Shown here: in pieces, positions 1 to 64,000 of the stretch
How positions within the stretch are numbered: position 1 is the stretch's first letter
Layout: every line of letters begins with the position of its first letter
Assembly: GCF_000379025.1 (NCBI RefSeq)
Contig: NZ_KB900617.1
Location: 710,316-774,315 of the forward strand
Direction: 5' to 3'
DNA: 64,000 nt
From: Orenia marismortui DSM 5156
GTDB lineage: Bacteria > Bacillota > Halanaerobiia > Halobacteroidales > Halobacteroidaceae
The notes under the pieces: model-generated
What the model was told of the DNA's origin: nothing
The model's input: the letters and a program-made list of their open reading frames with translations, nothing else
Databases searched by the model: none
Made by a program: the position numbers and the translations under genes

Positions 1-745
1 AAACTCTAGTATTTAGTTTAGGAGAAATATTTTCAATTAACTTTACAGCTTGATGATACTTATCTTTAGTATCAATGATTAACTTATCAATTTTGGGAGT
101 AAATTTGTCTCTAATCACCTGTTTTAAAGAATCTAAATCTTTATAAACTAAACAAGGAGCATTATGTAATTTAGATTCTTCTTCTATCTGTTTCCACAAA
201 TTAAGTAAAAAAGATAAATCTCTTTCCAAATCATCTTCTGATTTATAAGCTGCAACTGTTCTCACAATTACTCCTTTATCCTCTGGCAAAATGCTTTTGG
301 CTATTTTGCGTAACCTACCTCTCTCTTCTCCATCATCAATTCTTCTAGAGACGCCTATATGCCCCTTACTATTTAATAAAACAAGGTATCTGCCAGCTAA
401 ATTTAATTTACAGGTACCTCTTGGGCCTTTGGTCCCTAAGGCTTCTTTAGTTATTTGAACCATAAGCTCCTGACCTGGATTTAAAACCTCTTCTATTCTA
501 AAATTATCCTTTTCTACTATAGAAACTAGATCTTTTGCATGAATAAAAACATTTTTTTCTAGCCCTACATCAACAAAGGCAGCCTGCATTCCTGGTAATA
601 CATTCTCTACTCTACCCTTATATATATTTCCAACTAAATGTTGATTAAAATCTCTCTCATAGATAATCTCTACTAAGCTTCTATTTTCTAAAATAGCTAT
701 TCGACTCTCTAATCCTCTAGAATTAACTACTATCTCCTTATTCAC
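1..745 (-). CDS. rng: Ribonuclease G/E family protein (5' part; 3' end cut by window edge)
   Basis: Visible are about 248 N-terminal residues. They begin with a GTG at 745, placed a few bases after a GAGGAGGTGAG ribosome site. The motif YKGRVENVLPGMQAAFVDVG near residues 40-58 is the S1-like RNA-binding fold of RNase E/G, followed by ITKEALGTKGPRGT, typical of the family. The family makes endonucleolytic cuts in 5'-monophosphorylated single-stranded RNA during rRNA and mRNA processing; the catalytic Asp pair and zinc-link cysteines would lie beyond position 1. It sits downstream of the radical SAM pair at the end of the shape/division island, an order common in Clostridia. RNase G and a short RNase E cannot be told apart from this fragment. 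Confidence 0.9.
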   Translation of the reverse strand, partial: MNKEIVVNSRGLESRIAILENRSLVEIIYERDFNQHLVGNIYKGRVENVLPGMQAAFVDVGLEKNVFIHAKDLVSIVEKDNFRIEEVLNPGQELMVQITKEALGTKGPRGTCKLNLAGRYLVLLNSKGHIGVSRRIDDGEERGRLRKIAKSILPEDKGVIVRTVAAYKSEDDLERDLSFLLNLWKQIEEESKLHNAPCLVYKDLDSLKQVIRDKFTPKIDKLIIDTKDKYHQAVKLIENISPKLNTRV

Positions 746-763
746 CTTCTCACCTCCTCAACA

Positions 764-935
764 TAGCAATTAACAATATAGAATTGATAATTGCTAATTT
801 ACAATTAAAAAGATTTAGATTAACAATACTTACTACCAGCTGTTAAAACTAACAAAAATAATTTTTACGTTTTTAATTTTAAATTGATCATTTTTTAAGA
901 TATTTATGTTTAATTATACATTATTAATTATTAAG
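764..935. repeat. Dispersed AT-rich intergenic repeat (family A copy)
   Basis: The gap between rng and the next gene contains the core aatttacaattaaaaagatt plus short inverted segments such as caattaac and gttaattg. The same core, with small changes, recurs near 35698, 45011-45050 and 45183-45225. I see no open frame. It is probably a dispersed intergenic repeat rather than a regulator. Confidence 0.45.
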
Positions 936-937
936 TG

Positions 938-1657
938 TTAATTGCCCTTAACAACTGCTTCAATAGGAGTTAATATCTCTTCACCAACTTTAATATATAA
1001 TCCAGATCTATGAATATTAATTAGTTTTGCTGGAGCTATAAAATTAAAATAATCTGCTAAAGCATTTATGACCTCTTCTGGACGTAAATTACCACTACTT
1101 CCTGTTTGAACTAGCATATTTATAGTTGCTAAATCATACTGTACTCCTACTACTTCTAGATTATAAATTAATGGCTTAATATCAAAAACTCTATCTTTTT
1201 TCCTTCTTCGCTTTCTTCTGATCATGATCTTATCTTGAGATAGAAATTCAATTATTTTCCCCCTCAAATCATCAATACTCAGCACTTTATTCAATTCTAA
1301 TCTAGCCAAATAATTAGCCCGATTAATTTGAGAGGTTAATGATTTTTCTCTACTATCTATCTTAGCTACTCTAATGATCTTAATTCCTTCTGGTAATGCA
1401 TTATTTAAAGTTTCTTGAAATTCTCTTATATCTATATCCTTCTCTAATTCAAAGTCAATATACTCACTATCACTAGTTAACCCTACCGCTAAAGCTGAAG
1501 CAAAGGATACATTGGGCTTAGGATTATAGCCTTGAGAGAAAGCAATTGCTATCTTAGCTCTACGTACTGCCCGATTAATAGTAGTCATAAAATCCAAATG
1601 AGATATAAACCTCACTTGATCACCTTTTAATACTTTAGCCCTTATCTTATTACTCAC
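938..1657 (-). CDS. TIGR03936/DUF2344 family radical SAM-linked protein
   Basis: The 239-residue protein starts with GTG inside the end of the preceding radical SAM gene (8-nt overlap), so the two are probably translationally coupled. Residues 1-60 (IRAKVLKGDQVRFISHLDFM and FSQGYNPKPNVSFASALAVG) are the signature of the DUF2344 family. In many Firmicutes this family directly follows, or is fused to, a TIGR03960 radical SAM enzyme. A basic patch RRKRRRKKDR near residues 147-156 suggests nucleic acid contact. The biochemical role is unknown to me; the constant linkage to rng and ribosomal genes in relatives hints at RNA or ribosome modification, which is inference. Confidence 0.88.
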   Translation of the reverse strand: MSNKIRAKVLKGDQVRFISHLDFMTTINRAVRRAKIAIAFSQGYNPKPNVSFASALAVGLTSDSEYIDFELEKDIDIREFQETLNNALPEGIKIIRVAKIDSREKSLTSQINRANYLARLELNKVLSIDDLRGKIIEFLSQDKIMIRRKRRRKKDRVFDIKPLIYNLEVVGVQYDLATINMLVQTGSSGNLRPEEVINALADYFNFIAPAKLINIHRSGLYIKVGEEILTPIEAVVKGN

Positions 1658-3536
1658 TTTCTACTTCACCACCTAATAGATCCATTCTTGCATCTAAATT
1701 ATTCATAACTCCACATCCACTACACTTGTCAAACCTACAATCTGGAGTAAGCTCTTCGTTAAGAGCTTTTTGATATTCTAATCTTAAATATTCTTTATTT
1801 ACACCTACTTGTAAGTGCTCCCAGGGCAGTCTAGTATCTAAATCAAAATCTCGATAAGCATATTCTTCTATATCATAACCTAAATCTTCAAAAGCTTGTT
1901 TCCAAAGGTCATATCTAAAGTGTTCATTCCATCCATCAAATTTTGCACCTAACTGCCAAGCTTTTTCTATAATATCAGCAACTCTTCTATCACCTCGAGC
2001 AAATACAGATTCTAATATACTCAATTCAGGATCTGTCCATGTAAATGATAAATCTTTTCCTCTTAAATTATCACGCAAATATTGTTGCTTCTTCTCAATT
2101 TCTTCTAAAGTATTAAATTTAGACCACTGAAATGGTGTATGTGGCTTAGGAACGAAAGTAGATACACTAACCCCTACCTTTACTCTTCTTTTATTATTAG
2201 AATTCAATCTAATTTGATCTCCTAAAGCTGATACCTTCTTAGCTACATCAACTATACCTTGTAAATCTTCCATAGTTTCTGTAGGTAATCCCATCATGAA
2301 ATATAACTTTACCCTTCTCCAGCCTTCCTTAAAACAATCACTTACCGATCTGATTAGATCATCTTCACTAACCCCTTTATTAATAACATCCCGTAATCGT
2401 TGGGTTCCAGCCTCTGGAGCAAAAGTTAATCCAGTCTTTCTTACTGCTTGTAATTCTTTAGCCAAATCTAGCGAAAAAGAATCTACTCTCATTGATGGTA
2501 AGGCAATGCTTACCCTTTGATTCTTATACTCTTCTAATAAGCTTTTGGCTAAATCTTCTACTCTGCTATAATCACTTGTACTTAACGAAGCTAATGATAA
2601 CTCTTCATATCCAGTACACTCAATTAACTGCTTAGCTAATTCCTTGATACGTTTATGACTTCTTTCCCTTACTGGTCGGTAAATCATTCCTGCTTGGCAA
2701 AAACGACAACCTCTAGTACAACCTCTTGCTACTTCTAAAGTAACTCTATCATGTACAATTTCCATATAAGGAACGATAAATTTATCAGGATAGTAAGCTT
2801 CATCTAAATTATTAACTACACGCTTATCTAATTTATCTGGAGCATAATCTTCTGCAAAAAAATCAGTTACAGTACCATTTCTATTATAGTCTATCTTATA
2901 AAAACTTGGGATATAAACCCCTTTAATCTTAGCTAAAGATTTTAGTAATTCTTTCTTGTTCCCATTAGTTTTTTTCCATAATATATATTGATCAACAATT
3001 TCATCAATTGCAGCTTCTGCCTCCCCTAATAAAATAACATCTATAAACGGTGCTAAAGGTTCAGGATTAAAAGCACAAGGTCCTCCTGCAATTACTATAG
3101 GATCTTCTTTACCTCTATCTTCACTTCTAACTGGAATACCAGCTAAATCTAACATATTTAAAATATTCGTATAACTCATCTCATATTGTAAAGTAAATCC
3201 TAAAATATCAAATTCATTTATTCCTATCTTATTTTCTAAGGTAAACAAAGGAATATTATTTTCTCTCAACCTTTCTTCCATATCTACCCAAGGTGCATAA
3301 ACACGTTCTGCAGCTACATCTTCTCTTTCATTTAATAAATGATATAAGATTTTGATTCCTAAATGAGACATAGCTACTTCATAGACATCAGGAAAAGCTA
3401 AAGCAAACTTAACCTCTACTTGATTTAGATTCTTTTTTATCATATTAATCTCATTACCCATATACCTAGTTGGTTTACTTACTGTTGGCAAGATTTCTAG
3501 TATCTTTTGAGATAAATTTATTGCCACATTTATCAT
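1650..3536 (-). CDS. TIGR03960 family B12-binding-domain/radical SAM protein
   Basis: This protein of about 628 residues carries the radical SAM cluster motif CTRGCRFC at residues 273-280 (Cys273, Cys277, Cys280, a CX3CX2C spacing). The N-terminal half (residues about 40-190) has the Rossmann-like pattern of B12-binding-type domains (LAFPDVYEVAMSHLGIKIL, IAGGPCAFNPEPLAPFIDV). A second cysteine group, CRFDKCSGCG, lies at the C-terminus. Family members are uncharacterised iron-sulfur enzymes, probably methylthio- or methyltransferases by homology class. The ATG at 3536 touches its GAGGAAGG site, so the GTG three codons later (3527) may be the true start. It overlaps the DUF2344 partner downstream. 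Confidence 0.9.
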   Translation of the reverse strand: MINVAINLSQKILEILPTVSKPTRYMGNEINMIKKNLNQVEVKFALAFPDVYEVAMSHLGIKILYHLLNEREDVAAERVYAPWVDMEERLRENNIPLFTLENKIGINEFDILGFTLQYEMSYTNILNMLDLAGIPVRSEDRGKEDPIVIAGGPCAFNPEPLAPFIDVILLGEAEAAIDEIVDQYILWKKTNGNKKELLKSLAKIKGVYIPSFYKIDYNRNGTVTDFFAEDYAPDKLDKRVVNNLDEAYYPDKFIVPYMEIVHDRVTLEVARGCTRGCRFCQAGMIYRPVRERSHKRIKELAKQLIECTGYEELSLASLSTSDYSRVEDLAKSLLEEYKNQRVSIALPSMRVDSFSLDLAKELQAVRKTGLTFAPEAGTQRLRDVINKGVSEDDLIRSVSDCFKEGWRRVKLYFMMGLPTETMEDLQGIVDVAKKVSALGDQIRLNSNNKRRVKVGVSVSTFVPKPHTPFQWSKFNTLEEIEKKQQYLRDNLRGKDLSFTWTDPELSILESVFARGDRRVADIIEKAWQLGAKFDGWNEHFRYDLWKQAFEDLGYDIEEYAYRDFDLDTRLPWEHLQVGVNKEYLRLEYQKALNEELTPDCRFDKCSGCGVMNNLDARMDLLGGEVESE

Positions 3537-3579
3537 CCTTCCTCATACAAATCTATATTTACTAACTTAAAGTTTAAAC

Positions 3580-4446
3580 TCAGATTAATAAATCCTTTAT
3601 TTCTGTATCTATTCCATCATTAATCAAAGAATTAATAAACTTATCTTCTGTAACTAATCCTAACACCTCTAAATTCTTATCAACTACCATAATAACATGA
3701 AAATAATTTGGTATTAATTTATCAATGATCTCTTTAAGTGGAGTACTTTCAATAGCAATTAATTGTTGTATTTGCACAACCTTCTCCTTTAATATTTTAC
3801 CTTTCTTCTTAGCAATATATTGCATCAACACATATGATGTATACTTACCTTCCTTCAAAGCTGCAAAATAAATAAAAAAAGAAATTACTAGCATAGTCAT
3901 ATTAATATAGCCGTAATATAATCCCACCAAAGATATAATAGCTAAAATAAAAGCTACTATTTTGCTTAATTGCAACAAATAGTATGTAGCCTCTTTATAT
4001 CCATATTTAATAGTCAATAAAGCCCTTAAAACTCTCCCTCCATCTAAAGGTAAAGCAGGAATTAAATTAAATGTTGCAATAATAAGGTTAATCTTAATGA
4101 AAAAAATACCTACCTCTAAATCTAAAAATTTATATCTAACTAACAGCAATGATAAGGCTGCTAAAATAAAATTTACTATTGGACCAGCTAAAGCAATTTT
4201 AATCTCTATCTTGGGTTTTAATTGAATTAAATCTCTAAATTTAGCTACGCCACCAAAAGGCAGTAGCTCTATTTCATTAACTACTACACCTTCTTTTTGG
4301 GCTACAATAGAATGGGCTAACTCATGCAATAAAACAGCCATAAAACTAAGACTGGCTGTTATTAATAGTCCTGAAATAGAAAATAAAAATAAAACAACTA
4401 AAAATAATATATTTAATTTAAATTTAATGCCCCCGATTTTTAACAT
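3580..4446 (-). CDS. Site-2 protease family M50 metalloprotease with CBS-like tail (SpoIVFB-like)
   Basis: Expected to be a zinc intramembrane protease of 288 residues. The HELAH motif (HExxH) lies in an early membrane helix and is followed by LPLDGGR, which supplies the third metal ligand. Several hydrophobic segments cover residues about 10-215. A short CBS-like region follows (residues about 225-288, with VIMVVDKNLEVLGLVTEDKF). I chose the ATG at 4446 because AGGTGAG lies six bases before it; the longer frame from GTG at 4467 would contain that site. SpoIVFB activates pro-sigma-K during sporulation, but homologues lying between rodA and rng in Clostridia are not all proven sporulation proteases, so the substrate is open. 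Confidence 0.87.
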   Translation of the reverse strand: MLKIGGIKFKLNILFLVVLFLFSISGLLITASLSFMAVLLHELAHSIVAQKEGVVVNEIELLPFGGVAKFRDLIQLKPKIEIKIALAGPIVNFILAALSLLLVRYKFLDLEVGIFFIKINLIIATFNLIPALPLDGGRVLRALLTIKYGYKEATYYLLQLSKIVAFILAIISLVGLYYGYINMTMLVISFFIYFAALKEGKYTSYVLMQYIAKKKGKILKEKVVQIQQLIAIESTPLKEIIDKLIPNYFHVIMVVDKNLEVLGLVTEDKFINSLINDGIDTEIKDLLI

Positions 4447-4502
4447 TAAATTCTCACCTACTTTCACTATTATAATAGTATTTTTGGTAAGAATTTAATA
4501 TG

Positions 4503-4557
4503 TCTATTAGTTATTAGTGATTAGTAACTAATTACTTATTACTAACCACTAATTCTT
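4503..4557. repeat. Dispersed degenerate repeat (family B copy)
   Basis: This short run of imperfect 7-9 base units is built on ttagtgattagtaactaa and attacttattactaacc. Related strings occur at 17401-17450, 18064-18135, 35862-35916, 50393-50440 and 56476-56575. It lies between rodA and the M50 gene and contains no open frame. Confidence 0.45.
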
Positions 4558-4562
4558 ATTTA

Positions 4563-5669
4563 CTAAAATAACATTTTCTTTCTCCTAATATTAACATTAA
4601 TTATAATACCTATAGCTATTAAATTAGTAACCAAGGAACTACCCCCATAACTCAAAAAAGGTAAAGGGATTCCAGTAACAGGCATTATTCCAATAGCCAT
4701 TCCTACATTCTCTAAAATATGAAAAGTGAACATTGATAATATACCTATAACAACTAATTCACCAAATTTATCTTTAGCTTCTCTAGCCACCTTAACTCCA
4801 CGACATAATAAAATAAAATAAAATATTAAAATAATGACTGCACCTAAAAATCCTAATTCTTCACCTAATACAGAAAATATAAAATCTGTATGGCGTTCTG
4901 GCAAAAAATTCAATTGATTCTGTGTTCCTCCAAATAATCCCTTACCTAATCCCCCACCTGATCCAATTGCTATCTTGGACTGAATAACATTATATCCAGC
5001 TCCTAGAGGATCTAATTGAGGATTCACTAATACTAATAACCGATTTAATTGGTATTGTTTTAATGGTATAAAAACTCCAAACTTTAGATGTAACCATATC
5101 CACGTTACAACACTACCTAATCCACCCAAAAAAGTACCTAATAAGAAATTAGCATTAGCTCCAGCTACATAAATCATACCAACAAAAATCGCTAATAATA
5201 CTAAGGCTGAACCTAAATCATTTTGTAATAATACTAACGCAAAAGGAATAGCAATATATATTCCAGGCACAATTAAACCTAATATATATTTAACATTATA
5301 TCTTTCTTTTGCTAGCACATCAGCTAAAGTAATAATTACTGCTAACTTAGCTGTTTCAGCAGGCTGAAAGTTAACTGGTCCTAGTCTAAGCCATCCTTGT
5401 CCTCCTTTTACAGTCTTACCTAAAAACAGGATAATAACTAAAATAAGAATATTAGAGATATAAATAATATTAACATAATCACGCAAAACTCTATAATCTA
5501 TAAACAAAATTAACATTATGGCTAATATTCCTAAGGCTGTAGCTAAAACTTGCTTCTTTAGAAAACTATTCTCTAAAAGGGGACTCCCCTTATCATAAGT
5601 AGCACTACCAATAATAATCAAGCCGCTTATAATTAATAACAAGGTAATAATAGGAATAATATAGTCCAT
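4563..5669 (-). CDS. rodA: Rod shape-determining peptidoglycan glycosyltransferase RodA
   Basis: RodA is the SEDS-family polymerase that builds glycan strands from lipid II in the elongasome, paired with the transpeptidase PBP2. The 368-residue protein is almost entirely membrane helices. It shows family segments GGQGWLRLGPVNFQPAETAK (residues about 89-108), HTDFIFSVLGEELGFLGA and the C-terminal GIPLPFLSYGGSSL. Length is normal for RodA. It belongs to the same island as mrdA (PBP2) and mreBCD, here after minE, which fixes the identity as RodA rather than FtsW or SpoVE. Confidence 0.95.
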   Translation of the reverse strand: MDYIIPIITLLLIISGLIIIGSATYDKGSPLLENSFLKKQVLATALGILAIMLILFIDYRVLRDYVNIIYISNILILVIILFLGKTVKGGQGWLRLGPVNFQPAETAKLAVIITLADVLAKERYNVKYILGLIVPGIYIAIPFALVLLQNDLGSALVLLAIFVGMIYVAGANANFLLGTFLGGLGSVVTWIWLHLKFGVFIPLKQYQLNRLLVLVNPQLDPLGAGYNVIQSKIAIGSGGGLGKGLFGGTQNQLNFLPERHTDFIFSVLGEELGFLGAVIILIFYFILLCRGVKVAREAKDKFGELVVIGILSMFTFHILENVGMAIGIMPVTGIPLPFLSYGGSSLVTNLIAIGIIINVNIRRKKMLF

Positions 5670-5844
5670 ATTCTTTAATAATTTCTTAAATTTAATCCCC
5701 TCCTAACTATATATATTTATTTATAAATCAATCTAATTTAATACAAATTAATATCAAATATCCAATATAACTATTTAACTTATAATATTGTTCCTGTTCA
5801 TTAATAAATTATATAATATCAATTAAGATTAGTCCACTAAAGAT

Positions 5845-5872
5845 TAAGACCAGGTTAATTAACCTGGTCTTA
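5845..5872. terminator. Perfect 28-bp palindrome between minE and rodA
   Basis: A fully self-complementary 28-bp sequence centred on ggttaattaacc can form a strong hairpin in either transcript. On the minus strand it follows minE and is trailed only by a weak T stretch, so it may attenuate rather than end transcription into rodA. Confidence 0.65.
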
Positions 5873-5918
5873 TCTTCTTAACCCAATTATTGAATAAAAT
5901 ATATAAATAAAATAACAG

Positions 5919-6185
5919 TTATCTCTTCTTCAAACTCTTAACTGGTATATTAGCTATTAAAGCTACAGAATTATCTTGACGATCTAGTTCCATATCTATT
6001 CTTTCATCATCAATCTCTAAGTATTTAGAGATTACATCTATTAATTCTTCTTTCATTTCTTCTATCAGTTCTGGTGATACACCAATTCTATCATGGACTA
6101 AGACTAGCCTCAATCTCTCTTTAGCTAAATCCTTACTTGTTGTATTTTCCTTGTTATTAAAAAGGCCTTTCATCATATCTAACAA
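5919..6185 (-). CDS. minE: Cell division topological specificity factor MinE
   Basis: MinE stimulates the MinD ATPase and drives Min oscillation, keeping the Z-ring at mid-cell. The 88-residue product begins MLDMMKGLF, a short amphipathic membrane-targeting helix. It continues with the conserved anti-MinCD segment AKERLRLVLVHDR and a topological-specificity domain. I start it at TTG 6185 because the GGGGGAGGGG ribosome site overlaps the upstream TTG at 6203. It follows minD after a 178-base gap with no visible gene. Having MinE, rather than only DivIVA-directed MinCD as in Bacillus, is usual for Clostridia and Halanaerobiales. Confidence 0.95.
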   Translation of the reverse strand: MLDMMKGLFNNKENTTSKDLAKERLRLVLVHDRIGVSPELIEEMKEELIDVISKYLEIDDERIDMELDRQDNSVALIANIPVKSLKKR

Positions 6186-6363
6186 ACTTTTCCCCTCCCC
6201 CAAACCTATCTTTATTTTAACAAGGGTTTATCCTAGGGTAATTCCTATAAGTTTATTTAATTAATCTATTATAATAATCAGATTTTTAATCCTAGTAATA
6301 TTAATATCCTAACTATATAAATCCCTTTTATTATTTTAACCTAAATAATAAAACAATTACTAT

Positions 6364-7155
6364 TTAATTCAAGCCAACTATTCTCTTTAATTTGCTCAAT
6401 AGGCCTTCTTCTAAATTAATTAAAGGTACCTCTTCACCTTCAATTCTTCTAGTAATATTCCAAAATGCTTCCCCAGATTTAGAGTTATCTGTTAAAACTA
6501 CAGGTTCTCCTTTATTAGTAGAGACCACAATTTTCTCATCTTCAGGCACTATTCCTAGTAATTTGATAGCCAAAATTTCAATCATATCCTCTATATCCAT
6601 CATATCTCCTCTATTAATCATATCAATTCTAACTCGGTTAACAATTAATTGAGGATCATGTACCCCTTCAGCCTCTAACATTCCTATAATTCTATCTGCA
6701 TCTCTAACAGCAGAAACTTCTGGAGTAGTGACTACAACTGCTTCATCTGCTCCTGCAATTGCATTTTTAAAACCTTGCTCAATTCCAGCTGGGGAATCAA
6801 CTAAAACATAATCAAAATCCTCTTTTAGTTGATTACATAACTCAGCCATTTGTTCAGGATTCACTGCAGTTTTATCCCTGGTTTGAGCAGCAGGTAAAAG
6901 ACATAAACTGCTATATCTTTTATCTTTAATTAAAGCTTGGTCTAATCGACAGTTACCTTCAACTATATCAACTATATCATATACAATCCTATTCTCTAAT
7001 CCTAATACGACGTCCAGGTTTCTCAAACCAATATCAGCATCTATTAATACTACTTTCTTTCCTAACTTAGCTAAACCTGTTCCTAAATTTGCAGTTGTAG
7101 TGGTCTTTCCAACTCCACCCTTGCCTGATGTTATAACATAAACCTTTCCAACCAT
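6364..7155 (-). CDS. minD: Septum site-determining ATPase MinD
   Basis: MinD is the membrane-binding ParA-type ATPase that recruits MinC. The 263-residue protein has the deviant Walker A motif SGKGGVGKTTTT (residues about 10-21), the switch region IDADIGLRNLDVVLG, and a C-terminal amphipathic helix LLSKLKRIVGLN that anchors it to the membrane. It starts 14 bases after minC ends, and a GGGGG site precedes the ATG. Length and all nucleotide-binding motifs are normal. Confidence 0.97.
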   Translation of the reverse strand: MVGKVYVITSGKGGVGKTTTTANLGTGLAKLGKKVVLIDADIGLRNLDVVLGLENRIVYDIVDIVEGNCRLDQALIKDKRYSSLCLLPAAQTRDKTAVNPEQMAELCNQLKEDFDYVLVDSPAGIEQGFKNAIAGADEAVVVTTPEVSAVRDADRIIGMLEAEGVHDPQLIVNRVRIDMINRGDMMDIEDMIEILAIKLLGIVPEDEKIVVSTNKGEPVVLTDNSKSGEAFWNITRRIEGEEVPLINLEEGLLSKLKRIVGLN

Positions 7156-7169
7156 TAAAATTACCCCCT

Positions 7170-7781
7170 TTACTTTCTCAAATATTCTATAATGATATAT
7201 TTGCCCTTCAAAAATGCAATTTCTGGAGTACCAGGAGAGTTTGGAGGAATATCAGGAGAACGACTAATACAATTGGCAATTCTAAGTTGGGTCGGTTCTA
7301 ATCTAAAAGCAGATATAGTGGAATCAACATCTCCATTTGCACCAGCATGAGCAATGCCTCTAAAATGGCCCATAACTACTATATCACCTTCTGCTACTAC
7401 TTCAGCTCCTGGATTAACATCGCCTAAAATTACAATATTCCCTTGAAATCTCACTGTCTGTCCTGATCTAATTGTGCGCTTAACTAATAAAGTGTCTCCT
7501 TCTTCTTGAGCATCAACAAAACTATTATCATTATTAATAAATTCTATTACAGATATACCTCCCTGGGCTCTAAATATCTTTAATAATTCCTTTTTTTCTT
7601 CAGTAGATAATCTTCTTCTACCTAATTTAACCTTAACTATCATATCATCATTAAAAAAATCTCCTGCTTGAATAAATTTATCTCTTAATTCTTCTTTTAT
7701 ACTGTTAAATTCTAATTGATCATTTAGAATTATAATAAGACCTTCTAGATCACCTTTAAAAATCACTCCACTACTTAGCAT
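7170..7781 (-). CDS. minC: Septum site-determining protein MinC
   Basis: MinC inhibits FtsZ polymerisation, acting with MinD. The 203 residues split into an N-terminal domain (about 1-100) and a C-terminal right-handed beta-helix rich in glycine. The latter is visible as GQTVRFQGNIVILGDVNPGA followed by EGDIVVMGHFRG and a GAN turn. An AGGAGGAAG site precedes the start. It is followed by minD and preceded by mrdA in one apparent operon. Confidence 0.95.
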   Translation of the reverse strand: MLSSGVIFKGDLEGLIIILNDQLEFNSIKEELRDKFIQAGDFFNDDMIVKVKLGRRRLSTEEKKELLKIFRAQGGISVIEFINNDNSFVDAQEEGDTLLVKRTIRSGQTVRFQGNIVILGDVNPGAEVVAEGDIVVMGHFRGIAHAGANGDVDSTISAFRLEPTQLRIANCISRSPDIPPNSPGTPEIAFLKGKYIIIEYLRK

Positions 7782-7885
7782 ATTTCTTCCTCCTAGACTA
7801 CCAATTAAATTAACATTCTATGATATATGCTAAATCTACCATTTGAATTTATATAAGCTGTCAATCACACACTTTATCTTAGATT

Positions 7886-9721
7886 CTAAGAATCTTTATC
7901 TGTTAATTCCAAGTCAAAATAATCCTGAATAATTTCTTTTGCTATCGGTAATGTATTAGCACTTGAAGATCCATATTCAATAAACACAACTATTGCAAGC
8001 TCTGGTTTTTCAAAGGGTACAAACCCTGCAAACCATCCATGGTTTGGTCTGCCTTTACCAGTTTGAGCTGTTCCTGTTTTACCTGCTACATTAATAGGAA
8101 GATCCTCAAAGGCTCTTCTTGCAGTACCATAAGTTGTAACTCCCTTCATACCTTCCTTAACTATTTTTAAAGTATTATTAGAAACAGGCAATTCATTTAA
8201 TAGCTTAGGCTTTAAATCTTTAATTACTCTACCATCTTTATCGACTATTTTATCAACTAATAAAGGTTGATATAATTGGCCACCATTAGCTATTGCACTA
8301 ACTAAATTAACTAACTGAATAGGTGAAGTTCTTAAGTTACCTTGTCCAATCGATAAGTTAATCGTATAGCCAGGATACCATATCTTATCTACCCGATCTT
8401 TAAAATAGTTTCTTCTCCACTCTGGATCTGGTACCAATCCCTCAGACTCATTTTTTAAATCTATATTAGTCTTATTACCTAGACCAAATTGATGAGCATA
8501 CCACTGTAATATAGTTTTATCTTTATTATATAACTGATGTCCAATCTTATAAAAAACAGTATTATTTGACCAAGCGATCCCTTCAAGAAAACTCAATTTA
8601 CCTTGACCAGCAGTTGCCCAGTTATTAAATCTAACTCCACCAGTTTCATAATATCCTGGATCGTAAAATTCAGTATCAGCTTTAATCCCTAACTCTTCCA
8701 TTCCTGCTGTAGCTGTTACTAACTTAAAGATTGAACCCGATGGGGCACTAGTTCTAATTGCCCTGTTAAACATTGGTTTTTTCGGATCAGTATTTAATTT
8801 ATTCCACTCTTTTTGGGATATCCCACCTACAAACACATTAGAATCATATTCTGGTAAGCTAGCCATCGCCAAAATACTACTATCATCAGGATTCATCACA
8901 ATAACAGCTCCACCTCTAGGAGGTTCACTAATATCTTCATCACTTTTAGCCTTTTGAGATAAGAAATCCAGATGATCTTTTAATATCTTTTCGACAGAAC
9001 TTTGTAAGTCATAATCTAAATTAAGAACTAAATCGTAACCAGATATTGGCTCTTCAATACCTAAAGTCCTTACTTTTTCACCTACATTATTGACTTCTAC
9101 TAACTCTTTTCCTTCTTTGCCTTGCAAATAATCTTCATAGTATAATTCTAAACCTGTTTTACCAATAACATCTCCAACATCATAACCCTGTCCTTTTAAC
9201 TTATCTAATTTGCTAGCAGAAATTTCTCCTACATAACCCAAAACATGACTAGCCAATTGCTCATAAACATATTCCCTCATAGGTACCTTCTCTAAAATAA
9301 TTCCTGGTAATTCACTTTTATACTCTTCTAATAAGATTAACTCTTCACGACTTATATTCCTTTTTAATCTAAGTATTTTCTGAGGGTTTGATTTACTAAT
9401 CTTATCCTTAATAGACTGATAGTCTAATTTAATAAGTTCTGTTAATTTATCTAAAAGAAGATCTACATCATCAACTTCATTGGGAATAATAGATAAAGTG
9501 TAAGCAAGCTTATTAGAAACCAAAACTTTTTTATTACGGTCATAAATTTTCCCTCTAGGAGCACTAATTGATCTCAGAGAGGTTCTATTCCCTTCAGATA
9601 ACTCTTTAAAAATATCCCCTTTATAAATTTGTAAATAATAAAGCCTGCCTATTAACAAAAGAAAAATTAATGCTATGATAATTGTAAATTTAATTAGTCT
9701 TTTGTCACTACTATAACTCAT
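7886..9721 (-). CDS. mrdA: Penicillin-binding protein 2 (elongasome transpeptidase)
   Basis: This class B PBP cross-links peptidoglycan for side-wall growth with RodA. The 611-residue protein has one N-terminal membrane anchor (residues about 10-30), then a PBP dimerisation domain (SAPRGKIYDRNKKVLVSN), then a transpeptidase domain. The active-site motifs are all present: Ser330-Ile-Phe-Lys333 (SxxK), Ser385-Asn-Asn387 (SxN) and Lys548-Thr-Gly550 (KTG). It overlaps mreD by 4 bases (ATGA), consistent with coupling. Context with rodA and mreBCD identifies it as the PBP2/MrdA type rather than FtsI or SpoVD. Confidence 0.96.
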   Translation of the reverse strand: MSYSSDKRLIKFTIIIALIFLLLIGRLYYLQIYKGDIFKELSEGNRTSLRSISAPRGKIYDRNKKVLVSNKLAYTLSIIPNEVDDVDLLLDKLTELIKLDYQSIKDKISKSNPQKILRLKRNISREELILLEEYKSELPGIILEKVPMREYVYEQLASHVLGYVGEISASKLDKLKGQGYDVGDVIGKTGLELYYEDYLQGKEGKELVEVNNVGEKVRTLGIEEPISGYDLVLNLDYDLQSSVEKILKDHLDFLSQKAKSDEDISEPPRGGAVIVMNPDDSSILAMASLPEYDSNVFVGGISQKEWNKLNTDPKKPMFNRAIRTSAPSGSIFKLVTATAGMEELGIKADTEFYDPGYYETGGVRFNNWATAGQGKLSFLEGIAWSNNTVFYKIGHQLYNKDKTILQWYAHQFGLGNKTNIDLKNESEGLVPDPEWRRNYFKDRVDKIWYPGYTINLSIGQGNLRTSPIQLVNLVSAIANGGQLYQPLLVDKIVDKDGRVIKDLKPKLLNELPVSNNTLKIVKEGMKGVTTYGTARRAFEDLPINVAGKTGTAQTGKGRPNHGWFAGFVPFEKPELAIVVFIEYGSSSANTLPIAKEIIQDYFDLELTDKDS

Positions 9722-10218
9722 CTTGAAGAGTTCCTCCTAGCTAAATAATTATCAATCTTATTAATAATTAAATTTATAATTATGGATAAGATTGAATTAT
9801 AGATTAATAATGGTATAACAACAGATTTTATCATAGCTTCTATAGAAATTTTAGTTAATAAATAGTCACTAAAAATAATAATTAATAGCTGATTAAATAT
9901 AGTAGCAATTGCAACTACTAATGGAGGCACTGATATATTCTTTGGGTAAATATTCTTTTTAAGAAATCCAAATAAATAACCTATAATAGTTTTACTAATG
10001 GCATTAATTCCAAATAGACCACCAGAAAACCAATCTTGCAATAGACCAGTAATAAAACCTAAAATTCCACCTGCTGTCTTCCCTCGATTAATAGCCAAAA
10101 GAGTAACTATAATTAATAATAAATCTGGTATAGTATTGTTAAATAAATTAGAAGGAATAAGAGCCGTTTGTAAAATAAAGAGAACTAAAACTAAAGCACC
10201 ATATAAGAAATATACCAT
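9718..10218 (-). CDS. mreD: Rod shape-determining protein MreD
   Basis: MreD is a small integral membrane subunit of the elongasome. The 166 residues contain four to five hydrophobic helices and the family segment GILGFITGLLQDWFSGGLFG (residues about 53-72). The start is the ATG at 10218, which shares one base with the mreC stop (TGATG), with GGGGAT upstream. It overlaps mrdA at its end, so mreC, mreD and mrdA are tightly coupled. Confidence 0.92.
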   Translation of the reverse strand: MVYFLYGALVLVLFILQTALIPSNLFNNTIPDLLLIIVTLLAINRGKTAGGILGFITGLLQDWFSGGLFGINAISKTIIGYLFGFLKKNIYPKNISVPPLVVAIATIFNQLLIIIFSDYLLTKISIEAMIKSVVIPLLIYNSILSIIINLIINKIDNYLARRNSSR

Positions 10219-11105
10219 CAATCTACATCCCCTTTAAATTCAGGATAAGCATCTAAAGGCTTTAGTAGATTCTTCTTAGTACTAAAATCGGTAATGATTA
10301 ATACTTCCTCAATCTTATCAAATTCAACAAAAGGATTTAACATTGCTAATTGTGTTAAACCATAATTATCAGGACTTACTGATATAACTTTTCCTATTGG
10401 TAGTCCTTTAGGATAATACTGTGATAAACCAGAAGTAACAATAATATCACCTATTTTAATATCAGCATCCCAAGATAAATTATTCATGATCAATCTATTA
10501 TCCTGAGCTTGTCCTTTTACTATACCTAAATCTCGCGATTCATCCCTTCGAACTAATCCGCCAGTTACAAAATTACTATCATTAATTAATAAAATTTGTG
10601 AAGTATGGGCAGTAACTTGTTGGACAATACCTATTAGATAACCATTCTTAGCTACCACAGGCATTTTACGTTTAATTCCTACTTTACTCCCCCGGTCAAC
10701 AATCAAAACATTAGACCAATTATCAGCACTATGAGCAATAACTGAAGCCCCTACTATCTTGTAAGGAATATATTTTTTGAAATTCAAGGACTCTCTTAAT
10801 CTCTGGTTTTGCCTGATAATTTTCTCCATTTGCTGCTGAAGATAAGACATTTGATCTAACTTATCTTTTAGTGCTTCATTCTCTTCTTTTACTCTTTGAT
10901 AATCTAAGACAACTCTAAAAGTACTTTTAGAGAAATCTTTAACCCTATCCACTATAACAAAGGCTGGTTTTAATAAGTCAATTGCTAGACCTTCTACTTT
11001 ATTATAATCTCTATCAGTCCCTACTAAATTAATAAACCTAATCAAAATTACAACAAATACAATAATTAATATTTTTTTGTGGTGTTCTTTAAAGGATTCA
11101 AACAC
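10218..11105 (-). CDS. mreC: Rod shape-determining protein MreC
   Basis: MreC is the periplasmic scaffold that activates PBP2-RodA. The 295-residue protein has one N-terminal membrane helix, a coiled coil around residues 70-105 (KEENEALKDKLDQMSYLQQQ), and two beta-barrel domains with the motif VDRGSKVGIKRKMPVV. I prefer the GTG at 11105, since the AAGGTGGT site overlaps the more upstream GTG at 11114. It lies 41 bases downstream of mreB. Confidence 0.95.
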   Translation of the reverse strand: MFESFKEHHKKILIIVFVVILIRFINLVGTDRDYNKVEGLAIDLLKPAFVIVDRVKDFSKSTFRVVLDYQRVKEENEALKDKLDQMSYLQQQMEKIIRQNQRLRESLNFKKYIPYKIVGASVIAHSADNWSNVLIVDRGSKVGIKRKMPVVAKNGYLIGIVQQVTAHTSQILLINDSNFVTGGLVRRDESRDLGIVKGQAQDNRLIMNNLSWDADIKIGDIIVTSGLSQYYPKGLPIGKVISVSPDNYGLTQLAMLNPFVEFDKIEEVLIITDFSTKKNLLKPLDAYPEFKGDVD

Positions 11106-11155
11106 ATTTACCACCTTAATTTTAACTCTTATTTTTTAGTAAATTCAAAGCAGAA

Positions 11156-12220
11156 TTAAGATAATCTTTTGGGCTTAATTAAAACATTCTTTAGATTATT
11201 TAACTCTTCTAACACTTTACCAGTACCATAAACCACAGAATCTAAAGGATCATCAGCTAAATATACTGGCATTCCAGTCTCTTTAGAGATAAGTTTATCT
11301 AATCCAGTCAATAATGATCCTCCTCCAGCCATTACAATTCCCCTATCCATAATATCAGCCGATAATTCTGGAGGTGTTTCTTCCAAAGTACTTTTAACTG
11401 CTCTAATAATATCATTAACTGGTTCTTTTAAAGCTTTTTGAATCTCTTCTGCAGTAATTGTAATTGTTTTTGGTAAGCCATTTACCAAATCTCGACCTCT
11501 AATATCCATTGAATCATTTAAAGAAATTTCAGAATTAGAATCAATATAAGCTGAGCCAATAGAAATTTTAATCTGTTCAGCAGTTCTTTCTCCAATCATT
11601 AAGTTGTATGTGTTTTTAATATAATGAATAATAGCATCATCAAGCTCATCTCCACCAACTCTAATAGAATCTTTAGTTACAATTCCACCTAAAGATATTA
11701 CTGCAACTTCTGTAGTTCCACCTCCTATATCTACAACCATATTACCTGTAGCCTCATGAACTGGTAACCCTGCCCCAATAGCAGCAGCCATTGGTTCTTC
11801 AATTAAATAAGCCTCTCTTGCTCCAGCATGTAATGATGCATCAATTACAGCCCTTTTTTCAACTTCTGTTACTCCAGAAGGTACACAAACAATAATTCTA
11901 GGCCTTACTAATCTTTTGCGCTTATGAGCTTTAGTAATAAAATACCTTAACATCTTTTCTGTAACCTCAAAGTCAGCTATAACGCCATCTTTCATAGGGC
12001 GAATAGCGACAATATTACCTGGTGTACGCCCTATCATCTTCTTTGCTTCATCTCCAACTGCTAGTACTTGTTCTTTAGAGCTAGAATTATTTTGAATAGC
12101 AACTACTGAAGGCTCTCTAATTAATACTCCTTTTCCTCGAATATATACTAAAGTATTAGCAGTACCCAAATCTATTCCCATATCTCTAGAAAATGGAGCT
12201 GTAAAAAAATTCATTACCAT
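11156..12220 (-). CDS. mreB: Actin-like rod shape-determining protein MreB
   Basis: MreB forms membrane-bound actin-like filaments that orient wall synthesis. The 354-residue sequence has the phosphate loops [18 protein letters not shown] (residues about 14-31) and [17 protein letters not shown] (about 165-181), plus the adenosine motif [13 protein letters not shown] short hydrophobic N-terminus ([10 protein letters not shown]) may serve as a membrane anchor. The AAGGGGAAT site is correctly spaced for the ATG at 12220. It is followed by mreC and preceded by radC. Confidence 0.97.
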
Positions 12221-12248
12221 AACTATATTCCCCTTTCACAATTACAGT

Positions 12249-12932
12249 TTAAAATAATTTTTTAGATTTTAAACTAGTGTATTCATTTTTACCAATAATT
12301 AAATGATCTAAAACATCAATACCAACTATCTTCCCTACCTCACATAACCTTTTACTTAAATTTATATCTTCTAAACTAGGTGTTAAGTCACCACTTGGAT
12401 GATTATGAGCTAAAATAATTGAAGCACTACTCTTTTTTATCGCATAACGAAAAACTTCACGTGGGTGTACTATAGAACTATTTAAGCTTCCTTTAGAAAT
12501 CTCCTTAAGTCCTATAATTTGATTTTTAGTATCAAGAACTACAACTAGGAATTTTTCTTGATGACTATAACCTAACTTAGGAATTAAAATATCTGCTACA
12601 TCATGGGGAGAAGTAACCTTGATTAAATTCACCTTCGAATTAACCAATCTCTTACTTAACTCTGCTACTGCCTTTAATTGTGTTGCTTTAGCTACTCCAA
12701 TCCCTTTAATACCTTGTAACTCCTCTACACTATATTCTGCTAAACAATTTATTCCTTCACAAGCTATCAATAAATTATTTGCTAAATCTAATGCAGTCTT
12801 ATTCTGAAACCCTGTTCTCAGTATTAAAGCCAACAGTTCTGCATTAGATAATTTCTCAGAGCCATACTTCACTAATTTTTCTCTTGGACGCTCTTCAAGT
12901 GGCATATCTTTAATAGTTATATACTTGCTCAT
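12249..12932 (-). CDS. radC: RadC family JAB1/MPN-domain protein
   Basis: The 227-residue protein has an N-terminal helix-hairpin-helix region (LIACEGINCLAEY to IKGIGVAKATQLKA, residues about 48-88) and a C-terminal JAB1/MPN metallohydrolase fold. The zinc motif HNHPSGDLTPSLED (HxHx7SxxD) is intact. Family members were once linked to DNA repair, but the true activity is unresolved. The order maf-radC-mreB is conserved across Clostridia. It starts almost directly after maf. Confidence 0.94.
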   Translation of the reverse strand: MSKYITIKDMPLEERPREKLVKYGSEKLSNAELLALILRTGFQNKTALDLANNLLIACEGINCLAEYSVEELQGIKGIGVAKATQLKAVAELSKRLVNSKVNLIKVTSPHDVADILIPKLGYSHQEKFLVVVLDTKNQIIGLKEISKGSLNSSIVHPREVFRYAIKKSSASIILAHNHPSGDLTPSLEDINLSKRLCEVGKIVGIDVLDHLIIGKNEYTSLKSKKLF

Positions 12933-12933
12933 A

Positions 12934-13506
12934 TTAGCTCAAACTCACCTTTACGCCAAGCTTTTTAAGCATCTCTACTAATTTTACTAATGATAATCCC
13001 ATCACATTATAAAAACAGCCATTAATTTCTTCCACAAAGATAGCCCCTTGATCCTGAATTCCATATCCTCCAGCCTTATCCATAGGACTACCAGTAGCTA
13101 TATAAGCTTCAATCTCTTTTTCTTCTAATTCTCTAAAAGTAATAGTTGTTTCTTTGTAATCAGTTAAAGCATTATCTCCATCTATAATAGTAATTCCTGT
13201 CACAACTTGATGCTTGTTGCCACTTAAATCAGATAACATCTGATATGCTTCATTATAGTTCTTTGGTTTACCAAGAATTCTTCCATTTAAATTAACTATA
13301 GTATCAGCAGCAATAATAACGCCAGTTGCCTTCTTAGAAACATTCTTTGCTTTTAGATAAGATAGTTTTTTTACTAAAGTTCGACAATCTTTTTCTTTAA
13401 TTTTAGATTCATCAACATCACTTACTGTTACTTTAAAGTCAATACCTATTTGTTCTAGCAACTTTTTCCTTCTTGGGGAAGCAGAAGCTAATATAAACTT
13501 CTTCAT
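12934..13506 (-). CDS. maf: Maf family nucleoside-triphosphate pyrophosphatase
   Basis: Maf hydrolyses dTTP/UTP or modified pyrimidine triphosphates to the monophosphate and pyrophosphate. It has also been linked to septum formation. The 190-residue protein opens with SASPRRKKLLEQIG (the pyrophosphate-binding loop) and carries DVDESKI, ADTIV, LGKP and GGYGIQDQGA, all family hallmarks. A GAGGAAT site precedes the ATG. It lies just upstream of radC in the shape island. Confidence 0.95.
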   Translation of the reverse strand: MKKFILASASPRRKKLLEQIGIDFKVTVSDVDESKIKEKDCRTLVKKLSYLKAKNVSKKATGVIIAADTIVNLNGRILGKPKNYNEAYQMLSDLSGNKHQVVTGITIIDGDNALTDYKETTITFRELEEKEIEAYIATGSPMDKAGGYGIQDQGAIFVEEINGCFYNVMGLSLVKLVEMLKKLGVKVSLS

Positions 13507-13554
13507 ATCTATTCCTCCAAAACAGGCTATAATTAGCCCCAGCTATTTAATTCT

Positions 13555-14085
13555 TTAATTAGTCTCAAATTCCTTCTTATTCAACAAATCAAATTTTAAA
13601 TATTTTTCCAACTTAATAATAAGCAGAGCCACAAATATTCCCGTTGGTAAAGATAAGATCAATAAATAGGGCAAATAAAACAATAATCTCCAATTATCAA
13701 TTAAAGTAGCAGCCATTAGTACCTGAGCAAAATTATGAGAAGCTGCTCCTAAAATACTGATACCAATTATACTAAATTTAGAACTATAATAATAAAATAG
13801 ACTCATAACTAAAAGACTTAATAAACCACCTGTCAAACTCAAAAAAAAGCTAGTTGTCAAAAAAGTCCCTGCCAATACAGAAGAAATGATTATCCTTAAA
13901 AGAGAAACTTGTAATCCACTAATAAAACCATACTTTAATATAACAAAAAGAGTAATAATATTTGCCAAACCTAATTTAGCGCCTGGAAAGATCATAGTTG
14001 TAGGCAACATAAACTCTAAAATATGTAATATAATAGCTCCTGAAACCAATAGAGCTAAGTTAATTTGTTTTTTAATGAATTTCAT
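13555..14085 (-). CDS. Gx transporter / heptaprenyl diphosphate synthase component I family membrane protein
   Basis: The 176-residue membrane protein has five to six hydrophobic helices and the family segment MIFPGAKLGLANIITLFVIL (residues about 31-50), followed by an SGLQVSLLRII segment. The family is often annotated as heptaprenyl diphosphate synthase component I, but its helix layout resembles an ECF transporter substrate-binding subunit, so 'Gx transporter' is a more cautious label. It begins the shape island after a 747-base region without an intact gene. The substrate is unknown. Confidence 0.82.
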   Translation of the reverse strand: MKFIKKQINLALLVSGAIILHILEFMLPTTMIFPGAKLGLANIITLFVILKYGFISGLQVSLLRIIISSVLAGTFLTTSFFLSLTGGLLSLLVMSLFYYYSSKFSIIGISILGAASHNFAQVLMAATLIDNWRLLFYLPYLLILSLPTGIFVALLIIKLEKYLKFDLLNKKEFETN

Positions 14086-14631
14086 TAATATAAACTCTCC
14101 TTCAATATTATAACAATATTTACCCCTTTATAAACACTAAATATAAAATTTTTATCTATCATTCTATAACTTGGAGCTAAAATAGAGCAATAATCGCTTT
14201 TCAAGTACAACTACATACAATTATAACATGACTATAAGCTAATTGTTATAGATTTGTGCATAAAACCTGATGGGATTGCAGTCTTTACCACGAAAAGTCC
14301 GATAGGACTTGTAGGATCAGGATGTAAACACCAACAATAGATACTACTCTTGATTTATGATAAACCATTCCCAATTAAGGTAACCCTAAAAACTGAATAT
14401 ATAGAGTTGTGGTAGGAATCAGTAGCAAAAACCACTTTGTAATAAATAACATTCGAGCCTAAAAATCAAGACTCTTCGTGCTAAACATACCGTAGGGTGT
14501 ACGGGATTGGATTTATCACGAAGAGTTTTTATTAGAAACTCGTAGGTAGACCTTTGGAAAAACTCTAAGACCTCTTTTTTTACTTAATACTTGATATTAA
14601 GAAAAAAATAAGCTCCTTTCTAGAAATAAGG

Positions 14632-14664
14632 AATCCACGCAAGATTGCCTTGTGGAGAGGCAAA
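14632..14664. other. Overlapping alternative hairpins
   Basis: Two mutually exclusive stems share bases here. CCA..CAAG (from 14635) can pair with CTTGTGG (14649-14655), while TTGCCT (from 14645) can pair with AGGCAA (from 14658). Such switching arrangements occur in regulatory RNAs and in transposon ends. No ligand class is recognised. Confidence 0.35.
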
Positions 14665-14685
14665 CTTAATATACTTTTCTATCAA

Positions 14686-14715
14686 TTTAACTACTTATAA
14701 TTATAAGTAGTTAAA
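14686..14715. repeat. Perfect 30-bp palindrome
   Basis: A fully self-complementary sequence centred at 14700/14701 contains taactacttat and its complement. On the minus strand it lies 118 bases after ytaF, so it may be that gene's terminator. It could also be a transposon-end hairpin, given the surroundings. Confidence 0.6.
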
Positions 14716-14832
14716 GCGATGTTTCAGAATTAGACGTTAGGAAATGGCAGTTAGAAATAACTCACTAACCCCTATAACCTAACTACTAGCACCTAAAATA
14801 TTGCAATATTATTATTAAATTGCATATTAAAT

Positions 14833-15429
14833 TCACGTATCTATAGAAATATAATTAATTTTATTAATATAATCCTTTTTTATTAATACTCTTCCGATTT
14901 TAAAAGCTATAAAACACGATATAATAAAGATTATTGAAATAACAAATATATTTCCTCCAGTAATTCCCGCAACCAAACTAATGACTGCACCATCTAAATT
15001 CATAACTAACCCCAATATAAGCCCATCTAAAAAACCAAATTCTTTCTTCTCTTTAACTAAAGAAGGATAATATATTAATTTTGAAAAATTAATATATCTT
15101 GCTTTAGTCCCTAATTGATAATATCCACTTTTATTAGGAGAATCAGTTTTTATTATACCTCGATTATAAGCAATGATATCTTTTAAAATAATTGATCCAA
15201 AAATAATTAATATTATAATTCCAATTACCTTAGCCAAACTAACAGGAAAAAAATAAGTTAAAATTTGCCCAAATAAACCTAGACATATTAAGACAGAGTA
15301 ACCAGATAAGAATGACATTACATAAACTATTAGCCTTAATTTAATATTAGATATTTCATAAATCATTCCATACAATAGACTATCTATGCTTATAGCTATA
15401 GATAAGAATAATAAAGAAAATAACTCCAT
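14833..15429 (-). CDS. ytaF: YtaF-like sporulation membrane protein (MntP/YtaF family)
   Basis: The 198-residue protein has about six membrane helices. It begins MELFSLLFLSIAISIDSLLY, with the conserved Asp of the family, and a second repeat carries GFLDGLILGLVMNLDGAVIS. This matches the MntP/YtaF superfamily of small cation-exporter-like proteins; YtaF is associated with sporulation in Firmicutes. A GGAGGGAGGAG site precedes the ATG. Function is not established, and MntP-type manganese export is the main alternative. Confidence 0.8.
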   Translation of the reverse strand: MELFSLLFLSIAISIDSLLYGMIYEISNIKLRLIVYVMSFLSGYSVLICLGLFGQILTYFFPVSLAKVIGIIILIIFGSIILKDIIAYNRGIIKTDSPNKSGYYQLGTKARYINFSKLIYYPSLVKEKKEFGFLDGLILGLVMNLDGAVISLVAGITGGNIFVISIIFIISCFIAFKIGRVLIKKDYINKINYISIDT

Positions 15430-15523
15430 ACTCCTCCCTCCTTTCCTAATATATTTTATTAAGAAGGGAAGATAATGTGCTTTGACTTTGCATATCTTAG
15501 ATTATAATTATTAATTTATAAGC

Positions 15524-16168
15524 TTAAATACCCCAAAAACTTATAATCTCATCTACAATCTCTCCCCAATTCTTTGTACTTGTATCTAAAATAAGCTTTG
15601 GCAAACTACTTCTATCTACTAACATCCTTTTATTCTGCTGTTGCTGATAATAATAATTTACTATCTCTTTATTACTATTAGCAAATCTAGATATATACTT
15701 TCTCCATTCTTCTCCTCTACTATGTATTATTCTTTCTTCCATAACCTTCTTTTCCATAGTTAAAAAACATAACTTACTATTTAACTTTAGTAAACGTTGA
15801 TCAACATCAATCACATCTTCCCAGCCCATATGACTAAAATAATTAGCATGGGTAAGATGGAATCGTTCTAAAATAAATCCATATCTATGTTCTTTCTTAT
15901 CTCCTATCCAACCTCTTTTTTGATAATATATTTTATACTTCTCCAAAGGAGTTAATATATCATTTAATAAATTCAGATTATCATCTTTAGTAATTTTACC
16001 TTTATTATCCTTCCTCTCCAACACCCTTTGAGTAATATCTTCTCCAAATGTAAACAAAGACATAAAATCTCGATTTATGATTTCAGATCTACTTAGCATT
16101 TCACTAATAATTGTACTCTTTCCTGTAGCAGGTATCCCTTCAAGGATAATTCCAGTAGTTTGACTCAT
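15524..16168 (-). CDS. P-loop nucleotide/nucleoside kinase-like protein, unassigned
   Basis: The 214-residue soluble protein has a clear Walker A motif, GIPATGKST, at residues about 12-20. ILERFHLTHANYF near residue 115 resembles the DR(Y/F)-type lid and substrate region of thymidylate and deoxynucleoside kinases. A basic LID-like segment (HSRGEEWRKYISR) follows. I cannot name the substrate. An AAGGGGAG site lies before the ATG. It stands alone between ytaF and the end of the rnf operon, with no conserved partner. Confidence 0.6.
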   Translation of the reverse strand: MSQTTGIILEGIPATGKSTIISEMLSRSEIINRDFMSLFTFGEDITQRVLERKDNKGKITKDDNLNLLNDILTPLEKYKIYYQKRGWIGDKKEHRYGFILERFHLTHANYFSHMGWEDVIDVDQRLLKLNSKLCFLTMEKKVMEERIIHSRGEEWRKYISRFANSNKEIVNYYYQQQQNKRMLVDRSSLPKLILDTSTKNWGEIVDEIISFWGI

Positions 16169-16318
16169 TATTTAACTCCCCTTAATATTCAATTAATAAT
16201 ATAATATCATTTTATAACTTTATAAAAGCTTAATCAAACTTTAAATATTGTTAAAATAACAATATAATTTCATATTATTTTAAAATAAATCAAAAATAGT
16301 AAAGAAAGAAAAAAGGAT

Positions 16319-16364
16319 ATAAATAATAAAGAATCAGCTAAATAGCTGATTCTTTATTATTTAT
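16319..16364 (-). terminator. Terminator of the rnf operon
   Basis: A 46-bp inverted repeat with only the two central bases unpaired, built on agaatcagcta/tagctgattct, begins inside the rnfB stop codon. It is AT-rich at its foot. It closes the rnfCDGEAB unit. Confidence 0.8.
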
Positions 16365-17371
16365 TGATATTCAATTGCATCCTTTGGACAAGCCTTAATA
16401 CATTGTTCACATTTCACACAAGATTCAGTGTTAATTTCATGCTTAGCACCAGCTTCACCTGTAATACAATCTACTGGACACTTCTTAGCACAAAGAGTAC
16501 AGCCTACACAGTCATCAGTTACTACTAATACCTCTTCTTTTTCTACTTCATCAAGTTCTATACTTTCAAAAGGAGTTTCTAAAATAGCATTTGTTGGACA
16601 TACATTAACACAAACACCACATCCAATACACTTATGAGAATCAACAACTGCTAAGTTATCCTCCATCTCAATAGCATCCACTGGACATTTCTTCTCACAA
16701 AGAGTACAACCTATACAACCAATATCACAAACCTGTTTAACCTCTTTTCCTTTTAGAACAGATTTACATCTTGTCTCTATCTTTTCTGTATTACTTTTTA
16801 GCTCAATAATATTACGAGGGCATTCTATTACACACTTCTCACATCCAGTACATTTATCGGTATCTACTACTGGAATATCATTATTATTCATATAAATAGC
16901 ATCAAAAGGACAAACACCTACACAATCTCCAAAACCTAAACAGCCATAAGAACAAGACTTGGAATCAGCAACCATATTAGCAGCACTACATTTAGGAATA
17001 CCTTGATATTCAGCCTTAGCAAAGGTCTCTTCCCGTCCACCTTGGCATAAGACCTGAGCAATTTTTCTCTCTTCACAAGCAGTTCCTGCATCTATACCCA
17101 TAATAGAAGCAACCTGTTCAGCAACTTCTACACCACCTACTGGGCATCCATCACAAACTGTTTCTTCCTTCACTACAGCCTCAGCAAAACTGGAACAGCC
17201 TGGATAACCACAAGCACCACAGTTAGCCCCTGGCAATACATCTTCTATCTCACCTTTACGTGGATCTTCTTCTACTGCAAATCTAACTGATGAATAAGCC
17301 AGTCCACCAGCAAATAATGCACCTAATATCCCCATACTTGGAATTGCACTCTTAAATATCTCTAAATCCAT
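16361..17371 (-). CDS. rnfB: Ion-translocating Rnf complex subunit RnfB
   Basis: RnfB is the iron-sulfur subunit that accepts electrons from ferredoxin. The 336-residue protein has an N-terminal membrane anchor, then the RnfB-type Fe-S domain (CGACGYPGC with a distal CDGC), then an unusually long run of cysteine motifs. These are one irregular motif (CSYGCLGFGDCVGVCP) and five standard CX2CX2CX3C motifs (CTGCEKC, CIGCTLC, CIGCGVC, CVGCTLC, CVKCEQC). That is up to six clusters beyond the N-terminal one, as in the longer Clostridia/Acetobacterium-type RnfB. It is the last gene of the operon, with an ACGGAGGTG site before its ATG. Confidence 0.95.
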   Translation of the reverse strand: MDLEIFKSAIPSMGILGALFAGGLAYSSVRFAVEEDPRKGEIEDVLPGANCGACGYPGCSSFAEAVVKEETVCDGCPVGGVEVAEQVASIMGIDAGTACEERKIAQVLCQGGREETFAKAEYQGIPKCSAANMVADSKSCSYGCLGFGDCVGVCPFDAIYMNNNDIPVVDTDKCTGCEKCVIECPRNIIELKSNTEKIETRCKSVLKGKEVKQVCDIGCIGCTLCEKKCPVDAIEMEDNLAVVDSHKCIGCGVCVNVCPTNAILETPFESIELDEVEKEEVLVVTDDCVGCTLCAKKCPVDCITGEAGAKHEINTESCVKCEQCIKACPKDAIEYQ

Positions 17372-17387
17372 CTATTACACCTCCGTA

Positions 17388-17450
17388 TATCAGTCACAGT
17401 TGACAAGTAATATTTACTATTCACTCATTACTTGTCACTCGTCACTGCTC
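17388..17450. repeat. Dispersed repeat (family B copy) between rnfA and rnfB
   Basis: Degenerate units with cattacttgtcactcgtcact lie inside the rnf operon. Near-identical wording occurs at 18110-18134 and, in a changed form, at 56505-56575. The copies sit in intercistronic gaps and do not interrupt genes. Confidence 0.5.
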
Positions 17451-18044
17451 TTAAAGTCCTGAAAACCCCATAAAAGCCATAGCCATCAAACCGGCAATCA
17501 ATAAAGTAATAGGAGCTCCCTTTAAAGGCTCTGGTACATCAGCAAATTCTAATCTCTCTCTCATTCCAGCCATCAATACAATTGCTAAGGTAAATCCAGC
17601 ACCTGCTCCCAATCCAAAGATAGTACTCTCAATAAAATTATAATTATTCATTTGAATCATTAGCGCCAATCCTAAGATAGCACAGTTAGTTGTAATTAGC
17701 GGTAAGAAGATACCTAAAGCTTTATATAACGGTGGACTCACCTTCTTAATTATCATCTCAGTCAACTGTACAAATGAAGCAATTACCAAAATAAAAGCCA
17801 CATATTTTAAATATCCTAACCCTAAAGGAACCAAAATAAAAGAGTTAACAGCCCAAACACAAACAGCAGAAGTAGTCATTACAAAGGTTGTTGCTAAGCC
17901 CATACTAAAAGCTGTTGGTACTTCTTTAGAAACTCCTAAGAAAGGACAAATCCCTAAAAATTGAGATAGGATAAAGTTATTAGTTATCGCTGCAGTCATG
18001 AAAATCATTACTAAACTACTAAATAATTCTCCTAAATCGCCCAT
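17451..18044 (-). CDS. rnfA: Rnf complex membrane subunit RnfA
   Basis: RnfA is an integral membrane subunit of the ferredoxin:NAD+ oxidoreductase. It pairs with the homologous RnfE in opposite topology and helps bind an intramembrane Fe-S cluster. The 197 residues form six helices. They include NNFILSQFLGICPFLGVS (residues about 22-39), with the conserved cysteine, and the mirrored TTNCAILGLAL near residue 118. An AGGAGGTTGAG site precedes the ATG at 18044. Confidence 0.96.
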   Translation of the reverse strand: MGDLGELFSSLVMIFMTAAITNNFILSQFLGICPFLGVSKEVPTAFSMGLATTFVMTTSAVCVWAVNSFILVPLGLGYLKYVAFILVIASFVQLTEMIIKKVSPPLYKALGIFLPLITTNCAILGLALMIQMNNYNFIESTIFGLGAGAGFTLAIVLMAGMRERLEFADVPEPLKGAPITLLIAGLMAMAFMGFSGL

Positions 18045-18063
18045 CTCTCAACCTCCTTTTTAC

Positions 18064-18135
18064 ATTTTAATTACTAGCCATTAGCATATTCATTACCTTG
18101 TACTAGCAGAAACTCGTCACTCGTCACTTGTCACT
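18064..18135. repeat. Dispersed repeat (family B copy) between rnfE and rnfA
   Basis: This copy contains cgtcactcgtcacttgtcac, a run of near-tandem 7-base units. It is closely related to the copy in the next intergenic gap at 17401-17450. Confidence 0.5.
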
Positions 18136-18138
18136 GAA

Positions 18139-18801
18139 TTATACTGTATGGCAACTCTCTCCAGTAGAATCTTGAATATCTACCTTCACACTAGCTGCTC
18201 TATTTTTGAAGTAATTTATAATACCCAATACTGTACCTAAAGTTAAAAAGGCTCCTGCTGGCAAGACCATAATCAACCATGGTTGAAACCATTCGCCCAT
18301 CACTTGCATCTCAATACCTGTTCCTCTAAATACAGTTCCAAAACCGATCACCTCACGGATAACACCTAAGAAAGTCAAAGCCCAAGTAAATCCTACACCC
18401 ATTCCCAAAGCATCAGCAATAGAGCGATGTACAGGTTGCTTGGAAGCAAAGGATTCAGAACGACCTAAAATTAAACAGTTTACTACAATTAATGGAATAA
18501 ATAACTTTAAAGATTCAGCAATTGTAGGTACATAAGCCTTAGCTGAATAATCAACTATCGTTACAAAAGTAGCAATAATAACAATAAAACTAGGAATTCT
18601 AACTTCATCAGGAATTAACTTCTTTACCAATGAGTTTACAATTCCTGAACCTAATAATACAAAACTAGTTGCTAATCCCATAGCTAATCCATTAGTTGCT
18701 GTATTAGTTACCGCTAAAGTTGGGCACATCCCCAACAACATTACAAAAACAGGATTCTCTTTCCATAACCCTTTAACAAAATCTTTCCATAAGGTTAGCA
18801 C
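18139..18801 (-). CDS. rnfE: Rnf complex membrane subunit RnfE
   Basis: RnfE is the second RnfA-like membrane subunit. The 220-residue product starts at GTG 18801, just after the rnfG stop, with the GGAGGTGAG site formed by the end of rnfG. A longer frame from 18819 would swallow that site. Conserved pieces are LWKDFVKGLWKENPVFVMLL, GMCPTLAVTNTATNG with the key cysteine, and the mirrored VNCLILGR. The last about 25 residues are hydrophilic and end with a Cys-His-Thr-Val tail. It is translationally coupled to rnfG. Confidence 0.94.
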   Translation of the reverse strand: MLTLWKDFVKGLWKENPVFVMLLGMCPTLAVTNTATNGLAMGLATSFVLLGSGIVNSLVKKLIPDEVRIPSFIVIIATFVTIVDYSAKAYVPTIAESLKLFIPLIVVNCLILGRSESFASKQPVHRSIADALGMGVGFTWALTFLGVIREVIGFGTVFRGTGIEMQVMGEWFQPWLIMVLPAGAFLTLGTVLGIINYFKNRAASVKVDIQDSTGESCHTV

Positions 18802-18802
18802 A

Positions 18803-19348
18803 TTACTCACCTCCACCATAAGCCTGTTCTACTTTATAAATAGCATTCTTTAAGATATCACTTACTGCCTGAGAAGAAATTGTAGCTCCTGCAATTGCAT
18901 CCACATCCTCTTTAGCTACAAATGCATCTGCAAAACTTTTCTCTTGGAATTGAGACTTAAACTCTTCTTCAGAAATTCTAGCTCCTAATCCAGGTGTATC
19001 TAATTGATCTAAAACCTTCACTTTTAATATCTTCTCATTAGCAATATCCATTCCAATCATCAAAATAATAGTACCTTGGAATCCATTACCTTGGTGTTGA
19101 AAAGCTACCCCAACAGGATTACCTGAGCCATCTAAACCTTGATATAAATCCAATCCACCTTTTTTAAGTTCTTTATATTTTACTGCTCCTGGAAGAACAT
19201 CTAAAATAGCCTCTTTTTTAGCCTGAGCAGCATGCTCCTTGATTAAAGGTTTAGTTCCTTGATAAACAATGCTTAATATTAAAGCAGAAATGATCATAAT
19301 CGAAGTCAATACGATTATAAGCCGTACATCTATCTTTTCTTTACCCAT
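18803..19348 (-). CDS. rnfG: Rnf complex FMN-binding subunit RnfG
   Basis: RnfG carries a covalently attached FMN on the outer face of the membrane. The 181-residue protein has one N-terminal helix (residues about 9-29) and an FMN-binding domain ending in AIAGATISSQAV, where Thr156 of the GATxS motif is the expected attachment residue. It overlaps rnfD by 8 bases, and an AGGTGAAG site precedes its ATG. Length is normal for Clostridia. Confidence 0.95.
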   Translation of the reverse strand: MGKEKIDVRLIIVLTSIMIISALILSIVYQGTKPLIKEHAAQAKKEAILDVLPGAVKYKELKKGGLDLYQGLDGSGNPVGVAFQHQGNGFQGTIILMIGMDIANEKILKVKVLDQLDTPGLGARISEEEFKSQFQEKSFADAFVAKEDVDAIAGATISSQAVSDILKNAIYKVEQAYGGGE

Positions 19349-20261
19349 TTATCTTCACCTCTCCAAAAGCCCTTGGTAGAGTATATTTATCAATAATCGG
19401 GACAAACATATTCATTAGTAATATAGAATATAACACTCCTTCAGGAAGTCCTCCATAAACTCTGATAATTACTAATAAAATTCCACATCCAATACCAAAG
19501 ATCCATCTACCTTTCTTAGTTACAGGAGTAGTAACCATATCAGTAGCCATAAAGAAGGCTCCTAACATAAGTCCTCCAGCTAATAGATGAAAAACAGGTC
19601 CACCTTTACCAACAAAAGTAGTTAATAATGCTACTGTTCCTAAATAACCCACTGGGATTCTCCAATCAATATAACCTTTGTAAAGTAAATATAATCCACC
19701 TAAAATAATAGCTGCAGCAGAAGTCTCACCTAATGACCCCGCAACTCTACCTAAAAACAAGTCCTTAATTGCAATCATATTTGGATCTCCACCTAAAGGT
19801 GTTGCAGATGATGTTACATCAACCATCTTCCAAGTAGTCATTGCTACTGGAAAACTAGCCAATAAAAAAGCACGTCCTACAAGAGCTGGATTAAAGAAAT
19901 TATAACCCAACCCACCAAAAACCTGCTTTCCTAAAGCAATAGCTATAACACTTCCTAATATAGCCATCCAAATTGGTAATTGCGGAGGTAAGGTTAAAGC
20001 TAATAGTAGTCCTGTCAATAAAGCACTACCATCAATAATAGTTGCTGGAATTCCTCTTGCTTTCTGAAAACACCACTCTGTTATAATAGCTGTAACAGAA
20101 CAGGTTATAATTAATACCAATGCTTGAATACCAAAATAATATACTGCGGCTAAAGTAGCAGGTAATAAAGCCAATACTACATTATACATAATATTGGATA
20201 TCGATTCTTTACTTCTAATATGAGGCCCTGATGAAACTCTTAATCTAGCTTTACTAGTCAT
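19341..20261 (-). CDS. rnfD: Rnf complex membrane subunit RnfD
   Basis: RnfD is a membrane subunit with covalent FMN and a likely role in ion translocation. The 306 residues contain eight or nine helices. The SATPLGG motif (Thr154 as the expected flavin-bearing residue) is present, as are NFFNPALVGRAFLLASFP and FMATDMVTTPVTKKGRWIFG. A GGAGGG site precedes the ATG. It lies between rnfC and rnfG in the order C-D-G-E-A-B. Confidence 0.96.
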   Translation of the reverse strand: MTSKARLRVSSGPHIRSKESISNIMYNVVLALLPATLAAVYYFGIQALVLIITCSVTAIITEWCFQKARGIPATIIDGSALLTGLLLALTLPPQLPIWMAILGSVIAIALGKQVFGGLGYNFFNPALVGRAFLLASFPVAMTTWKMVDVTSSATPLGGDPNMIAIKDLFLGRVAGSLGETSAAAIILGGLYLLYKGYIDWRIPVGYLGTVALLTTFVGKGGPVFHLLAGGLMLGAFFMATDMVTTPVTKKGRWIFGIGCGILLVIIRVYGGLPEGVLYSILLMNMFVPIIDKYTLPRAFGEVKING

Positions 20262-20279
20262 AACCTAATTGCCCTCCAA

Positions 20280-21590
20280 TCATTCGCTTTTTCTTAATTC
20301 AGCTTGTAATTTTTCTTTTCCTAACTTAATCCACTGTAAAATTTCAATGTTCGCTGGACAGACATAAGTACAAGAACCACATTCAATACAGTCCAAAACA
20401 TTATAATCCTGTAATTCTAAACTCATATCAACTTTACTTAGATTAACTAAAGCTGTTGGGACTAATTTAGCTGGACAAGCATCAACACACCGAGCACACC
20501 TAATACAAGGTCCCGCTTCAGAATAATTAGCAACTTCATCTTCATTTAAAACTAAAATACCTGAAGTCCCTTTTGTTGCTGGTATATTTAAATCACTTTG
20601 AGCCTGGCCCATCATCGGTCCTCCTAAAATAACCTTAGTAGGAGTACCTTCAAATCCTCCACATTCCCCAATCAACTCAATAATTGGTGTTCCAATTCTA
20701 AATATTAAGTTCTGTGGTTCTTTAACTGAACCAGTCACAGTTACTGCTCTTTGGATTAAAGGCATGCCTAACTGAATAGCATCAGTAACAGCCACAGCAG
20801 TACCTATATTATTTACAACTACACCAACATCTAGTGGTAATCCTCCTGATGGTACTTCCTCTCCTAAAATAGCCTTAATCAGTTGCTTCTCTCCACCCTG
20901 AGGGTATTTGACCTCTAGTGGCACAATACTTATATTCTTTTCATTCTTGCTAACTTCAGTCATAGCGGCTATAGCATCAGCCTTATTAGTCTCAATACCT
21001 ATGTAACCTTCTTTAGCATCTACTACTTTCATTAAAGCTTTTAAACCATATAACACTTTTTCTGTTTCTTCTACCATGGTCCGATGATCAACAGTAAGAT
21101 AAGGTTCACACTCTGCACCATTTAAAATTACCTTATCCACATTTTTACCTTCTGGAATAGATACTTTCACATGGCTTGGGAAGGTAGCTCCACCTAAACC
21201 AACAATCCCAGCTTCTTTTATAATCTCTTTTATTTCCTCAGCTGATAAATCCTCAATACCACCTTGAACCCCAATAGATTCTGCTTTCCTATCTTCACCA
21301 TCATTCTTTATTCTTATTGCTAGGGATTCATTAACCTGTTCAATAGCAATAACCTCTCCTGATACACTAGCATGAATATCAGCAGAGACAAATCCTGAAG
21401 ATTGAGCAATTTTTTGACCTAGATCCACTTTATCTCCTACTTTAACAATTGGCTTAGCTGGTGATCCAATATGTTGTTGTAAGGGAATAATAACCTCTTC
21501 TGGCTGGCCAGAAAATTTTAAAGCTTTATGCTCTGTTAGTTCTTTATTATACTTTGGATGAATTCCTTGTTCAAAAGTTCTTTCTTTCAC
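20280..21590 (-). CDS. rnfC: Rnf complex NADH-side subunit RnfC
   Basis: RnfC binds NAD(H) and FMN and carries two [4Fe-4S] clusters. The 436-residue product begins VKERTFEQGIHPKYNKELT, the usual RnfC N-terminus, from GTG 21590, with AAGGGGTGA six bases upstream. The nucleotide-binding segment GIVGLGGATFPSHVK lies around residues 132-146. The C-terminal clusters are CIRCARCVDACP and CIECGSCTYVCP. As first gene of the operon it follows a 400-base leader with a palindrome but no recognised riboswitch. Confidence 0.95.
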   Translation of the reverse strand: MKERTFEQGIHPKYNKELTEHKALKFSGQPEEVIIPLQQHIGSPAKPIVKVGDKVDLGQKIAQSSGFVSADIHASVSGEVIAIEQVNESLAIRIKNDGEDRKAESIGVQGGIEDLSAEEIKEIIKEAGIVGLGGATFPSHVKVSIPEGKNVDKVILNGAECEPYLTVDHRTMVEETEKVLYGLKALMKVVDAKEGYIGIETNKADAIAAMTEVSKNEKNISIVPLEVKYPQGGEKQLIKAILGEEVPSGGLPLDVGVVVNNIGTAVAVTDAIQLGMPLIQRAVTVTGSVKEPQNLIFRIGTPIIELIGECGGFEGTPTKVILGGPMMGQAQSDLNIPATKGTSGILVLNEDEVANYSEAGPCIRCARCVDACPAKLVPTALVNLSKVDMSLELQDYNVLDCIECGSCTYVCPANIEILQWIKLGKEKLQAELRKSE

Positions 21591-22016
21591 CCTTTTCACC
21601 CCTTCTTAGCTTATAGAGTTAGGTTTAGATCTAAGAAAATCTCATAAATACTAATTTTGATAATATTTTCACTCATACCTTCCTAGCGATTATCAAATAA
21701 ATAATACTTATGATTATTCCTTAAATAAGAAAAGAAGATTTAATATCTAAAGTTAAATTTAATATAAAGAAAATTAAACTAAGCTTAATATATGTATGCA
21801 TACATATATTTATTAAAACTTAGTTTTGACTAAATGGCTAAATCTTTATATATTAAATTACTTTTATATCAATCCTCTTTATAATTAAATCAACCTTAAT
21901 TTATATTAAATTTTAGCAAAAGCAAAATTTAATATACTTTAATATTACAATTTTAAGGCAAATAAGTCAAGGAATTGGCTATTAATTATTATTTTCACAA
22001 TTGTGTGTGATTTTTC
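21591..22016. other. rnf upstream region; AT-rich, no gene
   Basis: This gap between the PHP gene and rnfC holds no convincing open frame. It must contain the rnf promoter, but I cannot pick one out with good -35/-10 spacing. The only strong structure is the palindrome at 21787-21810 with its extended arms; the rest is AT-rich sequence around 21830-21960. Confidence 0.5.
21787..21810. promoter_or_regulatory. Perfect 24-bp palindrome upstream of rnf
   Basis: This self-complementary sequence is centred on tatgcata. Imperfect outer arms (aaactaag to the left, cttagttt to the right) extend it to about 21774-21828. It could be an operator for the rnf operon or a terminator for the PHP gene. It lacks the TTGTTAA..TTAACAA pattern of the redox regulator Rex. 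Confidence 0.4.
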
Positions 22017-22754
22017 TCACAAAATCACCGCTTTTCTCCCTTTTTCTTTTTTTATTGCACATTCAATTTCAGATACCTTTGTATCTTTTATATAAAATTT
22101 CATGCTTTTTTTTATATCTTCTAAATAATGAGCATCAGAATTACTTATTAAAGAATAATTATCTATTGAAAAAAATTTATCAATAATTTCTCCTTCTGAC
22201 TGAGATGAAAAAATTTCCAATCCAGCAATATCTAAATCTGGTGGGACAAATCCTAAATTAGCTATAATACTATAGTTAGGTTTATCAATATGTGAAGGAA
22301 TAACTATACCACCTAAGGCTCTTACTTCTTGAACAACTTGGCTAATACTTAATTCAGTTGCAGTTAATAATAATTTATCTACCTTAGTAATATATTCATC
22401 ATTATGATTGGTTAATAATTGCGGTCCAAATAATTCTTCATTATTTTTTAGCTTTGGTAATGAACTATAAACTAAATTCTGTAAAGATAATACTTGCTCT
22501 AATTTATCAAATAAGCAAAGCAGATGGACTTCCTCTACTGTTTCTACTTCCATCCCTGGCAAAATAGTAAGAGGAGTGTCCTTAGCTAAATCTAAAGCTA
22601 CCTCTATAATTTCAGCTGAATTATGATCTGTAATAGCTATCATATCTAATCCAATTTCTAAAGCTTTATTTATTATATTTTGTGGTGTCATCAATAAATC
22701 ACCGCAAGGAGATAAAACTGTGTGAATATGTAAATCAGCTATAAAACTTTTCAT
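22017..22754 (-). CDS. PHP domain protein (group-D hydrogenase cluster)
   Basis: This 245-residue metal-dependent phosphoesterase-type protein opens FIADLHIHTVLSPCGDL, the first PHP metal motif (HxH). It continues with AITDHNS, PGMEVET, VIPSHIDKP and SNSDAHY, so the usual metal ligands are present. Family members hydrolyse phosphate esters or nucleotides; the substrate here is unknown. It is the last gene of a five-gene unit, starting immediately after the second DRTGG gene. It may make or degrade a signalling nucleotide tied to the hydrogenase-like sensor, which is inference. Confidence 0.85.
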   Translation of the reverse strand: MKSFIADLHIHTVLSPCGDLLMTPQNIINKALEIGLDMIAITDHNSAEIIEVALDLAKDTPLTILPGMEVETVEEVHLLCLFDKLEQVLSLQNLVYSSLPKLKNNEELFGPQLLTNHNDEYITKVDKLLLTATELSISQVVQEVRALGGIVIPSHIDKPNYSIIANLGFVPPDLDIAGLEIFSSQSEGEIIDKFFSIDNYSLISNSDAHYLEDIKKSMKFYIKDTKVSEIECAIKKEKGRKAVIL

Positions 22755-22756
22755 TC

Positions 22757-23089
22757 TTATTTAATTCCTAACTCATATAATTTCCCTGCTATTTCATAAG
22801 TGGATAACTTACTTTGTAAAATATTAATCTCACATTCTTCTGCTTTTTTAATAGTATCTTCATCAATTACAAAGTCCTCTGTAACAATAATTCCAGATAA
22901 CTCAATTAACTGAGCTATCGCTACTATATTCTGATGTCCCTGTATGGTTAACCATAAATCTCCTGCTTTACTTTGAGCCATAACATTGCTTAATAGATCT
23001 GAGGCATATCCTCCCTTAACTTCAATCGTCAAATCTCCTTCTACTATAACTTCTAAATCTAACTTATTGATAATATCTTTAATCTTCAT
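22757..23089 (-). CDS. DRTGG domain protein, second copy
   Basis: The 110-residue protein consists of one DRTGG-type domain, recognisable by VKGGYASDLLSNVMAQ (residues about 25-40) and the C-terminal STYEIAGKLYELG. I take the ATG at 23089: GAGGGAG lies nine bases before it and directly against the ATG at 23098. It overlaps the end of the hydrogenase-like gene by 11 bases, indicating coupling. DRTGG domains occur in phosphotransacetylases and beside CBS domains; ligand binding is assumed but unproven. Confidence 0.82.
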   Translation of the reverse strand: MKIKDIINKLDLEVIVEGDLTIEVKGGYASDLLSNVMAQSKAGDLWLTIQGHQNIVAIAQLIELSGIIVTEDFVIDEDTIKKAEECEINILQSKLSTYEIAGKLYELGIK

Positions 23090-24398
23090 CAATATCATCT
23101 CCCTCTTTTTTTCTTTTCATAACTGGTGGCAATGCATGAGCTAAAGTAGCCATTTCATCTGCCAAATCTGCTACTTGCTGCCTTAAAATAAAAATACAAT
23201 CTGTTCTATTTGCCCAACCATTAACAATATCCTCTGCTAAAGTACGACAGTCTGGCGCACCACAGGCAGCACAATCCAAACCTGGCAATAGCTCTATCTC
23301 TTCTTCCAACTTAGTTAACTTAGCCATAGCAGCAATTAAGTCATCATCTAATGATCCTATAGACTTCTCTTTAAAATTCATAGGTAGTTTAATATCATAA
23401 TCTGTAATATCCTGCTTAACAAACTCCACTCCTTCTTTTATTAAATTCTGAATATTAAACTCAGCTAAAAAAGGATTCTTAATATTTAAAACTCCTCCAA
23501 CACACCCTGGTTGACAAGCAACCATTTCAAAATATCGAATATGGGATAGATCTCCTCTATCTAACTCCTCTAAAACACTCATTACATTATGGATTCCAGA
23601 TACAGATACCGTATTTATATCAGTTAATAAATTAGCTTCTCCACCATTACTAGCCCAACTAATTCCAAAATAAGGGATGTTATAGTTTTCAATTTCTTTA
23701 TATCCATCTATATCTTCTACCCTTTTTATTAATTCATGATAGATTTCATCTACTGCTATAGCCTTATCTAAGTAACTTTTTTCCATAGCTAAAGGATTAT
23801 CAACTGTAGTCATCTTAGCAGGACAAGGAGTAATAAAAAAGATACCTATCTCTTCATCCTTTACTTTTTCATTCTCCTTTATAAACTCTCTGGCTTTTTG
23901 AGCTGTAACCTCAACAGGGGACTTAAAAGGAGCTAGATAATTTAATAGCTCTGGATAAAGAAGTTGTACTAAACGCACTACTGCTGGGCAAGAAGAAGAT
24001 ATTATAGGCATATTATTATCTTTTAAATACTCTTTTGTAACAGCAGTAATAACTTCAGCCCCTAAAGCTACATCCCAGACTTGATAAAAACCTAATTCCT
24101 GAAGTGCTAAAATAACCTTTGTAGGATTTATATTCTGAGTAAACTGGCCATAAAAGCTTGGGGGGACTAAAGCAATTGGATACTTATAGTCACCAATCTC
24201 TTCTATTCTATCTGTAGATGCATATTTAGCATGATACTCACAACTTCTAATGCACTCACCACAATCAATACAATATTCATCTTTAATTTTAGCCTGACCT
24301 TGATGGACTCTAATTGCATTAGTAGGACAATTTTTAACACAATTAGTACAGCCTTTACACTTATCTGCTTTTAAGAGTACAGAATGAATATCACTCAT
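23079..24398 (-). CDS. Group-D-like [FeFe]-hydrogenase homologue with extra Fe-S domain
   Basis: Residue numbers here count from the upstream in-frame GTG at 24410; the chosen start (24398) is its fifth codon. Two ferredoxin motifs (CKGCTNCVKNCP, CIDCGECIRSC) precede a [FeFe]-hydrogenase large-subunit domain. The four H-cluster cysteines are kept: Cys141 in SSSCP, Cys196 in TPCPAKM, Cys299 and Cys303 in MVACQPGC. The proton-relay cysteine before Cys141 is serine (Ser140), and the GGG after the last motif is altered. At the C-terminus a CX2CX4CX16C domain (Cys380, 383, 388, 405) matches the N-terminal Fe-S domain of RnfB. Small size, altered L1 motif and HATPase/DRTGG/PHP neighbours fit the putatively sensory group D rather than a high-rate enzyme. 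Confidence 0.83.
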   Translation of the reverse strand: MSDIHSVLLKADKCKGCTNCVKNCPTNAIRVHQGQAKIKDEYCIDCGECIRSCEYHAKYASTDRIEEIGDYKYPIALVPPSFYGQFTQNINPTKVILALQELGFYQVWDVALGAEVITAVTKEYLKDNNMPIISSSCPAVVRLVQLLYPELLNYLAPFKSPVEVTAQKAREFIKENEKVKDEEIGIFFITPCPAKMTTVDNPLAMEKSYLDKAIAVDEIYHELIKRVEDIDGYKEIENYNIPYFGISWASNGGEANLLTDINTVSVSGIHNVMSVLEELDRGDLSHIRYFEMVACQPGCVGGVLNIKNPFLAEFNIQNLIKEGVEFVKQDITDYDIKLPMNFKEKSIGSLDDDLIAAMAKLTKLEEEIELLPGLDCAACGAPDCRTLAEDIVNGWANRTDCIFILRQQVADLADEMATLAHALPPVMKRKKEGDDIDED

Positions 24399-24849
24399 CA
24401 CTATCACCACTCTCTTTAAGATAAACCTTAACCTCTATTCTGGTACCCTCTCCCACCTCAGTTTCTACTTCTATGTTATCAGAATAACGTTTGATATTAC
24501 AAAGACCCATCCCTGCTCCAAATCCCATCTCTCTAGCCTTCTCGCTTGCAGTTGAAAATCCTGGTTGAAAAGCCTTATCTAGATCTTCTATTCCTGGTCC
24601 CTGATCTGAAGCTATAATTCTAATTTCCGAAGGACTAACATCTGCCTTTAAATTCCCACCATGAGTATGAATAATTATATTTATTTCTAACTCGTAAGTA
24701 GCAATAGCTATCTTTCTAATTATTTTAGCCGGTAAACCTAACTTGTGAAGAATATTCTTTAACTTGCTAGAACCTTCTCCACCTCCAGCAAAATCACCAG
24801 CTTCAATATCATGATCTAAAATAACCTTCCTGATATTATCTTTTTGCAA
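24391..24849 (-). CDS. HATPase domain anti-sigma-factor-like protein
   Basis: The 152-residue protein has the GHKL fold of RsbW/SpoIIAB-like kinases. The N-box-type segment is IAIATYELEINIIIHTHGG (residues about 46-64), followed by DQGPGIEDL and GFGAGMGLCNIKRYSD. The stop overlaps the next gene by 8 bases. Family members are serine kinases or ATP-binding switch proteins. Its place in the hydrogenase-like cluster suggests it transmits a redox signal, but no partner antagonist or sigma gene is adjacent. Confidence 0.85.
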   Translation of the reverse strand: MQKDNIRKVILDHDIEAGDFAGGGEGSSKLKNILHKLGLPAKIIRKIAIATYELEINIIIHTHGGNLKADVSPSEIRIIASDQGPGIEDLDKAFQPGFSTASEKAREMGFGAGMGLCNIKRYSDNIEVETEVGEGTRIEVKVYLKESGDSDE

Positions 24850-24877
24850 ATTAATCCCTCCATAGCTTGTCTGATTT

Positions 24878-25234
24878 CTATTCTAACTTTGATAATTTCT
24901 CAGCTCTTAAACCTGCCGAATATAGCAAACCACAAGCCTGATATAATGGCTTGCTAGTAGTCATTAATGGTATATTTTTTTCCTTAGCTAAGTCTATAGT
25001 TTCTTGAGGGGGTTGTTTACCTCTTACAAATATAATTAATGATAGATCGATCATTTCTGCAGTCCTAATTACCTGAGGATTGGTCAATCCAGTTAATAAA
25101 ACGGTCTTCTCTTTGGAAAATGCTAAAACATCACTCATTAAATCTGCACCACAACCCTTTAATATCTCCAACTCTTCAGACCCTTTTATAATAACTTGTG
25201 CTGATAAGATTTCTTTGATTTCTTTTAACTTCAC
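24878..25234 (-). CDS. DRTGG domain protein, first copy
   Basis: The 118-residue single-domain protein contains LKGCGADLMSDVLAFSKEK and TSKPLYQACGLLYSAGL, features of the DRTGG family. I start it at GTG 25234, because the AAGGAGGAT site lies inside a longer frame starting at 25258. It heads the five-gene unit DRTGG-HATPase-hydrogenase-like-DRTGG-PHP. It is a paralogue of the second copy, sharing the G-[AG]-DL-[ML]-S pattern. Confidence 0.84.
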   Translation of the reverse strand: MKLKEIKEILSAQVIIKGSEELEILKGCGADLMSDVLAFSKEKTVLLTGLTNPQVIRTAEMIDLSLIIFVRGKQPPQETIDLAKEKNIPLMTTSKPLYQACGLLYSAGLRAEKLSKLE

Positions 25235-25410
25235 CTTCTTATCCTCCTTATAAATCAAATTCTCTCCCTCTAATAAATAACTTAAATAAGATATTAGATA
25301 GTTAAATTTCTTTTAATATAATTATAACATTATTAATACTACATTTAAACATGATTTAACAGTTATAGTAAATAAGCCAAAATCAGTCTAGATTATTTTG
25401 AATACAAAAA

Positions 25411-25450
25411 AATATTTAAACCCACTAATATATTAGTGGGTTTAAATATT
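25411..25450 (-). terminator. Perfect 40-bp palindrome terminating the SPOR gene
   Basis: The stem is built on aacccacta and its complement, overlaps the stop codon, and is followed on the minus strand by seven T's. It is an intrinsic terminator. Confidence 0.9.
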
Positions 25451-25952
25451 AATGTTTAATATAAATTGGGAAACCATAATTTTTAAGTTCTGTACCCAAC
25501 TCTTGTGCTGCATTTTTAGTTCTAAAAGCCCCTACCTGTACCCGATAAGGATTTTTACTAGTTATATAAGCTGTAAAACCCTTACTTTGCAATTGTTCTA
25601 CTAAACCTTTTGCATTTTTTTCTTTGGCAAAGGCTCCAACTTGAACCACATATAGATCTTGATCTAAAGTTTGATTAACCATAGTATCTTGGCTATCTTC
25701 ATCATTAGACTCGTCTTTCTCTTCAGTAATAGTCTCACTTTGCTGTACAACTTTATTATCATTACTATTGATTTTTTCCTCTGTTACAATCTGATCCCCA
25801 GATACAGATGTTATACCCTCTTGAGGAGCACTAACATAATCTAAGAACCAACTACAGACAAAATAACCAAAAATACTTGCTATAATTGCCATAGAACCTA
25901 ACATTACCGCTAAAGAAGCTCCTGATTTTAAATTCTTGTTATTTCTCTTCAT
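25449..25952 (-). CDS. SPOR domain membrane protein
   Basis: The 167-residue protein has a short cytoplasmic N-terminus, one membrane helix (residues about 14-38), a Ser/Asp/Glu-rich linker (about 45-95) and a C-terminal SPOR domain. The latter shows two repeats, YVVQVGAFAKEKNAKGLVEQ and YRVQVGAFRTKNAAQELG. SPOR domains bind denuded glycan at septa or spore cortex, so a division or sporulation role is likely. It sits alone behind a GGAGGA site with its own terminator. Confidence 0.88.
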   Translation of the reverse strand: MKRNNKNLKSGASLAVMLGSMAIIASIFGYFVCSWFLDYVSAPQEGITSVSGDQIVTEEKINSNDNKVVQQSETITEEKDESNDEDSQDTMVNQTLDQDLYVVQVGAFAKEKNAKGLVEQLQSKGFTAYITSKNPYRVQVGAFRTKNAAQELGTELKNYGFPIYIKH

Positions 25953-26340
25953 AATTCCTCCTTTTTCCTTCTAACTTTTTCTTTTGGATATTAACTATCA
26001 GCTGATTTCAATATTGCAAATCCATCTATTTCAAATTTCTTGACTTGCCTAAATTTACAGTAAGTACTCTTATGAGAACTTAATAAATACTATGCACTTC
26101 ACCCATAATTTATTAATATAATTCAATTAAAAATTAAATTTAACTATATTAATACAGAAGAATTCTAAGTTCCATTCTTTAATCAGACTATACTACAGTT
26201 ATATTTTAATCTTTACAATCTCATTCTAGTAATATTTACTATAAAAAGAATTTTATACATCTTGACCTGATTTAAATAAACATTATAATTACTTACTTTA
26301 ATTTTAGATATATATTTTTTCTTATCTAAGACTAAATAAA
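25953..26340. other. AT-rich intergenic region, no feature seen
   Basis: About 390 bases between folC and the SPOR gene contain no open frame of note, repeat or structured RNA that I recognise. The SPOR promoter should lie in the half nearest 25953. Confidence 0.4.
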
Positions 26341-26378
26341 AATAAGAGTAAAGTTGAAGTTCCAACCTTACCCTTATT
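26341..26378 (-). terminator. folC terminator
   Basis: An imperfect hairpin (aataagagtaaagttg against caaccttacccttatt) overlaps the folC stop codon and is followed on the minus strand by a T-rich stretch. Confidence 0.8.
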
Positions 26379-27648
26379 CTCTAGTTAATAAGCCTCTAGC
26401 TTCCGATACAGTATATAAAGAACCACTTATTAATATTAAATCCTCATAATCAGCCTCTTTTAGAGAGTATTCTAGGGCAGATTTCAATTCCCCTTTTACT
26501 AATATATTATTATTATATTTTTCTACTTTACTTTTTAACTGATCAATCTCCATTACCCGATAGTTATTGTTTTTAGTTAAAATAATCTTATCTGCTTTTG
26601 GAACTATTTCCCTTACAATCCCATCTACATCTTTATCCCCTAGTATACTTAATATTATAATTAAATTATTATAATTTAATTTCTCTAAAACCTTAATTAA
26701 ACTTTTAGCTCCAGCAACATTATGAGCCCCATCTAAAATAACCATCGGTTTTAAAGCTATCACTTCTACTCTACCAGGCCAGCTAACTTTTGAAATTCCT
26801 TTTTTTATATTTTCTTGTGTAAGTGGATACTTTTGCTTCAAAACTTCTATAACCTCAATAGCAGTTGCTGTATTAATAATTTGGTGTTCTCCTAATAAAG
26901 GTAATTTTAATTTAAGATAGTTTTTATCTTTGCCTATTAAATCAAAGCTTTGATAAGATGGATTGTTTTCATACTCTATCCAATCAAACTCATCATTAAT
27001 ATTAATTAATTTTGAATTCTTTTCATTAGATAGTTTTAGTAACTGATCATTAACTGCTTGATTTTTGGTAGCTGTTATTACCTTTTGCTGATTTTTAATG
27101 ATGCCTGCCTTCTCAAAAGTAATCTCTTCTAGCGTTTCACCTAAATAATCTGTATGATCTAAACTTACATTTGTAATTACTGAAACTAAACTATCTACAA
27201 CATTAGTAGCATCAAATCTACCTCCTAAGCCCACTTCTAAGATAAGCATATCGACATCCTGCTTATAGTAATATAAGAAAGCTAAAGCTGTTACCACTTC
27301 AAAGAAACTAGGATGTTCTAATTCATCTGCTACTTTATTAATAGCAGGCTTTAATTCCTTAACTAATAAACCTAAATCTTCATTATTAATATTTTCATTA
27401 TTAACTCTGATTCGCTCATTAAATTCAGTAATATGGGGAGATGTATAAGTTCCGACCTTATAACCTGCTTCTTTATAAATTGAAGTTAAAATTGCAGAAG
27501 TTGACCCTTTACCATTTGTACCTGCAATATGAATAACATTTAGATTCTCTTCTGGATTGTCCAAATAGCTAAGCAATAACTTTATTCTATCTAATCCTGG
27601 TTTAACTCCAAATTTACTTAAACTTTCTAAATATTTTATACCTTTCAT
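26374..27648 (-). CDS. folC: Bifunctional folylpolyglutamate synthase/dihydrofolate synthase
   Basis: FolC adds glutamate to dihydropteroate and extends folate polyglutamate tails, trapping folate in the cell. The 424-residue Mur-ligase-type protein has the P-loop IAGTNGKGSTSAIL (residues about 42-55), the metal segment NERIRVNNENI, LEVGLGGRFDATNV and VILDGAHN. A GAGGTGAT site precedes the ATG. It is transcribed divergently from folT, with only 80 bases between its start and the folT promoter. That fits joint use: imported folate must be glutamylated to be retained. Confidence 0.95.
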   Translation of the reverse strand: MKGIKYLESLSKFGVKPGLDRIKLLLSYLDNPEENLNVIHIAGTNGKGSTSAILTSIYKEAGYKVGTYTSPHITEFNERIRVNNENINNEDLGLLVKELKPAINKVADELEHPSFFEVVTALAFLYYYKQDVDMLILEVGLGGRFDATNVVDSLVSVITNVSLDHTDYLGETLEEITFEKAGIIKNQQKVITATKNQAVNDQLLKLSNEKNSKLININDEFDWIEYENNPSYQSFDLIGKDKNYLKLKLPLLGEHQIINTATAIEVIEVLKQKYPLTQENIKKGISKVSWPGRVEVIALKPMVILDGAHNVAGAKSLIKVLEKLNYNNLIIILSILGDKDVDGIVREIVPKADKIILTKNNNYRVMEIDQLKSKVEKYNNNILVKGELKSALEYSLKEADYEDLILISGSLYTVSEARGLLTRE

Positions 27649-27728
27649 TTTATCACCTCGAAATTATTAATTCTACTTAAAATCTTCAAACCCTGTTTTT
27701 AATAATTTTTTATAAAGGATTAGATTTA

Positions 27729-27757
27729 TTGCTAGTTGTAAAAAATTATGTTAAAAT
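27729..27757 (+). promoter_or_regulatory. Sigma-A-type promoter of the folT operon
   Basis: TTGCTA (27729-27734) and TAAAAT (27752-27757) are separated by 17 bases. Transcription would begin around 27763-27766, at the start of the riboswitch. Confidence 0.6.
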
Positions 27758-27765
27758 TACCTAAA

Positions 27766-27861
27766 CAGGCAGAGTAAGATTTGTGCGTCAAGTGTTAGAA
27801 GATGGGATGTTGCTTCTAAACGAAAGATTTTTCTGCGGTACAAATCTGCATCCACTGCCAC
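27766..27861 (+). ncRNA. Tetrahydrofolate (THF) riboswitch
   Basis: The leader shows the ordered hallmarks of the THF aptamer: GGCAGAGTA at the start, GTGCGTCAAGTGTTAG, GATGGGATGTTGC, an ACGAAAG stretch, CTGCGGTAC, and the closing CTGCATCCACTGCC. The terminal helix pairs GGCAG (27768-27772) with CTGCC (27855-27859). A later hairpin (about 27868-27903) and the gene's ribosome site near 27940 offer an expression platform. There is no obvious T-run, so control of translation is possible. It precedes a folate transporter, as in other Firmicutes. Confidence 0.93.
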
Positions 27862-27955
27862 ATTTAAGAGAGAAGTAGAGAAATATCTATTCCCTTGTCT
27901 CTATAGTGTGGTATCGTAGGGATGATATCAACTAATTAGAAAGGGGTTTTATCTT

Positions 27956-28501
27956 ATGAATAGTTCTAACTTATTGCAGAAACAGAAAGAAATAAAATCA
28001 AAAAAAACTAAAAATTTGGTGCTTATTTCTTTAATGGTTGCTACTAGTATTATTTTAACTAGATATCTATCAATTATGATTGGTAATTCTATTAGATTAA
28101 GCTTTGGATATATACCCATTATAATTTCAGCAATTTTAACAGGCCCAATTGGTGGCCTGCTTACTGGAATAGCTAGTGATTTATTAGGAATGTTATTAAG
28201 AGCTCAAGGTGGATATTTTCCAGGTTTTACTCTAAGTTATGCTTTAATTGGACTAATTCCAGGATTAATATTTTATAGATCCAAAGATAATAAGATTTTT
28301 ATTAAACTATTAATCTCTATCCTAAGTATAGAATTGCTTATATCATTATTATTGAATACATTTTGGCTAAAATTGATTATTGGAAAAGCTTTTTTGGTGC
28401 TGCTACCAGGTAGAATAGTAGCCCGTTCTATTATAGCTCCAATAGAATTCTTCATAATCTATTCATTCTTCAAATATGAAGAATTTAAAACGAGGATTTA
28501 A
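27956..28501 (+). CDS. folT: ECF transporter folate-specific S component FolT
   Basis: FolT captures folate and works with the shared EcfA/EcfA'/EcfT energising module, which must be encoded elsewhere. The 181-residue membrane protein has six predicted helices after a basic N-terminus. The segments LISLMVATSIILTRYLSIMI, IRLSFGYIPIIISAILTGP and GRIVARSIIAPIEFFIIYSF are typical of the folate S-component group. An AAAGGGG site precedes the ATG. The THF riboswitch directly upstream fixes the substrate call. It overlaps no gene, but its partner starts three bases later. Confidence 0.93.
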   Translation: MNSSNLLQKQKEIKSKKTKNLVLISLMVATSIILTRYLSIMIGNSIRLSFGYIPIIISAILTGPIGGLLTGIASDLLGMLLRAQGGYFPGFTLSYALIGLIPGLIFYRSKDNKIFIKLLISILSIELLISLLLNTFWLKLIIGKAFLVLLPGRIVARSIIAPIEFFIIYSFFKYEEFKTRI

Positions 28502-28503
28502 AA

Positions 28504-29103
28504 ATGAATTATCGATGTTTAACTATCTTAGGTAGTCCTAATAACCATGGTAATAATGCTTTAATCTTAAATAAGGTAATTGAAGGTATAAAAGAGAATA
28601 ATCCTAATATACAATTTACAAATATTAAGATTAATAATCTAAATATTAATCCTTGCTCAGCCTGTAATAATTGTGAACAGAAAAAAGGATGTATTCTTGA
28701 AGATGATATGACAGAAATTTATACTAAATTAAATCAATCAGATATAATAATTGTTGCTGCTCCCCTTTATTTTAATAGCCTTCCAGCACAGTTAAAAGCA
28801 TTAATTGATCGCTGCCAAGCTATTTGGGGAAGTAAATATCGATTAAATGATTCAATGATTGATAAAAAAGAAAATAAAATTGGAGGCTTTATCTCTACTG
28901 CCGGTCAGAAATTAACATCCGACAGATTCAAATATGTAAGTGGTACTATGGATTTATTCTTTAAAGCTATCAATACTACATATTATGATAACTTTTTCTT
29001 GGGTAATATTGATAAATATCCAGCAAGAAATAGAATTAAATTATCAAAGGACAGCAAAAAATTTGGAAAAAGATTAATAAATAAATTAAAAGAGAGGGAT
29101 TAA
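28504..29103 (+). CDS. Iron-sulfur flavoprotein-like NAD(P)H-dependent FMN reductase
   Basis: The 199-residue flavodoxin-fold protein opens with an FMN phosphate loop, TILGSPNNHGNNALI (residues about 6-20). Then comes the compact cysteine motif CSACNNCEQKKGC (CX2CX2CX5C) used by Isf-type proteins to hold a [4Fe-4S] cluster, and APLYFNSLPAQLKALIDR. It starts three bases after folT and shares its riboswitch-controlled transcript. Why a flavoprotein should be folate-controlled is not obvious; a role in reducing oxidised folate or in methylene-THF chemistry is speculation. Confidence 0.8.
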   Translation: MNYRCLTILGSPNNHGNNALILNKVIEGIKENNPNIQFTNIKINNLNINPCSACNNCEQKKGCILEDDMTEIYTKLNQSDIIIVAAPLYFNSLPAQLKALIDRCQAIWGSKYRLNDSMIDKKENKIGGFISTAGQKLTSDRFKYVSGTMDLFFKAINTTYYDNFFLGNIDKYPARNRIKLSKDSKKFGKRLINKLKERD

Positions 29104-29122
29104 TCCCTCTCTTTTAATTTAT
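29081..29122. terminator. Perfect 42-bp palindrome shared by convergent genes
   Basis: The self-complementary sequence includes aaaagagaggga and covers the stop codons of both the plus-strand flavoprotein gene and the minus-strand ankyrin gene. It is a compact bidirectional terminator. Confidence 0.9.
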
Positions 29123-31152
29123 AAATCTATCTCCTGTTTTAATAATTCCACAATTTCTAACCGCTGCCACATCACGGCCATCTCTAAAGCATTGTGACCT
29201 CTGTATTTCACATTTAGATCTACTCCTGCATCTAATAATAACTTAACTATCTCTACATTATCAGAAGAAATAGCCTCAAACAATGCAGTCTTACCACGAT
29301 TATCTCTAGCATTAACATCTGCTCCAGCTTCTATTAAAGCAACAACTAAATCAACACTTTCAAATTTAGCAGCATAAATTAATGCAGTACGATTCTTAGT
29401 ATCACTTACACTAACATCTGCTCCATTATCTAATAAGTCCATTGCCTCTTTAAAGTTATTTTCTCGAATCCTTAAAATTAACTGTTGACCTTTTCTTCTA
29501 TCTCTTGTCTGATCAACTTTATTCTCTTCTAACTTCCTATCTTCATCCTTTTCTGTAATTTCTTCAACTTGATTACTTTCTAACTCATCCTCTTGATTAT
29601 TCTCAGTAGATTCTGTAATTGAATCACTACTCTCTTTTTCACTTATGACTTCTGAATGTTCTTCTGTATTTGATCTTTCAACATCCCTAATACTTTTATC
29701 AGTATTATCTAATTCACCTTTATCTTCTTTGATAGATACTTTATTTACGTCCTTAGTAACCCTTTCACTTATCATATCTAATTTATTAGCTTCTTTATCC
29801 TCTGTTATAGAAGCTTCCGTTTCAATATCGTCAACTTGATTAACTTCTTCCTTTTGAATAGGTGCTTCATTTAAGGCATTATTAATATTTTCGCTTTTCA
29901 TATTTAATTGGCTAGCTGCTACTTCTGCATCTGATTCTTTAATACTCTTTGCTACCTCTGTTTTATTATCTAAATTATCTTTAACACTATGTATTCTTTC
30001 TTTTGAAATCGCTTTATCTATTGCATCTTCAACTTGATCTCCATCATCATTCTCTTCACTTTTATTTAACACTTCAATATCTGAAATCTTTTCTATATCT
30101 TCTTCTATTATTTCATTAACAGAATAATCCCAAATTAAATTTAAATTAATAAGCAATTCTACTGTAAACTTAAATATTTCAACTTCAGTATTAATATCAA
30201 CAAAAGCTTCGTTCATTAAATACTTTCTTAGCAGCCTTAATTTGATATATCTTTCTTCATATTTGACTCCTGATTCTTCTAACTCTTGTACTAAAGAATT
30301 ATAAATATTTCTTTCTTTATTATCCAAATTAAATAACTTCTCTACTCCTTTAACTATAGGTGCTTCAAATAAATCTAAATTTTCTAAGTCTTCTGAAGAT
30401 AAATGTTGATATAATAGATGTAACATTCTAGGAGTTTCGATTAAATAACCATAAAATTCTTCTAAAGTTATTTGATCTTCTACATTTAAATTTAGCCCCT
30501 CTAATTTTAACTTTAATAACATCAAATTATTAACTGTTATACTATCTTCACCTTCTTTTAATAAATCAACAATCAATAAGATTATCTTAGCAAAAGGTGA
30601 TGATGAATCATAATCCTCATCTAACTTATAAAAATTATTCTCATGCTCTTGTAATAAGTTATAATAATGTTTCTTTAAATTATCGTAAATATCATTATTA
30701 TCTTCAGTTTGAATATGCTCTAACTTAGCTATTAATGCTAAAATAAGCTCCCAAGTTAAAATATTTTTATCTTCTATACATTGTAAAAATTGACAAGCTG
30801 CATATCTAGCTAGATTCAAGTTCAGATCTTGTTCTGCCAAAGATAAAGATTTTTTCCAAAACAGCTCTAAGAAATTATTGTTTTTTAATTTCTCTTCTTT
30901 AATAGTCAAAATTGTAGTACTGTTTAGCGCAATACGAGAAATCATTTTTTGATTATTTTTGATATCATTAATCTTATCTTCTATATCGCTTTTAATCTCT
31001 TCACTATTTATCTCTTCTAAAAAGCTTGTATTAAATAAATCAATTAGATCCTTTACCTCTAAAACCTCAATATCACCCGAGTCAACATTTCCATTCTCCT
31101 CCTCAACTTCATCTAAGTCAGGAAGCCCAAATAAGTCTAATAAATCATTCAT
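29119..31152 (-). CDS. Large ankyrin-repeat protein with unrecognised N-terminal domain
   Basis: The 677-residue soluble protein has three parts. Residues about 1-370 are helical and acidic, with no family I recognise, but are clearly related to the neighbouring 454-residue protein (ITLEEFYGYLIETPRMLHLL and LFEAPIVKG have direct counterparts). Residues about 370-550 are a low-complexity linker very rich in Glu, Asp, Ser and Asn. Residues about 553-677 form four ankyrin repeats (TALIYAAKFESVDLVVALIE, TALFEAISSDNVEIVKLLLD). No signal peptide or membrane helix is seen. A GAAGGGGTGAA site precedes the start. The role is unknown; ankyrin repeats imply protein binding. Confidence 0.8.
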   Translation of the reverse strand: MNDLLDLFGLPDLDEVEEENGNVDSGDIEVLEVKDLIDLFNTSFLEEINSEEIKSDIEDKINDIKNNQKMISRIALNSTTILTIKEEKLKNNNFLELFWKKSLSLAEQDLNLNLARYAACQFLQCIEDKNILTWELILALIAKLEHIQTEDNNDIYDNLKKHYYNLLQEHENNFYKLDEDYDSSSPFAKIILLIVDLLKEGEDSITVNNLMLLKLKLEGLNLNVEDQITLEEFYGYLIETPRMLHLLYQHLSSEDLENLDLFEAPIVKGVEKLFNLDNKERNIYNSLVQELEESGVKYEERYIKLRLLRKYLMNEAFVDINTEVEIFKFTVELLINLNLIWDYSVNEIIEEDIEKISDIEVLNKSEENDDGDQVEDAIDKAISKERIHSVKDNLDNKTEVAKSIKESDAEVAASQLNMKSENINNALNEAPIQKEEVNQVDDIETEASITEDKEANKLDMISERVTKDVNKVSIKEDKGELDNTDKSIRDVERSNTEEHSEVISEKESSDSITESTENNQEDELESNQVEEITEKDEDRKLEENKVDQTRDRRKGQQLILRIRENNFKEAMDLLDNGADVSVSDTKNRTALIYAAKFESVDLVVALIEAGADVNARDNRGKTALFEAISSDNVEIVKLLLDAGVDLNVKYRGHNALEMAVMWQRLEIVELLKQEIDL

Positions 31153-31443
31153 TTAAAATATTCACCCCTTCTTACTATTTACTTAATAATATTTACAAGA
31201 ACTGAATTGGTAATTTAGGTGAATCTATACACTTATAAACTTATTAACTTTCAAAGATCACTTATATAAATAACCAAAAATTGGTCTATTATCTATATCC
31301 CGATAATATTTTTACATATTATCTATAATTCTATAAATAAAGGTATTATCCTGCATATATAGAATTATATATTAAATTATTATTTCCTCCTAAATACCTG
31401 ATGATTTTAACTTTTAAAGTAAAGATACTCGTTAAAATATTTA

Positions 31444-32808
31444 TTAACTTCCTTTTTTCAAGAGTGGTATTATCTCCTTTCGATTCCATATCATAGCTAG
31501 TTCTAATGGTGTATAGCTTCTGTATCTAATATCAGTATCACAATTAGCTTTTAATAAAATTTTGACTATATTTTTATTATTCGCTGCAATAGCTTCTACC
31601 AAAGGAGTTTTACCTTTGTTATCACAAACATTAATATCTGCACCTAAATTCAATATTTTCTTCACTATTTCTTCTCTTTCAAATTTAATTGCATACATTA
31701 AAGAAGTCCTATGGCGATTATCACTATAATTAACATCTATTCTTCTATTTAATAATTTATTGACAATTTCTAAATCATTCTTTTTTAAAGCAGTTAATAA
31801 ACGTTTTCCATTCTGCCTTTTTTCATCTTCTAAAACTAAACTACTGTAATTATTAGATTTTTCTTTTAGTGTATTTTCTTCAAAACCTTTCCTAGCACTG
31901 TCTCGATCAAATTTAATAATCTTCTTCTCATCAACAACTTTCCATACTAATGATAAATCTAAGATTAAACGAATAGTTAAATCGATATATGTTAAATTTT
32001 TCTTAATACTAAAAAAAGATTTTTTTATTAAAAATTTATTAATATAGGCCAATTGTTGCTCTTTATCATCTAATGCAGAAAATTTAATTATTGACAAGCC
32101 AATAACAAGAGGAGCTTCAAAGCTTTCTAATTTATTTAATTTATCTTTAGAAATATATCTATATAATAAATTTAATATTTCTAAATTATTAATTAGATAT
32201 CTATAAAAAGATTCTACAGTAATATACTCTTCTGGATCTGTTCCCAGCTTGTCCAAAGTAGCTTTTAACCACATTAGATCATCAATTTTTTTTATGTTTT
32301 TCTTATATTCTAATAAGTTAATAGCAACTAAAATTATCCTTTCAAAATCAGAGAGTGAAGTAGAATTAATATTTATAGTATAAAATTTAGAATCAATCTT
32401 ATCTTTTAACTCATAAAGAAAATTTACTACTTGTTTATATGTAATCAAATCCTTATCTTCTTCAGAAATATCTTCTAATCTATTAATCAATATTAAAATC
32501 AAATCATACTCCAGTTTCTGCCTTAGTAAAACTTCTCTAAACAGTAAAAGGGTAATATATTTAACTTCTAACAATTCATCTAAACTATTGAACTCTAAAT
32601 TTAAATTTGTAGTAAAGAACTCTAGCAGATTCCTTTTAATTTTTTCTTCTTTCAAAATAAATATTATTAAACCTGTTATAACCAATCTATTTATTAAAAA
32701 CTGATCATCTATGATTTGTACTATATTCTCTTTAAACTTATCTTCTAATTTAATCTTAGTATTCTCATCTAATTCAATAGTAGAAAATAATTTTATTGCC
32801 TCTATCAT
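31444..32808 (-). CDS. Ankyrin-repeat protein, paralogue of the downstream gene
   Basis: The 454-residue protein shares the N-terminal helical region of its neighbour (ITVESFYRYLINNLEILNLL and SFEAPLVIGLSII at matching places) and the C-terminal four-repeat ankyrin block (TSLMYAIKFEREEIVKKIL, TPLVEAIAANNKNIVKILL). It lacks the long acidic linker. Lysine content is higher and the sequences have diverged considerably, so the duplication is old. It begins with a GAGGAGG site and lies 291 bases upstream of the paralogue. I do not recognise a function. Confidence 0.78.
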   Translation of the reverse strand: MIEAIKLFSTIELDENTKIKLEDKFKENIVQIIDDQFLINRLVITGLIIFILKEEKIKRNLLEFFTTNLNLEFNSLDELLEVKYITLLLFREVLLRQKLEYDLILILINRLEDISEEDKDLITYKQVVNFLYELKDKIDSKFYTININSTSLSDFERIILVAINLLEYKKNIKKIDDLMWLKATLDKLGTDPEEYITVESFYRYLINNLEILNLLYRYISKDKLNKLESFEAPLVIGLSIIKFSALDDKEQQLAYINKFLIKKSFFSIKKNLTYIDLTIRLILDLSLVWKVVDEKKIIKFDRDSARKGFEENTLKEKSNNYSSLVLEDEKRQNGKRLLTALKKNDLEIVNKLLNRRIDVNYSDNRHRTSLMYAIKFEREEIVKKILNLGADINVCDNKGKTPLVEAIAANNKNIVKILLKANCDTDIRYRSYTPLELAMIWNRKEIIPLLKKGS

Positions 32809-32940
32809 GAGTACTGCCTCCTCAAATAGATAAATATAATTTTAATTACATAATTTAGTATTAATAGAAAATAAATCTCCTACTATATAGAATACTATTA
32901 TTTTATTTTATCTCCTGCTTCAATTGACAAATTTAACAAA

Positions 32941-32966
32941 AAAGACAACCTTAATAGGTTGCCTTT
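32941..32966 (-). terminator. valS terminator
   Basis: The hairpin AGgCAACC/GGTTGtCT, with six-base loop tattaa, is followed on the minus strand by a run of T's. It lies 15 bases after valS. Confidence 0.85.
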
Positions 32967-32980
32967 ACTTGCATTATTTT

Positions 32981-35653
32981 TTAATTTATACTTTTAAGAC
33001 TATTTAAACGTTCCTCAAGTTGTTCCTTCTTAGCAGTATATTCATCTTTCTTTCTTTTCTCTTCTTCTACAAGATGGTCTGGAGCATTATCTACAAATCC
33101 CTTATTAGATAACTTACCTACTGCTCGCTTAATCTCTGATTCCATCTTTTCAATCTCTTCTTCTAGTCTAATAATCTCTTTGTTGATATCTACCATTCCT
33201 GCAAGTGGTAATATAATCTCAACTTCATTTGTAATTGCTGTAGAAGCTTGCTCAGGTCTATCTTCTAATTCCCTAATAATAGTCAAATCATCCACATTGG
33301 CTAAATCAGATATATAATCTTTTCCTTCTGTTGCAATTACTAACTTTTCATCTGACTCTGAAGTTAAGATAGCTGTAATCTTCTTCCCTGGATTAACCTT
33401 CATCTCATTTCTAATATTTCTGATGCTACGAATTAGTTCCATTATAACTTCCATCTTAGCTTCTGCTTTATGATTTACAGATAAGTTGTCTACTTCAGGC
33501 CAATAAGAGATCATTAGGCTTTCTTCTTCTTCAGCACTTAGATATTGCCAGATCTCTTCTGTGATAAATGGCATAAATGGATGCAATAATCTTAAAATAT
33601 TATCTAAAACAAACCATGTTACATATTGAGCAGTCTGACGGGCTATTTGATTATCCTTTTGATATAATCTAGGCTTTACTAATTCAATATACCAATCACA
33701 GAACTCTCTCCAAACAAAATCATATAGTTCTTGAGATACTTGACCAAATTGATACTCCTCTAATAATTTAGTCACTTGATTAATCTTCTTATTCAATCTA
33801 CTGATAATCCATTGATCAGCTAGAGTATATTCTAAAGTAGAATAATCTACATCTTCTAAATCAAAATCTTCTAAATTCATCAATACAAACCGGGAAGCAT
33901 TCCATAATTTATTAGCAAAGTTACGGCTTGCTTCTACTCGTTCTTCACGATAACGAATATCATTACCTGGAGTATTTCCAGTAATTAAAGTAAAGCGTAA
34001 TGTATCTGTACCAAACTGATCAATTACCTCGATTGGGTCTATACCATTACCTAAAGACTTACTCATCTTGCGACCTTCTGCATCTCTAACAAGTCCATGA
34101 ATATAGATATCTTTAAATGGTATCTCACCTTTACATTCTAATGCCATAAAGATCATTCTAGCTACCCAAAAGAAAATTATATCTCTACCAGTTACTAATA
34201 CATCTGTAGGATAGAAATATTTCAACTCTTCAGTCTCTTCAGGCCAACCTAAAGTAGAGAATGGCCATAATCCAGAGCTAAACCAAGTATCAAGTACATC
34301 TTCATCTTGCTTTAAATTAGTACTGCTACACTTTGGACATTCTGTTGGCTCTTCTGTCCTTACAATTACTTCATCACAATCTTGGCAATACCATACTGGA
34401 ATCTGGTGTCCCCACCATAATTGACGAGAGATACACCAATCTCTAATATTCTCCATCCAATTGAAGTAAACCTTAGAAAATCTTTCTGGTACAAAGTTTA
34501 TATCCTTATTTCTAACTGCTTCAATAGCAGGCTTTGCTAACTCTTCCATAGCAACAAACCATTGTTTAGATACTAAAGGCTCGATAGTTGTATCACAACG
34601 GTAACATTGGCCTACAGAATGATCATGTTCTTCTATCTTTTCAAGTAATCCAGCTGATTTTAAATCATTAATCAATTGTTGGCGACATTCATAACGGTCT
34701 AAGCCTTCATATTTACCAGCTTCTTTAGTCATAATTGCATCATCACCAATCACTTTGATAATCTCCAAATCATGGCGCTCTCCAATCTCAAAGTCATTAG
34801 GGTCATGAGCAGGCGTTACTTTAACTAATCCAGTTCCAAACTCAGAATCTACATAATCATCTGCTACTATCTCAATCTCTCGATTAACAACTGGTACTAT
34901 AACCTTCTTACCAATTATATCTTCATAACGTTCATCATCAGGATTTACTGCTACTCCACTATCTCCAAGTAATGTTTCTGGACGAGTAGTAGCTACTACA
35001 ATATAATTATCACTATCTTTGATATTATATCTAATATGGTATAACTTTCCTGGCTTATCCTCATGCTCTACCTCAACATCAGATAAAGTAGTCATACATT
35101 CAGGACACCAGTTTACAATATAGTCTCCTTGATAGATTAACCCTTTCTCATATAGTTGAACAAAGGCTTCTTTAACCGCTTCATTACAACCTTCATCCAT
35201 AGTAAATCTCTCTCTGTCCCAATCACAGGAAACTCCTAATTTTCTAAGCTGCTTGGTAATTCTTCCACCATACTCTTCTTTCCACTTCCATGCTCTCTCT
35301 AAAAATCCTTCTCTTCCAACCTCTTCTTTACCTACCCCTTCTTCTTCACGCATCTTATTAACTACTTTAACCTCAGTAGCAATACTAGCATGGTCTGTTC
35401 CTGGTAACCATAATGCTTCATAACCTTGCATTCTCTTCCAACGTGTCAATATATCTTGGAAAGTCATAGTCAAAGCATGACCAATATGTAACTGCCCCGT
35501 TACATTTGGAGGTGGCATCATAATAGTAAATGATTCCTTTTCCTCATTAGGATTAGCATGAAAATGGTTATTTTCTATCCAATAATCATACCACTTCTCC
35601 TCTACTTGACTTGGATCATAGGTTGTTGATAAATTCTTCTTCTCTTCAATCAT
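32981..35653 (-). CDS. valS: Valyl-tRNA synthetase
   Basis: ValS charges tRNA-Val. The 890-residue class I enzyme has the HIGH-type motif PPPNVTGQLHIGHAL (residues about 47-61), a full editing (CP1) domain with zinc-type cysteines (CQDCDEVIVRTEEPTECPKC), the KMSKS motif GRKMSKSLGNG, an anticodon-binding domain, and a C-terminal coiled coil (residues about 825-888) typical of ValRS. Length is normal. Expression is controlled by an upstream T-box leader, and a terminator follows the gene. Confidence 0.98.
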   Translation of the reverse strand: MIEEKKNLSTTYDPSQVEEKWYDYWIENNHFHANPNEEKESFTIMMPPPNVTGQLHIGHALTMTFQDILTRWKRMQGYEALWLPGTDHASIATEVKVVNKMREEEGVGKEEVGREGFLERAWKWKEEYGGRITKQLRKLGVSCDWDRERFTMDEGCNEAVKEAFVQLYEKGLIYQGDYIVNWCPECMTTLSDVEVEHEDKPGKLYHIRYNIKDSDNYIVVATTRPETLLGDSGVAVNPDDERYEDIIGKKVIVPVVNREIEIVADDYVDSEFGTGLVKVTPAHDPNDFEIGERHDLEIIKVIGDDAIMTKEAGKYEGLDRYECRQQLINDLKSAGLLEKIEEHDHSVGQCYRCDTTIEPLVSKQWFVAMEELAKPAIEAVRNKDINFVPERFSKVYFNWMENIRDWCISRQLWWGHQIPVWYCQDCDEVIVRTEEPTECPKCSSTNLKQDEDVLDTWFSSGLWPFSTLGWPEETEELKYFYPTDVLVTGRDIIFFWVARMIFMALECKGEIPFKDIYIHGLVRDAEGRKMSKSLGNGIDPIEVIDQFGTDTLRFTLITGNTPGNDIRYREERVEASRNFANKLWNASRFVLMNLEDFDLEDVDYSTLEYTLADQWIISRLNKKINQVTKLLEEYQFGQVSQELYDFVWREFCDWYIELVKPRLYQKDNQIARQTAQYVTWFVLDNILRLLHPFMPFITEEIWQYLSAEEEESLMISYWPEVDNLSVNHKAEAKMEVIMELIRSIRNIRNEMKVNPGKKITAILTSESDEKLVIATEGKDYISDLANVDDLTIIRELEDRPEQASTAITNEVEIILPLAGMVDINKEIIRLEEEIEKMESEIKRAVGKLSNKGFVDNAPDHLVEEEKRKKDEYTAKKEQLEERLNSLKSIN

Positions 35654-35781
35654 ATCTATTCACTCCCTATTTTATAATTAATAAGTAATAATGAATAATT
35701 TACAATTAGAAAATCAAGTTCTTAAAAAACTTAAATAATTAAAAAATTACTTTTAAAATGATTTTAATTATTAATTATAAA

Positions 35782-36099
35782 TTATAAATTAAAAAAGCCC
35801 CTCTCTCATCCTTGATTAAGGACGAAAGAAGGGTCTTCCGTGGTACCACCTTAGTTAATCTATAGTTGTTAGCTTATAGCCTCTAGCTATTAGCTACTAA
35901 TTACTAGTTTATAGATTCTCTCTAAATTCTAATAACGGTAGAAGACCGGAATAGCCTACTTTTAACTTCAGCTAAACAGCTCCAGAGCTACTTCAATTAA
36001 TATCCCAAAGAGTACCTTTCAGACTATGAGTACTCATCTCTTATAGGGAGGGATTAACCTACTCCTCTCCTTCAAAGCTTTTATCCTATCTAATTGTTA
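35782..36099 (-). ncRNA. T-box leader controlling valS
   Basis: Read on the minus strand, the leader has a stem I region with GAGGAGTAGG and AGATGAGTACTC. It also has the T-box sequence AAGGTGGTACCACGG at 35838-35852 and an intrinsic terminator (about 35785-35835) ending in TTTTTT. Uncharged tRNA-Val would stabilise the antiterminator. A GTC triplet in CCGGTCTTC near 35950 is a candidate valine specifier, but I cannot confirm the stem. Between stem I and the antiterminator lies a family B repeat (about 35862-35922) closed by an 8-bp stem, an apparent insertion into a tolerant part of the leader. Confidence 0.92.
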
Positions 36100-36105
36100 T
36101 ATACT

Positions 36106-36134
36106 ATAATATAATCAATTCAATCTATTGTCAA
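36106..36134 (-). promoter_or_regulatory. Sigma-A promoter of valS
   Basis: On the minus strand, a perfect TTGACA (36129-36134) and TATTAT (36106-36111) are 17 bases apart. Initiation near 36099 yields the T-box leader. Confidence 0.8.
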
Positions 36135-36283
36135 CTTAGATTTAAAATATTTCAATCTTTGAAATATTTTTTGTCTTTTAGTCTTTTTGGAAAGTAAGCG
36201 AGTTATATTACTAAGGTAAAATTATGATTTAAACTGATAAATATAACTTCAATATTCTATTTATTCAAAAATAAAATAATAAT

Positions 36284-36880
36284 TTAATCTACAAATCGAC
36301 CAATAAACTTAAATACTTCATTCTTACCTTCACCTGTCTCAGCAGAAAAGAAAGTAAAAGGTGTAAATTGATTTATTCCTAAAGTATTCTTAATTAATTT
36401 TTCTTGCTTTTTTCTCTGACTTTTTTTAATCTTATCTATTTTTGTAGCTACAACTAATGCAGGCATATTCATCTGTACTATCCAATTAAACATCTGAATA
36501 TCATCTTTAGTAGGTTTGTGCCTTGCATCAATTACAAGTAATATAGCTTCTAAGTTAGAACGGTTTAATAAATAACCTTCAATCATCCTTCCCCATTCTT
36601 CTTTCTCAGCCTTTGATACTTTAGCAAAACCATAACCAGGTAAATCTACAAAATAGAAGTAATTATCTATTTGATAAAAATTAATAGTTTGTGTCTTACC
36701 AGGTTTAGAACTTGTAAAAGCCATCTTCTTTCTGTTTACCACCTTATTAATCAAAGAAGATTTTCCAACATTAGATCTTCCCGCTAAAGCAATCTCAGGT
36801 AGATAATGAAACGGATAGTCTTTAGCATTTACTGCACTTGATATATACTCTGGATTATTTATCTTCAACTTCTTCACCAT
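36284..36880 (-). CDS. engB: Ribosome biogenesis GTPase YsxC/EngB
   Basis: EngB/YsxC is an essential GTPase for late assembly of the 50S subunit. The 198-residue protein has G1 GRSNVGKSS, G2/G3 TQTINFYQID and VDLPGYGFAKV, and G4 ATKID, in the usual order. The start overlaps the lon 3' end. I use the ATG at 36880, but the alternatives (TTG 36898 or a codon slightly downstream) are possible, because no well-spaced ribosome site stands out. The order tig-clpP-clpX-lonB-lon-engB is conserved in Firmicutes. Confidence 0.92.
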   Translation of the reverse strand: MVKKLKINNPEYISSAVNAKDYPFHYLPEIALAGRSNVGKSSLINKVVNRKKMAFTSSKPGKTQTINFYQIDNYFYFVDLPGYGFAKVSKAEKEEWGRMIEGYLLNRSNLEAILLVIDARHKPTKDDIQMFNWIVQMNMPALVVATKIDKIKKSQRKKQEKLIKNTLGINQFTPFTFFSAETGEGKNEVFKFIGRFVD

Positions 36881-39212
36881 CCTTAACCATTGCTTCAACT
36901 AGTACTTGATCCATATTTTCAACTAATACAAAATCTAAATCCCGTTTAATATTATCAGGAACTTCCTCTAAAGATTTCTTATTCTTCTTACATAATATAA
37001 CCTTCTTAATACCTGCTCTATGAGCAGCTAATACTTTGCTCTTGATTCCACCTACTGGTAGTACTCTTCCTCGCAAAGTTACCTCTCCAGTCATAGCTAC
37101 TTCACCACTTACAGGGGTATTAGATAATGCAGAAATTAAAGCTGTTGCTAAAGTAATTCCTGCAGAAGGGCCATCTTTAGGTATAGCTCCTTCAGGTACA
37201 TGAACATGAATATCATATTTCTTATAGAATTTTTCAGGGAAATCAAATTCTTCTTCCTTAGTCCGTGTATAACTTAAAGCTATTCGAGCGGATTCTTTCA
37301 TTACATCTCCTAATTTACCAGTTAAAATCAACTTACCATCACCTGGGATTATAGATACTTCTATATCTAATATATCTCCACCTAATTGAGTCCAGGCTAG
37401 ACCAGTTACTACTCCGATTCTATTTTCGTTCTCTACTTTACCATATTCATATTTAGCTATTCCTAAATATTTTTTCAAGTTTCTAGTATCTATTCTAGTT
37501 CCAGTTTCTTTGCCCTCTACAACCTCTTTAGCCACTTTTCTACAAATAGATGCTAGAGTTCTTTCTAAATTTCTAACTCCTGCTTCTCGAGTATAATTTC
37601 TAATTGTCTTGCGTAAAGCATTATCCGACAAATTAAATTTATCTATTTCTAGCCCATGATTATCTAATTGCTGTGGCAGCAAATGGGCTTTAGCTATTTC
37701 TATCTTTTCTGCCTCTGTATATCCAGAAATAGTTATTAGCTCCATTCTATCTAATAGTGGTCTAGGTATATCAGAAACTGAATTTGCAGTTGTGATAAAC
37801 ATTACATCTGATAAATCAAAAGGTAACTCTAAAAAATGATCAGTAAAATCATCATTTTGTTCTGGATCTAACACTTCTAATAAAGCTGCAGCAGGATCTC
37901 CTCTGAAATCACTAGTAATCTTATCAATTTCATCTAATAAAAATATAGGATTCATAGTACCTGCATCACGCATAGCATTTATTATTCTACCAGGTCTAGC
38001 ACCTATATATGTACGGCGATGCCCCCTAATTTCAGCTTCATCTCTAACCCCTCCTAAAGATAGTCTAACAAATTCTCTATCTATAGCATTAGCAATAGAT
38101 TTACCCAATGAGGTTTTTCCGACCCCAGGAGGACCTACTAAACATAGGATTGGACTTTTTAAATTATCGCTTAATTTTCTAACTGACAAATATTCTAATA
38201 TTCTTTCTTTAACATCATCTAATCCATAATGATTCTCTTCTAACTTTTCTTCCACTTCATCAATTACTAATTTATCTTCACTGTATTTATTCCATGGTAA
38301 ATCAAAGATGCAATCCAAATAATTTCTAACTACCACAGCTTCATTAGAATTTCTAGGCATCTTCTTTAGCTTATCTAGTTCATCTAATACTTTTTCTTCA
38401 ACTTCTTTGGGTAGATCAGTTTCTTCAACTTTCTGGTTATAATCTTCTATTTCCTCAGAAAAACTATTATCTTCGCCTAGCTCTTTCTTTATTGCCTTCA
38501 TTTGTTCTTTTAAGTAATACTCTTTTTGCCTTTTTTCTACTTGCTTCTTCACTTCATCATTAATCTTATTTTTAACTCTTAAAATCTCTATCTCTTTATC
38601 TAATATCTTATATAATTTCCTTAACCTTTCTTCATATAAGATAGAAGATAAAATATCTTGCTGTTGACTTGTCTTCAAGGACATATGTGAAACAATAATA
38701 TCTACCAATCTATCTGGATCATCAATATTAGCTATGGTCATCATTGCTTCTGGTGGAATTCCTTTATTTAACTTAATATACTCTTCAAAACTTCCACTTA
38801 CACTTCTCATAAGAGCTTCTATTTCAGTATTAATTTCTTCATCCATTTCTATCTCTTCAAATTCAACCTCATAATAAGGATCTTCTTGTATGTATTCAGT
38901 GATTCTAGCTCTACTTAAACCTTCTACTAATATCTTCACAGTACCATCTGGCAACCTCATTAATTGCTTTACTTCTGCAATAGTACCTATATCATAAATA
39001 TCATCTTGAGTTGTTTCCTCAACAACTTCATCATGCTGTGCAGATAATAATATCTTTTTATTATCTACCATAGCATTTTCTAAAGCTTCTAAAGATTTAT
39101 CTCTTCCTACTAATAAGGGAATTATCATATTAGGAAATACTACTAGCCCTCTTAATGCTAGTAATGGTATACTATTTTTCATCTTCTTTTCATCATTCAC
39201 ATTTTCAGCCAT
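36855..39212 (-). CDS. lon: ATP-dependent protease La (Lon)
   Basis: Lon degrades misfolded and regulatory proteins. The 785-residue protein has the N-terminal LAN domain ([20 protein letters not shown]), a coiled-coil middle (residues about 190-260), the AAA+ module with Walker [14 protein letters not shown] and Walker [11 protein letters not shown], and a C-terminal Ser-Lys protease domain with the catalytic serine in DGPSAG. Length is typical. A GGAGGTG site precedes the ATG. Its 3' end overlaps engB. Confidence 0.97.
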
Positions 39213-39320
39213 GACTACACCTCCATTTATACACTATATCACCTATCATTATTCTATTAATTAATAGTAATCTCCTTCTCTTGAGTGATAACTTATTAAT
39301 TTAGCATTAATTTAAATTAT

Positions 39321-41015
39321 CTAATTAAGTAGAGGAGCAGAAATAAGATTAGAATTTAACTCAAACTCCAAATCTTCATCCTTGTCTATTTCACCTATTA
39401 CTATCGATTGTTTTAAAGCATCATCTAAAGTATTTATCTTAATAATCTTAATATCATCAAATTCTTCCCCATCAAATATCTGCTGCCAATTACCTTCAGG
39501 AATTAAAACCTTCTTAGCACCTGCCCTGATAGCTGCCCTTACTTTAGGTATTACTCCACCAATAGGTCTAATTGCTCCATTAATTGATATCTTTCCTGTC
39601 ATTGCAACTTTGTTATCTACAGCCTTCCCAGTTAATGCAGAATATAATGCTACAGCCATAGTAACCCCTGCTGATGGTCCATCAACAACTGCATCACTAG
39701 TAAAATCTATATGGATATAATAATCACGCAAATCCATATCAACTATTTTACCTATAACTGTGATTACATTTTCTGCCGATCCCTTTACCATACTTTTCCT
39801 TCTGATTTTCCTGTATTCAGTGCCTTGCTCTTCTTCTTCCGCTATTCCTGTAATATTCAATTCTCCTTCACCTGTTTGAAGCTTAGTAACAGATACTTCT
39901 AACTGATTTACCGTTCCCATATTAGCACCAATAACAGCCAAACCATTTACCACTCCAATTTGAGGTGATTGAGGAATCCTATCAGTTGGTCTAGGGTTGT
40001 ATCGACTATTCATAATTACTCTTTCAATATCTTTCACCTTAATTATTGGACTTTTATAAGTTCTAGCTATACCAGCAGCTGTCTGTATCATATTTACAGC
40101 TTGGCGACCATTTAAAGCATATTTCTTTATAATTTCAACAACTTGATCTTCTACTTCAAATTCTATCTTCTTAATTGCATTATGTACAATCTTTTCAATA
40201 TTTTTAGGCGTTAATGGATTAAAGAAGATCTCTAAACATCTAGAACGAATTGCTGGTGGAATATGTTGTGGACTTTTAGTTGTAGCTCCTATCAATCGAA
40301 AATCGGCTGGCAGTCCATTTTGAAATATTTCATGAATATGTCGGGGAATATTTTTATCCTCTTCATGATAATAAGAGCTTTCTAAAAATACCTTTCTATC
40401 CTCAAGAACCTTAAGTAATTTGTTCATCTGTATATGGTGTAATTCTCCAATCTCATCTATAAATAAGATCCCCCCATGAGCTTTTGTTACTGCTCCAGGT
40501 TTGGGCTGAGGTATCCCAGCTGTACCCATAGCCCCTGCTCCTTGATATATAGGGTCATGAACAGAACCAATTAAAGGATCAGCAATACCCCTTTCATCAA
40601 AACGAGCTGTAGTAGCATCCATCTCTACAAATTTTGATTCACGATCAAAAGGAGAATCTATATTCTTTTTAGCTTCTTCTAATACCAGACGAGCTGCAGC
40701 AGTCTTACCAACACCTGGAGGACCATAGATAATAACATGTTGTGGATTAGGCCCACATAAAGCTGCCCTAAGTGAGTCTAAACCATCTTCTTGTCCAACT
40801 ACCTCAGAAAAATTACTTGGTCTGACTTTTTCAGATAAAGGCTCTGTTAATGATCTACTTCTCATTTTGTATAGTTTTTCCATCTCTTTCTTCGATTCTC
40901 TATTAATAGCAACCTTACTGTTTCTTTGTTTTTGTAGCATATTCCAAAAATAAATCCCAATTACAATTGCAAAAAATAATTGAATTAAGCTAAATACATT
41001 AATAGCAAGATTCAT
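39321..41015 (-). CDS. lonB: ATP-dependent protease LonB
   Basis: LonB is the Lon-like protease of spore-formers, lacking the LAN domain. The 564-residue protein starts with a membrane segment (residues about 4-25), then SEKVRPSNFSEVVGQ, Walker [14 protein letters not shown], Walker B ILFIDEIGEL, and the protease domain with VDGPSAGVTMAVALYSALTG. In Bacillus it acts during sporulation in the forespore. Here it lies between clpX and lon, its normal place. An AGGAGGG site precedes the ATG. Confidence 0.95.
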   Translation of the reverse strand: MNLAINVFSLIQLFFAIVIGIYFWNMLQKQRNSKVAINRESKKEMEKLYKMRSRSLTEPLSEKVRPSNFSEVVGQEDGLDSLRAALCGPNPQHVIIYGPPGVGKTAAARLVLEEAKKNIDSPFDRESKFVEMDATTARFDERGIADPLIGSVHDPIYQGAGAMGTAGIPQPKPGAVTKAHGGILFIDEIGELHHIQMNKLLKVLEDRKVFLESSYYHEEDKNIPRHIHEIFQNGLPADFRLIGATTKSPQHIPPAIRSRCLEIFFNPLTPKNIEKIVHNAIKKIEFEVEDQVVEIIKKYALNGRQAVNMIQTAAGIARTYKSPIIKVKDIERVIMNSRYNPRPTDRIPQSPQIGVVNGLAVIGANMGTVNQLEVSVTKLQTGEGELNITGIAEEEEQGTEYRKIRRKSMVKGSAENVITVIGKIVDMDLRDYYIHIDFTSDAVVDGPSAGVTMAVALYSALTGKAVDNKVAMTGKISINGAIRPIGGVIPKVRAAIRAGAKKVLIPEGNWQQIFDGEEFDDIKIIKINTLDDALKQSIVIGEIDKDEDLEFELNSNLISAPLLN

Positions 41016-41089
41016 TAAATCCCTCCTGAAAGATTCAATTAATTATACTTTATTATAACCTTCAGTAGAGATATTATCCTTAAACAGAA

Positions 41090-41121
41090 AAGAAACTGCT
41101 TAAATATTTAAGCAGTTTCTT
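41090..41121 (-). terminator. clpX terminator
   Basis: A perfect 32-bp palindrome (agaaactgctt and its complement) overlaps the clpX stop codon and runs into TTTTCTGTTT on the minus strand. Confidence 0.88.
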
Positions 41122-42361
41122 CCTTAGTTTCATCAAGCTTAATCAACTCAGGATTTGCTTGATTTTCAATCACATCTTTATTAATGATACATCTAGCAAT
41201 ATCACTGCGCGATGGAATATCATACATTATATCTAATATAGCACCTTCTACTATAGACCTTAATCCTCTTGCTCCTGTTTCTTGCTTTAAAGTCTTTTTA
41301 GCAATAGCAACCAATGCTTCATCACTAAATTCCAATTCTACATTATCTAACTCAAAAAACTTAACATATTGTTTAATTAGAGAATTTCGAGGTTCAGTTA
41401 AAATCTTCACTAAAGCATCTTCATCAAGTTCTTCTAAAGTGACTGTAACTGGAATTCTTCCTACAAATTCAGGAATTAATCCATACTTTAATAGATCTTG
41501 TGATCTAATATGCTTTAATATATCACCTATATTCTCCTCTTTCTTACTTTGAATATCTGCACCAAATCCAAGAACTTTATTATTTAATCTAGATTTAATA
41601 AGCTTATCTATTCCTGCAAAAGCTCCTCCACATATAAATAATATATTAGATGTATCTATTTGGATAAATTCTTGGTGAGGATGCTTTCTTCCACCTTGAG
41701 GGGGAACGCTAGCTTCAGTTCCCTCTAGAATCTTCAATAGTGCTTGTTGTACCCCTTCGCCTGATACATCGCGTGTAATAGACGGATTCTCTGATTTCCT
41801 AGCTACTTTATCTATCTCATCAATATAGATAATCCCTTTTTCAGCTTTTTCTATATCATAATCAGCAGCTTGAATTAATTTTAATAGAATATTCTCTACA
41901 TCTTCTCCTACATATCCTGCTTCAGTTAGAGAAGTTGCATCTGCTATAGCAAAAGGAACATCTAATATCCGCGCTAAAGTTCTTGCTAAGAGAGTTTTAC
42001 CGGAACCAGTAGGTCCAACTAAGCAGATATTACTCTTTTCTAACTCTACATCATCTACTTTCATTCCAGAATTAACTCTTTTATAGTGATTGTATACAGC
42101 TACAGACAAAGTTTTCTTAGCACTTTCTTGTCCGATAACATATTCATCTAAGATACTTTTTATTTCTTTAGGCTTAGGAACACTTTCTAAATTCAGTTCT
42201 ATTTCTTCATTCAACTCTTCTTCAATAATCTCATTACACAGTTCAATACATTCATCACAAATATAAACACCAGGTCCAGCCACAAGTTTCTTAACTTGAT
42301 CTTGGACTTTACCACAAAAAGAACACTTTAATTGTCCTTTCTCGTCCCCAAATTTAAACAT
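41108..42361 (-). CDS. clpX: ATP-dependent Clp protease ATP-binding subunit ClpX
   Basis: ClpX unfolds substrates and feeds them into ClpP. The 417-residue protein has the N-terminal zinc-binding domain ([14 protein letters not shown] and CDEC), Walker [13 protein letters not shown], Walker [14 protein letters not shown], and the ClpP-docking IGF-type loop, here VLGFGA. Sensor II (GARGLRSI) is present. It starts 20 bases after clpP ends, with an AAGGGGTGA site. The downstream palindrome separates it from lonB. Confidence 0.97.
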
Positions 42362-42380
42362 TATATCACCCCTTCATTAG

Positions 42381-42977
42381 TTAACCTTCAATTTCATCTT
42401 GGCGAGTGATAACTTCATCTATAAGACCATATTCTTGAGCTTTTTTCGCTGACATAAAGTAATCTCTATCTACATCCTTCTCAATTTTTTCAATTGGCTG
42501 CCCTGTATGTTCTGCTAAAATATTGTTTATAATATCCCTTAATTCTAAGATTTCTTTAGCTTGGATTTCAATATCTGTAGCTTGACCTTGAGCACCACCC
42601 ATTGGCTGGTGGATCATAATTCTAGAATAAGGCAAAGCATATCTCTTACCACTTGCACCACTTGCTAATAGTAACGCACCTGCACTAGCAGCAAGCCCCA
42701 TACATATTGTAGAAACATCAGGTTTAATATATTGGATTGTATCATACATGGCTAAAGCTGAAGTTACTGATCCTCCTGGACTATTGATATATATGTATAT
42801 ATCCTTATCAGGATCTTCTGCTTCTAAGAATAACAACTGAGCAATAACAGAGTTAGCTACTTTATCATCAATTGCACTTCCAAGAAAGATGATTCTATCC
42901 TTTAATAATCGAGAATAAATATCATAGGATCTTTCTCCTCGATTAGTCTGTTCTACTACCATAGGTACCAAATTCAT
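42381..42977 (-). CDS. clpP: ATP-dependent Clp protease proteolytic subunit
   Basis: ClpP is the tetradecameric serine protease of the ClpXP system. The 198-residue protein has the catalytic serine in [14 protein letters not shown], the catalytic histidine in [15 protein letters not shown], and the aspartate in DVDRDYFMS near the C-terminus. The N-terminal axial loop [17 protein letters not shown] is normal. It is followed by clpX and preceded by tig, the standard chaperone-protease block. Confidence 0.98.
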
Positions 42978-43035
42978 AGATTATCCCTCCTCCTTTTATC
43001 TATACCCAGATCAAAGCACCTTTAAACCTAATAAA

Positions 43036-44313
43036 TTAATTATTTTCTACTAAAAAATCAATTGTCTTTTCCATTTCTAAACTATTCTTTAAAGAAGATA
43101 ATTGACCTTGCATTTGTAAGAATGCTTTTAATTGATCTTTATCTTGTCCTTGTCGTTCAGCAATTTCTTCTAATTTCTCATCTATATCTTCATCACTAAC
43201 CTCAATACCTTCTTCTTCAGCAATTGCTTCTAATACTAAATTAGCTTTAGCTCTATTTGCTGCAGAATCCTTATAATCAGCTCTAATATCTTCTTCATTC
43301 ATTCCAGTCATTTCTAAATATTGATCAAAATCAAATCCTTGCTGACTAATTTGCATTCTGAATCCTTGTAACATGTTATCAATCTCATTTTCAACCATAG
43401 TCTCTGGAACATTAACTTCAGCATTTTCAGCTATTGCATCAACTAATTTATTTTCATATTCTCTGTTAATTCTTTCTTCTTCTCTAGCTGCTATTTTTTC
43501 CTTAATGTCAGCTTTTAAATCATCTAAAGAATCAAATTCTAAATCTTTAGCAAATTCATCATCTAATTCAGGCAATTCTTTAGCTTTAATTTCTTTAACA
43601 GTTACTTTAAAAATTGCATCTTGACCAGCTAAATTATCAGCATGATATTCCTCTGGGAAAGTAACATTAACTTCTACTTCTTCTCCAACTTTAACTCCTA
43701 CTAATTGTTCTTCAAACCCAGGAATAAACTGGCCAGAACCAATCTCTAAATTATAATCTTCTCCTGCACCACCATCAAAAGGTTCACCGTCCACAAAACC
43801 TTCAAAATCTATAATCGTATAATCTCCTTCTTCAACCTCTTCCCTATCAACTGCAACTAACTGAGCATGATGTCCTCTTTTATGTTCTAATTCTTTTTCA
43901 ATATCTTCATCAGATATCTCTAATTCTTCTTTTTCAATATCAAGATCAGTATATTCTCCTAATTTAACTTCTGGTTTAACTTCTACCTCAGCTGTAAATG
44001 TAGCAGGACTCCCTGATTCAATAAATACATCTGTAATATCAGGCTGAGAAATTGGTTCAATACCAGTTTCCTGTACTGCTTCATAATATGCTTCAGGAAT
44101 TAAAATATCTAATGCATCCTTATGTAGTACTTCTTCTCCATATTTTTTAATCAAAATACTTTTTGGAACTTTCCCTTTTCTAAAACCAGGAATATTAACA
44201 TCTTTTACAACTTTTTTATAAGCTTTATCTAAAGAAGATGCCACCTTTTCTTCACTTACTTCAATATTTAATACCACCTTATTTTCTTCAATTCTTTCTT
44301 TACTTACCTTCAT
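43036..44313 (-). CDS. tig: Trigger factor
   Basis: Trigger factor is the ribosome-bound chaperone with peptidyl-prolyl isomerase activity. The 425-residue protein has the ribosome-docking loop PGFRKGKVP (residues about 40-48), an FKBP-type PPIase domain (GDYTIIDFEGFVDGEPF and QFIPGFEEQLVG, about 155-245) and a helical C-terminal chaperone domain. It is strongly acidic, consistent with a salt-adapted lineage. An AAGGAGG site precedes the ATG. Confidence 0.97.
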   Translation of the reverse strand: MKVSKERIEENKVVLNIEVSEEKVASSLDKAYKKVVKDVNIPGFRKGKVPKSILIKKYGEEVLHKDALDILIPEAYYEAVQETGIEPISQPDITDVFIESGSPATFTAEVEVKPEVKLGEYTDLDIEKEELEISDEDIEKELEHKRGHHAQLVAVDREEVEEGDYTIIDFEGFVDGEPFDGGAGEDYNLEIGSGQFIPGFEEQLVGVKVGEEVEVNVTFPEEYHADNLAGQDAIFKVTVKEIKAKELPELDDEFAKDLEFDSLDDLKADIKEKIAAREEERINREYENKLVDAIAENAEVNVPETMVENEIDNMLQGFRMQISQQGFDFDQYLEMTGMNEEDIRADYKDSAANRAKANLVLEAIAEEEGIEVSDEDIDEKLEEIAERQGQDKDQLKAFLQMQGQLSSLKNSLEMEKTIDFLVENN

Positions 44314-44442
44314 TTATATATCCTCCTTATATCATTATACGTAATTATATAATTTTTATTTCATTTATTATTTACTTCTACATAATTATGGTATTTCCTT
44401 TATGTTTTTATAAAGATTTAAAGAGACCTTATTAATAAAAAC

Positions 44443-44485
44443 AATACCTCGAGACACGACTAACAACTAATCGCTCCGAGGTTTA
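44443..44485 (-). terminator. Terminator downstream of the tRNA cluster
   Basis: An imperfect stem with acctcg/cgaggt at its foot and a cgattag/ctaacaac-type upper part is followed on the minus strand by ATTGTTTTTAT. It lies 46 bases after tRNA-Arg(ACG), so it ends the tRNA transcript before tig. Confidence 0.75.
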
Positions 44486-44530
44486 ATAATTAACTTTTAT
44501 GTAATATTCTATTAATTACTTATAAAATGA

Positions 44531-44607
44531 TGGCGCGCCCGGGAGGATTCGAACCTCCGACCTCCTGATTCGTAGTCAGTTACTCTATCCAGCTGAGCTA
44601 CGGGCGC
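44531..44607 (-). tRNA. tRNA-Arg (anticodon ACG)
   Basis: A 77-nt cloverleaf, with acceptor GCGCCCG/CGGGCGC, D-arm AGCTCAGCTGGATAGAGT, anticodon loop CTACGAA and T-arm GGAGGTTCGAATCCTCC. CCA is encoded. Confidence 0.97.
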
Positions 44608-44674
44608 ATATATAAAATATTAGTTAATAGTTTAAATTATTGTGACCTCTCAAATATCAATTATAATTATAATT

Positions 44675-44752
44675 TGGGGTGGATAATGGGATTTGAACCC
44701 ACGGCCTCAGGAGCCACAATCCTGCGCTCTAACCAGCTGAGCTATATCCACC
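44675..44752 (-). tRNA. tRNA-His (anticodon GTG)
   Basis: The cloverleaf has an acceptor GTGGATA/TATCCAC with the extra 5' G (position 44752) facing C73, as required for histidine identity. The anticodon loop is TTGTGGC and the T-arm CGTGGGTTCAAATCCCAT. CCA is encoded. Confidence 0.97.
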
Positions 44753-44927
44753 ATATTCTATATATATCTATTATATTATAATAGTTAAGCAAAGTGTTAC
44801 ACTTAATATATTTTTAGAAATAAAAAAATATACTGCTAAAAAGCAGTCTGATTTAATTTGAGAAGTTTATTATCTCTCAAAAGGTATCTTTTCCATTTTT
44901 TGAATTTATATACCTACAAGATAAAAA

Positions 44928-45004
44928 TGGCATGCCTGGGAGGATTCGAACCTCCGACCCACGGCTTAGAAGGCCGTTGCTCTGTCCAGCTGAGCTACAG
45001 GCAC
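44928..45004 (-). tRNA. tRNA-Arg (anticodon TCT)
   Basis: The 77-nt cloverleaf has acceptor GTGCCTG/CAGGCAT (a G-U at pair 1-72), anticodon stem ACGGC/GCCGT with loop CTTCTAA, T-arm GGAGGTTCGAATCCTCC, and encoded CCA. Confidence 0.97.
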
Positions 45005-45008
45005 ACAA

Positions 45009-45090
45009 TAAATCAATTTACAATTAATAATTTATAATGTACAATTAAAAGATTTAAGAACTTGGCTTTAATTGGAAATTATCAATTGAA
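45009..45090. repeat. Dispersed repeat (family A copy) between tRNA-Gly and tRNA-Arg
   Basis: The spacer carries tgtacaattaaaagattt and an inverted piece aattgaatt. The next spacer (45181-45286) holds a close relative with tgtacaattaaaatcttt, so the two tRNA spacers were filled by the same repeat family. Confidence 0.5.
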
Positions 45091-45096
45091 TTTTAT

Positions 45097-45173
45097 TGGA
45101 GCGGGAAACCGGACTCGAACCGGCGACACCCAGCTTGGAAGGCTGGTGCTCTAGCCAACTGAGCTACTCCCGC
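45097..45173 (-). tRNA. tRNA-Gly (anticodon TCC)
   Basis: The cloverleaf has acceptor GCGGGAG/TTCCCGC, anticodon stem CCAGC/GCTGG with loop CTTCCAA, T-arm GCCGGTTCGAGTCCGGT, and encoded CCA. Confidence 0.97.
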
Positions 45174-45180
45174 ACATTAT

Positions 45181-45286
45181 TTAATTTACAATTTATAATG
45201 TACAATGTACAATTAAAATCTTTAAGGTCTTGTAATTCTTGAAGTCTTTGATTCTTAATTGTCAATTCTAAATTGTCAATTGAACT
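45181..45286. repeat. Dispersed repeat (family A copy) between tRNA-Pro and tRNA-Gly
   Basis: It holds repeated aatgtacaatgtacaatt units and the inverted segment ttaattgtcaattctaaatt. An apparent 61-residue minus-strand frame across here and tRNA-Pro is an artefact. Confidence 0.5.
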
Positions 45287-45288
45287 TT

Positions 45289-45365
45289 TGGTCGGAGCAG
45301 CAGGATTTGAACCTGCGACCCCCTGGTCCCAAACCAGGTGCGCTACCAAACTGCGCCATGCTCCG
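45289..45365 (-). tRNA. tRNA-Pro (anticodon TGG)
   Basis: The cloverleaf has acceptor CGGAGCA/TGCTCCG, D-arm GGCGCAGTTTGGTAGCGC, anticodon stem CCTGG/CCAGG with loop TTTGGGA, T-arm GCAGGTTCAAATCCTGC, and encoded CCA. It is the first tRNA of the cluster. Confidence 0.97.
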
Positions 45366-45498
45366 TTATTTTTCGCTCACAACAGTTAATAGTATAACTA
45401 AAAAAAGAGACAAGGTCAAAAAGGAAAAAAGATAATTAAGAGCGCTTAAGCTTTTTCACCTCATATTTTCTCCTTTTATCCCTATTATTCTCTTTAAA

Positions 45499-45975
45499 TC
45501 AAGCAAAATCAATGTGTTTATATTTTATTATACTATTGTTAATTTCCACCAACCCATAGGAGGCCTTTTTACCATCTCTTGGCATAGATATACTACCTGG
45601 ATTAAAAAACAAAATACCATCTTCCTCTATAGCACATCTACAGTGAGTATGACCAAAAATTACTATATTACTATCTAATTCTCTAGCCTTATAATATAAC
45701 CTATCTAACCCCCGCTTAATATTATACTTATGCCCATGAGTTAAAAATACTTTACTTTCATCTATATTTATAACTCTATCTTCAGGATACTCAGTTCTAT
45801 AATCACAATTACCTTTTACCGCTACTAACTCGACACCTTTAGGAACATTAATAGCGTCTAAATCTTTTAAAACATCTCCTGCATATAATATGTAATCTAT
45901 ATCTGATAAACTTTCTACAACTTGCTTAATTCTATCACCATACCCATGAGAGTCACTAAATATTGCTAACTTCAT
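45499..45975 (-). CDS. YfcE/MJ0936 family metallophosphodiesterase
   Basis: The 158-residue calcineurin-like phosphoesterase has metal motifs MKLAIFSDSHG (residues 1-11), YAGDVL, VKGNCD, LTHGHKY and IFGHTH, complete for a two-metal centre. The start is the ATG at 45975, preceded by GGTGGTGAA; a longer frame from 46011 would include that site. Relatives hydrolyse artificial phosphodiesters, and the natural substrate is unknown. In Bacillus the homologue (ysnB) follows ysnA and rph, the same order as here. Confidence 0.9.
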   Translation of the reverse strand: MKLAIFSDSHGYGDRIKQVVESLSDIDYILYAGDVLKDLDAINVPKGVELVAVKGNCDYRTEYPEDRVINIDESKVFLTHGHKYNIKRGLDRLYYKARELDSNIVIFGHTHCRCAIEEDGILFFNPGSISMPRDGKKASYGLVEINNSIIKYKHIDFA

Positions 45976-46035
45976 TATTTCACCACCAACTAATAATTCA
46001 TTAATAATCAACTAGTGTATTCAATAGCTTAGAAT

Positions 46036-46629
46036 CTAGTTCTTATTATTTAATAAATAATCCTTCATCTTCTTTAGTGCTTTTGCTCTATGGCTAATCC
46101 TATTCTTAATTTCATCCCCTAATTCAGCAAAGCTTTGTTGATATCCAGTTGGAACAAATAAAGGATCATAACCAAATCCTCCACTCCCTTTTTCTTCAAT
46201 ATCAATTATCCCATCACATCTACCAGTTACTGTATATTCTTCCCCTTCTGGCGATACAAAGGCCATTGCACAGGAAAAATATGCCCCCCGTTCTTCTTTA
46301 GGGGTATTTTTTAATAATTTTAATAATTTTTTATTGTTATCTTTATCACTTGCATCTACTCCAGCAAATCTAGCTGAATAAACACCTGGGCTGCCATCTA
46401 AAGATTCAACAACGAGTCCTGAATCATCAGATATAGTGGGAAATCCTGTATAATTAGATATTTCTCTAGCCTTCTTTAAAGCATTACCTATAAAAGTATC
46501 TTGATCTTCTATTACTTCTGGCAAGCTATCAATATCATTTTTAGAAATAATCTCTATCTTAGTATTAGCTAAAATCTTCTTCATTTCATCTATCTTATGT
46601 TGATTACCTGTTGCTAAAAATAATTTCAT
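46036..46629 (-). CDS. rdgB: XTP/dITP pyrophosphatase (RdgB/HAM1 family)
   Basis: This house-cleaning enzyme removes deaminated purine triphosphates (XTP, ITP, dITP). The 197-residue protein has LATGNQHKIDEMKKIL (residues about 4-19), DDSGLVVESLDGSPGVYSAR, GYDPLFVP and ISHRAKAL, all expected nucleotide- and metal-binding motifs. It starts 9 bases after rph ends, with an AGGAGG site inside the rph tail. Confidence 0.96.
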   Translation of the reverse strand: MKLFLATGNQHKIDEMKKILANTKIEIISKNDIDSLPEVIEDQDTFIGNALKKAREISNYTGFPTISDDSGLVVESLDGSPGVYSARFAGVDASDKDNNKKLLKLLKNTPKEERGAYFSCAMAFVSPEGEEYTVTGRCDGIIDIEEKGSGGFGYDPLFVPTGYQQSFAELGDEIKNRISHRAKALKKMKDYLLNNKN

Positions 46630-46638
46630 GTCTATAGA

Positions 46639-47385
46639 CTAAACCTCCTTAAACAACTCTACTTTTTCTCCTAAAGCTTTCTTTTGGCATTCTATTAACT
46701 CTTTTACTCCTTTTTCAGCTAAATCTACTAACTTAAACATATTACTTTTAGAGAAAGGGTTTTCCTCTCCTGTTCCTTGAATCTCAATTATTTCTCCCTT
46801 CCCAGTCATAACCAAATTCATGTCCACATGAGCATTAGAGTCTTCACCATAACATAAATCTAACAATAGCTCATCTTTTACAATCCCCACACTTACTGCT
46901 GCTACAAAATCATTTACTGGCAATTTTTTTATCATATCTTTTTCTATCATATAAGATAAAGCATCAATTAATGCTACAAAAGCTCCAGTGATAGAAGCAG
47001 TTCTTGTTCCTCCATCAGCTTGAATAACATCACAGTCAATCCAAATTGTCCTCTCACCTAGTTTATGAAGATCAATAACAGAACGTAAGGCTCTTCCAAT
47101 TAATCTTTTAATTTCTTGAGTTCTACCACTCAATTTCCCTTTAGCCGCTTCTCTAATATTTCTATCTTGAGTAGCCCTAGGCAACATTGAATACTCAGCA
47201 GTTAACCACCCTTTTCCTTTTCCTCTTAGAAAATAAGGAACACTATCCTCTACTGTAGCATTACAAATCACCTTTGTATCTCCGGCTTCAATTAGCACAG
47301 AACCTTCCGCATATTTAGTAAAATTTCTAGTTATCTTAATCTCTCTTAATTGATCATTTTTTTCTCTACCATCAACTCTAGACAT
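46639..47385 (-). CDS. rph: Ribonuclease PH
   Basis: RNase PH trims tRNA 3' ends by phosphorolysis. The 248-residue protein starts [18 protein letters not shown] at ATG 47385, with AAAGGAG eight bases before it. [14 protein letters not shown], the phosphate-binding [16 protein letters not shown]-type stretch (here [16 protein letters not shown]) and [20 protein letters not shown] are intact. It is first in the rph-rdgB-yfcE series. Confidence 0.96.
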
Positions 47386-47551
47386 AATTATCACTCCTTT
47401 AAATTTTGAATTCTACTCTATGTATTGGTTAAATTTAATACTTACTATTTTTTATTCTTTCTATAATTATAATAATTATCCTGTGAAATTAAATTTATGC
47501 TTAGTAAAACTTTCATATCTTTATAATGAAATATCTAAATTTATTGAAGTT

Positions 47552-48085
47552 TTAGTCTCTTTTATACAAATTATTCCCTTTGCTATCTATTACACAAATC
47601 AACGGTAATTTCTCTACTACTAATTTTCTTACAGCTTCTGTTCCTAAATCATCATAGGCAATAATCTTTGCTTCTTTAATACATTTACTAATTAGAGCTG
47701 CTGCCCCACCGATTGCTCCTAAATAAACTGCTCCTTTTATTTTCATAGTATCAATAACTTCAGCATTTCGCTCTCCTTTACCAATCATAATTCTTAAGCC
47801 TTCTTTAATTAACCGAGGAGCAAAAGGATCCATTCGATAGCTAGTAGTTGGACCAGCAGACCCTATTACTTGACCTGGTTTAGCTGGACATGGTCCTACA
47901 TAGTAGATAGCATTTCCTTCTATCTCAAAAGGAGGCTCTTCTCCTCTATCTAAAGCTTCAACCATCCTCTTATGAGCTGCATCACGCGCTGTATAAACTG
48001 TCCCCGATAGTAAAACTTTATCACCTGCTTCTAAACTTCTGACTTTCTCTTCAGTAATTGGTGTTATCAAGTTAACTTCTCCCAT
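47552..48085 (-). CDS. fumB: Class I fumarate hydratase, beta subunit
   Basis: This is the C-terminal-domain subunit of the oxygen-sensitive [4Fe-4S] fumarase, which interconverts fumarate and malate. The 177-residue product starts MGEVNLITPITEEKV at ATG 48085, with GGGAGGA upstream. The longer frame to 48166 reads through a repeat element and is not coding. LSGTVYTARDAAHKRM, GPCPAKPGQVIGSAGPTTSYRMD (residues about 68-90) and IGKG are family hallmarks. The closely related L-tartrate dehydratase beta subunit cannot be fully excluded. Confidence 0.92.
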   Translation of the reverse strand: MGEVNLITPITEEKVRSLEAGDKVLLSGTVYTARDAAHKRMVEALDRGEEPPFEIEGNAIYYVGPCPAKPGQVIGSAGPTTSYRMDPFAPRLIKEGLRIMIGKGERNAEVIDTMKIKGAVYLGAIGGAAALISKCIKEAKIIAYDDLGTEAVRKLVVEKLPLICVIDSKGNNLYKRD

Positions 48086-48109
48086 TATATATAATCCTCC
48101 CTTTATTAA

Positions 48110-48241
48110 TACAGTGTATAGTTGACAATCTACAGTATTCAAAGGGAAAAAGACTTCCCCATTCATGCTTCGCTAAAGTTAATTTAAAAATCTCCATAAC
48201 TTAAGTGCTTTAAGACTTAAATCTTCTAGCTATACACTGTA
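48110..48241. mobile_element. MITE-like element with 12-bp terminal inverted repeats
   Basis: A 132-bp segment between the two fumarase genes is bounded by perfect inverted copies of TACAGTGTATAG (48110-48121 and 48230-48241). It contains no gene. It is placed after the alpha-subunit stop and before the beta-subunit ribosome site, so it does not break either gene. No clear target-site duplication is visible. Confidence 0.5.
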
Positions 48242-48266
48242 AACTGATCCCTCCAACTCACACTTT

Positions 48267-49112
48267 CTACAAAATTACTTCCTTATGCCTTGCCACATGA
48301 CAATTAATATTAACAACTACTGGTAATCCAGCAATATGGGTAGGATAAGTTTCAATATTTACTGCTAAAGCTGTAGTAATTCCTCCTAAACCTTGAGGTC
48401 CAATATCTAATTGATTCACCTCTTCTAATAGCTGCTGTTCTAAAATTTTAAACTTCTGATCATCATTATGAATCCCCACCGGTCTTAATAAAGATTTCTT
48501 AGCCAACAGAGCCGCCTTCTCTACTGTTCCTCCAATTCCTACTCCTACTATAATTGGTGGACAAGGGTTTGGTCCAGCCTCTCTTACCACTTCTAAAACA
48601 AAATCCTTAAGCCCCTCTATTCCATCAGTAGGTCTCAACATCTTTAACTGACTCATGTTCTCACTACCAAAGCCTTTTGGTGCTACTGTTATCTTTAATT
48701 TATCTCCAGACACAATTTCGGTATGGATTACTGCTGGTGTATTATCTTCTGTATTCTTTCGCTCAATTAAAGGATCATCGACTATAGACTTTCGCAAATA
48801 TCCTTCTTTATAACCTTGACTTACCCCTTCGTTAATAGCTTGATATAGATCACCTTCGACAACTCTCAGATCTTGTCCTAATTCTAAGAAGATAACTGCC
48901 ATCCCTGTATCCTGGCAGATTGGCACTTGATCTTCTTTGGCAATTTCAGCATTCTTGCTTAACTGCTTTAAAATCTCCTTAGCAACTTCAGAATCTTCTC
49001 TTTCACAGGCTGCTTGGTATTCATCAGTAATATCCTCCCCTAAGTTATAGTTAGCATCAATACAAAGCTTTGCTACTACTCTACTAATCTCCTCAGCTTT
49101 TATCTCTCTCAT
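48267..49112 (-). CDS. fumA: Class I fumarate hydratase, alpha subunit
   Basis: The alpha subunit holds the [4Fe-4S] cluster of the heterodimeric fumarase. The 281-residue protein shows QVPICQDTGMAVIFLELG (residues about 61-78; one cluster cysteine), PNPCPPIIVGVGIGGTVEKA (second cysteine) and VNINCHVARHKEVIL at the end (third cysteine). A GTGAGG site precedes the ATG. It pairs with the beta-subunit gene 181 bases downstream; the gap is enlarged by an inserted repeat. In an anaerobe it likely serves a partial, reductive TCA branch. Confidence 0.93.
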   Translation of the reverse strand: MREIKAEEISRVVAKLCIDANYNLGEDITDEYQAACEREDSEVAKEILKQLSKNAEIAKEDQVPICQDTGMAVIFLELGQDLRVVEGDLYQAINEGVSQGYKEGYLRKSIVDDPLIERKNTEDNTPAVIHTEIVSGDKLKITVAPKGFGSENMSQLKMLRPTDGIEGLKDFVLEVVREAGPNPCPPIIVGVGIGGTVEKAALLAKKSLLRPVGIHNDDQKFKILEQQLLEEVNQLDIGPQGLGGITTALAVNIETYPTHIAGLPVVVNINCHVARHKEVIL

Positions 49113-49635
49113 TTTATTACCTCACTTTTTATAATTTATAATTGATAATTAAGAATCAAATTAAAGATATTTTTTGCCACAGATATACGCAAATTAATTC
49201 AGAAGAGTTTTTATTTTCTATATAAAGCTAAAATTAAATATATGTACTATAATTAAACTATAGACAAAATCATATTATTAGTGATAATACATAATCAAAA
49301 ATAAAGACTCCCCTCTATACTTCTAGTTTTATAGAGGAAAGTCCTTTTGAGATTTAGGGATTAGTATAAGATATTCTTACTTTTAAAAAGCAGATAAGCT
49401 TTATTAAGTTCCTCCTAAACGAAGACCTACCTTAACTATATTTAATTTTTTAACTATATTTTGAAGTTAATAATTAATATTCAGTCTAACTCAAACTTCG
49501 CTTTCTTCCCCTGCAAAATGTGCTTGATTATATTAAAAAATTTGAATAAACTTTAACTTTTATAATTAATACATAGATTAGGTATAATTCAAACTGCGAT
49601 TGCGTTTCTTTAAAACTTAAAAACTAATCATATCT
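49113..49635. other. Gene-free region with degenerate repeats
   Basis: The 523 bases contain a terminator (49303-49346) for the MBL gene. Near 49178 a segment, ttgccacagatatacgcaaa, resembles a widespread bacterial intergenic repeat; this comparison is from memory. A family A-like tract lies at 49130-49165. I see no open frame or recognised RNA in the 49350-49635 part. Confidence 0.4.
49303..49346 (-). terminator. Terminator downstream of the MBL hydrolase gene
   Basis: The stem pairs agactcccctctata with tatagaggaaagtcc and is followed on the minus strand by CTTTATTTTTG. It stands about 290 bases after the gene, so an unrecognised small transcript could also end here. Confidence 0.7.
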
Positions 49636-50376
49636 CTATATCTCATAAGTCTGCCCTACTTTGCTCAGTTCTACAGAAATATCAACCTTTTCCATTTCCG
49701 CTTTAATATCTTCTCTAGGATAATATGCTCCTAAGTGGGTTAAAAGTAATTGTTCAGTCTTAGCTTTTACTCCAAAGTTGACTGCTTCTTTGACAGTTAG
49801 ATGTCCCATATTAGTCTTCTTTTTATCCTTCTCTAATAGACTAGCTTCTGCTAATAATAAATTACTTCCATTAAGAAAAGAAATTAAATTATCATCCCAT
49901 CCTGTATCTGCTGTATAAGCTAAAGTCTTATTCCCATTGCTAATCTTCATAGCATAACACTCCTTGGGATGGTTGCTCTTCTTAAAGCTAAAATCTAAAT
50001 TCGCAAAATTCAACTTAGTTTCTTCATTGATAGACTGTAGATAGTACTCTTTTCCCACCTTAGCTCTAATATAATCTAGTTCTTTTCCTTCATCATAGGG
50101 TAGGTATACTGTCAAAGCTTCCTTTCTTCGACCTGCCATAATATCCAACATAATAGCATAGTGTAAGGGTAATAAATCTTCAAAATGATCACCATGAAGA
50201 TGGGAGATAACAACAGCAGTCAATTCATAATAGTTAATATGCTTGTTTAATTCCTGTAATGAGCCAGGACCGATATCTATTAATACTTTCTGATTATCAA
50301 ACTCTAGTAAGTAACTAGGACACCCTCCATCTTTGACTGGAAAAGGAGAGCGATTGCCTATAATTGTTAGCTTCAT
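49636..50376 (-). CDS. MBL-fold metal-dependent hydrolase (RNase Z-like)
   Basis: The 246-residue metallo-beta-lactamase-fold protein has SHLHGDHFEDLLPLHYAI (the HxHxDH metal motif, residues about 58-75), AYTADTGWDD (metal aspartate) and LLTHLGAYYP (final histidine). The pattern is like the RNase Z/arylsulfatase-type group. A true tRNase Z usually has an exosite and is longer (about 300 residues), so the substrate is uncertain. It is monocistronic, with a CGGAGGTG site. Confidence 0.85.
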   Translation of the reverse strand: MKLTIIGNRSPFPVKDGGCPSYLLEFDNQKVLIDIGPGSLQELNKHINYYELTAVVISHLHGDHFEDLLPLHYAIMLDIMAGRRKEALTVYLPYDEGKELDYIRAKVGKEYYLQSINEETKLNFANLDFSFKKSNHPKECYAMKISNGNKTLAYTADTGWDDNLISFLNGSNLLLAEASLLEKDKKKTNMGHLTVKEAVNFGVKAKTEQLLLTHLGAYYPREDIKAEMEKVDISVELSKVGQTYEI

Positions 50377-50392
50377 TCTAACACCTCCGAAG

Positions 50393-50440
50393 TTCAGTGA
50401 TGAATGACTGGTGGCTAGTAATTAGTGAATGGTGAAAACC
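50393..50440. repeat. Dispersed repeat (family B copy), inverted orientation
   Basis: It contains agtgatgaatgactggtggc and tagtaattagtgaatggtga, the complement-type wording of the family B units at 18110 and 56550. Confidence 0.4.
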
Positions 50441-50467
50441 TTTATTTATTAATTTTCCTTTTATCTA

Positions 50468-50493
50468 TGAAAATATACTTAAGTATATTTTCA
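50468..50493. promoter_or_regulatory. Perfect 26-bp palindrome upstream of the MBL gene
   Basis: A self-complementary sequence centred on tacttaagta lies 92 bases upstream of the MBL start and next to another palindrome. It may be an operator or part of the terminator cluster of the barrel gene. Confidence 0.4.
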
Positions 50494-50499
50494 ATTCCA

Positions 50500-50543
50500 T
50501 AATAAAAAGAAAGTTTTTGAATTCAAAAACTTTCTTTTTATTA
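50500..50543 (-). terminator. Terminator of the outer-membrane barrel gene
   Basis: A perfect 44-bp palindrome (aaagaaagtttttgaattc type) lies 11 bases after the stop and is T-rich on its distal arm. Confidence 0.85.
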
Positions 50544-50554
50544 ATATTTATAAT

Positions 50555-51292
50555 TTAAATTCCGAAAGTCAATCTAAAGCTTATTGTTGGTCCCGCAAAA
50601 TTATCTAAGGAGTTATCTAAATTATAACCATTTAAATCCCAATTATCTTGTAAATTATGAGTTAACATATAACCTAATGATAAATCATAAGCAATAGTAG
50701 AAGTTAACTGTTGATAAAACTTGATTCTTGGCTCTAATAAAATAAAGTCCTCTTCCAAAGAGGTACCCGTTGCTCGCCCAACTGCATCATTAAGATCATT
50801 GGCCCTATAATGAAGCAGATTCAATTCAGTCTTACCAAAAGCAATTCCAGTACCTAAAGATAGATCAATGTTTCTTTTCATATAAATACCTCGCTCATAA
50901 AGTACTCCACCATAGTTCATCTCTAAATCTACTCTTTCTCCACTCTTAGCTATACTTTCAGTATTTCCATGTAAAAAATATGCTCCAAACCGATTTCCTT
51001 CTCTCACCCCTGCTATAGCCTCAATCCCGATAACATTCATTTCATTATCTAATTGTCTAAAATTCTGATTAGAACTTTTTAATATTTGATTTAAATCATG
51101 AAGATTCAACTTAATAATCCCTACTCTAATTCCAACTCCAGCTCTAACATATAATGGTAAGTTGTTCTTTTTATCAAGATTGATATCTATTTCTTTCATA
51201 GTTTGACTACTATTATCTTCAGCTTTAACATAGCTTGGAAAAATGCCAAAAAATAAAATCAATACTACTAATGAAATAACGATTCTTTTCAT
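50555..51292 (-). CDS. Putative outer-membrane beta-barrel protein
   Basis: The 245-residue protein has a clear signal peptide (residues 1-25, ending YVKAED). The rest is rich in alternating polar/hydrophobic stretches and aromatic residues (YGGVLYERGIYMKRNIDLSL, IAYDLSLGYMLTHNL). It ends ISFRLTFGI, like a barrel's last strand with a near-terminal aromatic. I know no specific family. The neighbouring Omp85 gene fits an outer-membrane location. It has its own terminator and an AGAGGTGAAG site. Confidence 0.72.
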   Translation of the reverse strand: MKRIVISLVVLILFFGIFPSYVKAEDNSSQTMKEIDINLDKKNNLPLYVRAGVGIRVGIIKLNLHDLNQILKSSNQNFRQLDNEMNVIGIEAIAGVREGNRFGAYFLHGNTESIAKSGERVDLEMNYGGVLYERGIYMKRNIDLSLGTGIAFGKTELNLLHYRANDLNDAVGRATGTSLEEDFILLEPRIKFYQQLTSTIAYDLSLGYMLTHNLQDNWDLNGYNLDNSLDNFAGPTISFRLTFGI

Positions 51293-51391
51293 TTCTTCAC
51301 CTCTTTTAATCCTACATATTGCTTTATTCTAGAAGAACTATTTTAACTTTGTTAAGAAATTTATCCACTAAGCTCTTTCATACTTAAATAG

Positions 51392-51433
51392 TATAAAAGC
51401 TAATCTGTCAATATTGACAGATTAGCTTTTATA
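51392..51433 (-). terminator. Terminator of the Omp85 gene
   Basis: A perfect 42-bp palindrome built on aaagctaatctgtca lies immediately after the stop codon. It separates the gene from the downstream barrel gene. Confidence 0.85.
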
Positions 51434-51439
51434 TCTTAG

Positions 51440-53161
51440 CTAGAAACTAGTACCGACTTTAAATGTAATTTCATCTTTATGGTCTGCATCACCTTCTGGT
51501 GCATAACCATAGTCAAAGCCCAATTCTGCTCCCAACACAGGAACGAAGAATCTTACTCCTACTCCAACAGAATAATTTAAATCATTTAAACTTATATCAT
51601 TGTCTTTAAAGGTACGCCCTACATCGGTAAATAATACACCTCTCACCGCTTTATAGAGATCAACTCTATATTCTATACTGCCCAATAGCATAGAATCACC
51701 TTTGAATCCATCTGTACCTCCATAATAACTACTATCATAACCACGCACTCCATCAAGTAAGTTAGGCTTTAATTTATAACTTTTATAGTTTGGTAACTTT
51801 CCATCACTAGCACCTACCTTCATTCTAATAGCCCAACTACTTTTTTCACCTGCTTCAAAGTAGTTTCTAAGATCCAAGTAACTTTTTAGAAAGTCATTAT
51901 CACCATTAAATCCTGCTTTTTCAATTCTAAACTCTTGTCTGCTTCCTGATCTAGGATGAAGATAATTATCTCTCAAATCTCGAATAGTAGTCATAGCTAT
52001 ACTTCTAGTATTTTCATAAGGATCATCTTCTATTTTAGTATCATCATACCCAAAATTTAAATAACCTCGTATATTTTCTGCTAACTCTCTACCAAATTGA
52101 ATATCTACCCCTTTTTCTTTAATATCTCTATCCACTCTAGTAGAACTTCCTATACTATCTAAGCCTCCATCACTTATACTAGTACTTTCCTCTGTCATTT
52201 CATGGTATAGATTAATATTAAAACTAGTCTTACTTTCAAAGATCCAAGGATCATAAAAATCTAGATTATAATCGGTAACATCACTTCCCGCTTCAAAATC
52301 TAAAGTAAGTTTCTGCCCCTTACCAAACATATTATGTTTCTCTAACATAATGTTCCCTACAGCGCCACCTTCGGCTGAATCCTTTACTCCAAATACCGTT
52401 CTTCCATTTATAGGTTTGTTAAGATTCAAGTTAACATCTATCGCTTGAGGATCATTTTCTACCTGATCAAACTCTGGCTTTATCTCCTCAAAATATTTTA
52501 GCCTTTGAAGCTTAGAAATATCTTTTCTAACATCATTAATATTAAATACTTCTCCTTCTTTCATAGATAACTGCCTTCTAATAACATAATCCTTGGTATC
52601 ATCTTCAGGATTAATTCTAATCTTGTTTAATCTTCCTTCATCTATGATTATATTTAATTTGTCTTCTTCCATCTTAACATCTACAATTCTTCCTAAAACA
52701 AAACCTTGATCATAATAATATTTATTTATTGCTTCTCTATCTTGATTTAAATCTTTGAAATTTAGAATTTGACCAGTTTTAATACTTAATAAACTTCTTA
52801 ATTCACCATCACTAACTTCTTTATTACCTTTAATAACTATCTTAGTTAAAATAGGATTTTCATCAACCTTAAAAACCACCTGTACTCCACTTTGATAATT
52901 CTTAAAAAGTATTTGGATATTAGAGAAATATCCTAAATTATAGATTGCTTTCATATCTTTTCTTAATTGCTCATTAGAAATTTGATCTCCGACTTTAGTC
53001 TTTACTTGCTCTAAAATCTTTTGCTCCTCAATAGATTTATTTCCTGATACAGCAAGATCTGTAATAACATTATAGTTAGTATTATTAGCCATAACTTGAT
53101 TAGAATTAATCAGAATAATAGATACTAGTATGAATAATATCCCAAATTTCTTAAACATCAT
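51440..53161 (-). CDS. bamA: BamA/Omp85 family outer-membrane assembly protein
   Basis: Omp85 proteins insert beta-barrels into outer membranes. The 573-residue protein has a signal peptide (residues about 1-25, ending VMANN), then about three POTRA domains (ITDLAVSGNKSIEEQKIL; TKIVIKGNKEVSDGELRSLL; LNIIIDEGRLNKIRI) and a C-terminal barrel. The barrel includes VFGVKDSAEGGAVGNIMLEK, the lid-lock-type GVRGYDSS and a final FKVGTSF ending in phenylalanine, the classic barrel signal. Three POTRAs rather than five is typical of non-proteobacterial forms. TamA-like export is an alternative, but no tamB gene is adjacent. It marks the organism as diderm. Confidence 0.9.
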   Translation of the reverse strand: MMFKKFGILFILVSIILINSNQVMANNTNYNVITDLAVSGNKSIEEQKILEQVKTKVGDQISNEQLRKDMKAIYNLGYFSNIQILFKNYQSGVQVVFKVDENPILTKIVIKGNKEVSDGELRSLLSIKTGQILNFKDLNQDREAINKYYYDQGFVLGRIVDVKMEEDKLNIIIDEGRLNKIRINPEDDTKDYVIRRQLSMKEGEVFNINDVRKDISKLQRLKYFEEIKPEFDQVENDPQAIDVNLNLNKPINGRTVFGVKDSAEGGAVGNIMLEKHNMFGKGQKLTLDFEAGSDVTDYNLDFYDPWIFESKTSFNINLYHEMTEESTSISDGGLDSIGSSTRVDRDIKEKGVDIQFGRELAENIRGYLNFGYDDTKIEDDPYENTRSIAMTTIRDLRDNYLHPRSGSRQEFRIEKAGFNGDNDFLKSYLDLRNYFEAGEKSSWAIRMKVGASDGKLPNYKSYKLKPNLLDGVRGYDSSYYGGTDGFKGDSMLLGSIEYRVDLYKAVRGVLFTDVGRTFKDNDISLNDLNYSVGVGVRFFVPVLGAELGFDYGYAPEGDADHKDEITFKVGTSF

Positions 53162-53424
53162 ATGCCCCCTTTAACTATTTCCCCTTTATATAATAATGAA
53201 AATCTTATCTTTAATAATTATAGTTAATCTAAAAAAGCAGGATTACTCACCTCTTTCTTAGTAAAATCATTTGATTTAAAGCTTTTATTATATATAGATT
53301 TTTATATTAATCATAATACTAATATAATTAATTCTACATTTAATCCCTTCTACCTGCTTATTACTCAAATGAAAAGTAATACTTTTATAGTAAATAAAGT
53401 TAATTCTTAGTTTCAAAGGGATCT
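53162..53424. other. Upstream region of the Omp85 gene; no feature resolved
   Basis: The AT-rich stretch must contain the Omp85 promoter, but no well-spaced -35/-10 pair is evident to me. No open frame is seen. Confidence 0.35.
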
Positions 53425-53745
53425 TATGCCAAGTCGATTCGGTAGTACCACGATCAGCATTGCGTAATTAATATAGAAGATCGTGGTTATGCCAAGTCGA
53501 TTCGGTAGTACCATGATCAACATTGCGTAATTAATATAGAAGATCGTGGTTCTCTCCCCTTAAAACTTAGTACCAAATACCCCAAGAGCCCTCCTAAAGG
53601 ATAACCTAAAAAAAGCCACTGAGAGTTAGGAGGCCTCGATGACCTTGCTAAAGTATGACCCAAAGAACTAGCCTTCATACTGGTTCAACATTTCGTAATT
53701 AAAATTGAAGAAGCAGTATTAGAGTCCCTAGGTATCGGATAAAAT
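53425..53745 (+). ncRNA. Candidate structured RNA: three related hairpins with a conserved loop
   Basis: Two 63-bp direct repeats (53425-53487 and 53488-53550) differ at two bases. Each folds into an 8-bp stem, CCACGATC (53449-53456) with GATCGTGG (53480-53487), around a 23-base loop. In unit 2 the C-to-T change keeps pairing (a U-G wobble) only if the plus strand is the RNA. A third version (53677-53719) keeps most of the loop (caacattNcgtaattaa) but uses a different stem, ATACTG/CAGTAT. Between them another hairpin, CCTCCTAA (53590-53597) with TTAGGAGG (53626-53633), forms. A constant loop on changing stems suggests a selected RNA fold. No gene or known family is recognised. Confidence 0.5.
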
Positions 53746-53851
53746 TAGACAAGAATCAAAATTCTTCTCTTTATATATTTTAACGTTTACTTTTTAATAT
53801 GGCAAATAATTCATAAAATAATCTATAAATTAATTTGTGTTAATAATTAAC

Positions 53852-54598
53852 TCAAATTAATTTCCCTATCCTCTTCAAATTTTCTAAATGAACCTTTCTA
53901 TATTTAAAATCTAAATACTCTTCTATATCTCCTGTTATAATATTATTGATATAAGTTATATTCTCTTTAATTAAAGACTTATTACTAATCTCTCCATGAC
54001 CAGGAATTACCTTTTTTATATCTAAGTTCAGATACTTTTCTAATGTATCTTTATAATCATAAATATTATCTGCTTGAAAATAAGGAATAGGATATTCAAC
54101 ATTATCGCCTGAAAATAACACTTTATCAACCAAATCTATACAACTGGCTGAACCATTTGTATGGCCTGGACTATGAAAAAATTCTACACCTTCTTCTTCA
54201 AAGGATATCTTATTATCAAAAGTAAGATTAGAAGGAATAATTTCAACATCTCCCCTTTTATATTCAGAGTATACTTCTAGCTCCTTCTCTCCCTCTCTTA
54301 TTATATTGTTTCTACATAACTTATGAGAAATAATTATATTTTCTTCAAAAATACAGTTTCCCCAAATATGGTCCCAATCATAATGTGAATTAAATATAAT
54401 TATTATTTTATTAGGAAAATTAATATCTATGTAATTTTTTACTTCTTTCATTGAATCAGGACCTAAAAAGGTATCACAAACAAAAACATAATTTTTAGTA
54501 TTAATTAAATATACATTGGTTGTTACCCCAAATCCTGTATCTTGTAGATAGAAAAACTTAAATAATACTCCCCTATTTCCCACTTTCTTAATTTCCAA
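53852..54598 (-). CDS. MBL-fold metallohydrolase
   Basis: The 248-residue protein has the metal motif FNSHYDWDHIWGN (HxxxDH type), SPGHTNGSAS, LFSGDNV and VIPGHGE, the standard order of MBL-fold ligands in the glyoxalase II/quorum-lactonase group. I start it at TTG 54598, six bases after a GGGGAG site. The longer frame from 54715 would add 39 mostly hydrophobic, low-complexity residues. No substrate can be assigned. It lies between the candidate RNA hairpins and the folate operon. Confidence 0.8.
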   Translation of the reverse strand: MEIKKVGNRGVLFKFFYLQDTGFGVTTNVYLINTKNYVFVCDTFLGPDSMKEVKNYIDINFPNKIIIIFNSHYDWDHIWGNCIFEENIIISHKLCRNNIIREGEKELEVYSEYKRGDVEIIPSNLTFDNKISFEEEGVEFFHSPGHTNGSASCIDLVDKVLFSGDNVEYPIPYFQADNIYDYKDTLEKYLNLDIKKVIPGHGEISNKSLIKENITYINNIITGDIEEYLDFKYRKVHLENLKRIGKLI

Positions 54599-54727
54599 TT
54601 TAATCTCCCCAATCTTAAAAATGATATATAGTTTTAGCTTTAATAATATATTATTGTAATTATTAATTTCTATATTGAATTTTATACTACCTCTTTTAAA
54701 TAAAGCATATATCAAATTTATATAAAA

Positions 54728-54753
54728 AAGATTTCACATATTTGTGAAATCTT
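54728..54753 (-). terminator. Terminator of the folate operon
   Basis: AAGATTTCACA and TGTGAAATCTT form a stem around a four-base loop. A run of T's follows on the minus strand. It overlaps the folK stop codon. Confidence 0.85.
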
Positions 54754-55240
54754 CAAAAATAGATTCTCTATATAGTTTAACTCCAGCATTAACATTATTA
54801 TTTATCAATTCATCAATCTTTTTATTACTTATAGTTAACTTCTTATCTAAATCTCTTAAGGGAATTAAGACAAAATTCCTTTCTGCTATTCTTGGATGAG
54901 GTATAGTTAAATCTTCTTCACTAAGATTAACATTATCATAAAGTAAAATATCTACATCAATAGTTCTTGGTCCCCATCTAACTTTTCTCTTTCTTTTTAA
55001 CTCTTTTTCCACAGCTTGACATTCTGCTAATAGCTGATAAGGGCTTAAAGCTGTCTCTAACTTCAGACACATATTTAGGAAATTATCCTGTTCAGTGTAA
55101 CCCCATGGCTCTGTTTCATATATCTTAGACAATAGCAACACCTTAGTCTGTGGAAAATCTTTGATTAAACTTATTGCTTGGCGCAAATTATCCTTTCTGT
55201 CACCTACATTAGTACCTAATCCTAGATAGGAATTAATCAC
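54734..55240 (-). CDS. folK: 6-hydroxymethyl-7,8-dihydropterin pyrophosphokinase
   Basis: FolK transfers pyrophosphate from ATP to hydroxymethyl-dihydropterin. The 168-residue protein shows YLGLGTNVGDRKDNLRQAI (residues about 5-23), YETEPWGYTEQDNFLNMCL, and the signature KRKRKVRWGPRTIDVDILLY, continuing to LTIPHPRIAERNFVLIPL. It starts with GTG behind GAGAGGAG, five bases after folB. It is the last gene of folE-folP-folB-folK. Confidence 0.96.
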   Translation of the reverse strand: MINSYLGLGTNVGDRKDNLRQAISLIKDFPQTKVLLLSKIYETEPWGYTEQDNFLNMCLKLETALSPYQLLAECQAVEKELKRKRKVRWGPRTIDVDILLYDNVNLSEEDLTIPHPRIAERNFVLIPLRDLDKKLTISNKKIDELINNNVNAGVKLYRESIFEDFTNM

Positions 55241-55245
55241 TTCAA

Positions 55246-55617
55246 CTACTCCTCTCTAATTCTTTTTCTTCTAATCTCTACTCCTACATAATCAAAAATT
55301 CCTGGAATAGGAGCTTCAGGTTTTTTTACTCTTAGCGTTACCTCTTCCACCTTAGGAAATTCTTTTAGAACTTTAGCTGCTATTCTTTCAGCTAAAGCTT
55401 CAAGCAACTGATATTTCTCTTCTTCACATATCTCTTTTACCACTTCATAGACCAATGCATAATTTACTGACCGATCTAAATCATCACTTTCTCCTGCCGC
55501 CTCTAAGTCAGCAGCTAATTCTAAATCTATAAAGAACTTTTGCCCCAAGTTATTCTCTTCTTCTAAAACGCCATGATAACCATAAAACGATAAATTATTA
55601 AGAAGAATTTTATCCAT
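55246..55617 (-). CDS. folB: Dihydroneopterin aldolase
   Basis: FolB converts dihydroneopterin to hydroxymethyl-dihydropterin. The 123-residue protein begins LNNLSFYGYHGVLEEENNLG, with the active-site region of the family, and has DRSVNYALVYEVVKEI and the late motif VTLRVKKPEAPIPGIFDYVG. Length is typical. A GAGGTGAA site precedes the ATG. Confidence 0.96.
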   Translation of the reverse strand: MDKILLNNLSFYGYHGVLEEENNLGQKFFIDLELAADLEAAGESDDLDRSVNYALVYEVVKEICEEEKYQLLEALAERIAAKVLKEFPKVEEVTLRVKKPEAPIPGIFDYVGVEIRRKRIREE

Positions 55618-55652
55618 AGTTTCACCTCATAAATAATTTAAATTTTCAATTC

Positions 55653-56450
55653 TCAATTATTCTTTCTAACTATTGCATCCGTTACTTTTGCTGCTCGAAG
55701 GTTCTCTTTAATATCATGTACTCTAACTATATCTACCCCTTGCATAATTCCCATAACTGTAGTAGCTACTGTACCTTCTACTCTCTCCTTAGGTGGCAAA
55801 TCCAGTATATGACCTATCATCGATTTTCTAGAAGTACCAAGTAGGACTGGATATCCTAAATTCTTTAATTCTGATATATTTCTCATAATCTCTAAATTCT
55901 CTTCTTGAGTAGTACCAAAACCAACTCCAGGATCCAATATTATATTACTATCCTTAACTCCTGCCTGCTTAGCCACCTTAATACTTCTATTTAAAAAATC
56001 AGTCATAGCTTCCATAATACTAGTTCTCTCTTTATTACCACGAGCATTATACATTATTATTATTGGAATATCATACTCAGATACTACTTCTGCCATCTTT
56101 TCATCCCATTGCAAGCCCCAAACATCATTAATTATATCTACACCTATTTCTAAAACTGCCTTAGCCACTTCTGGCTTATATGTATCAATCGAGATTGGAA
56201 TACTAACCTTATCTTTAATAGCCTTAATTACAGGCTTCAATCTCTTTATCTCTTCTTTAGCTGATACTTTTTCTGCCCCTGGTCTAGTAGATTCAGCTCC
56301 AATATCAATAATATCTGCCCCCTGCTCAACCATCTGCTGGGCACGATAGATAGCATCTTCTAGATCAAAATAGTCACCCCCATCAGAAAAACTATCAGGA
56401 GTAACATTTAAGATTCCCATGATATGAGTTCTTGTACCAAACTTAAACAT
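55653..56450 (-). CDS. folP: Dihydropteroate synthase
   Basis: FolP joins pABA to the pterin pyrophosphate and is the sulfonamide target. The 265-residue TIM-barrel protein begins MFKFGTRTHIMGILNVTPDS at ATG 56450, with AAAGGAG upstream. It carries SFSDGG, DIGAESTRPGA, ISIDTYKPEVA, INDVWG, LDPGVGFG and GTSRKSMIG. The longer frame to 56504 is made of family B repeat sequence, so it is not coding. It needs pABA, whose local biosynthetic gene pabC is broken. Confidence 0.96.
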   Translation of the reverse strand: MFKFGTRTHIMGILNVTPDSFSDGGDYFDLEDAIYRAQQMVEQGADIIDIGAESTRPGAEKVSAKEEIKRLKPVIKAIKDKVSIPISIDTYKPEVAKAVLEIGVDIINDVWGLQWDEKMAEVVSEYDIPIIIMYNARGNKERTSIMEAMTDFLNRSIKVAKQAGVKDSNIILDPGVGFGTTQEENLEIMRNISELKNLGYPVLLGTSRKSMIGHILDLPPKERVEGTVATTVMGIMQGVDIVRVHDIKENLRAAKVTDAIVRKNN

Positions 56451-56464
56451 ATTATCAACTCCTT

Positions 56465-56575
56465 TCTTAAGTACAGTAACAGGTGATAGAGTGACGAGTA
56501 ACAAGTTAAAAGCTTTTTTTAATTATTACTCATTACTTGTTACTTCTTACTCTTCACTAATCACTGCCCTTTATC
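56465..56575. repeat. Dispersed repeat (family B copy) between folE and folP
   Basis: Two opposed blocks, gtgatagagtgacgagtaac and the attacttgttacttcttact type, flank a T-rich centre and form a loose inverted pair. The left block is in an open frame with folP and would mislead automatic start calling. Confidence 0.5.
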
Positions 56576-57123
56576 AAATTCATTACTTCAGCTCTACTAG
56601 CACTATCCTCTTTAAATATACCTCTTACTGCCGAAGTTATTGTTCTGCTTTCAGTCTTCTTAATCCCTCTCATAGTCATACACATCTGTTCTGCTTCTAC
56701 AATTACTAAAACCCCAAGAGGTTCTAATATCTTAACAATAGCATCAGCTATCATCTTATTCATCCTCTCTTGTAACTGAAGCCTTCTTGCTACTGTTTCT
56801 ACCAATCTAGCTAATCGAGAGAAACCAGTTATCCTACCTTCTTTAGGAATATAAGCTATATGTACCTTACCAAAGAAAGGTATTAAATGATGTTCACACA
56901 TAGAATAAAAAATTATATCTTTAACTAATATTAAATCTTCATAATCCATATCATCGGAAAAAAACTCTAAATGTTCTTCTGGATTCTGATTAGTACCTGC
57001 AAATATATCTTCATACATTTGAGCCACTCTTTCTGGTGTTCTCTGCAATCCCTCTCTAGTTGGGTCTTCATCAATGGCTTCCAATATATTTCTAACTGCT
57101 CTTTCTATCTTCTTCTTATTCAT
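56557..57123 (-). CDS. folE: GTP cyclohydrolase I
   Basis: FolE opens GTP to dihydroneopterin triphosphate, the first step of folate synthesis. The 188-residue protein starts [20 protein letters not shown] at ATG 57123. It has [20 protein letters not shown], the zinc motif [19 protein letters not shown], and a second zinc cysteine in [14 protein letters not shown], then [12 protein letters not shown]. The frame stays open a further 68 codons upstream, but that part encodes the C-terminus of a different protein (PabC). A GGGGTAGG site lies directly before the ATG, closely spaced, so a slightly different start or coupling to the remnant is possible. Confidence 0.95.
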
Positions 57124-57438
57124 CCTACCCCACCCTTCTTCTAGTCCATATAATTGATTATTAAATTTTCTAACTAATTTATCAAATAGACCATTGTCGT
57201 TAGTATATCTCAATTCTTTTATTCTACTTAGCTTTATTAAATCCATTAAGCTATTAGTTAAGAAGGCACAATCAAAATTATCAATTTCATCTATTATGAT
57301 ATCATTAAACTCAACTTCAACATCCAAACTTTAAGCAATATTAACAACCTTAGCTCTGATTATACCAGGAAGTAATCCCAAAACACTTTGAGGTATATAA
57401 TACTTCATCACTTCTATTACATTATTTACACTCTCTAA
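57124..57438 (-). pseudogene. pabC: 5'-truncated aminodeoxychorismate lyase (pabC) remnant
   Basis: Directly upstream of folE and in the same frame lies the C-terminal third of a PabC/class IV aminotransferase. LGLLPGIIRAKVVNIA corresponds to the LPG(I)xR region, and [14 protein letters not shown] corresponds to the strongly conserved D-E-x-F-L-T-N-S-L-M region. A stop codon TAA (57331-57333) sits between them where a lysine codon is expected. Upstream of 57438 the frame ends in another stop and the N-terminal two thirds are missing. PabC makes pABA from aminodeoxychorismate. The original gene was probably the first of the folate operon. Confidence 0.8.
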
Positions 57439-57534
57439 TTATTATAATAATTTTATAATATCATCATATTATATTCAAATTAATCTTATATCTATCATAT
57501 TGCATTAATAAGTTTATACAATAAAAAATATTAT

Positions 57535-57572
57535 ATAAAAAGAGTGCCACTTTAAAGTGGCACTCTTTTTAT
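57535..57572 (-). terminator. Terminator of the TRAP transporter operon
   Basis: A perfect 38-bp palindrome (aaaaagagtgccacttt type) overlaps the TRAP stop codon and ends in T's. Confidence 0.9.
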
Positions 57573-59509
57573 GCGTTTTTTTCAACTATATAAGTAATTT
57601 TCTTATTTTGTAAAAACCATACTCCGCTCAGTACAATTAAACCAATTAGGTCAGTTTTCCACCCTGGAATTAACAAAGTAATTGCACTAGCTAACAATAA
57701 AATCTCTTCTATAATGCTTGTCTTTCTTTTTAAATAACCTAAAACTCCTCCCGCTAAGGCAAATACACCTAACAAAGAACTTAAGGTGATGATTACCACC
57801 TCTCCAACAGTAGTATTTAACAATAACATAGATGGATCATAAGCAAAAATAAAAGGAACTACAAATCCTGCTATAGCTAATTTAACAGCTGTAACTCCTG
57901 TTTTTAATGGATCAGATCCAGCAATTCCAGCTCCTGCATAAGCTGCCAAAGCTGCTGGAGGTGTTAAATCAGCAACTACACCAAAGTATAATACAAATAA
58001 ATGAGCTGCTAATAAAGGTACACCTAGCTTAACTAAAGCAGGTGCTGCAATAGATGCTAATACTATATAAGTTGCTGTTGTAGGTAATCCAGTTCCTAGT
58101 ATAGTACAAGCAACCATAGTAAAGAATAAAGCAGGGAATAACTTACCACCAGATAAAGAAAGGGTAATAGCTGTAAACTTTAATCCCAAACCAGTCAAAG
58201 TAGTAACCCCAACAATAAATCCTACACAAGCACAGGCAACAGCAACACCTAATGCTGCTTTAGCACCTTCCTCTAAAGTATCTATTAAATCCTGCAAGCT
58301 CATTCGAGTATCAGCCCTAACAAAGCATAGAACAAAGGAAAGAATAATCCCCATAAAAGATGCCTTTAATGGAGTATAGCCTTTAAATAGCATATAGAAA
58401 ATAGAGAACAAAGGTATAATCATATGGCCCCTTGTTATTAAAATATTTTTTATTTTCGGTACTTGATCCTTCTCTAAACCACTTAATCCTAACTTTTTAG
58501 CTTCAAAGTGAACCATTAAACCTACAGCTAAATAGTATAAAATCGCTGGTAAAATAGCTGCCTTCGCGATTTGGCTATAAGGAGTTTCAATAAACTCGGC
58601 CATAATAAAAGCAGCAGCCCCCATAATCGGCGGCATAATCTGGCCTCCAGTAGAAGCAGCAGATTCTACTGCAGCAGCAAACTTAGGCTTATAGCCAATA
58701 CTTTTCATCAAAGGAATAGTAAAAGACCCTGTAGCTACTGTGTTAGCAACAGAACTTCCTGAAATCGAACCCATTAATCCACTAGATACTACAGCAGCTT
58801 TTGCTGGTCCTCCAGTACTTCTACCAGCTAAAGCCATCGATAAATCAATAAATAAATCTCCTAAACCTGTTCGTTTAGCAAAAGATCCTAACAGAATAAA
58901 TAAAAATACATACTTAGCTGAAACACCTAATGGAGTACCAAAAATTCCTTCAGTCGTAAAGTACATATGACTCACAATTCTATCTATCGAAAAACCTCTA
59001 TGTGCCAATAGATTTGGCATCTGTTGTCCAAAATATGCATATAATAAGAATATAATAGATATAGCAGGTAATTCCCAACCTACAACACGTCTAGCTCCCT
59101 CTAAGACCAACAAAATAGCTATAATAGCCATAGTTTTATCAACCGCAGTATAGATTCCTGCTCTAGCTACTAAATCTCTATAGTTAATTACTAAATAAGC
59201 AGTTACAACAAGCCCTAAAACTGCAAAAATATAATCTAAAGCTGTTAAAAATTTATTATCTTTAACCTTTTTCTTAAACGGATATAATAAAAAGATTAAG
59301 ACTAACACAAAGCCTAAATGAACCGCTCTTTGTTTCAATGCCAATAAAATCCCAAAGCCTGCTGTATATAAGTGAAACACAGACATACCTACAGCAATTA
59401 ATGTAATAATAAGGGCCATAATCCCTTTATAATTTCTAATATTAGTTGCTGGATCAAATTCTTCTAATAACTCATCTACTTCATTTTCAGCTATTAATTC
59501 CTTAGCCAT
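57569..59509 (-). CDS. TRAP transporter permease, fused 4TM/12TM subunits
   Basis: The 646-residue protein fuses the small (DctQ-like) and large (DctM-like) TRAP membrane subunits, as found with TAXI-type binding proteins. It has about 17 hydrophobic segments. It shows LGSFAKRTGLGDLFIDLSMA, GSISGSSVANTVATGSFTIP (residues about 251-270), ASTGGQIMPPIMGAAAFIMA and GLPTTATYIVLASIAAPAL, typical of the large subunit. It is a secondary importer driven by Na+ or H+. Start: AAGGAGG before ATG 59509. It overlaps the DUF1850 gene by 16 bases. Confidence 0.93.
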   Translation of the reverse strand: MAKELIAENEVDELLEEFDPATNIRNYKGIMALIITLIAVGMSVFHLYTAGFGILLALKQRAVHLGFVLVLIFLLYPFKKKVKDNKFLTALDYIFAVLGLVVTAYLVINYRDLVARAGIYTAVDKTMAIIAILLVLEGARRVVGWELPAISIIFLLYAYFGQQMPNLLAHRGFSIDRIVSHMYFTTEGIFGTPLGVSAKYVFLFILLGSFAKRTGLGDLFIDLSMALAGRSTGGPAKAAVVSSGLMGSISGSSVANTVATGSFTIPLMKSIGYKPKFAAAVESAASTGGQIMPPIMGAAAFIMAEFIETPYSQIAKAAILPAILYYLAVGLMVHFEAKKLGLSGLEKDQVPKIKNILITRGHMIIPLFSIFYMLFKGYTPLKASFMGIILSFVLCFVRADTRMSLQDLIDTLEEGAKAALGVAVACACVGFIVGVTTLTGLGLKFTAITLSLSGGKLFPALFFTMVACTILGTGLPTTATYIVLASIAAPALVKLGVPLLAAHLFVLYFGVVADLTPPAALAAYAGAGIAGSDPLKTGVTAVKLAIAGFVVPFIFAYDPSMLLLNTTVGEVVIITLSSLLGVFALAGGVLGYLKRKTSIIEEILLLASAITLLIPGWKTDLIGLIVLSGVWFLQNKKITYIVEKNA

Positions 59510-59997
59510 TGTTTTATCCTCCTTGTCAACATTGCTAACTGACTTACATTTTCTACTTCTATTATTAATAAATTCTGAGGTCTTGTCATCTCATATAATT
59601 TGTACTCTTTATCTTCAACCAGAAATTTATGTTTAGCAAAATCACTAACTCTTACAGGAATATTGTCTAGAACTTTATTAATCCCATTAATTATAAACTC
59701 TTCATTCTCCACAATATAATCATATTCTTGAAGATAAGGTAATCCTGCACCATAAGACTCATACCGAGTTCCTGTTAATAAAATTTCACCATTCTCAACT
59801 TTAAAATAATCCCAAACCGGTGTTTTCTCCACAGAATGCATATATTCAATTGCAAATTCTAAATCTTCTACATTTGATTTTTGCCAAATTATTTTTCCAG
59901 AGTTAGCTTCTTTCATAACTAAAAAATCTTCCTTAAACAAACCAAACCCTATCAAAACCACTATCACAACTAATATGATGAATATAATTTTCTTCAT
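59494..59997 (-). CDS. DUF1850 protein of the TAXI-TRAP operon
   Basis: The 167-residue protein has an N-terminal membrane helix (MKKIIFIILVVIVVLIGFGL), then a soluble domain with FAIEYMHSVEKTPVWDYFKV and TRYESYGAGLPYLQEYDYIV. These mark the DUF1850 family that accompanies TAXI-type TRAP transporters. I prefer the ATG at 59997. A stronger AGGAGG site lies farther upstream at 60038-60043 and is separated from the ATG by a hairpin (60010-60034), so initiation is unusual. The role in transport is unknown. Confidence 0.83.
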   Translation of the reverse strand: MKKIIFIILVVIVVLIGFGLFKEDFLVMKEANSGKIIWQKSNVEDLEFAIEYMHSVEKTPVWDYFKVENGEILLTGTRYESYGAGLPYLQEYDYIVENEEFIINGINKVLDNIPVRVSDFAKHKFLVEDKEYKLYEMTRPQNLLIIEVENVSQLAMLTRRIKQWLRN

Positions 59998-60009
59998 AAA
60001 AATCGATAA

Positions 60010-60034
60010 CCGGACATTAATAATTAATGTCCGG
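60010..60034 (-). promoter_or_regulatory. Hairpin between ribosome site and start of the DUF1850 gene
   Basis: CCGGACATTAAT pairs perfectly with ATTAATGTCCGG around a single base. It lies between AGGAGG (60038-60043) and the ATG at 59997. Folding would bring the ribosome site to about 15 bases from the start. A seven-codon frame starting inside the hairpin also ends with TGA overlapping this ATG. Confidence 0.45.
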
Positions 60035-60098
60035 AAACCTCCTCTCAATAATCCTATTTTCATCTGGATCCAAAAAGATTATAATCAACTTTCAATAA

Positions 60099-61073
60099 TT
60101 ATTTTAATTCATCAAAATATTTCTGAGCTCCTGGATGAAGAGGAATTGTCATTCCATCTTGAGCAGTTTCAGCTTTAATATCCTTAGCTCTAGCATGAGC
60201 TTCTACTAAAGCATCACGATTTTCAAAAATTGCTTTAGTTATATTATATACTAGATCCTCAGATAGCTCTTCTTGAACAACCAAAGTAGCTTTTAAAGCA
60301 ACTGTATTTACTATTTGCTCTTGTCCATTATAAGTACCTGCTGGAATTTCTACTCCAGTCAAGAATGGATATTTAGAATTTAATTCATTTATTTGATCAA
60401 CAGTTAGATTCAATAATTTAATATCTTGAGTTGCTGCTACATCCATCACCGCTGCTGTCGGTACACCAGCAGTTAAGAATGCTGCGTCAATTTGTCTATC
60501 CTTTAATCTACTAGCAGCCTCTCCAAAGGATAAAAAATCCTCATCTATATCATCATAAGTCAAACCAAAAGTACTTAAAATCTGTTTAGCGTTTGCTTCT
60601 ACTCCACTACCTGGAGCACCTACTGCTACTTTTTTACCTTTAAGATCATCTATAGTTTTAATTCCAGATTCGCTTCTAACTACAATCTGAATAATCTCTG
60701 GATATAAAGTTGCAATACCTCTCATATTATTAACAGCATTTCCTTCAAAATCATTCTTTGCATTATAAGCATAGCTAGCAATATCATTTTGTAAAATAGC
60801 TAACTCTACTTCTTTCTTTTGAATCAAACGAGAATTTGTTACAGAAGCACCTGTAGACTGAGCTGATGCTTCAACATTATCAACATTTTCACTGATAACT
60901 TTAGCAATTGCTCCTCCTACGGGATAATAAGTACCAGAAGTACCTCCTGTTGCAATAGATAAAAACTTAGTTTTCGTCTTAGATGCTTCTTGATTTGATG
61001 AACACCCCACAACCAATAAACCTAATACTAATAATAAACTTAATACTATTCTCTTCTTCATTGTTAAAATCAT
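60099..61073 (-). CDS. TAXI family TRAP transporter solute-binding lipoprotein
   Basis: The roughly 324-residue extracytoplasmic binding protein has a lipoprotein signal (LLLVLGLLVVGCSS, cysteine at the lipobox). A TAXI domain follows, with FLSIATGGTSGTYYPVGGAI and DDLKGKKVAVGAPGSGVEAN. TAXI proteins often bind glutamate-like or aromatic acids; the ligand here is unknown. I use ATG 61073, with GGGAG upstream; ATG 61061 is equally plausible. It is first in an operon with DUF1850 and the fused permease, and a strong promoter lies upstream. Confidence 0.92.
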   Translation of the reverse strand: MILTMKKRIVLSLLLVLGLLVVGCSSNQEASKTKTKFLSIATGGTSGTYYPVGGAIAKVISENVDNVEASAQSTGASVTNSRLIQKKEVELAILQNDIASYAYNAKNDFEGNAVNNMRGIATLYPEIIQIVVRSESGIKTIDDLKGKKVAVGAPGSGVEANAKQILSTFGLTYDDIDEDFLSFGEAASRLKDRQIDAAFLTAGVPTAAVMDVAATQDIKLLNLTVDQINELNSKYPFLTGVEIPAGTYNGQEQIVNTVALKATLVVQEELSEDLVYNITKAIFENRDALVEAHARAKDIKAETAQDGMTIPLHPGAQKYFDELK

Positions 61074-61180
61074 TACTCCTTTCTCCCTTCTCATAATTAC
61101 TTTTATAAGTACTCTTTTTTTGCAAAAATAGACATATACTATTCAGATATCAAATGTCAAGTATATGTAAGCTCTATTCA

Positions 61181-61209
61181 ATTATATAGGTTTTTAGCTC
61201 TAATGTCAA
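61181..61209 (-). promoter_or_regulatory. Consensus sigma-A promoter of the TRAP operon
   Basis: On the minus strand a perfect TTGACA (61204-61209) and a perfect TATAAT (61181-61186) are separated by 17 bases. A second TTGACA (61155-61160) lies just downstream, with a weaker TATATG box near 61133. This suggests tandem promoters. Confidence 0.85.
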
Positions 61210-61289
61210 GCATATAATCATAATAATAACTTCCATTGTATAAATATTAACTTAAAAACCATTCTCTACTCAACAATATAATCAGATCA

Positions 61290-61329
61290 AAATAAGAACT
61301 ACGGTAGTTAACTACCGTAGTTCTTATTT
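61290..61329 (-). terminator. murI terminator
   Basis: A perfect 40-bp palindrome (aagaactacggtagtt type) lies eight bases after murI. Confidence 0.88.
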
Positions 61330-61336
61330 ATTAAAA

Positions 61337-62173
61337 CTATAAATTATTTTTTGACCATAAATCTAATCTTTGAAATTCTAACTCTTCAAAACCTAAAAAT
61401 TCTTTTCCTAACTTAACAAAATTTTTAGATAATCTATCTAAATCACTTACATAAAATTTATTGTCTTTTTTTTCTGTAGAATTATTTAACAAAGCATTAC
61501 TTTCTAGTATTTGTCTAACTTTTAAAGCAATACCTCGGCCTGGATAAATCAAATTTACTCTTTCTCCCATAACTTCCCTTATCACTCTTTCCAAATAAGG
61601 AAAATGAGTACAGCCTAATAATAAAGTATCTATGTCATTTTCCTTCAAAGAAGACAGATAACCTTCAACAACCTGCTTAGTTCTAGAACTATATAAATCA
61701 CCCATTTCAACTAAAGGTATAAATTCCGGACAAGCTTGATCAAAAATTTCTAATTTAGAATCTGATTTTCTTAATTTATTCTGATAAGCCCCACTATTTA
61801 TAGTTCCTTCTGTAGCAATAATCCCGACTTTTCTATTATTTGTAGCCAAAACCGCTTCTTCTACACCTGGCTGAATAGGACCTATAATCGGAATATCAAA
61901 TTTATTTTTTGCTGCTTCTAGGCCTGCAGCTGTAGCAGTATTACAAGCAATTATTATCATTTTAGCATTTATATTAACAAAATAATCAATAATCTTAAGA
62001 ACAAACCCTTTAACCTCTTCTTGTGATCTAGGACCATAAGGAAGATGAGCAGTATCACCAAAATAAACAATTTGCTCTTGAGGAAATTCTGATATTACCT
62101 CTTTTGCAATTGTCAATCCTCCTACACCTGAATCAAAAAGAGCTATTGGACCCTTTCTATCCATAGTCACCAT
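61337..62173 (-). CDS. murI: Glutamate racemase
   Basis: MurI makes D-glutamate for peptidoglycan. The 278-residue protein has IALFDSGVGGLTIAKEV (residues about 10-26), VYFGDTAHLPYGPRS, the first catalytic cysteine in IIACNTATAAGLEAA and the second in LLLGCTHFPYLERV, with GPIQPGVEEA. All active-site residues are present. It lies downstream of gerM and the amidase, as in many Firmicutes, but the usual next genes (rph, rdgB, yfcE) are about 14 kb away. Confidence 0.96.
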   Translation of the reverse strand: MVTMDRKGPIALFDSGVGGLTIAKEVISEFPQEQIVYFGDTAHLPYGPRSQEEVKGFVLKIIDYFVNINAKMIIIACNTATAAGLEAAKNKFDIPIIGPIQPGVEEAVLATNNRKVGIIATEGTINSGAYQNKLRKSDSKLEIFDQACPEFIPLVEMGDLYSSRTKQVVEGYLSSLKENDIDTLLLGCTHFPYLERVIREVMGERVNLIYPGRGIALKVRQILESNALLNNSTEKKDNKFYVSDLDRLSKNFVKLGKEFLGFEELEFQRLDLWSKNNL

Positions 62174-62338
62174 CCTATCTAGATGTTTATTTAAAATATA
62201 AAACAGTTCTATAAATTTTATTATTCACAAGCTAACCAGTATTAACTATATCATAATTAGCTTGATTTTAGTAATATTATTAGTATTATTATATGTTCTA
62301 TCTATTATAGTTATATATAAATTTAGACACAAAATAAA

Positions 62339-62358
62339 AGCGAGACAAAAGCCTCGCT
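62339..62358 (-). terminator. gerM terminator
   Basis: AGCGAGGC and GTCTCGCT pair (one G-U) around TTTT and are followed on the minus strand by TTTATTTTG. Confidence 0.85.
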
Positions 62359-62375
62359 AGTAAGAGTATTAAATT

Positions 62376-62873
62376 CTACTGAATTAATAACTTACTATTA
62401 AAACCTAAAGGTTTGTCTAACTCTAGATGTCCTACTAAAGTATCTATTTTCTTACCAGAAATTAGAATTCGAACCTGATCTATCTCCTCTAAAGAAGTGA
62501 GTGTATTCACAATAGAGTAAACAGTAATTATCTCTCCAGTACTTCCACCCCAATGCTTAGATTTTAGCTCTTTACTAAAATTGACTAAGGCAGTACCATC
62601 TTCTAATTTTATATCAATCAGCCTTGTCTGAGAAGGAATTGTAATTTCTAAATTTTTAGACTCTGGACCCTCAATAAGCTCTTCAACTATACTTTGATAT
62701 AAATTACTAACCTTTAACTTTCTGCTTTCAGGTAATAAATATTGAGCTTCCTTATCACTAAAATAAAGTTTAACCTCTCTAGTTTTAAAAAAGTTCAAAT
62801 AAGAAAAATACAAAATTAAAATAATCACCAAAATAGAGATCATGTATATTTTTTTAGATTTTAGATCAATCAT
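62376..62873 (-). CDS. gerM: GerM domain protein
   Basis: The 165-residue protein has an N-terminal membrane anchor (residues about 9-28) and one GerM domain (VKLYFSDKEAQYLLPESRKL to SLEEIDQVRILISGKKID). GerM of Bacillus takes part in sporulation and germination and joins spore-envelope assembly; GerM domains also occur in non-sporulation lipoproteins. The start ATG at 62873 shares a base with the amidase stop (TGATG), so the two are coupled. The Bacillus protein has two GerM domains, while this one is a single-domain form. Confidence 0.87.
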   Translation of the reverse strand: MIDLKSKKIYMISILVIILILYFSYLNFFKTREVKLYFSDKEAQYLLPESRKLKVSNLYQSIVEELIEGPESKNLEITIPSQTRLIDIKLEDGTALVNFSKELKSKHWGGSTGEIITVYSIVNTLTSLEEIDQVRILISGKKIDTLVGHLELDKPLGFNSKLLIQ

Positions 62874-64000
62874 CAATCTTCCTCCTCTGCTAATAGTCTA
62901 AAATAATTATTAATTCCTTTATATAAAGATATAGCTGCCTCTTCTTGAAATTCATCAGTTTTTAGTACCTTTTCTTCTTTTTTATTACTTATAAAGGCTA
63001 TTTCATTTAATACAGCCGGCATATTAGTATTATCAAGTACATGTAGACTATTACTTTTAACTCCTCGGTCAACAGTTTTTAAGCCATTCACCAAAGCCCT
63101 TTGAGTAAGACTGGCTAATAATAAGGTTGTTTGATTGTAATTAGTCCTTATATAGGTCTCAGTTCCCTCAAACTTTTTATCTTTATGAGAATTCAAATGA
63201 ATACTTACAAATATATCTGCATCCATAGTATTAGCAATATTAACTCTATCTGATAATTCAATATACTGATCAATATTTCTTGTCATTATAACCTTAGCTC
63301 CTGCTTCTTCTAACAAATTTTCTAACTTTAAAGCAATATCTAAAACCAAATCCTTTTCCCTAGTACCAGAAAACCCTATTGCTCCAGGGTCATGTCCACC
63401 ATGACCAGGATCTAAGACAATAAGTCTATCTTTTAAATTACTTTCTAATTTTTCCCGAACTAAAGTTATTTCTATCTTATCTGATATATCTTCTTTAATT
63501 TGAAACTCTACCTCTTCTGCCAATTCTAAAACTACTCTAACTTGCTGTTGAGGATCTACACTATATTGACTAACTCTAATATCTTTGACAATATCGCCTA
63601 ACTTAGGCAATTTGATCTGTTTAGAATTAGTCATTGTGTTAAATATATCAATTACTAATCGGTCTGGATTAATTAATTTATAAACCCTATACCTTGTAGG
63701 CTTAAGCAAAGAAAAATTTAATTTTGTCTTTAATTTATTCTTTTTCAAGTTTATATCTATTAATTTGTTCATTAATTTAACTTGTACTGTATTACCATCC
63801 CATTTCAAATCATAAGGAACAAGTTCGACTAAATCAATTACAACCCTTGTCGTCTCCTTATCAAATTGTGCAATCCGCACTTCTTCAATTGATTTATTAT
63901 TAACTGCTATTTTATTTTTAAGAACACGATTTATAGTAGATGGAAAATCAAGAACCAATCTATCACCTTGTGTCAGAGGAAATACCTTTGGTTCAACTTT
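62873..64000 (-). CDS. N-acetylmuramoyl-L-alanine amidase with AMIN domains (5' end cut by window edge)
   Basis: The frame stays open to position 64000, so the start lies outside; about 375 residues are visible. They contain parts of two or three AMIN domains (GDRLVLDFPSTINRVL; YRVYKLINPDRLVIDIFNT), which bind peptidoglycan. An Amidase_3 catalytic domain follows, with zinc ligands in DPGHGGHDPGA, the glutamate in GTREKDLVLDI, SIHLNSH, and the catalytic glutamate in LNEIAFISN. It cleaves the amide between MurNAc and the stem peptide. It is coupled to gerM. Confidence 0.93.
   Translation of the reverse strand, partial: KVEPKVFPLTQGDRLVLDFPSTINRVLKNKIAVNNKSIEEVRIAQFDKETTRVVIDLVELVPYDLKWDGNTVQVKLMNKLIDINLKKNKLKTKLNFSLLKPTRYRVYKLINPDRLVIDIFNTMTNSKQIKLPKLGDIVKDIRVSQYSVDPQQQVRVVLELAEEVEFQIKEDISDKIEITLVREKLESNLKDRLIVLDPGHGGHDPGAIGFSGTREKDLVLDIALKLENLLEEAGAKVIMTRNIDQYIELSDRVNIANTMDADIFVSIHLNSHKDKKFEGTETYIRTNYNQTTLLLASLTQRALVNGLKTVDRGVKSNSLHVLDNTNMPAVLNEIAFISNKKEEKVLKTDEFQEEAAISLYKGINNYFRLLAEEED

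Follow-up and report, generated by a model that had tools for sequence, protein, structure and literature searches.

The gene-free gap at 53162-53851 of the window (the whole 64,000-nucleotide stretch of Orenia marismortui DNA analysed here) raises the question of whether the hairpins that it contains belong to an undescribed RNA or to a repeat. The gap measures 690 bases between its two flanking ORFs, an Omp85 gene and an MBL hydrolase gene in the initial annotation. All the elements that had been described in it were located: two direct tandem repeats of 63 bp at 53424-53486 and 53487-53549, with 61/63 bases equal (97%); a third, diverged copy of their loop at 53685-53711, with 24/27 bases matching, on an ATACTG/CAGTAT stem at 53677-53719; and an extra hairpin, CCTCCTAA/TTAGGAGG, at 53590-53634. 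The stretch first delimited, 53425-53745, folded better than 100/100 dinucleotide shuffles (z -3.8), but the real feature is wider, a mobile composite of 350 bp at 53394-53743. This composite and all parts of it described below are given on the plus strand. Ordinary RNAs, namely five tRNAs, a THF riboswitch and a T-box leader, were seen elsewhere in the window (44534-45365, 27768-27859, 35815-36084).

Comparison with two sister species (G001 and G002) found that both are without the composite at the same site. They keep the Omp85-side sequence and the downstream CTTCTCTTTATATATTTTAACG, and the empty orthologous site between them reads AAATAAAGTGACTTAAG in G002 (L304) and AAACAAAGTAATTTAAG in G001 (L303). 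Searching the window's own assembly at the DNA level revealed about 17 dispersed copies, and the ends of the composite recur in about 14 other copies in this genome. The own-genome copies and the empty sister sites rule out a unique RNA gene at the window site. Thus, of the proposal of an undescribed RNA or repeat, the undescribed repeat stands, but a dedicated RNA gene does not, given the dispersed copies, the absence in the sisters, the mobility and the nesting described below. The composite arrived after the split from the sister species or was lost twice, arrival being simpler. It is directly preceded by AAATAAA and ends with ATAAA; two readings would explain why ATAAA stands at each end, a 5-bp duplication or an IS605-type target combined with a similar right end. 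At the empty site of G002 (L304, about 3405-3421), ATAAAGTGACTTAAG matches the left-end consensus ATAAAGTGACTTCTTAG of the host repeat, and may be an excision scar or a chance match.

The copies in the window's own genome share the left end ATAAAGTGACTTCTTAGTTTCAAAGGGAG, one to three units of 63 bp (B units), then CTCCCCTTGAAACTTAG, which pairs with the left end, followed by variable middle hairpins and the right end GTTAGAGTCGCTTAGGTATCGGATAAA; some copies, such as L018, are without any B unit. In the related genome G025, near-identical copies of the host, 136 bp long, are free of the module; in four other host copies there, a 62-nt B module separates host bases 84 and 85 precisely, and no base is duplicated. 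Since host copies exist both with and without the module, we conclude that the composite consists of a non-autonomous host repeat, about 136 bp long and with ATAAA at each end, into which independent B modules have inserted. A larger host repeat with the outer stem AGATGTTT/AAACATCT was found in about 20 copies carrying B modules in genome G016 (loci L162-L181), almost always antisense to both neighbour genes. Palindromic elements of several genera (L037, L043, L025, L031) share another type of module, AACAGTTCATG..TACGGAGTGCCTGTGGTGC and its reverse, which sometimes occupies the loop of the same hairpin of the host.

In the window, the left part of the host (53399-53423) provides the 5′ stem arm CTTAGTTTCAAAGGGA, which pairs with 53553-53573, the 3′ arm CTCCCCTTAAAACTTAG of the first host hairpin followed by TACC. 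In the module-free host copies L045/L272, L029 and L018 this hairpin is intact, as GTTTCAGAGGGAG..CTCCC(A)CTGAAAC. B unit 1 (53424-53486), a module of two hairpins, H1 and H2, sits in the loop of this host hairpin and is followed directly by unit 2 (53487-53549). Unit 1 was matched at 53427-53490 (E 5.3e-5) by the independent covariance model R2, built from ten equal-length units, none of them from the window's genome; unit 2 was matched by model R1, of which it is itself a training sequence. The H2 hairpin of unit 1 (53450-53486) has the stem CCACGATC/GATCGTGG and the constant loop AGCATTGCGTAATTAATATAGAA, and that of unit 2 (53513-53549) the stem CCATGATC/GATCGTGG, with a U-G pair on the plus strand, and the loop AACATTGCGTAATTAATATAGAA. 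The initial annotation had read the unit 2 substitution as preserving pairing only in a plus-strand RNA. The C-to-T change does give U-G, but it is weak evidence alone, other copies in the same genome carrying CCAGGATC/GATCGTGG with a G-G mismatch. Further downstream are the extra hairpin, which is the middle hairpin of the host and differs from copy to copy, and the third, diverged H2 hairpin, ATACTGGTTC/GAAGCAGTAT (53677-53719), with one G-G mismatch and no clear H1, matched by R1 at 53678-53718 (E 1.2e-4). The right end of the host, ..GAGTC(G)C(T)TAGGTATCGGATAAA (53720-53743), is common to nearly all right-end copies.

The B module is about 58-64 nt long. Its consensus is YGACG-NNNN-TCGAT-N'N'N'N'-TARTR-stem-(A/T)(A/T)CATTGCGTAATTAAAAAGAA-stem'-AGTG, in which H1 has a 4-bp stem and H2 a stem of 9-10 bp with the loop AACATTGCGTaattaAAAAGAA; the constant loops of the two hairpins are TCGAT and CATTGCGT. 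The stems vary widely, as GGCC/GGCC, GCGC/GCGC, GGTC/GACC, GAAC/GTTC and GCAT/ATGC in H1, and as ACTGAAACT/AGTTTCAGT, ATCTAAATT/AATTTAGAT, GCAAGTTTT/AAAACTTGC and many others in H2. Among 116 distinct modules, 95.8% of stem cells are paired versus 69% when shuffled, two-sided compensatory changes occur at 13/14 base pairs, and the covariation score is 0.68 versus 0.07-0.13 when slid, in an alignment that was fitted to the structure, so that these counts lean towards it. A first, independently aligned set of 11 modules agrees, with compensatory changes at 7/10 pairs. A MAFFT alignment of unequal modules was set aside, its 3′ arms being out of register. The stems of the B module thus show the compensatory covariation of a structured RNA or single-stranded DNA element, and the idea of a constant loop on a variable stem is valid class-wide, with strong compensatory change. 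The third loop copy as in-window evidence of selection is superseded by this class-wide alignment. G-U pairs exceed A-C pairs on the plus strand by 117:27 (64:27 without the outermost pair), which indicates that the plus strand is the folded strand under selection; in G016 the bias is gone (18:15).

The covariance search of relatives suggested by the initial annotation covered 59 genomes of the class and found the B module in 36 of them with R1 and in 37 with R2; a single genome holds up to 48 copies. When 299 genomes sampled from the phylum were searched, one marginal match (E 8e-4) fell outside the class. The surroundings of the module in other genera are quite different. An Rfam search, likewise suggested, returned no credible match for the window feature or for seven relative loci, which rules out a known RNA family. 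A scan of viruses with an IUPAC pattern gave two contigs in which the module is absent around the match, and these were taken as chance. An earlier description of the family was not found in the open-licence literature; the B module appears to be an undescribed family of structured mobile elements.

Pairs of filled and empty sites showed that the B module inserts precisely and without target-site duplication. In genome G029, of two tnpB copies (L090/L091), one is without the first module, so that AAGAG|CCTTC is found versus AAGAG-64 nt-CCTTC, with an overlap of zero. In the IS605 copies of G019 (L143/L142), a module of 58 nt, CGACGG..CAGTG, is absent from the sibling copy, and another copy has an extra module head to tail with an older one (L143 versus L142). 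The added module has a different H2 stem; the array therefore grew by insertion and not by duplication. A different palindrome-rich tnpB insert of about 65 nt in G019 (contig C1, L142:3440-3507, compared with sibling L143) is unrelated to the B module. Modules also insert into their own kin: nested modules were found in the H2 5′ arm at GTGCTG|AGTC (G037, G038, G046) and at GTGCAG|AAACC (G016), and un-nested siblings exist for those of G046, G037 and G038. In families f1 and f6, modules lie antisense to tRNAs, directly at their 3′ ends, and rebuild CACCA. The module thus occurs alone, in tandem and nested, in targets that range from IS605 genes and operon gaps to tRNA 3′ ends, a different repeat and other modules of its kind. 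The left flank of solo modules is biased to T at -2 (81%) and to G or A at -1 (89%), mostly as TG, in a statistic that includes non-independent copies (tRNA ends and one G016 host repeat); three mapped sites depart from TG (GAG, AGC, CTT). The initial annotation had named multi-copy hits with target-site duplications as the mark of a mere mobile repeat. The copies are many, but the core module inserts without duplication; selection on structure is thus in keeping with a mobile element whose movement requires folding. Such selection possibly also acts in mRNAs carrying the module.

Taken together, these data make it probable that the window feature is a composite non-autonomous mobile repeat and that its independent B modules were moved in trans as a folded single strand. 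A candidate trans-acting enzyme would read the constant loops of the folded strand; with recognition through these loops, the stems may drift provided that they pair. Our best guess is single-strand transposition of the HUH/Y1 (IS200/IS605-like) type, which would fit best because there is no target-site duplication, the preferred T-purine step resembles the module 3′ end AGTG, and arrays grow at module boundaries. The distribution of Y1 transposase genes does not follow that of the module (G034, G042 and G028 have modules without Y1), and co-occurrence with Y1 is uninformative on dependence. No module lies within about 1.5 kb of 20 Y1/RAYT-like genes of the class or of those in the window's own genome, except at an IS605 of G000 (L100), which has a module inside. 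An IS with a Y1 TnpA and ends identical to the B module was not seen in a non-exhaustive comparison of ends. More tentatively, the B module may represent a distinct class of mobile unit, about 60 nt long, with two covarying constant-loop hairpins and no known transposon end motif, inserting without duplication through a candidate enzyme or an RNA or ssDNA intermediate, and preferring its own boundaries, so that it builds heterogeneous arrays in essential operons.

Such arrays were found at several operon sites. In many genomes the fabG-acpP gap lacks the module, being empty or occupied by other sequence; two genomes of the genus g1 and most of those of g15, a Halanaerobium-like genus, have between one and three modules there, and G043 has divergent units. 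Further modules lie in rplB-rpsS, in ffh-rpsP and between two hydrogenase-like genes. In tandem arrays of family f3 (L146, L147, L149, L153), the 3′ arms of H2 are broken in the upstream units but not in the last one, which is intact, and the array is preceded by a partial 3′ half; the broken units may reflect either decay or function. In the window's own genome and its close relatives, the fabG-acpP gap holds another AT-rich repeat, like TTAACTATCAATTATCAATTGTCAATTA (L205, L204, L207, L208). Operon landings would put hairpins into the mRNA and may alter its processing or stability. The recurrence of modules in the fabG-acpP gap across three families could also reflect a function retained at this place.

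These arrays bear on a rather unlikely alternative, that the module is a class-specific cis-regulatory or mRNA-processing RNA whose constant loops bind a protein or nuclease and tune operon expression, copying being secondary. The strong compensatory change of the stems and the plus-strand G-U bias agree with it, as do the same-strand arrays just upstream of ribosome-binding sites in fabG-acpP (G001, G002, many members of f3, and the divergent units of G043), ffh-rpsP and rplB-rpsS. Outside G016, 19 loci are sense and 6 antisense to co-directional neighbours, but the 19 include orthologues, and in G016 the ratio is 0:15, all antisense. Moreover, many relatives have no module in the fabG-acpP gap, copies lie in tnpB coding sequence, at IS ends and antisense to tRNAs, and copy numbers and stems vary even among congeners.

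The manner of array growth and insertion weighs on two further explanations. Passive spread by recombination and replication slippage at hairpins, without dedicated transposition, would account for tandem arrays, broken upstream copies and mosaic elements, but is improbable given the complete modules inserted precisely at unrelated sites without homology and a two-hairpin fold tightly kept class-wide. If the modules were folded cassettes that an integrase strings together head to tail, in the manner of attC sites and with tRNA 3′ ends as targets, head-to-tail arrays with differing stems and precise joints would likewise result, as would the insertions at tRNA 3′ ends that rebuild CACCA. The modules, however, carry no payload, their insertion sites are diverse, and no integrase was found among the flanking ORFs read, so that a substrate of a site-specific recombinase is very improbable.

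The B module would be among the smallest precisely inserting mobile units known. Its matched stem changes under fixed loops, seen across the class, document in nature which features an enzyme that mobilises it, or a partner that binds its RNA, has to recognise, and the arrays in fabG-acpP, rplB-rpsS and ffh-rpsP are natural experiments on inserted hairpins and the expression of essential genes.

Among known short repeats, no defining sequence feature of the BOX, REP or IS200/IS605 families was found in the B module, and it is therefore filed under none of them. The module alignments do not show the unpaired GTAG or CGTC at the end of a single hairpin that defines REP sequences: units start with YGAC, and GTAG occurs only in type III units, between the two hairpins. 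A RAYT gene flanked by the repeats was not found either, and the lack of flanking association rules out a RAYT-driven REP. The likeness to REP/REPIN elements (GTAG or CGTC tagged; PMC3733652, PMC3116915) lies in short palindromic mobile repeats without coding capacity that form tandem or paired arrays; the B module differs as two direct hairpins of different type with 58-64 nt per unit. Nor does it have the terminal inverted repeats and target-site duplication of a classical MITE, as the overlap in the tnpB pair is zero and the G025 query is contiguous at 84/85. With PATEs, the ends-only elements of IS200/IS605 (PMC7290912), it has in common that no target site is duplicated and that hairpins lie close to the ends; like them, it would move in trans and may insert 3′ of a short motif. 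However, its ends match no IS605 end seen here, its stems vary, and in place of a fixed tetra- or pentanucleotide target there is a T-purine preference with exceptions, from partly non-independent copies. The streptococcal BOX elements have the form boxA-boxB(n)-boxC, with an inner module common to different outer elements (boxA/C and boxE/F in S. suis) (PMC3049150). The A-B(n)-C architecture recurs in the window's own genome with n = 1-3, judged on architecture only and not on sequence; both are folded, intergenic outer elements, mobile in the past, with a variable number of tandem inner modules. Unlike BOX elements, B modules are also found inserted singly, within coding genes, at tRNAs and inside one another, and are class-wide with constant loops and covarying stems. 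The closest correspondence is with two 64-nt tnpB inserts with a 61-nt core, LI and RI, reported in Halanaerobium hydrogeniformans as absent elsewhere in that genome and with their source left open (PMC7290912). Their core and their positions in tnpB match those seen here, and they are B modules; as the same two inserts are described, we infer that G029 is H. hydrogeniformans. What had been unexplained inserts with no other copies in their genome are thereby identified as members of one class-wide family.
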